Below, piece by piece: positions 1-47,453 of a DNA stretch of 47,453 nucleotides (positions within the stretch are counted from its first letter, which is position 1; every line of letters begins with the position of its first letter). The notes beneath the pieces are model-generated. The model saw nothing but the letters and a program-made list of their open reading frames with translations. It did not search any database and had not been told where the DNA came from. The stretch lies in the NCBI GenBank assembly GCA_001600635.1, contig BCKL01000018.1, positions 1 to 47,453 of the forward strand, read 5' to 3'. The stretch is from Leucosporidium creatinivorum (taxonomy: Eukaryota > Basidiomycota > Microbotryomycetes > Leucosporidiales > Leucosporidiaceae). Position numbers and translations under genes: made by a program.

Positions 1-81
1 TTCTCATCAGCTCTGAGCCACAGGTGAGCATTCGAAGTAGCTATCATGTATTACAGACTTCTCATCAGCTCTGAGCCACAG
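1..81. repeat. 23-base direct repeat, two copies
   Basis: The first 23 bases of the window recur exactly at 59-81, giving a period of 58 bases. The spacer (24-58) starts with GTGAGC and ends with TTACAGAC, so it resembles a short intron, but no reading frame supports one. A local tandem duplication whose second copy has diverged is the simplest reading. I see no terminal repeats or coding sequence that would make it a mobile element. Confidence 0.8.
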
Positions 82-882
82 CCCGACTCGAGAGCTCGCT
101 CTGTTAAGTGTGCTATATAGTCAAGTGTATCACGGTCATCATTGAGCGACTCTGGAGGAGCGAAATCGAACGCCGAGCACATCGCCGAGGTGGGGATGGC
201 GTTCTATGGCGCGGGCGCAACGGCTTCTGATCTACTCTGTAGCATCTGTTGTATATCAAAAAAGGCCTGCTTGCTCTTAGCGACTCCACGCCTGACTATG
301 ATGCTCGCAAAGAGTCTCGCATCGAGTCGAAGAGCTCGGCGCAGGCTGTTTCGACCGCTCCTCGCTGCCGGCAGCCTTCTTGCTCGCTTGCTCATTTGCC
401 ATACCACTCCAAGATTCACCTTCGAGATCCTGGACGCCGGTTTCAGCTCTCTTCTGGACTACAGCACTGCAGCGCGAGACCGGCGCACCTTGCGCCGAGA
501 AGCTGTATTTCCCAGCAGCGCTGCCAGCACCCGAGCCCGCTTGAAGCGGTAGAAAGGTGTAGGTTGAATGCTCATACCTCTCCTGCCTCACTCTACCAAC
601 TCCCGGAGCGAATCCATGATGGGACCCCTCTCCTTCGCCTCTGATCAACAGCTCGAGCCTCTCACAGCTCTCTTTCCCGCAAGACCTCGACGGACTTCTC
701 TCTTTCTCTCGGCCCCCTTCTCCTTCTCCCCGTTTGCTTGATCGCTTTCTGCTGGATTCGACTAGCTCGAACAGGTCAGATACAGATCAACCTACACCTC
801 CCTCTCTCGTTAGCTCCAACAGCAGCCGCTTCCCTCTCCTCGCCTCTCTTCTCCCAGCCCGACTCGACTACGACCTAACAAA
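82..882 (+). promoter_or_regulatory. Upstream region and probable 5' leader of VTS1
   Basis: There is no convincing gene here. Open frames at 142-552, 249-644 and 277-648 have no recognisable domain and overlap one another. From about 650 to 880 the plus strand is strongly pyrimidine-rich, with runs of TCTC and CCTTC, ending just before the VTS1 start. Such CT-rich tracts are common around transcription starts in fungi. The stretch probably holds the VTS1 promoter and a long leader; TCAGATACAG near 775-786 could be the end of a leader intron. Confidence 0.45.
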
Positions 883-3875
883 ATGGATCCTGCCAACTCT
901 ACTTCGCCTCCTCGTCCAGGCCATCACGCTCACTCGCACTCGCACTCTGGAGGAGGATTGTCAGCGTCTCAAGCGCTCCCTCAACGCACAAACTCGGGAG
1001 GAGCTTCAGCGGGAGGACACGACCAAAAGTTTCGCGCTTCTCTCGGAGGAGATGGTGCGCGAGGATGGGGAGGGGCTTCCCCTCGTGTACCTCAAAGCGC
1101 TCAAGCTCAACCGCGTCCTTCGAGCGAGCTCTTGAACCCTGCCAACGGCGGCGCCTCCTTCCAGAACTCGGAGAGTGAGTACAGCTACTATCATATCGAC
1201 TGGCTCCTGTAACACAGATGGCGGGAGGGCTCAGCGGTCGCTCTGAGCGAGAGCGTAACCTGGGAAAGGCCTGAGCGCGTCGTCGCGAGGCCTTCACTGT
1301 CCTGGACGGCGCATGAGCAGGAGCAGGGAGTCTGAAGGGAGCCTGAGGAAAACAGATGGAGACAGCCACACGATCAACTCGGCAACGCGCTACGGTAGAG
1401 CTGACTTTGAGCGTTCACTTCTCCACCTCGCTTCGCGCTTTCTCCCAACAGCCGAAGCCATCGACCGCTGGTTCGAGGACCTGCAGCACTACGAGACGAC
1501 GCTCGAGGAGATGGCCGCCGCCAGCCTCGACGCCGCGTTCAAGGAAGAACTGTCGGCTATCGAGCAGTGGTTCCGCGTCCTCAGCGAGGCCGAGCGTACC
1601 GCCGCCCTCTACTCGCTCCTCCAGAGCAGCACCCAGGTCCAGATGCGCTTCTTCATCACCGTGCTGCAGCAGATGGCCCGAGCCGATCCCATGGGAGCCC
1701 TCATGAGCCCCGCCAACCCGAGCCAGCGTGAGTCGTATGCCACTTCGCCGAGGGTCCCTCCGACTAATCTTCCGCACGAATCTACAGTCTCGATGGAAGC
1801 GCAAATGGAAGCCAAGCTCGCTTCGATGGGACTCAAGTCGCCCGCTTCGCCCGTCATCCGCCAATTCGCTCGTCAGTCGCTCGGCGCAGGCGCAGGAGAT
1901 TCGTACCTCTCTCCCAACTCGGCCGCCGCCGCTCCCGCTGGAGGTCCTTCGCCTCCTTCGCCCGTCACGGCCAACATGGACGATGCTCCCGCGGCGGCTG
2001 CTCTCGCCTCCCAGCGCGCCAAGCTCAAGGCCAGCTCCAGGACTTCGGCTCCCGCCAACCTCCTCCTCGGCGCCAACGGCAACCCCTCGTCGACCGAGAA
2101 GAGCCCGCTCTGGAGCGAGAAGGAGACGGTCATGGAGAGGAGGAGCCCCTCCCCTCGCCCCAAGAGCACTGGATCCGACGGAGGTAAGTCGAGCAGCCGC
2201 CATGGACTCAAGCACAACGCTGATCACCACGATCAAACAGCCAACCCCAACGGCGCCTACGCAGGACAGCACCTCTCGCACTCGACTGGACCCCCTTCCT
2301 CGGCTTCCTTCCTTCGCTCGCCTGCCCTCGACATGGACAACCAACTCTCGCCCCTCGTCGGCGGTAGCTGGGCCAGCATGGTCAACACGCCGCTCGTACC
2401 CATGTTCGCCGGCAAGGGAGGCGCCGAGCCTGGATCCACCATGGCTCCCGGCGACTTCGGCGGAGGACTCCACTCGCCCGGTCTCGACGGCGCCTCGTCT
2501 CGCCTCGGCAGCTGGCAGAGGGATCAGCCCACCTCGCCCAACCCTCAGGGTATCGTTCTCGACGACGTGCGCAAGTTCAGGAGGAGCGCACGCGTCAGCG
2601 GAAGTGGAGGACCAGGCGGCTTCGGCGTCAGCGGAGGAGCGCTCGGCGGCATGTACGAAGAGCAACAGCAGGCCCAACGTCAAGCGTCTCAGCAACAGCA
2701 GCAGCAGGACTCGCAGCGCCGTGCGCAGCTTTCCTCGATGCAGCAGAACGCCATCAACCTCGGTCTTGCTGGTCTCCCTCAGCAGGCCAACTCGGGCGGC
2801 TCGACTCGCAACGCCAACGGCGGCCTCAACTCCCCCGGCCTCATCAACGCTCAGCAAGCAGCCGTCAACGCGCAACAGAACTGGAGGAACGGCCTCGGAT
2901 CCCCTGGACTCGGCTCCATGGGCAACGAGAACGACCAGTTCGCTCAGCAAGCCAACAACCTCGGCCAAAACGCCCTCAGCGCCAACGCCCAGCTCGCCAA
3001 CCTCTTTGCGCTTCAGCAGCAGATGATTCAGCAGCAGCAACAGATGCAGCAGCTCAACAACTTTGCCGCCGCTGGTGAGTCCCGCTCGACTTTCGCTCGC
3101 TCTGTTCGCCTTGCAGCGTTTTTCGACTCCCGAGAGATTCTAGCTGACCGTGTCTTCTCCCGCTCCATCCTTCTCTCTCCTCCCCCTCGCCACCGACAGG
3201 ACTCAACCTCACGCCCGTCCAGATGATGGGACTTCAGCAGCAGCAAGCCCAAGCTCTTCTCAGCCCTGGTCGGATGGGAATGGGCCTCAACGGCATGGGC
3301 ATGGGCTTCAACGGTAACGGCGTCAACATGGGAATGGGCATCGGCATGAGTGAGCTTGCCTCCCCTTCGCATCTCGGCGAGGGAGCTGACTTTTCGCTCT
3401 CACAGACGGCGGCATGCCCTCCCCTCGTCGCTCGCCTCGCTCCTCCGACCGCTCACCCGGTGGCAACAACTCCAAGACGAACGTCCCCAACGCCACCGGC
3501 TCTGGATCCAACCCCGACGAGCCCCTCGACATGAACCTCCTCGGCGACGTGCCCCACTGGCTTCGCTCACTGCGCCTGCACAAGTACACGCCCAACTTTG
3601 AGGGATCCAACTGGAAGGAGATGTGCCAGCTCGACGACGCAGGACTCGAGGGCAAGGGCGTTAGCGCACTCGGAGCGAGGAGGAAGCTCCTCAAGTGAGT
3701 GGTCGCTTGCTCGCTGAATCGCCAAAGAGCGCTCGCTTATCCTCTCTCATCGCGCAGGGTCTTCGAGACGGTCCGCATCAAGATGAATATGGCTCTCCCT
3801 GGTGACGGAGCCTTGAACGCCAACGACGGCGCCTCGACTCGCTCGCTCTCTCCCAACCCTGGCGCCGATGCCTAA
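883..3875 (+). CDS. VTS1: VTS1 / Smaug-type SAM-domain RNA-binding protein
   Basis: Post-transcriptional regulator. In yeast and animals this family binds stem-loops with a CNGG-type loop through its SAM domain and recruits deadenylation to mRNAs. Exon 1 starts at ATG 883 with a His/Ser-rich stretch; a 277-base intron (1175-1451) leads to the conserved N-terminal helical block, which contains [20 protein letters not shown] and FFITVLQQM, as in fungal Vts1. A long Ser/Pro/Gln-rich linker with polyQ tracts follows (about 1900-3360). The SAM domain lies near 3520-3780 ([17 protein letters not shown], then [14 protein letters not shown]), interrupted by an intron after CTCAA. Six further introns carry GTGAGT-like donors. 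The stop is TAA 3873-3875. The frames in the linker on the other strand are shadows. The family call is firm; only the start of the leader is uncertain. Confidence 0.93.
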
Positions 3876-4351
3876 TCGCTACCACCTCCCTCGACTCTCT
3901 CTTAACGACACGCACGACTCCTCCTCTACCATATTCGTACCCTACTCCTCCCCCTTTCCAAACTCGCCATAGCGGACATTATTTCCCCTTTCGTCACTCC
4001 CCCTCTCTCTCCTTCTCCCCCTCTTTGCTTCCTCTCGCTCTCTCTGGGCCCGGAGCGCAGTTTTGGCTATAGTGCTGCTGGATTTAGCTGTCCTCATTTT
4101 TGCCCTGGCGAGCCCCTCTCTGACAATCTATAGTCGCGTTCCGGGATTCGAGCCGACCGAGTGCGCGAGTTGGCGAGCTTTGAATGGCGAGAGCAGCTTT
4201 CGTCAAGACGAAAAGAGATGGACGAGGGGTGCGAGTTTGTACATTGCTGACGACTTCGATGCTCTGCTACAGCTGCTGTCGACGAGAAGCGGATCAGCGG
4301 CGAGCGAGACGAGAGAAGCCAAAGCCGAGCTCACGAGATATCTCCCTCCCT
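3876..4351. other. Convergent 3' region between VTS1 and COA6
   Basis: This 476-base stretch holds the 3' ends of two converging genes. The first 170 bases are very C/T-rich and fit the VTS1 3' untranslated region. An open frame at 4063-4362 shows no recognisable domain and runs into COA6 on the opposite strand, so I do not call it a gene. Confidence 0.5.
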
Positions 4352-5002
4352 TCACGCCTTGACGCCGGTGATGGGTCCTCCTGATGCACGCTGTTCGGCT
4401 GCCTTGGCCTCCATAAGATCCTGTCGCAGCTGGAGCACACGGCGTTTGTTGAAGTACTCGACCTGTGAAGGAGCGAGGGAGGTGAGCCGAGCCGCGCCGA
4501 AATCACGAGGAGCAGCAGCGTTGTGAGAGGTCCGTTGATCGAGGGGGATGATCCACTTGGGTTCTTCCACCACGCTCGGAGAAAACCTGCAGCAAGCTAC
4601 AGAGCCCTTGAAGCGATGGCGAAGACGAGCGGCTCACTCATCCGAGGGAGACATCGCGGAGACCGTCTCCACGAGCAGCACAGCGGCTAAGAAGAGAGCA
4701 TCTGCTCCCTACTCCACTGCTGAGCTGTACCCTCTCGAGACCTCCCCGCGAGCTTCCGCCTTTGACTTTCCCAGCGCTGGCGTCGAATCACTCACCCAGC
4801 TAGCAGCACACAATTTCCTGTAGTCTCCGTCTTCCACTTTGCACGTCTTTCCTTGCTCCTGCCCCGGCACGACGATGTCAATCTTGTCGAGGCAGCCAAA
4901 GTAACGATCGCGAGCGTCCCAGCACTGTTGCCTCGCTGTTCGGTCGGGGATCCCACTAGGCGCTTCTGCCGTCTTAGTCGAGGACCAAAGCCATGATGAC
5001 AT
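4352..5002 (-). CDS. COA6: Cytochrome c oxidase assembly factor 6 (twin CX9C)
   Basis: Small intermembrane-space protein that helps deliver copper to the Cox2 CuA site of complex IV. The protein is roughly 100 residues. The first cysteine pair, in QQCWDARDRYFGC, has CX9C spacing; the second, CKVEDGDYRKLC, has CX10C spacing, which is the COA6 pattern. AASW then joins directly to VEYFNKRR, matching the family's W-x-x-YF-x-KRR block. That junction needs one intron at 4463-4795, 333 bases and far longer than the typical 55-80 here, with donor GTGAGT and acceptor ACAG. The start ATG is the complement of 5000-5002 and the stop TGA the complement of 4352-4354. It shares a 103-base divergent promoter with the MAT2B-like gene. 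Confidence 0.88.
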
Positions 5003-5105
5003 TGTTCGGAAATTGTAGGTGAATCGGTTCGAGAGGATGAGGGTAAAAGGGAAAGGGCGTGTTTCCAACTCTCTCGCTTCGACCATCATCTGCTTTCGAT
5101 TCGAA
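5003..5105. promoter_or_regulatory. Short bidirectional promoter, COA6 / MAT2B-like
   Basis: Only 103 bases separate the COA6 start codon from the start codon of the reductase gene on the other strand, so both must be driven from this segment. No canonical TATA box is visible. Confidence 0.6.
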
Positions 5106-6520
5106 ATGTCGTCTCGCGTATTAATCACTGGAGCCTCGGGCATGTTGGGCAGGGCTGTCTACAAGGCTTTCACCGCTGCTGGCCACAACGTTAAAGGTAC
5201 AGCTTTCACTAGGGCAGAGGGGGATCTCGTAAAGGTGAGCTCTCTCTTTCGCACTTCTCTGCTAGCCCTATCGCTCATCTTGTACGGCATACAGATCGAC
5301 TTACAGGACAAGAAGGCCTTGGACGAGCTGCTCAAGGAGTTCAGGCCGGAGAGTAGGTGCAGCCTTGCAGCTTCCCGCTCAACCGCCTTTCTGACGTAGC
5401 TTCTCCTCCCAGTCGTGGTGCACTGTGCTGCCGAGCGCCGACCTGATGTCGCCGAGAAGGTGTGTATTGATGCCCCCCTGCTGTACCGACGCAAGCTGAC
5501 CGACTTTCGTCTCGCTACAAGGACCCCGAAGGTGCTCGCAGCGTGAGTGTCCAGCGCATGAGGTATACGAGGGTCGCTAGCTGATCATGCTGCCTCTTTC
5601 TCATTCCTCTCACTTACATGTACACTTCCACTCTCACCACGCTTCTCCCCTCGCTCTTCTCTCTCCTCCCAATCGCTCCTCACCCCTCGGTCATGCTCGG
5701 CGATCCTCTCTCCAGCTCAACGTCGACCTCGTCAAGACCCTTTCGACCTTCTCCCGCTCGCCTGAACACCCCTTCGCCCTCATCTACATCTCGACCGACT
5801 ATGTCTTTGACGGACAGAACCCTCCCTCGGGCGGTTACACTTCAAAGGACGCCGTCAACCCCACCAACGAATACGCCGTTACCAAGGAGGCTGGAGAGCA
5901 AGCCGTACTCGCTGGACTGAAGCAAGGAGGAACTGGAACGATCCTTCGCGTACCCGTCCTCTACGGTGACGTGCAGAGTAACGCCGAGTCTGCCATCACC
6001 ATTCTCCTCGACGTCGTGCTCGCCGTTTCCAAGGGTGACAAGGAGGTCAAGATGGACGCTTGGGCTCTCAGGCGCCCTACCAACGTCGCTGATGTTGCTC
6101 GTGTGCTTGTTGCCCTCGCCGGTGAGGCGTCCCGGCTTTCGCTTTCCGTGCTCTTGCACTGACCTCTCTACTCCCCACAGACAAGTTCCTCACGACTACC
6201 CCTCCTCCCATCCTCTCCTTCTCGGCTCAACCCTCCTTCACAAAGTACAAGATCTGCCAGATGTTCGCCGAGATCTACCCCTCTGCCACCTTCCTTGACA
6301 TCTCCAAGCTCATTCCCGTCACCGAGGGACCCAAGGAGGGCGAGACCATCAGGCCGAGGGACTGCTGGTTGTCCAACGCGAGTTGGAGCTTGCGTGAGCT
6401 TTCGAAGACTGAGCTGACCTCTCTCCCCTATAGGCCGAGCTCGCGGATCTCGGCGTCGACGTTTCGGCGACCGATTTCGTCCAGTGGACCAAGGACTGGC
6501 TCATGTCCAAGAGGGAGTAG
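5106..6520 (+). CDS. MAT2B / dTDP-4-dehydrorhamnose reductase-like protein
   Basis: Extended short-chain dehydrogenase of the RmlD_sub_bind family; the eukaryotic member best known is the regulatory beta subunit of methionine adenosyltransferase. Residues 1-15 carry the Rossmann motif TGASGMLG. VVHCAAERRPD, then STDYVFDG, then the catalytic-type YAVTK and RVPVLYG follow in the family order. About six introns are read: HCAAERRPDVAEK, DPEGARS and LNVDLVK are joined across short ones, and the intron before LNVDLV is near 170 bases. The last junction is odd: the upstream exon ends in frame after WSL plus one base before GTGAGC, while the clearly coding last exon (AELADLGVDVSATDFVQW) is in the frame one base away after TATAG. 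Enzyme versus MAT regulatory role cannot be settled from sequence. Stop is TAG 6518-6520. Confidence 0.85.
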
Positions 6521-6889
6521 AATATGTGAATAGCTCTCAACTTGCATGATAGACCTCTCGAAGTGGCAGGGCCTTGTACCGGCGAGCAGGGTGCGTTGGC
6601 GAGCTGAGAGCGCCGAGCGAAGGGGGTTCTCCGGCGTCGGCTTGTTCATCTTCGGGTCAGGATGCAGAAGACGACGTTTTTGACACTGCATCAAAGGAAG
6701 GCAGCCCCGTGCAGCATTCGCCGCTGCCTCCTCTCGAAGCGACCTCGAGGTCGACTCGAGCTCCTCGGCTTGCCCTCTTCCACGTCGATGCTCCGAGCCG
6801 CGACTCGTTCGACAGCTCTACTCAGCACTACTCGTACAGCTACTCGCACCTCTCTCCCATCTCCTTGCCTCTCACCCTTCACCCGCAAC
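6521..6889 (+). promoter_or_regulatory. Upstream region of DPP3, with an in-frame N-terminal extension
   Basis: This stretch lies between the reductase stop and the DPP3 start at 6890. It carries in-frame ATG codons at 6662 and 6788 that would extend DPP3. No other gene is visible. Confidence 0.5.
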
Positions 6890-9601
6890 ATGGCAGCCAG
6901 CTCCCAAGCCAAATCGCAACTAGCGGCGCAGGAGCGCTTCCTCGCCGACCGCGAGCCACCAGTGTGCTCATTGAACATCAAGGATGCCTTCGCTGGTCTC
7001 ACCAAGGAAGAGAGTGAGTCCCTACACCTTCGAACGCGTCGTCAGCGCAGCACGAGGCGACGCACCTCGCCGTCTCCGCTTCTCTTCGAACAGCTCACTG
7101 ACGCTGGCTGCACTACAGAGCTCTACTCACACCACCTCTCGGAAGCATGCTGGGCCGGAGCTCGCATCATCATGAGGCAGACGAGCTTCAAGAGCGAGAC
7201 GATCTTCGACCTGCTCGTCGCCTCCTTCTCGGCCAAGAAGGACAGTCACACGCTCGCCAACCTCGAGGAGCACAAACAGAGGAGTGGAGTCAGTGACGAG
7301 GACTGGCATGGTGTCCTCGCTTACGCTGCTCAGGTGTGTTTTTCGACCCTCGCCGAACAGCCGGCCGGAGTTAATCCCGCTTCCCTTTCGCAGGTTTTGA
7401 GCAACCTCGCCAACTTCAAGTCGTTCGGAGCGACCAAGTTCATCCCCCGCGTCTCTGAGTCGGCCTTCGAGGCTGTTGTCGCTGCTTCCGAGAGGCAGGA
7501 TATCGCTCTTCCCCTCTGGAACTCGGTGAGTTGCCTTGATACTCGACCGAGACGGCTCGCTGACCCTTTCCTGATCCTGCAGGTCAAGGAGGAGATCTAC
7601 GCCCTCACTCCGGAGTCCAAGCTCACCATCGGCAAGCCCTCGGAAGGCCACCTTTCGTCTTACTACCCCTCCGACCCCGCTCCCTCAGACGCCGAGGTCG
7701 ACGAGGTTCAGGCGCTCTGCGATGCCGCTGGCGTCTCGACGCTCAACACTCGCCTGTCGAAGCAGTCCGCCTCGGTCCTCACCCTCCACATCGCCTCATC
7801 CTCGTCAGAGCTTCCTCCCTCCTACCCCGCCGCTCTCGTCAGCTCTTCGCTCGGCTTCAGCGTCAAGCTCCAAGGCGGAGACTACGCCGAGTGCTTGACC
7901 AAAGTCAACCAGAGCTTGAAGGAGGCTGCCAAGCACGCCGAGGACAAGAACCGTTCGGCGATGCTGGTTGACTATGAGGAGAGCTTCAAGTCGGGAGATA
8001 TCGAAGCGCACAAGGTCGGTCCTTCAGCGCCGAGCTTTCCTTGCGGCGGATGCTGACGGTTCCCATCTCGCAGAACGGCTCTCGCAAGTGGGTCAAAGAT
8101 CAAGGACCCGTCGTCGAAAACTACATCGGCTTCATCGAATCGTATGTCGACCCCTTCGGTGGTCGCGCCGAGTGGGAAGGATTCGTCGCCATCGTCGATA
8201 AGCAGAGGAGCTTGAAGTACAACACGCTCGTCGACAAGGCGCACGAGTTGATCAAGGACCTTCCTTGGGGAGCCGACTTTGAGGGTGAGCTTCCTTCGCG
8301 CTCTTCCGGCCCGAGCTGACCTCCCCTCACCAGTCCCCACCTTCCAGCGACCCGACTTCACTGCCCTCGACATCCTCTCCTTCGCGACCGGCGGAATCCC
8401 AGCAGGCATCAACATCCCCAACTACCACGACGTGCGAGAGAACGACGGCTTCAAGAACGTCTCGCTGCAGAACATCCTCTCGGCAAAGGCCAGCAACGAG
8501 GTCACCACCTTCATCGCGCCCGAGGAGATTGAGGCGCACGACAAGTGGGCCGACAAGGCGTTCGAGGTGAACCTCAGGCTATAAGCTCGTTCGGAGACGT
8601 CGAAGCTGACGCTCCCCTTTCACCCTCGCAGGTGCAAGTCTGCAATCACGAGCTGCTTGGACACGGCACCGGTCGCCTGCTGCAAGAGTCGGCCGACGGC
8701 ACCCTCAACTTTGATCCTAAGACCCTCCTCAACCCCCTCACCGGCAAGCCCGTCACCTCGTGGTACAAGCAGGGAGAGTCCTACGGCTCGCGCATCGGCC
8801 CCATCTCGTCCTCCATGGAGGAATGCCGCGCCGAGTCTGTCGCGCTCTACCTCGTCCACAACGTCGACATACTCAAGATCTTCGACTACACGACCAAGGA
8901 GGATCAGGAGGATTTGATCTACTTCACCTTCCTCCTCATGGCTCGCGCTGGAGTTGTACGTCGCAAGTTTCCTGACGTCCGAGCTTTCTCTGACTGTGTC
9001 ATCTTCGTCTCTAGCGCGCTCTCGAGTGGTACAACCCCGAAACCAAGAAGCACGGCCAGGTGAGATCTCGCGCCACTCTTTCTCACCTTCCGCACTGAAT
9101 GCTGACCATTTGCACTACACAACAGGCCCACATGGAAGCGCGTCTCGGCATCACCAACTGGCTCATGCAGCACGACCTCGCATCGGTCGAGGAGGTCCGC
9201 AACGACAAGGGAGAGCTCATCGACGCCTTTGCGCGAGTCGACCGCGCTGCCGTACTGTCCAAGGGCAAGAAGGTCATGGGAGAGCTCCTCGTCAACCTCC
9301 AGACCTACAAGAGTACTGGAGACGGAAAGGGAGCGACCGGTAAGCTCCCCTCGCATTGGCTCTCCCTTCTCGCTGAACTGACCATCGTCCTCCTTGCCTC
9401 CTCGCAGAGTTCTACAAGAAGCTCACTACCCCCAGCAGCCACTGGGTTAACGAGCTCCGCCCTCTCGTCCTCTCCAAGAAGCTCCCTCGCAAGGTCTTTG
9501 TGCAGCCGGTCACCTCGGTCGTCGACGGTGAGGTCGTGTTGAAGGAGTTCCCCGTTACTATTGAGGGCGTTATCGAGAGCTTTCTCGAGCGTGCGCTGTA
9601 G
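6890..9601 (+). CDS. DPP3: Dipeptidyl peptidase III (M49 zinc metallopeptidase)
   Basis: Cleaves dipeptides from the N-terminus of short peptides; usually cytosolic. The M49 signature HELLGHGTG lies at 8647-8673 and supplies the two zinc histidines and the catalytic Glu. The third zinc ligand sits in EECRAE at 8818-8835. Other family blocks seen are NIPNYHDVRENDGFKNVSL before the zinc site and EARLGITNWLMQHD after it. Ten exons are joined by nine introns, most 50-65 bases with CTGAC branch sites. Translation probably starts at ATG 6890 (MAASSQAKSQ), which fits the usual family N-terminus. An in-frame ATG at 6788 would add 34 Arg/Ser/Thr-rich residues without acids, like a mitochondrial presequence. 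Stop TAG 9599-9601. All catalytic residues are present, so it should be active. Confidence 0.93.
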
Positions 9602-9972
9602 AAATGGTACTCGTGAAGAAGTAAGCTTGAGTTTGCGGCGTTTACAGGAGCGAGCGGACTTTGAAGCGAGCTCGCCGAGCAGATGTCTTGTTCCGCAGTT
9701 CCGCTCTTCGCTGGCCGATGTACAGTGGGTGCTGGAGTCGGAAGCTCCTTTTCGCTCGCATAGTCGACCTTCAGCTCGTCGTATACACGCTTACAAGTAC
9801 AGGGAGGCGGGATTAATCTGTAAGCCGGCGAGCGCCGAGTAGGGGATGGCTAAGTGGGGTAGAAGCGAGCGAGAGAGGCTACAAGCAAAGTGTAAGGTCG
9901 AGAACAAGCTATCGGTACACTATCGAGTGACGTAGGCCCTTCCTTGTCGACTTGGCAGAGTTTCTCGCTCGA
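9602..9972. other. Convergent 3' region, DPP3 / small unknown gene
   Basis: This 371-base stretch between two stop codons holds 3' untranslated sequence only. The open frame at 9561-9842 has no recognisable feature. I see nothing else in it. Confidence 0.4.
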
Positions 9973-10856
9973 CTAACGGTGAGCACCTCCTCCCTCGCCG
10001 CCAGAGTTGGAAGGGTTGCGGTGGAAAGGGTGACGGATGCGGTGAGCGATCCTTCCGACACGGCTGCGGGACCTCGAGCGCACAGCACCGGCCTCGCCTT
10101 CTGCTCAGGGTGGTAGACCAAAGTCAGCGAGCAACTTCGGCGATGAAAGGCTCGGCGAGGGAGCGGACTCACGAGGAGCAGTGGGAGGAGCGGGGGGCGC
10201 GGGAGGCTGCTGCTGCTGTTGGGCGCGAGCGCGAGCCGCCCTATGGAACTCCTCGTCTTGCTCTGCGTGCCGTACGGTCTGGTCAGTGGTCTTGCTGAGA
10301 CGAAGCAGGAGCCAAGACCGAAGCGACCTACGAACTCGACGACGCGATCTCTCGCCATGCTGCAGCATCTCCATGCGCTCTGAGAGTACAAAATTCAGTC
10401 CGAGCTTCTCTATGCTGCGCTCCGAGGAGCTACGCACCTAGTTCCTCGTCGACAGTCCCTCCAGTGGGAGCCCTGCGACGCTCGGCGGGGATCTCGGGCT
10501 CACGGCCGACAGCGGTATCGTCGGAGGCTGCCGAGCCCTGCAGAGTAGATCCTAGATAGAAGGTAGTCAGTCCTAAGCACGTCAGCTCCGAGTAAAGAAC
10601 AGCACACCTCCGTACGATTGGCCGCTCATCGGACGCTCGGTCGAAGCTTTGAGGTACAGAGTCAGCTCCCGAGAGTTCTCTGCTGTATACCAGGTCGAAT
10701 CCTAGCAGACTTACCCCTTCCAGCACCACCTGTAAGGCAACACGGTGCCATCAGCTCGATCCATCTCGCCTCTCCGCTCCCCCAGCTTCAGCGCTACTAC
10801 TCACCAGACTGAGCGGTAGCAGGACGAGAGCCGGCCTGAGAGTTGCGGTTCGACAT
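9973..10856 (-). CDS. Small basic low-complexity protein, unknown function
   Basis: I do not recognise this protein. The reading starts at ATG (complement of 10854-10856) with MSNRNSQAGSRPATAQSG, crosses a 15-base exon (10715-10729), and continues as a Ser/Gly/Arg-rich segment into GREPEIPAERRRAPTGG and TVDEELERMEMLQHGE. A charged helix (TDQTVRHAEQDEEFHRAARA) is followed by polyQ, a Pro/Ala run and a very basic tail (RSRSRSRVGRIAHRIRHPFH) ending GGGAHR-stop at 9973-9975. Length is about 170-185 residues. The join near 10310-10340 is uncertain: it can be read through, or as a 45-base intron. Consistent codon phase across five junctions supports a real gene. The basic, disordered character suggests nucleic-acid or membrane-surface binding, but that is a guess. 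Confidence 0.55.
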
Positions 10857-11486
10857 TGTAGTGCTATACGACGACGATCAAAGACGAGACGAGGACAAGC
10901 AGAGAGACGTGGGAGAAAGAGAAGCGAGGCGAGCTTTCGACCTGAGCTCGTCGAGCCGAGTCGTCCTCGAGGTCTTCCCACTGCGATTATGTAGTGCAGC
11001 TTGGATTTTGTATAGCTATACAAAAGTTGTGCTTTTGCTTCCAACTCGCGCAGACAGCAGAAGGGATGACTCTGCCGTCTACGCGAGCAACTTTTGATCT
11101 CGGTGCTCGGCGTTGACTTGCTGGCGCTGCAGGCGAGGAGCTGACGGGGTCGGGGTCTTCCTTAGAGTGCAACGACGGACTTTCTTGAAATAGATCCCGC
11201 TTCTAGCGTTGTCGAACTTGTACTACAACGATCTGCAGGACTACGATCCGCTTGCTCCTCTTCGCCGAACTTGTCCCTTCCCGCCAGTCTCGCTCTATGT
11301 ATGTCTCAGCGCTTGCGCTTGGCTTTGATAGGTCGAATCGGCATTTCTTGCTTACCTACAGCCTCATCTCGAGGCGTGGTCAGCAGTTGCCTTAAGGAGC
11401 CTGATCCGAAAGAACGCGCGAGGAGGCCGAGCTCTCTCACCCTTCGACCATATCTCGTCTCGAAGCAGCCAGCGATTCAGCAGGAT
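10857..11486. promoter_or_regulatory. Divergent promoter region, small unknown gene / macrodomain-sirtuin
   Basis: The two genes are transcribed away from each other across 630 bases. An ATG at 11301 is in frame with the macrodomain-sirtuin gene, but it lies inside a possible leader intron of about 63 bases (GTATGT at 11298 to CTACAG near 11360). Nothing else is recognised. Confidence 0.45.
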
Positions 11487-13746
11487 ATGCCACCCCTCTC
11501 AAGCTATTGCGACTTGATCGACCTCTCCCCTCCAGTAGCAGAAGGTCGACCAACAACTTCAGCGGAGGCCCAGCTCGAAGCTCTTTACTACCTCTACACC
11601 GAATACGCTGGAGGAGATCCGGATGCACACATCCCTGCACCTCACGAGCTCTCCCATCAGCCCTCCTCCAGACGGGCTCAACTTGTGCGGGATCTGCTCA
11701 CCATTCGCGACCCCCAAGAAGGTCCGCTGCCCGACAAGGTCGTAGAGGCGCTGGAAGCAGGATTGGAGAGCAAATCAAAGAACAGTCCTGATCCCTTGGT
11801 GCCCGTCGAGGGAGTCAAGAGCGTGGCAGAGGAGCTGTTTCCTCAAGTCGACTCCGCCGAGCTCCCGCCTCACTTCGACAAGATCGCCCTCTGGAGGGGA
11901 GACATCACCCGCCTAGCCTCGCCCAAGCTTGCTATCGTCAACCCTGTAGGCTTGTTCGCCTACGCTCGAAGCCATCGACAGCGTCGAGGCTCGCTCGGCG
12001 GAGGCGGTCTGCCATAGTCGGCGCGGAGCCACACGGCTTGCTACGTTGGATCATGTCTTGACCTCTTGCTACTTTCCTACAGGCCAACACTCGCATGCTC
12101 GGCTGCTTCCAACCTTCTCATCTCTGCGCCGACAACGTGATTCACGCTGCTGCTGGACCAAGACTTCGGCAGGACTGCTACACCATCATGGAGTCGACCG
12201 GAGAGTCAGTAGATGCTGGCATGGGTGTCTCAGTAGAGCGAGCGCTGACTCCTCGGCTTCGCAGATCCGATCTCGACGTTGCCGAGCCCCTCGTCACGAA
12301 AGGGTGCGCTCTTCCAGCAGGCTACGTGCTCCATGTCGCTGGACCGAAGCTGGAGCGAGGAGCTGAGCCGACCCGAGAAGAGCAAAAGCAGCTCGAGCGG
12401 GCGTATCAGAGCTGCTTAGACCTTAGCGCCGAGGTGAGTAGAGCTCTCCCTTGCTTCCCCTTCCGCCGAGATAACGCTGAGCCCTCTCGCCGTCGCACAG
12501 ATCGGAACCATCGATACTGTGGCTTTCCCCTGCATCTCGACCGGCTTGTTTGCCTACCCCTCTGGTCCCGCTGCCGAAACCGCCATCTCGGTCGCCCTGC
12601 GCTGGCTCGCTTCTCACCCCTCGACACCTCTCCGCATCATCTTCGTCCTCTTCTCCTCCTCAGACGCCAATCACTACCTCTCCGCCATCTCTTCTCTCTA
12701 CCCTTCTCTCCCTCCACCAAAACCGCTCGTCAAGCATTTTGCCCTGCCCGAGCACGTCCAGCAATGGGTGCGGGAGGCGGACAGCGTAATCATCCATGCT
12801 GGTGCGGGACTGAGCGCCGATGCGGTCCGAGACGAGTACGGGATCGGGCTCGACTACAATTCGAAAGAGCTCTTCAAGAAGCTGTACCCCGATCTTTTGA
12901 CGTCGACCGAGATGCGGACGCTCTACCAGTCGATCGGCTACCAGTTCAATGATGTGAGTGGAAGAAGCCCTTCTTTCTCCCCTCGCTTCGCCATCTCGAG
13001 CCTGCACTGACCCTCTCTCCCTTCTACAGCCCCTCGTCAAGTGGGCCTTCATCCTCGCTCACGGCGCTCGGGTGCTCTCGTGGGGTCAAACACCCGTCTA
13101 CACCCTCCTACACCAACTCGCCAGCACTCGCGCCGCTTCCACTGACTCCACTCCCTCACCCTACACCATCCTCACCTCCAACGCCGACCAACTCTTCCTC
13201 CAATCCTCCTTCTCCGCCGAGCGGATCCACAACCCTCAAGGCTCCTACTCGCACTTCCAATGCCTAAAGCCCTGCTCTCCCACCTCCTTCTTCCCCTCGG
13301 AGCCCTACTTTCTCGCCGCCAAGCCCCACCTCTCTTCCTCCAACATGCGCATCCCTCCTTCGCTCGCCTCGGATCTTATCCCTACCTGCCCCAACTGCGG
13401 CGGCGAGGTCTTCCTCAACGTCCGAGGCGGTGATTGGTTCCTCGATACGCCTCAAGCAGGTCAACGCGCTCGCTACAACGCTCAGATTGCCTCTCAAGTC
13501 GAGGCAGCTCGCTCGGCGGGGAGGAAGGTGCTGCTCCTCGAGCTTGGAGCGGGGTTCAACACGCCCTCTGTCGTTCGGTGGCCGGGAGAGAAGTTGTGTG
13601 AGAGAAGTGGAGGAGAAGTGAGGATGGTGAGGGTCAATCTGGCGCATCCTGAGGTGCCGGAGGAGTTGAAGGAGAAAGGGTGGGCCGAGGGAGTGAGGAT
13701 GGGCGCGTTAGACTTCTTGCAGACGGTCCTGGAGGAGAGGCAATAG
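11487..13746 (+). CDS. Macrodomain-SirTM fusion (zinc macrodomain plus class M sirtuin)
   Basis: Two ADP-ribose enzymes in one chain. After a helical lead (residues about 1-125, including RAQLVRDLLTIRDP), the macrodomain runs from KIALWRGDITRLASP through AIVNPANTRMLGCF to YVLHVAGPKL and FPCISTGLFAYP. It has the Cys-His-Cys zinc set and following Asp in GCFQPSHLCADN (12101-12136), typical of bacterial zinc macrodomain hydrolases. The sirtuin half follows: IIHAGAGLSADAVRDEYG, then TSNADQLF, IHNPQGSYSHFQC, KPC and CPNCGG. The catalytic His of ordinary sirtuins is replaced by Gln in the NPQGSY block, as in SirTM enzymes. Zinc Cys pairs are present. Four introns were read (11946-12082, 12205-12264, 12434-12500, 12954-13029), each giving exact frame and motif continuity. 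By analogy with the bacterial pair it may add and remove ADP-ribose on a lipoyl-type or other carrier; the fungal target is unknown. Stop 13744-13746. Confidence 0.87.
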
Positions 13747-14131
13747 AGATGTGGTGCACATGGCCTATTTGCCTCTGCATTGCATCAAGCACATGAGAGA
13801 AGGTGTCGAGAGCTGCCATTCTTCTCTCTCGAGTTCTGCGTCTGCTCTCGCTGGCCTGCTCTCGCTCTCCACCGATATAGAACGAGAATGCTGAATACGC
13901 GACATGTGAAATGCAAGTTTTGGTGATATACATCCATGTAACGAGTGGGGGCGGAAGCTCTATCTGCGTCTCTAAGCCATCCGAGGCCATCGCCGAACCT
14001 CGGCGCTCCAAAGTCACCGAGCTCACTGTACCCCTGCTCTTCGTCTCCTCGAGCTCTACTTCTACTCCGCTCTACCCCATGTCTCCACTCACCCCTCTAC
14101 TCCCAGCCCATCGTCTCCTCTCTGTCTAAGC
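13747..14131. other. Convergent 3' region, macrodomain-sirtuin / methyltransferase
   Basis: The 385 bases between two stop codons look like 3' untranslated sequence. The last 130 bases are C/T-rich. No gene or hairpin-type terminator can be supported. Confidence 0.4.
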
Positions 14132-16054
14132 TTAACACCACCCAATCTCATACAACCGATAGCTGCCCTCGTCCGCCCTGCCCACGCCCTTCTCCCTCCC
14201 CAACTCCCTCATCTTCTTGATGCCCACCCTCCAAGCCTCGCCCTCCTGCCTCTCCTCCAACTCTTGCGCAAGAGGGAACACCTCGGCGATAGAAGCGATG
14301 GCGGCGGTGTGAGTGGGGCGGAGGGGGACGATGAGGTGGAACGCGGGTGCTGGGGGTTCGATAGCTGGTGGGGTTTGGATGCCGGTGGGAAGAGGAGGGG
14401 GAGAGGTAGCCGAGGAAGAAGGAGGGGAGGAAGGCGCCGAGGGGACGTTCAAATCGAGCTCCTCCAGCGCCTGCAGGCTCAGAGGTGCAGGCTGAACAAT
14501 CTGAGAACCCGAGTACGAGGTGCTGGGATTCGGTCCGCTATCGCCCTTGGAGTTGGGCTTGACGAGGAACTGCTCAACGCAGGACTTGAGCCACTTGGCA
14601 TGCTCGGGTCCGTACACCACATCCGCCGCGAGGATGGTATGGAACGGCTGATCGAAAGGCGCAGGCATGGTCGGCGAAGTCGCTGGAATAGCAGGGGACA
14701 TGGGCGCTCCTCCTGGTCCATTGAGCGGGGTAGAGGGGGCGGAGGAAGGGAAAGCGGTAGCGAATTGGCGGGAGGAGTGAACTGCTTGCCAGTCGAGGTG
14801 GTGGGCTGCTACGGGGGGAGTGGAGTGTCCCGAGGAGGGGGCGGAGAGGGAGGTGGAGGCGCGAGGGACTGTGGCGCTGGGACGGGCGTCGGCGGGGAGG
14901 AAGGGTGGGGAGGAGAGAGGTGAGGTCGAGGGAGAGATGGAGGGTGTGTTGGTCTTGACGTTGAGTCGGAGGTTCTTGAGGACGTCCTGTGTGGTAAACA
15001 AAAGTCAGCTTTCAATCTCGGCCGAGGCGGAAGAAGTTGCAAGAACCCACCTCGTGGAAGTCGGTCGCAATGACCTCTCCTAGGGTAGCTCCCTGCCGCT
15101 CACTCATCCCCTTCCACACCAAGGACAACAACCCTGTCCCTGCACCCAACTCCAACGTCCTCAACCCCCCACCCTCGGTCTTCTCATTCGGCACTCCAAA
15201 CTCGTCTGGATTGAGGCAGATCAACCTCGACAGGATGATGGAAGATCCCCAGGACTGGAGACCGACGGAAGTAGGGTCGAGGGAGGAGGGGAGGGCGTCG
15301 TTGAGGGTGATGAGGAGGGGCTCGGAGGAAGGGGGTTCGGCGGAGGAGGTGGGAAGGAGGAGAGGGCGGAGGATGGAGCCTGAGGCTGTGGGGGCGTAGA
15401 AGAGAGGGAAGAGTGGTCAATCGATGTGATCTCTTCGCTCGGCTTATCGCCCTAGCTCGAGTCGTTGGAAGGCGAACCGAGTGCGAAACGTGCGGTTCGG
15501 TCAAGGTCGAGCAGCTCTACACGAGAGCTGTACGGGGACAAGGGGGAGCAAGTGACTCACCAGAAGTTTCAGTCAAAGCTGCTACGAGAGCGCCCGCCTG
15601 ATCTACGACCTGCAGCCGTTGCTTGCGCTCCTTCTCATTCGGGCCATCCTCTGTCTCGTCCAATTCGTGTACCCAATCCTCTGCTCTGCGAAGGAGCGAG
15701 ACGAGCCAACTCTTGGTCCATCCTCGTTCGAACTGTGGTGCAAAAGGTGAGTTGGAAGTGCTAGGAAGAGAGAGCGAAGGAGCCCACCTGAGATTCTGCG
15801 CCGAGAGGGTCAATTTCGAGTTCGTCCACCTCCTGGGAGAGGGTAGCGGTGTCTGTAGTTTGTTGAGCAGGTGGGGTAGTAGCGTATAGAGATGATAAAT
15901 GGTTGACTAGTCTTAATAATTCGGTCGAGTCCAAGTCGGAGTGAGAGAGGTTGCGAGGAATCTTTGGGAGGATGGCCGTAGGGAGCAACGGTTGCCGGGT
16001 CAGAGTAGAAGAGCGCGGTCGAGTAGGGGTAGATGTAGATGTAGATGTAGCCAT
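14132..16054 (-). CDS. Family 16 protein-lysine methyltransferase, Efm2-like
   Basis: Seven-beta-strand SAM-dependent methyltransferase of the METTL21/Efm group, whose members methylate lysines in elongation factors and chaperones; annotated homologues are often called nicotinamide N-methyltransferase. Four exons: 15788-16054, 15561-15732, 15051-15385 and 14132-14986, joined by introns of 55, 175 and 64 bases. The N-terminus begins [10 protein letters not shown] and carries a helical region ([20 protein letters not shown]). Before the core comes [15 protein letters not shown]; motif I is [14 protein letters not shown]; post-I is [17 protein letters not shown]; the catalytic-type ADVVYGPEH follows, then FHLIVPLRP. 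The core is split by two long Ser/Pro-rich inserts, one right after LRLNVKTN and one before FHLIVP. The substrate is inferred only at family level. Confidence 0.75.
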
Positions 16055-16254
16055 TTAAAAAATGTCGATTAGAGCGAGAGAAATGCAGAGTAAAGAGTGG
16101 TAGAAAGCAGAGAAAGATGGAAGAGCGACAATCTCTCTCGACCCGCGCTTCTCTCTTGATTCGACTTGGCCGAAAACGCGTCGTCTTTCGGGGCTTAGAC
16201 TGTCGCTCGTCATTGGTGTCTCAGCCGAGTGCTATCGACCTACAGTACAGGCAA
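16055..16254. promoter_or_regulatory. Divergent promoter, methyltransferase / SLX1
   Basis: Two hundred bases separate the two divergent start codons. An ATG at 16117 is in frame with SLX1 and would add 46 residues. I prefer ATG 16255 because the extension has no conserved feature. Confidence 0.5.
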
Positions 16255-18570
16255 ATGGCCCGAGGGAGGTCTATATCCCCTCCTCGACGCTCTGTATCTG
16301 TATCGCCTACTCCAACGCCTTCTGCTACACAATCTAGTCGATCTACCGTGTTGAACCATTCAATTCCCCCTTTTTATGCTTGCTACTTGCTCAAATCCAT
16401 CAACCCTAAACGCACTCAAACGTACATTGGATCAACTCCTAACCCTCCTCGTCGCATCAGGGAACACAACGGTCTACTACAAGGAGTGAGCTGTCTCTCT
16501 CTCAGCTCTCGTAGATCGCCACTCACTACTGCTGCTGCTCAACAGGGCGCCTTCAAAACTCGCTTGGGCAGACCATGGGAGCAAGAACTAATCGTCTACA
16601 ACTTCCCCACCAAACTACAAGCCTTACAATTCGAATGGGCCTGGCAGAACCCCGACAAGTCGCGTCTCCTTCGCCGAGCAGCGCCCTTACTCCCTCCACC
16701 GCCTGCCAAGGCCTCCAAGACCAGCACCAGCACCACCAGCACCACCAGCACCAAACCAGCCGCCAAATCCACGGCCGCCGCTCCCCCCGCCCAATTCCCC
16801 CGGCACGCCCTCTCCAACCGGCCCCTCACCAAGCTCCAAGTCCTTCAATACATGCTCACCACCCCCCCTTGGTCCTCCTTCGACCTACAGGTCCTCCTCT
16901 TCTCCTCCGAAGCTCAGACCTGGTGGAACGACGCGCGCAGATTAGGGCCGACGATGAGGACCGAGGCGGGGGCGAGGAAGTGGGAGAAGGAGAAGGAGAG
17001 GGCTAAAGTGGGGGATTTGGGGGATGCGTGGGAGGAAGGAGGGAGAGGAGAGAGGTTGGATAAGGTCAAGGTGGAACTGAGGAGGGAGGGAGTGGATGGG
17101 GAGAGGAGGGTCAGGATTGGGGAAGTCGGCGCCGAGGCTTCGATTGGCGAGGGAAGGGAGGAGAGAATTAGGGTGGACGATGGCAAGTACAAGCTCGGAT
17201 GATCTTACAGAGTACAGCTGACGCTCTCCTACACAACACAGACGACTTCTTCCTCGCCCACTGGACCAAATGGAACGCCTTGACCGAATCGACCTTTACG
17301 CCCAAGTGCGCCATCTGCACCGAGCCCGTCAATACGGAGGTGTGTCGACCGTCTCTTTTTCCTTCTTCTTTGCTCTCCGGCGAAGCGATGGACACGTCCT
17401 CGCCCCATTGTTCGCTCGACTCGTCACTGACTTCTCGTCGCTTGCTCGCTCTCTTCTCGTCTCTTCCGCCTTCAACACGAACAGGACCACCTCTCCTTCC
17501 TCCTCTGCACCTCTACCTCCCCAGCCGAGCCATGCCTCTCCGTCACCCACCCGCGCTGCCTCGCCTCCCACTTCCACTCCTCGCCCTCCACCTCAGGCTC
17601 CTCTCCCTCGAATTCCACTTCAAACCCACTCAGCACAGCCATCCCCCTGCTCCCCACCACCGGTCTCTGTCCCTCCTGCCAAACCACGCTCCATTGGCAG
17701 GATCTAGTCAGAGGGAGCTATAGGAGGAAAGAGGAGAGTGAAGGCAAGAGGAAGAAAAGGACGGGAGTGAAGAGAGTGAAGAAGGTTAAGGGTGGAGAGT
17801 TAGAGGAAGTTGAGGAGGAGTTCGAGGATGAGGAGGATGTGAGTGAAGACTTGGTGGGAGAGAAGGAGGGAGGCAAGAAGGTCGTCAAGCCGAAGCCGAA
17901 GCCGAGGAGCAAGTCTACCACCGCCAAAGCCCGCTCGCCCGTCAAGAAATCCACCACCACCAAAGCCAAATCCCAATCCAAAGCCACCGCCTCCCCTCCG
18001 TCCTCCTCCTCAGACGAGCGATTCGACCTCACCGACCTCTCCGCCGCCGAGGACTCGGACCACGAGGAGCAAGAGCGGTCGTGGGCTCAGTCTGCAGCGC
18101 AGGAGGGCGCGTTCGTTGGAGGTTCGGGCTCGGATGGAGAGGAGGAGGTGTCGGATGTTGATTTCGATGATGAGGAGCTGGGAGCGGGAGCGGGAGCATC
18201 GAAACGGAAAGGCGCGCGCAAGGAGAAGCCAGCGCGGATCAGAACTTACGCCCCCTCCTCACCACACCAACTTGCTGCGTCTCCTCTTCCCTTCACCACT
18301 TCCACCACAGCTCTCCCCCCGCCTCGCAACCCCTCCTCCCTCGCCTCCTCCAGTCGCCTCAACTTCGGCTCGACCAAGTCTTCTCTCTCCTCCTCCACCG
18401 TCTCCGCCAAGCCGTCAGCAGCACTAGGAAGGAAACCTCGAGCCAGCCCAACGAGCAGGGCTTCCCCGATACGAGCGGTCAAGGCGGGCTCGGCGAAGGC
18501 GCTGGCTGAGAAGGAGAGGAAGGCGGGGAGGAAGGAGAAGGAGGTCATTGAAATCTCGGATTCGGATTGA
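16255..18570 (+). CDS. SLX1: SLX1 structure-specific endonuclease subunit with long tail
   Basis: GIY-YIG nuclease that, with SLX4, cuts branched DNA such as 5' flaps and Holliday junctions in the nucleus. The N-terminal domain shows [27 protein letters not shown] and, after an intron at 16486-16545, [22 protein letters not shown], in the family order. The C-terminal RING-like zinc region follows: CAICTEP, then [20 protein letters not shown], then [16 protein letters not shown]. To reach it, the reading needs a GC-AG intron at 17183-17241 (donor GCAAGT), then a normal intron at 17340-17484. After the zinc region a further 270-odd residues form a Lys/Arg-, Ser- and acid-rich tail ending EVIEISDSD-stop at 18568-18570. 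Ordinary fungal Slx1 proteins end soon after the RING. No in-frame stop separates the tail, so I treat it as part of the gene. Confidence 0.9.
17183..17241 (+). other. GC-AG intron in SLX1
   Basis: The donor is G|GCAAGT and the acceptor ACACAG, 59 bases, with GCTGAC inside as branch site. No GT donor in the preceding 150 bases gives the phase needed for the next exon, which encodes [11 protein letters not shown] ahead of the RING cysteines. GCAAGT is the usual donor consensus of GC-AG introns. Confidence 0.75.
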
Positions 18571-18817
18571 GAGGGCCGACTGGTGGGCTGAGCAGGCGGC
18601 TGCGGAGGGAGAAGGTGCCCGCGTCGAGCTTGGAGGAAAGAGAAGCGGGAGAGGTGGACGAGCGTGGTAGCAGTTGATCAGTGGTGGTGTTGTTGTATTT
18701 GCATTCACTCTCATATCAAATCCGAGCTGGTCTCGCGTTGTCAGGCGATTCGGTCGAGCTGCTCTCGGCGCTCTCCCCTCTCGCGAAACTGCGCCCAAGT
18801 GGAAGCAAAGCAACTCG
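18571..18817. other. Convergent 3' region, SLX1 / membrane protein
   Basis: A 247-base gap between two stop codons. Nothing recognisable is present. Confidence 0.4.
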
Positions 18818-20243
18818 TTACGTCTTCAGCCTCGTCAACAGCCCTGGTATCGACATCAGCACCAGCTTCCTCCTCAGCTCCTCGCCCTGCTCGGCCTCCT
18901 CCATCTCGAGGATCTCCTCCGACAGCGCACCCTCCATCTTGGCCGCCGAAGCTTCGGCGAGCTGGGAGGCAGCGCACAATAGCATGTACTCCTGCAGCGC
19001 TTGCAGCTCCTCTCCCTCCAGGGGTCCTCGCCCAAGTTCCACGAAAGCGATGGCGGCTCGGCGCCAATCAGCAAGGAGTGGGCTGGCGAAGGAGTCGGGC
19101 TCGGGGGCGGCGAGGTGGGGGTGATTGGTGGCGAGGTAGACTCGATAGAGATGTTTCCAGGACTCGAAGAAGTGGAAGACGTCTTGCTGGAGGAGAGGCC
19201 ACCACCTCGAGCGAGTCGTCTCACGAAACGAGGCTCGATCCTGGTTTTCCGCCCTCCGAAGCGCGCTCTGCGTGTAACAGCAAACTTTTAGCAGCTTCTT
19301 CTTCCACTCGAGACTGGTTTTGAGGCGTCGGGTCTCGCTTGAAGTGAGTGGGGACCGCCAGTCGGGATTGAGGAAAGCGCGGGTCAGGTCTCGCTCGGCG
19401 AAAGCGAGGAGCAAAGCGGCCTCGCGCCTGGTCTTGATGGGACGTAGCGCAAGTACGATGTGCTCTCTAGCGGACTGCTCGAACGCTTGGAGGGTGCGGA
19501 CGTCGAAATTGAAGCGCGAGTCCTGACCGAGCTGTCTCCTCTCCCTTCGACGAGCCTTCTGGGCTTCGACTTTGTGGCGCATGTCGACGCCGTAGCAGCC
19601 AGCGAGATGGCACAGTCAAAAGTATGGGATAATGCCCGATTCGTAACAGTGCTGAGCCCTGTATGCAAGCGTGTGAGCTTCCCTCTCGCCGCTTCGGCGC
19701 CCCGGCCTTACGAAGGGAGAGAGACATACACCACGGGTGATAGAGCAACAGATCTGAATATGTTATGGAGCGTATCGTGGACTAGTTGCATCAAGCTCTC
19801 GGTGTCGTGATGGGCGAGAAGGTAAGCGACGAGGAGGGCGAAGCGACGGGGGAGAGCTTTCCACGTCAAGCTCGGCGTTAGGAGGCGGCGGAAGACCAGC
19901 AGAAGGGACATGCGCCATGGGCTTGTGACCATTGTGCAGGTCAGAGCACGTCAGCCTTGATCTCGCTTGAGCAGGCGGCAGAACCTCACTCGTTGAGCGG
20001 TCCCAGGGCGAACCAAGCCAGCAATCCGCCGAGAGAAAGTCTCCAGGCATAAAGCGCAACGCAGAGCAGAAGCACTGGGGTACAAGTCGTCAGTCTGTGC
20101 TATCCCTGAAGCAATCGAGTCGGCTCACCTCGCCCGAGCCAGATGCTGTCAGCTCCCCATCGCGCTGTCCATCTCCGAGCTGACCAGGCGCTTGCCATGT
20201 CGGCATAGCAGAAGATCACAAACTCTGCGAAGCTGTACAGCAT
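18818..20243 (-). CDS. Membrane protein of unknown function (divergent pair, left)
   Basis: I do not recognise a family. Exon A (20129-20243) starts MLYSFAEFVIFCYADMASAW; exon B (19990-20074) is a membrane segment (VLLLCVALYAWRLSLGGLLAW); exon C starts at 19921 and holds FRRLLTPSLTWKALPRRF and LLVAYLLAHH. The last exon ends at 18818 and encodes a soluble, helical, charged domain of about 240 residues (RRRERRQLGQ, FDVRTLQAFEQSARE, DVFHFFESWKHLYR, YMLLCAASQLAEA). The join between exon C and the last exon is unclear: a phase-0 intron of about 165 bases ending GCCCAG works, but the region just upstream (19570-19660) has coding character in a neighbouring frame, so a different splice or a one-base error is possible. 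The start ATG is tentative. The layout resembles the divergent neighbour at 21003. Confidence 0.55.
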
Positions 20244-21002
20244 CCTCGACGATGGCGGAGGCGAAGACGACGAAGAAGTGAGAGCGAGCAAGATGGGGAA
20301 GGAGGGCAAAAGAGGCTTGAGCGGTTCGAGGCTGAGTTGGAGTGGTGAAGAGGGGTCATGTATAGTGTAGAGTAGTGGAGAGCGGTTGGTTACTGTCAGT
20401 GAGCTACAGCTATCTCTGTACCTCTGTAGCCCTCCCCGGGTCCGGCCGCTGGTGCTTGCTCTCTCGGCTTGCGCAGGCGACGGTCGTCTTTCGCCTCTTT
20501 TGCTCGACTGAGAGGGTCAGTCGTGCTCTTGTGTAGCTAAGCACCCAATTCAGATTCTACTCGAGTCTACACGACTGCTCTGAGCCTCCCTCTAGCAGCC
20601 CGCAGAGCGAAGAACAGCAAGCGCCGAGAGAGCCGAAGGGACGGGGGCTCGTGCACCGAGCGCGGGAGGTAAACAACGAGACGAGAGGACGCTGTAGGGT
20701 GGTAGACGCTGTAACAGAGCGGCTCATCTACGAAAGTAAGCTCAACACACATCTGCTCGACGACGAGCCAATCGACTTGAGCCGAGTCGAGCGGCGGATT
20801 CGCTTCTTGCTCTTCGACCTCAACTTCGTTTCGCTCGCTTCTCGACTACTCGCTCGCTCGGTGCAGAGAGCCTTTGCACTGGTACTCGGATACGTCAATA
20901 GGACTCGCCGACCTCAGACCCTACTCGACTGCAGCTCCCACGCCGTCATCTCGTCGCCTCCTCACACCTCGACTTTCACCTCTACCAAGTCTCAGGTCAC
21001 CC
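20244..21002. promoter_or_regulatory. Divergent intergenic region between two membrane-protein genes
   Basis: This 759-base region lies between two outward-reading genes. The frame at 20651-21238 has no recognisable domain and overlaps the first exon of the right-hand gene. The minus-strand leader carries an ATG at 20358-20360 opening a short frame that overlaps the assigned start. Regulatory elements must be here, but no specific site can be supported. Confidence 0.45.
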
Positions 21003-22470
21003 ATGACATTGCCAGAACCAGTCGAGACAGTGTTTCTCGTCATCGGCTCGGGTATGTCTCTCAATCTCTGCTCCCTCCAACCTTCGCCAAGCCCGGTCGA
21101 GACTTGAGAGCGCTCGCTGACAGCTTGCGCTCTCGCAGGGCTCTGCATGAGGAGGGCGCTTCACTTCTACGAGCTGATGGGAGCTGTTATCGGTGCTATT
21201 CTTCTGATCTGGACTGCCGAGCGTCTCTCGTAAGCTGACAGTCCGCCTGAGTCTGGCTTAAGTTCTCGGCGCTGATCTCCAGTATCCTGAACAGGCTCGC
21301 TATCCCAGGACTGCGGGAGGTGCTCTTCGCCGAGATCCTGTCTCTACCTACCGACATCTTCAACCCACGCGGCCGATCTTTCGAAGCTCTTCCAAGGGGG
21401 TGCTTTCCTCTTCTCTGGAATAGCGGCCAAGGGCTACTCGGTCGCTGCTTCGTCGTTCTCCTTTTCTTCGGAATTACCATGGGAGTCCGAGTCTATGATC
21501 GCAGAGAGAGACGGATCCAACAGGAGAGGCTAATGCCTGCGAGAAGGTGAGCACCGAGCTGGGGTTCCGCTCGGCGATCAGCTCGATCTGATCGGCCGCT
21601 CCTCAGCTCGACGAATCCAGCCGAATCAAAGCTCACGACGTACACTTCCATCCTCTACTCGCTCTGAATCCTCTCCTCGTCTCTCGACCATCGCCTCAAA
21701 GCCCTTCCCAGTCTGGAGCAGGAGCAAGACGAAGCTCACCAAAAGCTGCAGCTCGCTCCCGATGTCGCCGACGCCGTGCAGGCGTACATAGCCTTCACGA
21801 ACGGACTCAGACATCTTCCGCTCGCGGAGCTGAGGGAGGTGATGAAGGTGCTGCTGTACCTCGGCCACCTCGACTTTCGCCCTCGCCTCCTCGACCAATG
21901 CGACCGACTCAGCTCGGCAGCCAGCATCAAGACTTACAGGCGACAAGCAGGACGGTCAGGAAGTCACTGCTTACGCTCCTGCAGGACAACTACGAACAGA
22001 GAGCCTTCTACACGCCGGCCGTCTTCCGCTTCGTATATGGCAAGGCGGACGCTCTTCCCGAGCCCACACCATCCTTGATTGCCTCTCTCTCCTTGGTCTG
22101 GACGATCAGCTGTCTTCAGACGACAGGATCCTTCCTTCAGCCCGACATCCTCTCTCAAACGGCCGTCGACCTCCTCCACCCCCTCGTCTACCTCGCCGCT
22201 CCCATCGCCGAGGCGCTCGAGGAGAGCCAGAGGTTGCACGGCAAGACTTCCGACCCCCTTTCCGACGCCATCAAGAAGTCAGGACGTGTGTACGACAGCG
22301 TGAGCGGGCTTCGCAAGGTGGAGGCCAAGATTGAGGACGCTGTGATTGAGCTCGCGCTGCTGTGGAAAGAGTGCAAGGAGGAGACGCAGGCCTCCGAAGA
22401 GCAAATCGAGGCACGAGTAGCTGATACGAGCGAGCAACAAGACACCTTCCGTACTCGTCAAGTTCGCTAG
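21003..22470 (+). CDS. Membrane protein of unknown function (divergent pair, right)
   Basis: No known family is recognised. Exon 1 (21003-21051) gives MTLPEPVETVFLVIGSG; exon 2 (from 21139) has LHFYELMGAVIGAILLIW, a membrane segment; exon 3 has LNRLAIPGLREVLFAEIL and a second hydrophobic stretch (CFVVLLFFGITMGV) followed by VYDRRERRIQQERL. A 72-base intron (GTACAC to TTCCCAG, ending near 21713) bypasses a TGA, and another ending at CTCAG near 21913 restores the C-terminal frame (TVRKSLLTLLQDNYEQ, AVFRFVYGKADALPEP, LVYLAAPIAEALEES). The C-terminal half is soluble and helical and ends TRQVR-stop at 22468-22470. Order and spacing of several blocks (VFRF/VFHF, PEP then W, then LxAAxxAEA) resemble the left-hand neighbour, so the pair may be diverged duplicates. 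Confidence 0.6.
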
Positions 22471-22722
22471 GACCCTCGCAAGATTTTCCTCGCAGGGAAG
22501 CGAGCACTGCCATCGCCGAACTACGCTTCGGTGGGGCGCAAGGACCTCCTTCGCTCTCAGCGACGGCACTCTCCGTACGCCGAGTGGCACGAGAGAAGAA
22601 AACGAGGGGTACCGAGGTACATTAGACGATTGCGCGGCGTTCTACGCTGGAGACGAAACGAGACCTAAGCTAGACCGGATGGAAGTTGTACAGCAAAGAG
22701 AAAGTGCGGTGCGAGGGTACGA
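22471..22722. other. Convergent 3' region, membrane protein / ABC transporter
   Basis: 252 bases between stop codons with no recognisable feature. Confidence 0.4.
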
Positions 22723-25700
22723 CTAGTGCTTCTCGAGACTCTGCTGGGCGACGAGCTCGTAGTAGATGCTGCGAGTGAGGCGAGTTAGCTAAACACTCGA
22801 GGCCGAGAAGAGCGAGCGCGACGAACCCCTTCTTGGCCAACAGCTCGAAGTGCTTGCCCTTCTCGGCGACCTTTCCATCACGAAGAACGTACTGCAAAGC
22901 ATGAAGTGGTCAGCGAGTTGTATGGGTGCAGCGAGCGAGGCTACTCACGATCACGTCGGCAGCCTGAATAGTTGAGAGACGATGGGCGACGGCTGCGCAC
23001 GAGGGCAAAGGGGTCAGCGATGTCGTCGAGCACTTGAACATGACTCCGAAGCTTACCAATAGTCGAGCGACCCTTCGCAGCCTGGTCAAGAGCGGTCTGG
23101 ACAACCTTCTCCGACTCGGAGTCGAGCGCCGAAGTCGCTTCGTCGAGCAGAAGGACTGCGAGATAGACATGAGCATCAGCTAGGTTATGAATCTCAGATC
23201 GGAAGCAGCAGAGCTCACTCCTAGGGTTGCGAATGAGAGCGCGAGCGATGGCGATCTGCGAAAAGCGAGCGAGATGAGCAAGGCTTCGCGGGGGCGAACG
23301 AGCAAGACAACGTACACGCTGCTTCTGTCCTCCAGAGAGCTGAGTACCCTTGCCTCCGACTTGGGTATCGTAGCCATCGGGGAGCGACATCACAAAGTCG
23401 TGGATGCTAGAGAAAACGAGAACGAGAACGTCAGCTCGGCGATGAGGGGAGAGGAGCAAGAAAGCTCACTTGGCGTCACGGCAAGCCTGCTCAATTTGAG
23501 CTGTGGTCACTTGATCTTCGGGTACGGTGGCTCCCAAAGTGATGTTGAAGCGAACGGTGCCGGCGTAGAGTGTCTGCGGGGTGTTAGAAGTCAGCTCGTT
23601 GCAGGGAAGGGCAACGGGAAAGACATACGGGCTCTTGCGAGACGAGCGAGATCTGCTTGCGGTAGGCCTGCACGTTGAGCGTCGAGATGTCCTGTCCATC
23701 GACTTGAACCTCTCCGGCGAGAGCATCACTAAGAAGCGCGAGCGGCGGTCAGCGAGGCGGGCGGGGATAGAGGACGAGCCGAACTCACTAGAAGCGCTCG
23801 ACGAGCTGGATGAGAGTCGATTTGCCGCATCCAGAGGGACCGACGATGGCGACGAATTGACCAGGGAGAACCTCGAGACTGCAGAGAGGGAAAGCGGTCA
23901 ACAAGCCGCTCGGCGTTCGTTCGTCGAGCCGACTCACTCGAGACCGCGCAAGACACGGACGTGAGGGCGAGTAGGGTAGCGGAAGTGAACGTCCTTGAAG
24001 CGAATGTGACCCTCGCAGGCCTCGAAGGGCTTGCCGTCCGGTGATTCTGCGTCGATATCTGGTCGCGAGTCCATCAGGTTGACTGCATCCGCAGCGGCGC
24101 CGCGAGCCTTCGACATGTCAGGGACGAAGGAGAAGACGTTGCCGGCTTGGATGGATCCGAAGACGATACTGCGAGTCGAGAAGAGAGCAGATCAGCGAAA
24201 GCCGAAGAGGAGGGGGGAACGAAGGGGAGAAAGAGACGCAGGGGGAGACGAAGGAAAGATGAAAGGGGAATGAAGCACAGGGTACGCACGAAATCATGGC
24301 GATGAAGAAGGTCCGAGTGGTGAGAGCGCCCTCGACGAGTTGATGCGCGCCATACCTGTTGAGGACGAGGGGTGATTAGCCGACGCCGAGGTGTAGTACA
24401 AGCGATTATACGAGCCAGAAGATCAAGCCGATGACCCAGAATGATAAACTGCATTGAGAGCAAAGGTCAGCGCCGAGAAGTCACGCCGAGATCCGCTCGA
24501 AGCTCACCTCTGCGACAACGAGTAGTAGGCGTTGGAGATGATGGCAGTGCGGTTCGACTCGGCCATAGGCTTGTTGAGGTAGTCCGAGTAGATGCGGCTG
24601 CAATCCTCCTCGCGGGTAAGACTGGCGACGGTGCGAATGGCGGAGGCAGCCTCGCAGGCCATCTGAGCCGATTGCTCGTGACTCTTCTTGTTCTTCTGGT
24701 CCTTGAGCACAACGACGCGAAGACGAACGATACCGGCCTGCGAAAGAGAACGGAGGTGAGCACCTCGGCGCTTGGCGCTGGCAAAACCGAGAAGACGTAC
24801 GGCGATGGTCAAAGGGATGCAGGCAATACCAACCAGCGACACCCTCCACCCGTAGCTCAGTCCGATGATTGCTCCTGATACAATCGTGAAGATATTCTGT
24901 ATGATGACTCCGGCGGTCACGCCGAAGAGACCCGCGACCTTCTGCGCCCAGTCGCTGATGACGGCGGTGAGGTGTCCAGTCGAGTTCTCGTCTCGGTCGA
25001 AGAAGGCGATCTGTGGGAGAGAAAAAACGGTGTGTGAGCAAGCACGTCAAGAGGATGCTCGGCGAACGGCGTCGACTCACGTCCTGGCGGAGAATCGAGC
25101 TGAAGGTGCGAACGCGAAGGGTGCGCTGGAGGTATTCCGAGGTCGTTCCGAAGTAGTAGTTCTGGATAATGATGCCGGCGGTGGCGACGATGGCGATGAT
25201 GAAGCAGTAGAGCGCCTGCCTGTCGCCGCCGGCTCGGAGCTCGGCGCCGCGAGTCGCGGGATCGTATGAGAAGACCTCGATGGCTCCACCTGGTGATGTA
25301 AGGGGTCAGTGCGTCCTCAATCTAAACCGAGCGTATCCGCAAACGCACCGAAGACGATACTGCAAAAGCGCAGAAGGTCAGTTTCAGCTCGGCGAGGGGC
25401 TGAGGGCCGAGCGAGACTCACCCGAAGACGGGGTACACGCAACCCGAAAGAATCGAGGCGGCGGTGCCGAGGGCGTAGTGAGTGTAGTGACCCTTGTTGA
25501 GCTGGATCATGCGGCGAATGAGGTAGAAGAACGAGTGCTTCTTCTCGCGTCCCGACTCGAGGTCGCGCTGGCGCTTCTCCGAGAGAGCGGCGCTGGCGGC
25601 CGATCGTCCGGTTCCGGTGCGCTTGAGGTTCTCGAATTGAGGCTTCTCGTTGCGAGCCATCTCCTCGAGCTGCTCACGAGTCAGCTCGCCGGGGACGGGC

Positions 25701-28700
25701 GCCTTCTCCTTCTCGTCAGTGCTTGAGTTGTCGTCGGCCTCGTCCTCCTCTTGCTCGCGGAAACGTTGGGCGTTGACGAGGCGGGAGTAGGCGCCATCGG
25801 TGTTCTTGAGGAGGGTCTCGTGCGCCGAGCCCGACTCCGAGATCATGGCCGACTCAAGAATGTGGCCGGCGGTGAGGACGATGATCTGGTCGGCGTCCTT
25901 AATGGTCGAAAGACGATGGGCGATGGTGATGGTAGTGCGGCCAGCCGAGGCGCGGTCGAGAGCGTCCTGCACGATGACCTCGGAAGCGGTATCGAGAGCC
26001 GAGGTGGCCTCGTCGAGGAGGAGAATCTGCGGGTTGCCGACGATGGCGCGAGCGATAGCAATCTGTAGGAGGACAGAGATGAGTCCTTCGAACAATGTGC
26101 GCGACAGCAAGACCGGCTTACGCGCTGCTTTTGACCTCCCTGCGAGCGAGGATAAAGTGAAGGTCAGCCGAGCTCTTCGTCCACCGAGACTCTGGAGACT
26201 AACCGAGAGGAGCATGCCTCGCTCTCCGATCATGGTGTCGTATCCCTCGGGCAGAGCCGTGATGAATCCATCGGCGTTGGCTTGGACGGCGGCCTCGATA
26301 ACCCTCTTGCGCCTCTGCTCGGGTGTTTCGTCCTCGAACTTAGTGCCAATGAGTCCATGCTCGATGTTACCGGCGACGGTGGTGGCGAAGAGGGTGGGCT
26401 CTTGCGAAACGAGACCGATCTGAGTGCGGAGCCAGCGCAGGTTGAGCTCCTTGAGCTCGATGCCGTCGAGCTGGACCGAGCCGCCAACGGGGTCGCTGTG
26501 TAAGGTGAAGGGTCAGCGACTGCGCGCGAGGTCGGAAGAAAAAGTTGAGCTCACTAGAAGCGCTCGATGAGACCGATAATCGTCGACTTGCCAGATCCTG
26601 AACCTCCGACGAGCTGGAAGAACCGGGCCGAGGTCAGCCAAGACTCGACAATCGTCATGAATGACAGCATAGCAGCGTACAGCAGTCATCTTGCCCCTCG
26701 GGAAGACGGCGTTGAACTTGTAGAGGACCTGGACGGCGGGACGGCTAGGGTAGATGAAGTCGAGATCCTTGACCTCAATGAAGCCCTCGACGTGGTCGGG
26801 CTTGAGCCCATCAGGCGAGGAGGAGTCGATGATGGGAACTCGGTCGATAGTAGTGAAGATGGAGGTGGCGGCGGCGAGCGCGAAGGACAGCGCCTGCATG
26901 TTCGGGGCGATCTGCGCCAGACTGAAGGCTCCCTGTTGGGTAGTAGTGACGTAGGGACGAGTTGGGGTCACAGAAGAAGGGTCAGGCGAGTCAGTGGATG
27001 ATTCGGGGTGACGAGAGAGTAAGGCCGAAGCCAGTCAACGCACGATGAGGATGGAAAAGAAAACGTTGACGATTTGACCTGATGTAGCTTGACCACGAAG
27101 CAACAAAGTCGTCCCCCAGTAGAACGCCAGAGCATAGGAGGAGTCTGTAGATGATCAGGAGACGTCAGGCAAAGTCCAGAAGCAAACAGGGGAGCGCCGA
27201 AGGCAATTAGGCCAGCTCGGAGGCGCCAGAGCTTGACTGAAGCTAGAGCGAGGGCTTACAGATGATAAAAAAGAAACATCCAAGCCCTCCACCATTCGCA
27301 ATGGCCGACTTGATGCCGATTTGTTGCCTGGAGAACGAAATATCAGCGACCGCCTCAAGCTCCCTCGGCGTCCTCTGCAGAGCTAGCAAGCCCTACAAAG
27401 TACTACGCGATGCAGCGAGATAAGAAAGACAACTCACGTGAGCAGGTTAGGGATATCGTACATGGCCGTGAGCTTGCGCTGCGTGCCGAAGGCGTGCGTG
27501 TTGCGAACCGACGAAATGACCTCCTCTGCGAGGGTGGAGCCATGCGCAGTCTCCTCGAGCATCTGCTGCTTGTATGCCGAGATGTACTTGTTCATCAGAG
27601 CACCAGCGATGGCGATGCAGGGGACTGGGCAAGCGAAAGACGGTCAGCTTCGGCGATGGCTTCTGCGCTTCGACCTTCCACGATGGTGCGGTAAAGTCGA
27701 GTCATGGACTCACTGATGGTAGAGACGACCAACGCAAGGCGCCAGTTGCGAATGAAGGCGACGATGAAGCCCGTAAAGAAGGTCGAGATGAACATGGCCC
27801 TGCGAGTCGTCGAAAGTGAGGAAAATATGAGCTCGGTGGATCCGAGAAGGCATGCCCTGTATTGGATGCAGAACTCACGTGATCGAGATCTTGTCCGAAA
27901 TACCCTCCTGGATGAGATGGGTGTCGGTCTCAATCCTCGTGGTGACTTCTCCTGCGCCCATCTTGTCGTGAAGGGCGACGTTTTGACGGAGGACGGCCTT
28001 GAGGTAGGACTCGCGGATACGACGGGTGTTGGTTTCTCCGGTGTAGATCCAGGTGGCCTGTATTGAGCAACTGGTTAGCACTCGAGTTGTCGTCGCCGAG
28101 CAGCTCGACCAGCCCCGACCGATGGGGAGCAGAAGCTTCGAGACGACAGAAACAGGGCTCACCATGTAGATGAAGGTAGCGACGACTGTTGTGAAAGTGG
28201 AAGGGGTCAGCAGACGTCTCACAGCTTCTCGTCGACCATCGCCGAAACGCCCGAGGTCGACTTACACATTCCGATTCCTGTAGAGTGGCGAGGTCAGCTT
28301 GAGTGCGTAGGAAAGCAGCTTCGGCTACTGACCGATGTAGACGAGGTACAGAACATCCTTGTTGACCTCGACGAAGAGCGCCGCCTTGGCAGTTTCGATA
28401 GCAGCGGCGCCGTCCGCCGAAGGATTGGCAGCTTGTGCGTAGAGGGCGGCCGAGTAGCCAGTGAAAGCGGAAGTAAGAGCACCGAAGACGACCGTCATGA
28501 GCGGCTGAGCGGCACCTGCGCGATAAAAGGGGAGGCATGAGCGCGGCGAACGGGGGCTTGAGAGCGCCGAACTCGGTCCGACACACCAGCGACGATGGCG
28601 GCGAGGATCCCGATGGCGTTGAGGAAGAGTTCGAGTTTGGTGGCGAAGCGGAAGAGGTCCCTGTTGGTCGTACCAAGGGTGAGCGAAGGACGACAGCGAG

Positions 28701-29589
28701 GGAAGGGCAAACGAGCTCACTTGAAGCTGGCAGGAGGTCGCTTCTCGACGTAGCTGTACCACGCAATTGAGCAACATAATGCAATATGTTAGCCGATGCT
28801 CTCGACACACAACCCGAGCTCCCATCGGCGCAGAAGCAAGCGACGAACAAGCGCCGACGAGCAGCCGACTTACACCTGATCGTTGAGCACCTGGCGCCAT
28901 CGCTCGTCCTTGACCATATCCAGTTCATCCACAATAACCGCATCGTCCTTTGGCGTCTCATCGCCGCCCTTCTTGCCCTTCTTTCCCTTTTTGCCCGCAG
29001 CGGAAGTGGGAGGAGGAGCCGCCGCCGCCGCGTGCTTCTCGTCGACGAGGGTCCTCTCCTTCTCGACCGAGTTGGTGGGCGAGGGTGCGGAAGGAAGTAC
29101 AGTAGGACGAATGGTCGAAGAATTTGATGTGAGTGTGCCCGAGGGAGTAGCGAGAGGCGTTGCCATCGCCGAATCGGGGTCGTTCGACGCGTCGGGGCCG
29201 ATGGAAGTCGTCCTGGGGACGTCCTGGCCGTTCGATACAGCAGCCTGGGGCGGTCCAGGGAAGGTCAAATCTTGTTGCGAAGTAGCGAGCGATTCTCTCT
29301 CCTCCTGAGCGTCGGCGAAGGAATCATCGGTGACGGAGCGTTGGATCGTGGCCTGAGATCCAGCAAAGCTGCCCTCAGGGTCCGCGTAGACCGAGTTACC
29401 ACCGGTAGCACTAGTGTACTCGCTCCTAAAGCTAGCGGCGCCCGACTCGCGGCGATTGAGGTTGTAGCCTCCGCCGCGATTGAGGATCTCTTCCTCCTCG
29501 TCGAAATCGGCGGAGCCGGCGGGATTAACGGTAGGGAGTTGGGAGCTGAGTGCTGCTAACGCTGGGTCTGTCCCAGGTAGATGGCTCAT
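22723..29589 (-). CDS. Full-length ABCB-type (P-glycoprotein/MDR) transporter
   Basis: ATP-driven exporter with layout TMD1-NBD1-TMD2-NBD2, about 1,400 residues. The first 230 or so residues (from 29589) are a disordered Ser/Thr-rich cytosolic lead ending in [12 protein letters not shown]1 spans about 28740-27000, including [20 protein letters not shown]-type loops and [13 protein letters not shown]1 has Walker [10 protein letters not shown] near 26580-26605, signature LSGGQKQR, Walker [12 protein letters not shown] and [11 protein letters not shown]2 lies near 25560-24430. NBD2 has GPSGCGKST near 23820-23845, LSGGQKQR near 23320-23340, [11 protein letters not shown] and [12 protein letters not shown]. 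More than twenty introns interrupt the gene; two exons are only 12 (28266-28277) and 18 bases (26121-26138). All nucleotide-binding motifs are intact. Multidrug export is the likely role; an a-factor exporter of Ste6 type cannot be excluded from sequence. Stop 22723-22725. Confidence 0.9.
26121..26138 (-). other. 18-base exon encoding the ABC signature core
   Basis: The exon encodes GGQKQR exactly, between acceptor CTCGCAG and donor GTAAGC. It completes the NBD1 signature after LLS and before IAIARAIV. Confidence 0.8.
28266..28277 (-). other. 12-base exon in TMD1 of the ABC transporter
   Basis: GAATCGGAATGT lies between TCTACAG and GTAAGT. With one base borrowed on each side it encodes GIGM, joining YLVYI to FVATFIYM in the third membrane segment region of ABCB proteins. 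Confidence 0.75.
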
Positions 29590-30369
29590 GGTGACGGGCG
29601 AAGCGAGATTCGGTCTGGTCGAGGAGGAGGGAGAAGATCAAGCTTCAAAGATTCAGAACCGGGAGCTCGGGACAGCGTCGGCACCCAGGAGGCATCACCT
29701 CGCTACCTGCGCTCGGCCATTTTCCAAGTCCTTTTCTGCGTCGCAAGCGTTCGGAGTGACTGCTTGAGCTCACTTGTACAACACTACACCCCCGTCCGAC
29801 CGCATGGTCCTTTTTCTCGGCGATGTCGAGTCAGTCGGCCGAGCAGGTTCGCAAGTCATCTTTCGGCACGCTGAAGACGATACACAGCGGCGGTATATCT
29901 GCAACTGCGTATTGTTCTGCTGCAACTCCTGTAGAGCGCCTCTGCACCGCGCCGTTACCGCTCGCCCGTCTGCACGTCCAACTCCTGACGCCGAGTCTTC
30001 TCTCCTCTGAATGGGCTGGGCTGTACAGGTGTACAGAACCACTGTGTGGAGCCAGATGTACAGTAGTCGGCAAACAGATGTCGATCACTTCACACTCGCT
30101 CTTGGGGTCTTCTCCCTAGGTCGTTCGCAACCGAGCGCCGACGCCGCCGAGTAGAAAGGGAAAAGCGGGAACTGCGATTGCTATTATGCACATTGAAAAG
30201 TGTGGGAGGGGGGGTACTTCATCATCAGGGTCAAAGTCAAAGCGGGGTGTAATCGTGTTTGTATCGTCGTCAAGTCAAGTTCAAATCCGAATCCAAGAGC
30301 TGTTCGGCGAGGAGGCGAGGGTCAGCGGCGAGTCCTCTGCATAGGGAGGAAATGAAGAAAGGACGTACC
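29590..30369 (-). promoter_or_regulatory. ABC transporter promoter and 3' region of the YLP-repeat gene
   Basis: This 780-base stretch separates two minus-strand genes. It holds no supported gene. At 30021-30036 there is a perfect inverted repeat, CTGTACA-GG-TGTACAG, with a third TGTACAG at 30057-30063, about 430 bases upstream of the transporter start. The part from 30180 to 30369 has short AAGTCAA-type repeats and is probably the 3' region of the upstream gene. Confidence 0.5.
30021..30063. promoter_or_regulatory. TGTACAG palindrome plus half site
   Basis: The 16-base palindrome has two 7-base arms and a 2-base spacer; an identical half site follows 20 bases later. Arrangement and position upstream of an exporter gene suggest binding of a dimeric regulator. 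This is inference; no regulator is known for it. Confidence 0.35.
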
Positions 30370-32372
30370 TCACTCCTTCTTGCGATGGAAGAGATGGGTC
30401 AACTTGGTCTTTAGAGGTTGTTCTGCATGAGGGAAGGGGGGAGGGTCAGCGCCGAGCTCAGCGGGTTTCGGGCGGTCGGCGAACTCGTAGGCGAGGTGGG
30501 CGAGGCGGGAGGCGAAGAGGCGGGCGTGTCGATGGTGCTCGAGAGAGGAGCAGAAGGAGGGATGATGGGCTCGACGGAGGAGGGGAGTGTCGACGCAGAG
30601 GAGGGAGGAGGATCGCTCGTCGCCTGCTCGAGGAGGTCCGAGTCGGCGACGACTGGTTCGCGGCGGGAGTAGAAGGCGAAACGAAACTCACGTGCTTCTC
30701 AGCCGCGTACTCAGCAGGCGCAAAAGCAGTCTGCTCCGACTTGTAATCGCCGGTAGCGTTCGCCTTGTAAGCGGGTGCTCCGAGGGTGGGGTGAGCGACC
30801 GATCCAGTGGTCGAGGTGGCGGAAGGGAGCTGCGCGGTAGTAGCGGGCTCGAGGCCGGAGAACTGGGAGGAGGTGCCGGTGGAGCTCGAGAAGTCGGAGA
30901 CGAGGGCCGAGTCGGCGCCGTGGCCCCTAGCAGCAGTGGAGGGGAGGGTGGAAGTGGGCTGTTGCGAGAGCAAGGAGGGTCAGTTCGAGCTCGATGAGAA
31001 GAGGCGAAATAACGCACCTTGTCCTGGGAGAGGGGAACGTAAGGAGAGTCGACGTGTCCAGTCGAGACGCCCGAGGTGGTCGAAGAAGATCCAGGGAGCT
31101 TGCTCGAGACGGAAGCGGGGAGGTAGGCATCGGCAGTCTGCTTAGCGGACTGAGCGGCCGAGTTGGCAGTGTTGGAAGCCGACTGGGAAGCCGAGTTGAG
31201 AGCGGAGGAAGCCTGCTCGGTGACGGTGGGTCCGGTCTGCTCGACCAGAGGAGGGTCAGCCCGGTTCGGAGAGATATGAAAGAGAGTAGAACATACCGAT
31301 CCGGTGGTGGTGGTGGTCACGGCCTCGGTCGAAGCGGCTCCGGGGAGCTTGGAGGCGAGCGACTCGGGGAGGTAAGCCTGAGCGGCAGCGTTAGCCCTCT
31401 CTCCAATGGTAGTTCCGTCGGCAGGAGCAGCTCCAGTGGTTCCAACGGGAGCAGCCTGTAGAGAGACAAGAGGAATGACGACGTCAGCTCTCCATTTACC
31501 CCGGATTTCGGCGCCCCACTTTCGAACTCGTCTTCGCTCGCTGTAAACTGTGTGAAGACTCACCTTGCCTCCAAGCGAAGCGGGAAGATAAGAACGAACG
31601 GCATCGGAAGCCTGTTGAGCGTAAGCGCCGGCAGCGGGCTCGACGTTTTGGTGGTAGGAAGCGGCGATGTTTTGAGCGGCGGTGTCGAGCTTTTGAGCGA
31701 CTACAGGCGAGATCTTTTCGATTCCGGCGAGGGGAGCGGTAGCGAGCACTGTTGTAGGTGTAGAGAAGGAGGTCAGCTTTGAACTTTGAGCTGAGAGACG
31801 GGACTTAAGAACTCACTGCCGGCGATTCCACGAGTGACGGAGTCGAGGGAGGCTTCGGCGTCGTTGAGCTCGCTCTTCTCCTTAGGAGCGACGAGTTCTC
31901 CAGCCTGGACCTTGGCCTGAGCAGCGAGCTCAGCAGCCTGGTCAATGTACTGGTGGGACTTTTGCTGAATCTCCTCGCCAGAAGGGGCCTTGGCGGCGAG
32001 GTTCTGTGCGGCAGCGGGGATGTTGGGCTCCTCGTAGCGAGTGTGAGTCGCTCCAGAACCGGTAGTGCTGCTGCTGCTGATACCGGTGCTCGAGGTCTGA
32101 GGGAGGCCCGAGTTGGTGACGTTGCCGCTGCTTCCAAGTCCCGACGAAGCGAAGGGTGTAGCCGAAGTGGTTGAAGGGAGGGTGGTCGAAGTAGAGTGAG
32201 CCGACAAGGGAGCATCGTGTACGGCGTTGAGAGTAGAAGGGGCGATGGGAGTCTGCTCCGACGTGGAAGTAGCCCCAACTCCAGCGTGAGTAGAAGGCGA
32301 CGACAAGGCGGCGAAGCCTCCAGTAGAGGCAGCGTCGTTGATGGTCGTGTTGGTGAACTGGTTGTTGGACAT
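30370..32372 (-). CDS. Ala/Ser-rich protein with three YLP repeats (unknown)
   Basis: No named family is recognised. The start is MSNNQFTNTTINDAAS (ATG complement of 32370-32372). A Ser/Thr-rich first half leads to Ala-rich helical segments (AAAQNLAAKAPSGEEIQQK, AAELAAQAKVQAGEL). Three spaced repeats follow, each an Ala-rich helix plus a YLP motif: ASDAVRSYLPASLGGK, ANAAAQAYLPESLASKLPG and AKQTADAYLPASVSSKLPG. Two repeats end at or next to an intron. The C-terminal exons are best read as EYAAEKH, a 68-base intron (30624-30691), a Ser/Pro segment, a 62-base intron (30423-30484), then QPLKTKLTHLFHRKKE-stop at 30370-30372. No signal peptide or membrane segment is seen. The amphipathic Ala-rich character recalls LEA-like stress proteins or lipid-droplet coat proteins; this is a guess only. 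Confidence 0.65.
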
Positions 32373-32955
32373 GACTCAAGTGTTGAAGTTTGCAAAGTTT
32401 CGTTGGAGAGAGAAAGGCCTTGGGCGCTTCGAGCGCGATTTAAACCCAAGTCCAGCGCTCCCCTTGTTGCTCGATGACATCAAGGCGCCCATCCACTGAC
32501 GCCTCATCAAATGCCACCTTCGCTGCGCTGTAATGCACTCTTTGTACTCGAGCAAATCAGTGGAGATCAGCATTGTCTGCCTCGAGCAATATGCTGCAAC
32601 TGACATCGCCGAGCTCGGTCCCCCTTTAACAGGAGGTGCGCTAGAATTGTAAGTCGATAGAGCGGTTGGAAATGGCCGATGATGGCTCTATACTCTGCTG
32701 TAAGATTGACCGGGGCGCAAAGCGGTCTCGCTCACCTACAGCAGCTAGCAGCAGCTCGAGTCCAACCTCGCCAAGGACGTCGGCGCCGAGCTCTTCTCCC
32801 TCCTACTCTTCGCTCGCTTCTGCTCTTTCGTCTCTATCGCTCAGCTCGAAGCTCACAGTACCGGCCACTGCTTCAGCTACTCGACTAGACCTCTCACCAC
32901 AGCTCGTCCGTCCTTCAACCACCTTCAGCGCGCCCTCCAAGCCCTCGCGCTCGCT
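32373..32955. promoter_or_regulatory. Divergent promoter, YLP-repeat gene / TLG1
   Basis: 583 bases between two outward-reading start codons. CCCCT-type words occur near 32459-32465 and 32622-32627, which in yeasts can be stress-response elements, but such short words are weak evidence in GC-rich DNA. The plus-strand part from 32700 is C/T-rich and is probably the TLG1 leader. Confidence 0.4.
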
Positions 32956-34069
32956 ATGTCGGGAGATCCCTACTTTGAGGTCAAGGGGTATGCAGTAGTA
33001 CAGCTCTACACCGCTACTAAGCTGACCCTCCGATCAACCCACAGCGAAGTCGAAGCGACCCTACACACCTTCTCGACCCTCTCCTCCTCCTACTCCCGCC
33101 TCTCTCGTACATCCCCAGCAACCTCAGAAGAGCTCTCCTACGCCCTCGCCGAGCTCCGCGCGACCCTGCTAGCTATCGAAGGGGATGTAGTCGAGTTGGA
33201 GGAGAGTGTCGAAGCCGTCGAAGAGCGGGGCGTGGCTGCTCGCTTAGGGATCTCAGAGGCGCAGGTGAGGGAGAGGAGAGGGTTTGTCGAGAGGGTCAAG
33301 AGGGAGATTCAGGTGGGTCTTGGGGCTTCTGTAGGAGTAGCAAAAGGAAGGGGAGAGCTGACCCTTGCGTGGCTCGTACTCGGCGCGCTGCAGACAATAC
33401 GAGGGTCTCTGCCTTCTAATGGAGCATCCTCACCGGTATGGAATGCTCTCACTTCGACGCTGCTGCTCCCGCTGACCCTCTGGACCACCGCAGGACCTCG
33501 CCCGAAATCGCCTCTCCGCCTCCCACACTCAAGGCTACCTTCCACCACTGAACAGCGACGACGAGCCTGACGGCCAGGACGATTTCGAGATGCAACATCA
33601 AACGGTGCGCCACCTGTCGTCACCCCTCCTTCAAGCCGTGTCCTCGAGCTGACCTCCGCCCCGCCGAGCAGATCCTCATGGAGCAGCAAGACCGAACGTT
33701 GACAGACATCTCTGGTACTGTCGGACTTTTGCGAGAACAAGCCAAAGTGATGGGCCGAGAAGTGTTTGATCAGAATGTGTACGTTGCTCTTTTCTTCCCT
33801 TCTCGGCGCTCGCTGATCCTCAACTTTGCTCGAACAGACTGCTGGACGAGATTGACTCTCACGTCGACTCGACCTCAAATCGACTGGAACGAGCGCAGAG
33901 GAAGATGAACAAGTTCATCGACTCGAACATGAGTGAGTCTCTGCGTCTGTTTCTCGAAGCTCGGCGCTCGCTGACCTCTCCGCTTCGAGCAGACTCTGCC
34001 TCCTCCTGGGCCATCTTCGGTCTCATCCTCGTTCTCTGTGTCCTTCTCTTCATCATCCTCTTCCTATAG
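32956..34069 (+). CDS. TLG1: Tlg1 / syntaxin-6 type SNARE
   Basis: Qc-SNARE of the endosome and trans-Golgi, used for retrograde vesicle fusion. The first block, DPYFEVKG then EVEATL after a 57-base intron, matches the syntaxin-6 N-terminal domain (DPFFVVKGEV in human). It continues as ELRATLLAIEGDVVELEESV. A 42-base exon (33394-33435) supplies a short linker. The SNARE helix runs from EQQDRTLTDISGTVGLLREQ through EVFDQNVLLDEI to RLERAQRKMNKF, with the zero-layer Gln in FDQNV. The tail anchor is SWAIFGLILVLCVLLFIILFL-like and ends directly at TAG 34067-34069. Seven coding exons are joined by short introns with CTGAC branch sites. A further intron (34070-34142) starts at the base right after the stop codon. 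Confidence 0.92.
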
Positions 34070-34484
34070 GTGAGTTTGCTGGTTCTTCAAGCCGGCCCTC
34101 GTTGCTCTCGGCGCAAGGCTGAACTCTTCCTCTACTTCGCAGCATCGCCGTAGCCTCTCTACACCACCTCGCCGTACCCCATACCCACTTCTAGACGTAA
34201 TACAATACCCTTGGACTCGCTTGCTGCCTCGGCAATCGCTGCAGCGCCGTCTGGAGCTGTTGAAACGGGCACCAAGCAGCGCCCAAACCGCTCATCTCGT
34301 GCTCGTTGTCCAGAACTGTATTCAAGAAGTCTCCTTCAATGTGTCCTTCCCACTCGCCTACCACTCTCCCTCTCCCCTTCTTCCTTCTTCTTCCCCCCGC
34401 TCGGCTCCCCCCTCCTCGGCCTATCTCCTCTCCTCACTTTCCGCCGTCCGCCTCTTTCCCTCCTCGTCGTTCGTGCCCATCAGC
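34070..34484 (+). other. TLG1 3' region with an intron, then DUF1996 gene promoter
   Basis: The sequence 34070-34142 has a GTGAGT donor, a GCTGAAC branch-like site and a TTCGCAG acceptor, so it is a likely 3'-untranslated intron of TLG1. The rest (to 34484) is C/T-rich from 34330 onward and probably carries the promoter and leader of the next gene. Confidence 0.5.
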
Positions 34485-36946
34485 ATGCTTCTCCGGCTCT
34501 GCTTGCTCCTACTGCTCACAAGAGCAGTACAAGCATTCTGGCGCCTGCCATGTGCGAACCCTCTAGTGGTGCAGCGGGTCGGTGAGTCGGGGGGCGAAGT
34601 GGAACGGGGAAGCGAGAGACTGATGTTTGCTTGGCGACGACGAGCAGATCCTATCACCAATCCTGGGACTGTGAGCGGGCATGTGCATTCGTGAGTCTTT
34701 GTGCTACTCAGGGTTCAGTGAGAGAAGGAGCCGAAGAGCTGACCTCTTGATCTCGGCGCCGAAGAATCGCGTAAGTGGACCTGCCTGAAGAGGTGAGCAG
34801 CAGCTGAGCGGGAGGTCAAACCGAACAGCGGAGGATCCAACTTCAACCTCAACATGAACTTTGACACGGCTCGAGCGAGTCAATGCACAAGGTGAGCGAG
34901 CGGAGGGTTCGGCCGAGCAAGCTTCCGGTTCGCCAAGTAGGAGCTGACCCGTCTCACTGTTCATCCACAGCTGCCAAGTCAAGCAAGACATGTCCAAGTA
35001 CCGCTCCACCTTCCTTCTCCCTTGTCTCCTCGCTGACCTCTCCCACTTACCACCGCCGAACTTGAAGCTACTGGACCCCGAATCTCTACTTCGCCTTCGC
35101 CAACGGTTCCTTCGCCGCACTCGAACCCCCAGGTCCACTGATCTACTACCTCCCTCGTCATCACGAGAGCGACAAAGGCCCTGTACAGGCTTTTCCTGTA
35201 CGTTCTTCTCCTCTCTCGGCGGAGACTCGGGCGCCGAGCTGATGAGAGGGGAGTAGGATGGATATAGGATGCTCGCCGGAGATCCTTATACTAGGACGTA
35301 TGATGATTCGGATATGGCCAAGGCTATTGGGTGGAACTGTTTGGGTGGGAAGAAGAAGCCGACCAGAAATCCTTGGCTGCCGACCGAAAATTGTCCTGTA
35401 GGTCGTTCTGCTCGCTTTCGTCTCGATGAGGAGAATTGCTAACAGTATTTCGTACAGGACGGGCTGCGAGGCGAGATCTTCATGCCGAGTTGCTGGAGTG
35501 AGCTTTAAGCCGACTGGCTAGGCTTGCTCGGCGGGCCTCCCGCTGACCCTCCTACGCTTCGCAGACGGTGTCGACCTCGATTCGGCCAGCCATCAAAGTC
35601 ATGTCGCCTATCCCATCGGAGTGAGTCTCGACTTACTCTCACTTCCTCGTCCTGTAGTCGGGGGGGGGGGGCTCTCGACTTGGTGAGTTCCGAGCTGATT
35701 CAACTTCCACTCCCTTCCCCGCGCTCGCAGGGCGAATCCGGTCCATGTCCAGAAGGCTTCCCAATTCGGACGGTCTCCCTCTTCTACGAGGTATGAGCCT
35801 CGCACGGCTTCGATGGAGCTCGAGAGCTGACCTTTAGCGCCGAAATCAGCTCTGGTTCTCCGTCGACCCCTTCAAAGATATGTGGGATCTGGCGCTCAAC
35901 ACCAGTCAGCCTTTCGTCACCTCGCAAGGCGATCCTACGGGCTATAGCTGGCATGGTACGTCGATCTCTCTCGCTCGGCTCGGCGTTTGTTCGGCGGTCG
36001 CTCTCGGGTTCGACATGCTCATTGCACCTCTTTTCTTAATCTACAGCTGATTTCGCAAACGGCTGGGACAAACCTACACTCCAGAAGGCTATCGACGAAT
36101 GTACGGACGACTCGGGCGTGATCGAAAAGTGCACCGTCTTTGACCTGTACAAGTACAGCGCTCCCAAAGACCGCTGCCAGCAAGAGCCCTTCGTCGACGA
36201 GCAGACCTCCGGACTCCTCTCCGCCCTACCAGGCAACAATCCCTACACGCCCGGCCCCGAGCGGATCACGATGCAAGCCGACCAAAACCCGCCGAGCATC
36301 AAGCCCGAGGTGCTCGTCTTTGGCGGAGTGGTCGCCAATCATACGGTCAAGGCCAATACGGATACGAAGAATGCGGGAGGGTCGTCTGGGGGTGGTGATG
36401 CGCCGAAGGGAGGGGGTTCGAACGTAACGAAGGGCTCGGAGGGAGGGTCGGCGAGTAAGACGTCGGCTGCAGGTACTGGGAAGGCAGAGGCGACGCCTGC
36501 GAGTGGTGGTGGAGGATCGGGTGGAGGCTCAGGTGGCGGAACATCGGGCTCAGAATCGACTGGCAGCCAGAGCAACTCGAGCTCGGACGGCAACTCGGCG
36601 TTGCCCCTTGGGCTTTCGGGGCTGCAGTGGGGACTGATCGGCGGAGGAGTGGTCTTCTTGATCATGGCAGGACTTATGTGAGCTTTCCAATCTCTCTGGT
36701 GCTCCTTCAAGCTGTAGCTGATGACGCTCTCCTTACGCCAAAGTGTCGCTCTCGTCTCCAAGCGAAAGCCGAAACCGGCTCCGTCGGTCAAGGATGCCGA
36801 GTGTGAGCTCTGGTCTTCCTTGTCCCTCGGCCAAGCTGACCTTCTTCACTCATCCAACAGCACAAAGTCTACGGCATCACTCGTCCACCGAAGGCAGCGA
36901 TTCGGACTCGGGCGACTCGGATTCGGGCGACGAGAAGCGGCGATAG
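34485..36946 (+). CDS. DUF1996 domain protein with signal peptide and C-terminal membrane anchor
   Basis: Secretory-pathway protein of a large fungal family (PF09362) without established function. It starts with a signal peptide (MLLRLCLLLLLTRAVQA) followed directly by the family opening FWRLPCANPLVVQR. Conserved blocks follow in order: DPITNPGTVSGHVHSIAGGS, SQCTSCQVKQDMSNYWTPNL, FPDGYRMLAGDPYTRTY, WNCLGG, NCP-DGLRGEIFMPSCW, DSASHQSHVAYPIG, GPCPEGFPIRTVSLFYEL. The SIAG block needs a 6-base exon. After the domain comes a Ser/Gly-rich stalk, a membrane segment (GLIGGGVVFLIMAGLM) and a cytosolic tail with KRKPKP and a DSDSGDSDSGDEKRR end. Most relatives are secreted or GPI-anchored, so this is a type I membrane form. 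About a dozen introns; one contains a run of eleven G (35660-35670). Stop 36944-36946. Confidence 0.88.
34765..34770 (+). other. 6-base exon in the DUF1996 gene
   Basis: The exon AATCGC lies between GCGCCGAAG and GTAAGT. Joined to TC before and C after, it encodes the S-I-A of the conserved HVHSIAGGSNF block. Flanking introns are 34691-34764 and 34771-34828, both of usual length. Confidence 0.78.
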
Positions 36947-37105
36947 AGAGTCATATAGAGGCTTGATAGAATAGGAGGATTAGTGTTACTGTACTAGAAC
37001 TGCCCCGAGAGCCTACAGAACACTCTGTCCCCTGCGAAGCGAACGACTTCCGCCGAGACCTGGTCGCGCCTCCTTGCCTCCTTCGCATCTCCTCGACTCG
37101 ACAAA

Positions 37106-38130
37106 ATGGCCGACGTTTCCGACCCCGAGATCCGCACCGCTTACGATGATGTGCGGAGTGGTAACCTTACATTTCTGCCCTCGCTGCGCCTCTGCAGCTT
37201 CGCGAGCTCGAGCTGACCCCCTCCCGCTCCCAGACAAGTCGAGCACCAACTGGCTCGTATTGGACTATGACGGCGACAGGAGCGACAAGCTCAAGCTGAC
37301 TGGATCTGGAACTGGAGGTGCGTACTCTCACATGCTCAATAGAGCTACAGGATCGGGCGCTGCTGCTCGAGAGGCTGGGGAATGCGTGCGTGGTCGCTGA
37401 GAGCTGAGGCCGGCGAAGGAGCGGGTCTGAGGGGCACAGGCAGCTGAAGCAGGACATCGAGAACTTGGTGGAGCTATCGCTCGGTATCTGCACGCAGCGG
37501 AAGCCGACTGGCAGCTAACCTCGCCTCGCCTCCCTCAACAGGTCTCGACGAGCTCAAGCAGCAGCTCTCTGACGACCGGGCTTCCTTCGCCTACGTCCGG
37601 GTCACCTACGCCAACGACAAGGAGTCAACTCGTGACAAGTTTGTCTTCATCGTAAGCAATTTGGGCCAGCGCCGTGTCGAGGGGCGAGCTCGGACCCGCT
37701 CGAAGCTGTAGTGAGGGCCATGCTGACGAGCGCCTCGTCTCTACACCTTTCCCACTACGATCTTATTATCCACTCGCTACCTGTACAGACCTACATGTAC
37801 GTGGTTCATGCCCTCGACACCGACTCGACCGCCCTCGGTCTCGCACGCCTTCCCCCTCTAATAGCTGACCCTTCTTCACTCACAGTGGAGCCAACGTCAA
37901 GGTCATGCGCAAAGCCAAGCTCTCGGTCCACAAGTCGGACGTCCAATCCATCATCCGCGCCTTCTCCATCGAGGTTCCCGCCAACTCGCTCGACGATCTC
38001 GCCGAGGTGAGTGCTGGGCGGCTGAGCTTTGACTCTCTGCAGAGCTCAGAGCTGACATTTTCCACTCGGACAGGACCCCATCGTCGTTCGCCTGCGGAAG
38101 GCTGGAGGAGCGAGCTACGACAAGGCATAG
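37106..38130 (+). CDS. Coactosin-like actin-binding protein (single ADF-H domain)
   Basis: Small actin-filament-binding protein of the coactosin group, about 145 residues. Exon 1 (37106-37160) encodes MADVSDPEIRTAYDDVRS; then SSTNWLVLDYDGDRSDKL, LTGSGTGG-LDELKQQL, SFAYVRVTYANDKESTRDKF. FVFI joins through an 8-base exon (37789-37796) to GANVKVMRKAKLSVHKSDV, giving the family block FVFITYIG. The end, VVRLRKAGGASYDKA, has the coactosin KAGGA-Y motif. The intron between GTGG and LDEL is 224 bases and holds a possible extra exon. Start and stop (38128-38130) are clear. Confidence 0.92.
37789..37796 (+). other. 8-base exon in the coactosin gene
   Basis: ACCTACAT between CTGTACAG and GTACGT. It reads T-Y-I with one base from the next exon and completes FVFITYIGANV, the core strand of coactosins. 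Flanking introns are 37652-37788 and 37797-37885. Confidence 0.78.
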
Positions 38131-38672
38131 CCGGCGTTTCGCTCGGTCGGGCTAGCGGTCAGCCTCTCGTCTCAAAAAAACTGCATGAGTACAGGTTAAT
38201 CGGGAGTGGTTGTATTGCATTTGCGTATTGAGGTTCTCATCCGTTCGGCAGAATTCAACGCGAACGTGGCGATCAACGCGAACGTGGCGATAGAGAGCAG
38301 CGAGTTCGCCGATCGTTAGCGAGAGCTTCGCTTCCTCCTGTTCGACGTTCGATACAAAGTAACACGCTTCGTCTTACAGCACGCTAATGCACAACAGCGA
38401 GAAGGTACAATACGAGGACAGACCTCGCTCGACATCCATCAGGGTCGACCAGCGGTCGGCCGAGAGGTCGAGCGAGCGGGAGTCGGATCGGGGGAGGGTG
38501 GAAAGGGGAGAGAGACGGAAGAGAGAGTAGATGGAAGATGGGGACCAGGTGAAGCCGACTAGCGAACACTCGAAGCGAGGTCGTATCTGTGAAAGCGAAA
38601 GCAAGTCAGCCTCGGCGCCAGCGAAAACGAAGGTGTCCGCCGGCCACCGTACGCACCTCAAGCTGCTCCTCA
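38131..38672. other. Convergent 3' region, coactosin / RRM-WW gene
   Basis: 542 bases between two stop codons. It contains an 18-base tandem duplication at 38256-38291. On the minus strand, shortly after the RRM-WW stop codon, the sequence from the GTGCGT donor near 38654 to the CACAG acceptor near 38586 has GCTGAC and looks like a 3'-untranslated intron. The minus frame 38374-38673 is not otherwise supported as coding. Confidence 0.45.
38256..38291. repeat. 18-base perfect tandem duplication
   Basis: CAACGCGAACGTGGCGAT occurs twice in direct succession. It lies in a non-coding convergent region and is probably a replication slip. Confidence 0.85.
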
Positions 38673-41600
38673 CTACCTCCCGATCCTGTCAAGCAGATCC
38701 CCACCGCCTCCCTGTCCTCCTCTCCCACCTCCCGAAGGCCTCCTCGTATCCTCAATCGAATGCCTCCCAAGCGAACCCACTCCTCCTCCTCCTCGTCCAT
38801 TCCCATACGCTTGATCGGAAGCATACCTCGGTCCCCGCGGCGGCGAATGTGCTCGAACAATCGGCTGAGTGTAGCGATCGGTCGAGTTGGAGTGGTGAGG
38901 AGGTGAGCGGGCGTATGAGCTCGAGGCATGAGGGTTGGAAGGAAGGCGAGCTCGCTCGAGGAGAGAGGTGGAAGAGGCGGGAGCGGGGCGTCCTGGTCGA
39001 TCGGGGAGAGGCTGCATCCTCGACTGCAGCGAGCTGGTGGGTGCAGAAGGAGGGTGGAACGGCGGCTCTTTCTTGCTCGAGGCTGCGATCGAAGTCGCCG
39101 CTGGCTCGGTCGGAAGAGACGAGTCGAGGCGAGCAATCAAGCTGGCCGCTCCCGTATGGGACCCGCCTGAAGCTGCGTTACGAGTCGAGTTCGGCGCAGA
39201 AGGCGCACCTGCGCGAGCGCCGAGTCGATCTGCTAGCGGCGAGCCTGCTGCTGTCGACGATGCCGGACCGTGAGGTGGGTGGGAGGGAGTCAAGACAACA
39301 GAGTCGGGATCTGCCGAGCCTCGGATGTCGATAGGAAGAGCTGTACGAGCGGCGAGAGTGATTTGAGGATTGGGGCGAGCAGCGGGAGCGGCGAACAGCC
39401 TAGGCTGCGTCGGTGGTGGTGGAGGCGAAGAAGAGAGACGTGAGGCGAGAGTAAGCGCTGCACTTGTCGTAGTCACCGATGTGGCGGGAAGTGGAGCGGC
39501 GGTGGATGTAGGTGGAGGAAGGCGGAAGGAGATGCCCGTTGCTGCTTGTGTCTGCGCTGGGGAAGGCTCGGAAGCTGCCGGCGGCACCTCTTGAAGTGTT
39601 GTTGGCGAGGGAGGGTCGATAGAAGGGTATTGAGGTGCAGGCGAGCGGTCGTCCTCAGCGTTGGCGGCTTGCGAGACGTCCATCGATGTCGGCTCGGGAA
39701 TGAGGCCTTCCTCGTCGTCGTCTCCCCCGTTCTCCTCATCATCGATGACCATGTCGCTCAGCGGCTCGATCGGCCGCGTGTCTTCCTCATCCTGCTGCTC
39801 GGCAGTCAAAACCTCATCGAGCGGGTTCTCCCACGTCGTGAAGCCGTCGTCCCTGGCGAAGAAGAGCTCGCCGGTCGACCTCGACTGCTCCCTTCTCCAA
39901 TCGGAAGGAAGAAGGCGAGCAGACTCATCGGTGTAGGGGTCGAAGTGTTGTGGTAGAGGAGGATCGGACGTCTCGGCGCTGAGGCGGGCGGGTGAGGTCG
40001 AGTCGGGAACGACGGAGGTGGCGAGTGTGGAGGGAACGAGGGAAGCAGTCGAGGTGGTGGTGGTGGCTGTAGTCGAGGTGCGAGAGGGAGGAGGACCTTG
40101 AGGCGTATCCATGCGCTGGTGCGTTGCAGCGTTGACTGACGACTCGGCGACCGAATCCAATCGAGCCTGCTTGCTCGAACCCTCATCCGAGTTGTCGCCC
40201 TTCATCCGATCGTCCTCCTCCTCACGACTTCTCTTCTTGCTGATCGCCGCCGAACCATTACCTTTACCTCGAGCCTGCTCGCCGTTGCGAAACTTGCTCG
40301 TCAGATTCGACCGACTCCAGCCCTCGAGCACGCCCGCCGTGGCATCGACAACCGTCCCTTGCCCCTTGGCGAGCAAGGTCTTCACCGCGCGATCCCTGTC
40401 GGCGGCCTTGAGGAAAGCTACGTACTGCACGTTGCCCGGCGGTACATTCGGCGAAGGCGACAGCGTGCCGATGCAGGCGCTGAGGTACTGCAGACCTCCG
40501 ACTGCATATGGGTGCCGACTGACGACTCCATCGCTCGTAGAGTATGTGAGCTGATGCCACGTCTTGACGACTCGAGGCGGGATGGCGGTCCAGTCCTCAG
40601 GAAGGGGAGAGCCAGCGGGGGTCGAGTCGCTCGGCGCGGGAGAAGCGACGTGGGCGATGGGAGCTGCAGGAGCGGCCTCGTCGACGAGCGGCTGCTCTGT
40701 GGCGATAGGAGGTGGCGAGAAGGCAGGAGTGGTAGAAGGGACGGCGTTGTTGGGGGCGGAACTCGGCGCGGCGGGGTTCAGAGTTCCGCCTGGAAGAAAG
40801 GCGGAGACCGTCGTTGGCTGAGGCTGGGGAGGAGGGATATCGTACTCGGTAGAAAGCGCTGGTGGTGCTGGTAGGAGGGAAGGCGAGCGTGCAGTGAATG
40901 GGGGAGGAGCGGGGAGAGCGGTCTCGGGTTCGACCTCGGCCGGCGCTGGCGCAGGCGCTTCCTGCGGCTCAAAGACTTCCTCTTGACCATGCTCCTTCCT
41001 CCAATACGCCTCTTTTGTCTCGCGATCCAAGTCGCCCCATTCCCACTGCGCCTGGCTCGACTCGACGAAGTTGGCCGTTGGCACCCATCTTCCGCCCTCG
41101 CCCAATCTCATCGAAACAGCTGCCTGCATCGCATCCGTCCGCTTGTCGAAGTCCTTCCATGCAGCATAAGCCTTTCTCGGTAGAGCAACGCCATCGGCCG
41201 AGGTCTCGGCGCGAAGGAGAACGCTCGTGTCCGGTCGAAGGCGAGCCGAGAAGATGGCGCGAAGGTCGGATCGTGATTGGATGGTGGTGGGGAGGTTGCT
41301 GAGGTAGAGGGTGTGGAGATGGGAAGCGAGGTGAGGCGGTAGGCGAGTCTCGGGCGAGGGGAGGGGCGGTAAGGGTGGTGGACTCGGGCTGCGAGCCGGA
41401 GGGAGAATTGGAGAGGGCGAGCGAGCGACGACGGGGGTGGGAGTGGGCGCTACGGGGAGGGGAAGGTGTTGTAGTGGTTCGGAAGGGTTTGGTGCACTCT
41501 CTGCTGCTGGCGATGGAGCGGGAAGCGCTGGCTTGATGTCGGCGACGGGGGCTGGTTGGACCTCGACGACTGGCGCTGGGGTCTTGCTGTAGCGGTTCCC

Positions 41601-41975
41601 TGCAGCGAAATCGCGCTCCCTCCTTCTGCGGAAAAGCTTCTGAGCTTTTGCTTCGAGAGCCGGCGTTGCGTCGGGGTGGAAAGGTACAGCGAGGAGCTGC
41701 TCAGAGCTGAGGTTGTTGAGCGACGACGGCGAGAGCTGAAAGGCGAGGTCGATGCGATGGTGCGAGTCCTGCTCCTCTTCTGTAGGTGGTCCACTGTTAC
41801 GCGCTCATTCCCTCATCCGAGTCTAGAACTGGTAGACCTGCAGCGGAAGCAGCGGCTGCTCCTCGTCGTCAAAGTCGGGATGGAAAGGCGCCAAAGCGAG
41901 CTGTAGCGGAGTGAGAGATTCGAGCGGGAATAGCTCCCACGCCAGCGAGTGCAGGTGTACGTCCTGGGACTCCAT
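38673..41975 (-). CDS. RRM-like and WW domain protein, unknown function
   Basis: A protein of about 1,080 residues. A short first exon (from ATG complement 41973-41975, MESQDVHLHSLAWELFP) joins a long second exon at GACTCGCACCATCGC or slightly upstream. Near residue 160-270 is an RRM-like block (LYLSNLPTTIQSRSDLRAIF and ARKAYAAWKDF-type strand). A second RRM-like segment includes YSTSDGVVSRHPYAVGG and VQYVAFLKAADRDRAVK. A WW domain follows: LPSDWRREQSRSTGELFF then FTTWENPL. The last third is Pro/Ser-rich with four short motifs of one type (PLADRLG, SLIARLD, SLLERAR, and DLLDRIGR at the very end). A basic KKRSREEEDDR patch could be a nuclear signal. RNA processing is the likely area, by domain content only. 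Stop 38673-38675. Confidence 0.7.
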
Positions 41976-42273
41976 CCTGTAGGTCGATACGCTGTCGCCG
42001 ATTAGAACGAGGTGAAAGCGGGAAGACAAAGAGTGGAATCGCTTCTCGTCCTCTCTTGACCTCCGACCCCTTACTTCGTCCACGGGAAACTCGACACTAC
42101 ACTTGAATGGCTCTGCTTCAATTTGAGCTGCTCTGGTACAGCTCTGCGGCTCTGGAAAGAGCCCTCTCTCTTTCCGCCGGCGTCGTCTTCCCCGCTTCGC
42201 TCGCTCCTCTCAGCCCACGGACTTGGGCTTGCTTTCGTTCCAAGTTCAAATCTGCCTCCGACTGTTCAGCTAC
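41976..42273. promoter_or_regulatory. Divergent promoter, RRM-WW gene / PL14-like gene
   Basis: 298 bases between divergent start codons. The sequence before the RRM-WW ATG ends in CGACCTACAG, which could be a leader-intron acceptor. No other site is supported. Confidence 0.4.
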
Positions 42274-44755
42274 ATGCATCACAAACGGCGACGGTCGTCG
42301 TCCATATCATCAGCGTCGTCCTGGTCCAGCGGGAGCTCCTCAGCGCACTCCAGCTCTCCCTCGAGGGGCAGTTCGAGCAGTGCATCGTCCTCGAGCTCGA
42401 GCGGGTCAGATTCTCGAGGCAGCTCGACTGATGAGGATGAGAAGAGGCGACACAAAGAAGGAAGGAAGCATCACCACCATCGTCGTGCTCGGCGGAGGGA
42501 AAGTTCCAAAGAGCGCCGAAGGGGGAGAAGGCGGGAGCACAGGAAACACCGAAGGCGGCGACATCATCATCACCACGGCGAGGAAGATGTGAGCTCAGGT
42601 CTTAGCGTCGTAAACCTTCACCGCTCACCGTCGCGTCTGTGCAGCCGCCGAGTTCGGGGATGAGCACCACGCTGCTCTGGGGTCTCGTAGCCCTGCTCGT
42701 CGTCCTCGGCGCCGTCGTGGTGACCTTCATCGTCATTGGCAGTACTTGCCTTTGCATCTCTACCCCTACCCCCACTCGCTGACCGCTCCCTCGGCGCAGA
42801 AACCAGTTCTACCTCCCCCTCCTCAACCTCGGCCGGCCTCTCCGACACCATATCGGGTCCTCGCACCACCTCGGGAGCTGGGACCAATCCTACTGGTGGA
42901 GCGGCACCTACGGCCGCCGCCTCGGGAGCCGCCTCTTCGCTCGCTGCCCTCAGCTCCATGACCGCCGCCTCGGTCCCAACTCTGCCAATGCCGACAGCTG
43001 CCATCTCGGATCCCAATGCGTTGCGTCATAGCTATTAGTAGCACAAACGAGTATCACTGACCTATAAACACCCACAGCACTCTGGCCTACATCAAATCGG
43101 ACTGGAGCTGGGTCGGCGGCGGCTCGAACTCGCTCACCTTCATCGAGGATCCTTTCGGCGGTTCGTGAAGCGCACCGAGCGTCGTTAGATACAATTGAAC
43201 TGATTCGCTCTTTTCCAACTCGTCTCCACTCCTCGCAGGCTCAGAAATCGTCTTCGCCGTCGAATACCCGAAGGGCAGCTACTCGGGCAGCAAGGGAGTC
43301 GGAGGAGGAGTCGGCTCGATGCATCTCGATGTTTTTGGCGATGCTGCACCGAATCGGTCCATCGTCAGCTACGATGTACGTCGAGAGTCACGCTTTGTCG
43401 CAGCTTTCTCCTGAGCTGACTCTCCTCTCCCGAGCAGCTGGCGTTCAGCAAGGACTTCAACTTCATGGCTGGTGAGCTTCATACTCTTCCCTTTTCCTAT
43501 TCTATCATTTTGCTGACCGATCCCTGCCCTGCCCAGGCGGCAAGCTCCCTGGACGTAAGCCTCTAGATCTCGGCGCTGCCTGTTTCGCACTTCGCTGACT
43601 TTCGAGTTGACCCATAGTGTACGGCGGAAACCGAGCAGGTAGCTATCATATGTTTGATTCAACTTGCCGTTGCTGGACTAACTCGATCCTCGCCTACAGA
43701 CCACTGCACCGGCGGCCGAATGACCACCGCCTGCTTTTCGCTTCGTCGTCAGTTCGTTCTGCTTGGTTGCGTCTCTACCAGATTACTGACGCTCCGAGTC
43801 GATTTTTAGTAATGTGGAGGACTAATGGGGCGGGAGAAGGTGCGTTTTGTCGATCCCATCCGCGCCGAGCCCGGCTGACATCTCCTCCTCGCTTTCTCGA
43901 GTCTGCAGTCTACGGTGCGCACCTCTTACCGTTCTCTCCCTCTTGAGCTCTACTCACCTACCATGTCCATCACAGGCTACATCCCAACCGCGCCTTCGCA
44001 GTGCGGTCAAGGCAAATGGCTCTGCCACGCTGGAAGTGCGCCGCGGCCATCTTTGCTGTTCACCTCCCTGCATCTCTGACCTTGTTCCTCGATTCTCACA
44101 GACGCCATCTCCATGGAACGAGGTTCATTCACGTTCCGCCCCGGCCAATGGCAGACCGTTACCGAGGTCGCCGTATTGAACTCGGACCCGAAGGAGGATG
44201 GAACAGTCGCCAATGGCGAGCTGAGCGTGTACTTTAACAACGTGTTGGCGTTCTCCTCGTCCGAGGTTGTCTTTCGGACCAACGGTAGCGTCACTTTCAG
44301 CAGCTTCTTGATCAGCTCGTGAGTTTGCTTTCGCACGCCGTCGGACTCGTTCGACTCGCTGACGCTCCTTCCTCTCCTCGTATTTTTCCCGCGCCCGCTC
44401 ACGCTCCACCACTCGAATTTTCACTTCTACCTCTCCTCCCTTTCTGCCCGTCCTGTTCCCATTCCCGTTCTCCTTCCCTCCTCGCTCCTCGTCGGTCGCG
44501 TCTCCTCCGTCAGCTTCTTCGGCGGCAGCACGCCCAACTACGAGTCCCAAGGCGGCTTCAGCTACTACAAAAACTTCCAAGTGGGTCCATTTCTGCGTCG
44601 ACTTCTTCGAAAGCTCGAGCATATCACTCTCTCGGCGTCGAGCTGACTCGCTTCCTCCATCTCGGCGGTAGTTCTTCGCCGGCAGCGATCCATCCAGCGC
44701 CAGTGGAGAGACTATCGCAGCTAAAGTGAACGGTTCCGCGAGTGATGATAGCTAG
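42274..44755 (+). CDS. Type II membrane protein with PL14-like polysaccharide lyase domain
   Basis: The lumenal domain resembles fungal polysaccharide lyase family 14 proteins, whose characterised relatives cleave glucuronic-acid or alginate-type polymers. Blocks seen: SWVGGGSNSLTFIEDPFGGS, VFAVEYPKGSYSG, FNFMAGGKLPGLYGG, HCTGGRMTTACFS, MWRTNGAGE-VYGYIP, ISMERGSFTFRPGQWQTV, EVAVLNSD, FSSFLISSFFGGS and FSYYKNFQFFAGS. Exon 1 (42274-42588, 105 residues) is cytosolic: a Ser-rich start, then a very basic segment with His and Arg runs. Exon 2 begins PPSSGMSTTLLWGLVALL and carries one membrane segment; a Ser/Thr/Ala-rich stalk leads to the lyase domain. About ten introns. The catalytic residues of PL14 cannot be checked without alignment. 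A role in cell-wall or capsule glycan remodelling is plausible. Stop 44753-44755. Confidence 0.8.
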
Positions 44756-45050
44756 AATGTTGTAGTGTATCTCTATCGCTCTCAGACGTCCTCTGCAGCT
44801 CGGCGCTGAGAATCTCGCACGCGCCGCCGAGAACTGGTTCGACAAGCAAAGCTGACTGTTTCACTAGGCCTACAAGAGCTACTGCAAGATCAGAGGAGTC
44901 CCTATCACTGTTTCTCTTCCCGACTCCATCGAAGCCCACCACTCAAGCCCTGTCGGCTCGCCCTCGCCGTCGCCCCACACCGAATCGCTCGTCAGTCCAC
45001 GAACGCCGGCCCGTCCATCTTCTTCAGTAACCACCAGAGGGATCACATTC
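44756..45050. other. Convergent 3' region, PL14-like / proline-rich gene
   Basis: 295 bases between two stop codons with no recognisable feature. Confidence 0.4.
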
Positions 45051-47248
45051 TCACAATCCAGCCCCATCCGACTCGTCTTGCACGCTCTGCAACCCTGTCC
45101 CTCCACCCTCCTCCGAGTCCGAATCGACGCCTGAGCGCCGAAGGCCACGCGACAGCGTGTAAGCCGATGACGGCTCGAGCACGACTGCACCAGCGCTCTG
45201 CGCATAATCCTCCGTGTTGGAAGCAGTGAGAGGGCGAGAAGGTGGGAGGAGGGTGGAGGAGCAGTGCTCTGCGAGGGGTGTGAAGTCAGCGAGAGGATCG
45301 CCGATATGAGGCGAAGAAAATTACTCACCAAGCTTGATGGGAGTGTGATTAGCTGATAACGCTGTTGCTAGTCGGTGGCCAAGGGTGAGCTCGATCTCGG
45401 CGCAGAGTTGCAAAAGAACCCACCCTCCATCGCCGAAAGCTGATCGTCCTCATCGTTCTCGCCCGTCAAGTCCACCATACCAATCGGCAGAAAACTTTTC
45501 AATCGATTCGGAGCCACCGAGTTCCCTGGGTAAGCAGTGTCAGCTACGACTCGTTTGGGCAGCGAGCGGCGTCGCCAACTCACGCTCATCCGCCTTCATC
45601 CCATGCAACCTCGCTCCTCTTCCCTTGATCACCGAGACAGAGTCCGAACTCTTGCTCGACTCCTCCTTCTTCGTCACGTTGACGATGGCTTCAGCGGAAC
45701 GAGGCTCGGAGCGACAGTCGAAAGGCGAGTCGACGGCGCGGGAAGGATTGGCGAGGACGATGGGCGGGTGTTGCTGCTGATGGTGAGGGACGTTGGTAGC
45801 CTCCGTGTCAAACGCACTGATCTCACTGCTGTTCTTGGCGGTGGAGGAGATGATGATGGGCGCCGTCGCGGAGTTGTTGCTGGGCTTCGGCGGAGCAGGG
45901 TGAGAGGGAGGCGAGACGCTGCGGCCGTGCCGAGCCACCGATCCCGCGGGACGATCTTACACAAGGGAAGGTCAGGCTCTGTTGAGGCTCTACAGCCCTC
46001 GGCGGCCATACTCACCCATCCCGTCTCCCTTCGCCGCCGAGCCAACTTCCTGCGCCCCCTTCGCCGCAGCTTCCTCCCCCGTGAGCTCCACTAGCTTCCT
46101 CCCCTCCCCGCACATCCCTCCGTCTGTAGCCCTCACGCTCGAATCGCGTACTGCTGTGCTCGGAGGCTCGGTAGGGACAGAAGGGGGCCGAGTGTGAGGT
46201 CGTTGAGGCAGCGTCGAGATGTCGCGGAGGGCGCGAGGTGCGGTTGGAGGGGGCTTGGAAGTGAGAAGTTGGTCATGAGCGGGGGATAGGGAGGGAGCGG
46301 AGCGTTTGAGCATGGCGCGAGGGGCGGTGGGAACGCCGGTGAAGTCGAGTAAGCGAGTGGTGGGAGGGGGAGGAAGGTTCGGCGGAGGCGGACGGTCGTC
46401 GTTGACCGGCGATAAGCTCGGAGCCTCTTCGTTGGACGGCACGAGAGAAGAGATGATGATCCGGCTCGTGTCGGTAGAAGGGGTGGGGTCGAGCGGTTTG
46501 GAGAGAGTGGAGAGGAGCCCTGCAGTGCAAGGAAGTTCGATGGGGGAAGACGGCGGTGGAGGAGAAGGCGAATGGAGTCGTCTTCCTTCTCCCTCGGGAC
46601 CTTCAGCACCAGTACCTTCCTCCCCCATCTTCTCCTCCTCTGCGACCTCCCCGACCGCTCCCTGCTGCGCCGGCTCGGCCATCTTCTCTCCCTCGACCTC
46701 GACCGTCTTCTTCTCCGACTCCACCTCCTCCTCGATATCCATCTCATCATCCTCATCTTCCCACTCAATCTCGCCACCCCCTACTAATCCGCTCTCGAAC
46801 CCCCATGATCTCCCCCCTCCTCCTCCCGCGCTATTGGGCGAGTCCTCCGGCGTCGCGAGTCCCGTTACGGCTCGAGTCGTGCCTGTAGTCTCCGGCTGAG
46901 TCGCCAGGATGGTTTTGGACTGAGTATGTGTGAGGCTCGAGGTGGGCTGAGCGTGCTGGACGCGAGGAGCGAAGCTGAAAGGAAGGTGAGGTTCTTCGGG
47001 CGAGGGGTAGGGCGAGAAGTTCGGCGCGTTGGCGGGGTAGATGGGTTGAGGATGGTGTAGGAGAGGGAAAGGGTGGAAGTGGGTGGAAGGGAGAGGGTAA
47101 GATTGAAGCTCCGGGTGCGCCGAGGCGCCTGGGCGAAGGTGCAGGCTGGCCGTCGCTGCTAGCGCCGGCGGCGGGAGGTCCAATCTCGTTGAAGCCGTTC
47201 ACGACGCGAGGCGGGAGATGTAGCTGAATTGGGCGGCCTGCCGTACAT
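45051..47248 (-). CDS. Proline-rich acidic protein, unknown function
   Basis: No family is recognised. The main exon (ending near 46013) encodes a long disordered protein: Pro/His-rich (SYPLPSTHFHPFPLLHHPQ), then a strongly acidic block (EIEWEDEDDEMDIEEEVE), then Pro/Ser-rich segments with LLDFTGVPTAPRAMLKR and a similar TAPRALRD. Three further exons follow: RPAGSVARHGRSVSPPSHPA to MKADE, then NSVAPNRLKSFLPIGMVDLT to LSAME, then a tail (ASNTEDYAQSAGAVV, VDSDSEEGGG) ending DGAGL-stop at 45051-45053. The start is uncertain: the main frame has no early ATG. The nearest candidate is ATG 47248 (MYGRPPNSATSPASR), needing a 47-base intron to reach the main frame. Total about 540 residues. Confidence 0.55.
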
Positions 47249-47258
47249 TTCGATGAGC

Positions 47259-47287
47259 TGATAAAAACTACAAGTTGATAAAAACTA
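47259..47287. repeat. TGATAAAAACTA direct repeat upstream of the proline-rich gene
   Basis: Two identical 12-base copies, 47259-47270 and 47276-47287, with period 17, immediately upstream of the candidate start. In an otherwise GC-rich region this AT-rich pair is conspicuous and may mark the promoter core; on the gene's strand it reads TAGTTTTTATCA. Confidence 0.5.
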
Positions 47288-47453
47288 TACGGAGGGCCAG
47301 TGAAACCTGCCCCTGCAGGGAAACTGTCCGCCCCGTGGTCAACGAGAGTAGCCGAGACGAGAAGGGGAGCGAGACTGAGAAGGGGAGATGAGACCGAGCC
47401 AAGGGAGAGAGAGCCGAGAGGCGAAGGAAGTGTGAGATAAAGAGAGAAAAGAA
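47288..47453 (-). promoter_or_regulatory. Upstream region of the proline-rich gene to window end
   Basis: 166 bases, purine-rich from 47340 onward on the plus strand (GAGA and AGGGGAG words), so pyrimidine-rich in the direction of the proline-rich gene. Probably promoter or leader sequence; no gene is visible. Confidence 0.35.

Follow-up and report, generated by a model that had tools for sequence, protein, structure and literature searches.

Class M sirtuins (SirTMs) have been reported from both fungi and bacteria (PMC7050489, PMC12700824). The names SirTM and Mfs1 date from 2015, the latter given to the fungal frames in which a macrodomain is fused to a SirTM (PMC4518038), and Mfs1 has also been described in Candida albicans (orf19.2285), Aspergillus, Entamoeba and Phytophthora (PMC4518038, PMC11490716). 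The structure of one such fusion, Foc1Mfs1 from Fusarium (PDB 8RSN), was solved in 2024 (PMC11490716). In prokaryotes the extended SirTM operon carries GcvH-L and LplA partners (PMC4518038). According to PMC11490716, zinc macrodomains, defined by a Cx4HxC motif, remove ADP-ribose with Zn2+ as a Lewis acid and are the sole known hydrolases cleaving cysteine-linked ADP-ribose; the same source leaves the physiological substrate of Mfs1 open. C. albicans strains deleted for Mfs1 grew better in H2O2 (PMC4518038). The fusion was therefore already known, and an earlier note on the DNA analysed here had been correct in reporting it from fungi (PMC4518038, PMC11490716). Among the paper titles listed in a literature search, none was on a basidiomycete Mfs1; a printed report is possible. 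The new elements are the occurrence of the gene in this genome, an insertion in its NAD loop, and the disagreement of its two halves on their bacterial kin.

The gene lies in the window (the whole stretch of 47,453 nucleotides that was analysed), at the start of contig C18 of the Leucosporidium creatinivorum genome (27.7 Mb, 63 contigs), and was the only Mfs1 copy found in that genome. One further macrodomain match was seen at C1:596384-596632. As read from the sequence, the gene codes for a zinc macrodomain followed by a SirTM in one predicted polypeptide, with the junction inside a single exon. It is very probably a member of the Mfs1 family, that is, a self-contained enzyme of reversible mono-ADP-ribosylation, the activity being predicted. 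The span proposed in the earlier note, 11487-13746 (+), was confirmed: the start is the ATG at 11487, the last base of the stop codon is 13746, and five exons and four introns give 639 residues:

11487..11945, + strand: exon 1, residues 1-153; covers the N-terminal helical lead and the first part of the macrodomain, through the NP of NPAN
12083..12204, + strand: exon 2, residues 154-194; zinc loop
12205..12264, + strand: putative in-frame intron, 60 nt (GTCAGT...GCAG); phmmer scores rise on its removal
12265..12433, + strand: exon 3, residues 194-250; macrodomain
12501..12953, + strand: exon 4, residues 251-401; end of the macrodomain, linker and start of the SirTM
12693..12749, + strand: linker between the two enzymes, residues 315-333, inside exon 4, placed from the domain limits
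13030..13746, + strand: exon 5, residues 402-639 plus stop; remainder of the SirTM

Three of the introns split the open frames and are bounded by GT and AG. Since the fourth (12205-12264) keeps the frame and contains no stop, we had to infer it, and a reading based only on frames leaves it in. Seven candidate in-frame introns were present there; this one was picked by eye on the basis of its GTCAGT donor, CTGAC branch-like site, CAG acceptor and fit to relatives, and was the sole one scored. Its excision closed a 20-residue bulge in the protein and raised the phmmer scores from 312.6 to 330.5 bits against 8RSN and from 111.5 to 125.7 bits against 5KIV. Codon-usage scores, obtained on the model still containing the 60-nt intron, were 0.18 to 0.23 bits per codon for the exons in their own frames versus at most 0.07 in the other forward frames (0.19 in exon 1, with the same ceiling of 0.07 for its remaining forward frames). 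The splice sites of the model are those that we infer from these features.

An in-frame ATG at 11301, which would add 62 residues and perhaps a mitochondrial presequence, was rejected, weakly, as the start: the extension scored 0.012 bits per codon versus 0.19 for exon 1, an out-of-frame ATG sits 4 bases 5' of the ATG at 11301, and the Foc1 chain aligned with the 11487 start. The extension has no acidic residue among its first 32. The upstream frame opened by the out-of-frame ATG (11297-11395) might reduce translation from 11301. Farther upstream, a perfect 20-nt palindrome, TTTTGTATAGCTATACAAAA (11006-11025), is located between the Mfs1 gene and an apparent minus-strand gene starting near 10856. 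Its 16-nt core occurs once in the 27.7-Mb genome, and the palindrome could be a regulator site of a divergent promoter.

The window contains 46 frames of at least 180 residues, four of which are Mfs1 frames or overlap them. Pfam hits were obtained in 8 of the 20 frames scanned among those of at least 180 residues: Vts1-like, RmlD/epimerase-like, peptidase M49, SLX1 (two frames), ABC transporter (two frames) and syntaxin; no Rfam family reached its gathering score within the window. The frames at 16051-18567 (+) match the SLX1 nuclease in its GIY-YIG and C-terminal domains and are probably one gene. A phenylalanine ammonia-lyase segment had 1T6J and 1Y2M as its nearest PDB entries, which we take to be the enzyme of the red yeast Rhodosporidium; taken with the shortness of the introns, this would suit a Pucciniomycotina basidiomycete, though it is no proof.

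The whole predicted protein matched Foc1Mfs1 over residues 54-620 with an E-value of 2.3e-97 (phmmer), a match to a solved homologue that excludes chance. The SirTM half alone matched 8RSN (E 2e-42) and SpySirTM (PDB 5A3A, E 1.5e-16), and no further distinct PDB sequence at E up to 0.01. For the macrodomain half, the zinc macrodomains of PDB entries 8RSI, 5KIV, 8RSL and 8RSM were matched better than MacroD1. Pfam detected the macrodomain alone (PF01661, E 3.2e-22, on a previous model that still included the 60-nt intron). An ordinary sirtuin was rejected, since the SirTM half hit only the two PDB sequences named above and PF02146 has 9 places in the genome, on six other contigs and none on C18. 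These solved-family matches, together with the conserved catalytic residues described below, bear out the proposal of the earlier note that a macrodomain and a class M sirtuin share one polypeptide.

It is extremely improbable that two separate genes were misread as one, with macrodomain and sirtuin on different transcripts. The prokaryotic genes are indeed separate, the SirTM frame lying apart in all 50 loci that have one among the best 80 analysed; here, however, the junction (12693-12749) is inside exon 4, without a splice site or the stop between the halves that the earlier note had named as evidence against its reading, and the solved structure 8RSN shows this layout on one chain.

The residues of both halves of this putative Mfs1 were compared with 52 other aligned rows: 50 prokaryotic loci (taken from the best 80 of at least 578 confirmed matches), Foc1Mfs1 and the S. 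pyogenes pair. The macrodomain features were:

12104..12127, + strand: zinc motif CFQPSHLC (Cx4HxC), residues 161-168; three ligands invariant in 52/52 other rows
12131..12145, + strand: Dx3H catalytic dyad DNVIH, residues 170-174; Asp in 52/52 and His in 51/52 other rows
12531..12560, + strand: diphosphate-binding loop with the active-site arene, CISTGLFAYP, residues 261-270

The zinc-site residues Cys161, His166, Cys168, Asp170 and His174 were all kept, in agreement with the Cys-His-Cys set plus Asp that the earlier note had recognized in GCFQPSHLCADN (residues 160-171). The NAAN motif reads NPAN, with both Asn retained and Pro at the second position in one of the 52 other rows. In SauMacro the zinc loop is supported by Arg42 and Asn46, and Foc1 has Cys61 at the Asn46 place; about 75% less zinc co-purified with Foc1 than with SauMacro, and zinc fell further when Cys61 was changed to Asn (PMC11490716). 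The corresponding residues of the window protein are Arg68 and Thr72. Across 80 rows this second position was Asn in 62, Thr in 15 (window included), Ile in 2 and Cys in 1, and of the 14 bacteria that come closest in the joined tree described below, 11 have Thr. The likeness of the N-terminal lead to that of the bacterial zinc macrodomain, put forward in the earlier note, could be compared at two positions, the Arg being kept and the Asn replaced by Thr; from residue 54 onward the lead, which in zinc macrodomains of the MacroD type is a three-helix bundle, aligned weakly with that of Foc1.

The sirtuin features were:

12801..12818, + strand: GAGLSA, start of the NAD loop
12819..12845, + strand: DAVRDEYGI, containing a seven-residue insertion; NAD-loop segment of 21 residues versus 14 in 52/52 others
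13180..13182, + strand: Asn452, equivalent to the catalytic Asn118 of SpySirTM; Asn in 51/52 other rows, the exception being the Foc1Mfs1 PDB chain with Ala
13237..13242, + strand: Gln471-Gly472, the QG that class M sirtuins have instead of HG; Gln in 52/52 other rows
13261..13398, + strand: structural zinc Cys pairs CLKPC (13261-13275) and CPNC (13387-13398)
13423..13425, + strand: Arg533, equivalent to Arg192 of SpySirTM; Arg in 47/52 other rows
13546..13566, + strand: GAGFNTP, corresponding to the class M motif GVGx[NT]TP but with Ala at the Val position

Two readings of the earlier note, Gln instead of the catalytic His within NPQGSYSHFQC (QG at residues 471-472) and the presence of two Cys pairs, thus hold. 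The alignment check that it had proposed for the zinc and catalytic residues revealed no loss of a zinc ligand or of the equivalents of Asn118, Gln137 and Arg192, each of which inactivates SpySirTM when mutated (PMC4518038). Asn604 (Asn258 of SpySirTM) and all four sirtuin zinc Cys were also retained. The second position of GVGx[NT]TP was Val in 33, Ser in 9, Ala in 6 and Ile in 4 of the 52 other rows, and looks looser than the motif implies. Two less conserved ligand contacts of SpySirTM differ: Leu occupies the Phe42 place, as in 18 of 53 rows (window included), and also the His259 place, which is poorly conserved. SirTMs are further marked by protein ADP-ribosyltransferase activity without deacylase activity and by a genetic link to a macrodomain, a link present here as the fusion.

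The seven-residue insertion could affect the writer. It maps between the equivalents of Ala34 and Phe42 (numbering of the 5A3A alignment), two SpySirTM residues reported to contact the amide of nicotinamide (PMC4518038). A missed intron was rejected as its source: 21 nt is too short, and a longer excision would delete the GAG motif. One consequence might be an eraser with an impaired or altered writer, in which the insertion blocks productive NAD+ binding or makes the SirTM half an NADase, leaving mainly an ADP-ribosyl hydrolase; the lengthened loop, differing from all 52 relatives, and its place between residues that hold nicotinamide are consistent with this. We consider it unlikely, however, because decay should show as a loss of catalytic residues, and those whose mutation inactivates SpySirTM are kept here, together with the equivalent of Asn258. 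Neither Asn is present in the PDB chain of Foc1Mfs1: it reads TSAAD (versus TSNAD here), so that its sirtuin half is without the catalytic Asn, the Ala at the Asn118 place being native or engineered, and it has Gly at the Asn258 place. The Leu at the Phe42 place, shared with other rows as noted above, also argues against impairment.

For the preferred reading, in which both enzymes act, a sequence of steps can be proposed from the family. The SirTM half would bind NAD+, release nicotinamide, assisted by Asn452 and the pair Gln471/Arg533, and transfer ADP-ribose to an acceptor residue of a target. The N-terminal zinc macrodomain would remove the mark: Zn2+, coordinated by Cys161, His166 and Cys168, would act as the Lewis acid, Asp170 would position the distal ribose, and a phosphate of the substrate itself would serve as the base. 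With both activities on one chain, writer and eraser would always be co-produced, and NAD+, zinc occupancy and oxidation state would set the balance between them, which agrees with the oxidative-stress role reported for Candida Mfs1. Features that weigh against this reading are the NAD-loop insertion, the Leu residues at the Phe42 and His259 places (both variable among relatives), the Thr at the zinc-loop support and the NPAN. By analogy, the enzyme is expected to act as a stress-linked ON/OFF module on one chain.

Its target could in principle be GcvH or an E2 subunit, that is, a mitochondrial protein carrying lipoate, by analogy with GcvH-L, the target in staphylococci and streptococci. The genome does contain a GcvH match of canonical type (two exons on C1) as well as matches of lipoate-ligase type (C17 and C7). 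We regard such a target as quite improbable. The statement of the earlier note that no lipoate or GcvH gene is nearby was correct, none of those three contigs being that of the window (C18); the sole in-frame N-terminal extension usable as a mitochondrial signal looks non-coding; and published Mfs1 zinc macrodomains left ADP-ribose on SpyGcvH-L (PMC11490716), which makes GcvH a weak candidate.

A scan of genome contigs with the macrodomain alignment gave at least 595 stretches, at least 578 of them confirmed, and the best 80 loci were analysed. The fused single-frame version was present in none of these 80. A SirTM frame was found in 50 and the macrodomain alone in 30, counts in which a SirTM beyond the flank would be missed; in full 10-kb loci among the latter, such as L017, L022 and L023, the eraser may lack a writer. 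The order macrodomain then SirTM was seen in 36 of the 50 loci having both, and in 14 of 14 in the group of bacteria that the joined tree places closest. Four phylum samples (counts include the central genome) were also searched: Chloroflexota (301 genomes around L082) at E≤1e-15, and Actinomycetota (396, around L014), Pseudomonadota (398, L051) and Cyanobacteriota (292, L020) at E≤1e-26. Among the best candidates scored in these samples, none of the match rows spanned the greater part of both halves; the one reaching farthest past the junction (G186, Chloroflexota sample, query 59-354) had two internal stops. Some loci carried several sirtuin frames: L095 (G186, of the same phylum as the L082 genome) has three separate SirTM-profile frames next to its zinc macrodomain frame, which would fit a broken or split sirtuin gene, L118 has two such frames, and a Methanobrevibacter locus (L032, 5479-7673) has one zinc macrodomain frame followed by two SirTM-like frames.

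SirTM/macrodomain pairs were found in Streptomyces, Nocardioides, Vibrio maritimus, Corallococcus and Competibacter. These are soil or water bacteria. Their pairs weaken the published wording that SirTMs occur predominantly in pathogens.

In the joined tree (53 rows), Foc1Mfs1 was the sister of the window protein (98/98), and 14 bacterial pairs, mostly from environmental bacteria, shared a group with these two (100/99); among the loci sampled, the nearest pair was L082 plus L020 (95/86). Either fungal SirTM half alone had exactly the same 14 bacteria as neighbours (98 and 99). The macrodomain half alone placed the fungi next to L045 (81) and not next to the 14. In macrodomain-only analyses (83 rows), a tree constrained to unite the fungi with five Methanobrevibacter scored 18.5 log units better than the quick free tree (p-AU 0.807), whereas fungi plus the 14 bacteria as one clade was disfavoured (p 0.022), the 14 not forming one clade there. 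The macrodomain data therefore agree with the report that fungal and archaeal zinc macrodomains are sister groups (PMC11490716). The union of fungi and Methanobrevibacter was rejected by the SirTM half (53 rows, four Methanobrevibacter, p 6.9e-5) and by the joined alignment (p 0.0047), which did not reject fungi plus six Actinomycetota (p 0.269). These trees are to be read with the facts that the branches of both fungal SirTM rows are long and join each other, and that 10 of the 53 joined rows, seven among the 14 bacteria, have an odd letter make-up. The macrodomain rows L016 and L018 were left out, being of the same species as L017 (L016 matches the two others at 246 and 244 of 250 positions).

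As the two halves disagree on their bacterial kin, no donor conclusion was drawn. The idea raised in the earlier note, that the fusion came in as a unit from bacteria, found no evidence (0 of 80 loci fused, among the best 80 of at least 578). A read-through fusion after transfer would be simple, given the macrodomain-then-SirTM order in 14 of 14 loci of the nearest group and 36 of 50 overall. A more speculative and rather unlikely scenario is that the pair came from an environmental bacterial operon, was fused after arrival, and with the NAD-loop insertion gave a regulated or repurposed basidiomycete branch of Mfs1; if so, the writer might, for instance, be gated by the loop, or NAD+ might be consumed without a protein target. 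The disagreement of the halves and the lack of a fused prokaryotic version in the samples make the origin testable with more fungal genomes.

Compared with known systems, the putative Leucosporidium Mfs1 shares the PF01661 fold family and the Dx3H dyad with MacroD1/2-type macrodomains, but has a zinc loop in place of their glycine-rich catalytic loop (PMC11490716). With the prokaryotic operons (SauMacro 5KIV, SpyMacro 8RSM, MorMacro 8RSI, SpySirTM 5A3A) it has in common both enzymes and the same catalytic residues; the bacterial and archaeal frames are separate in 50 of 50 two-gene loci (from the best 80) and fused here. The extended GcvH-L/LplA2 operon differs further, since in this genome the GcvH matches are on C1 and those of lipoate-ligase type on C17 and C7, with the window on C18. 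Foc1Mfs1 has the same domain order on one chain, the same zinc motif, QG and Cys pairs; identity is 49% for the macrodomain and 35% for the SirTM half, and the window gene differs in its seven extra NAD-loop residues, its NPAN and its Thr where Foc1 has Cys61. As 8RSN was the sole fungal Mfs1 in the PDB searches, the window gene, with its catalytic Asn kept, offers a useful natural comparison.
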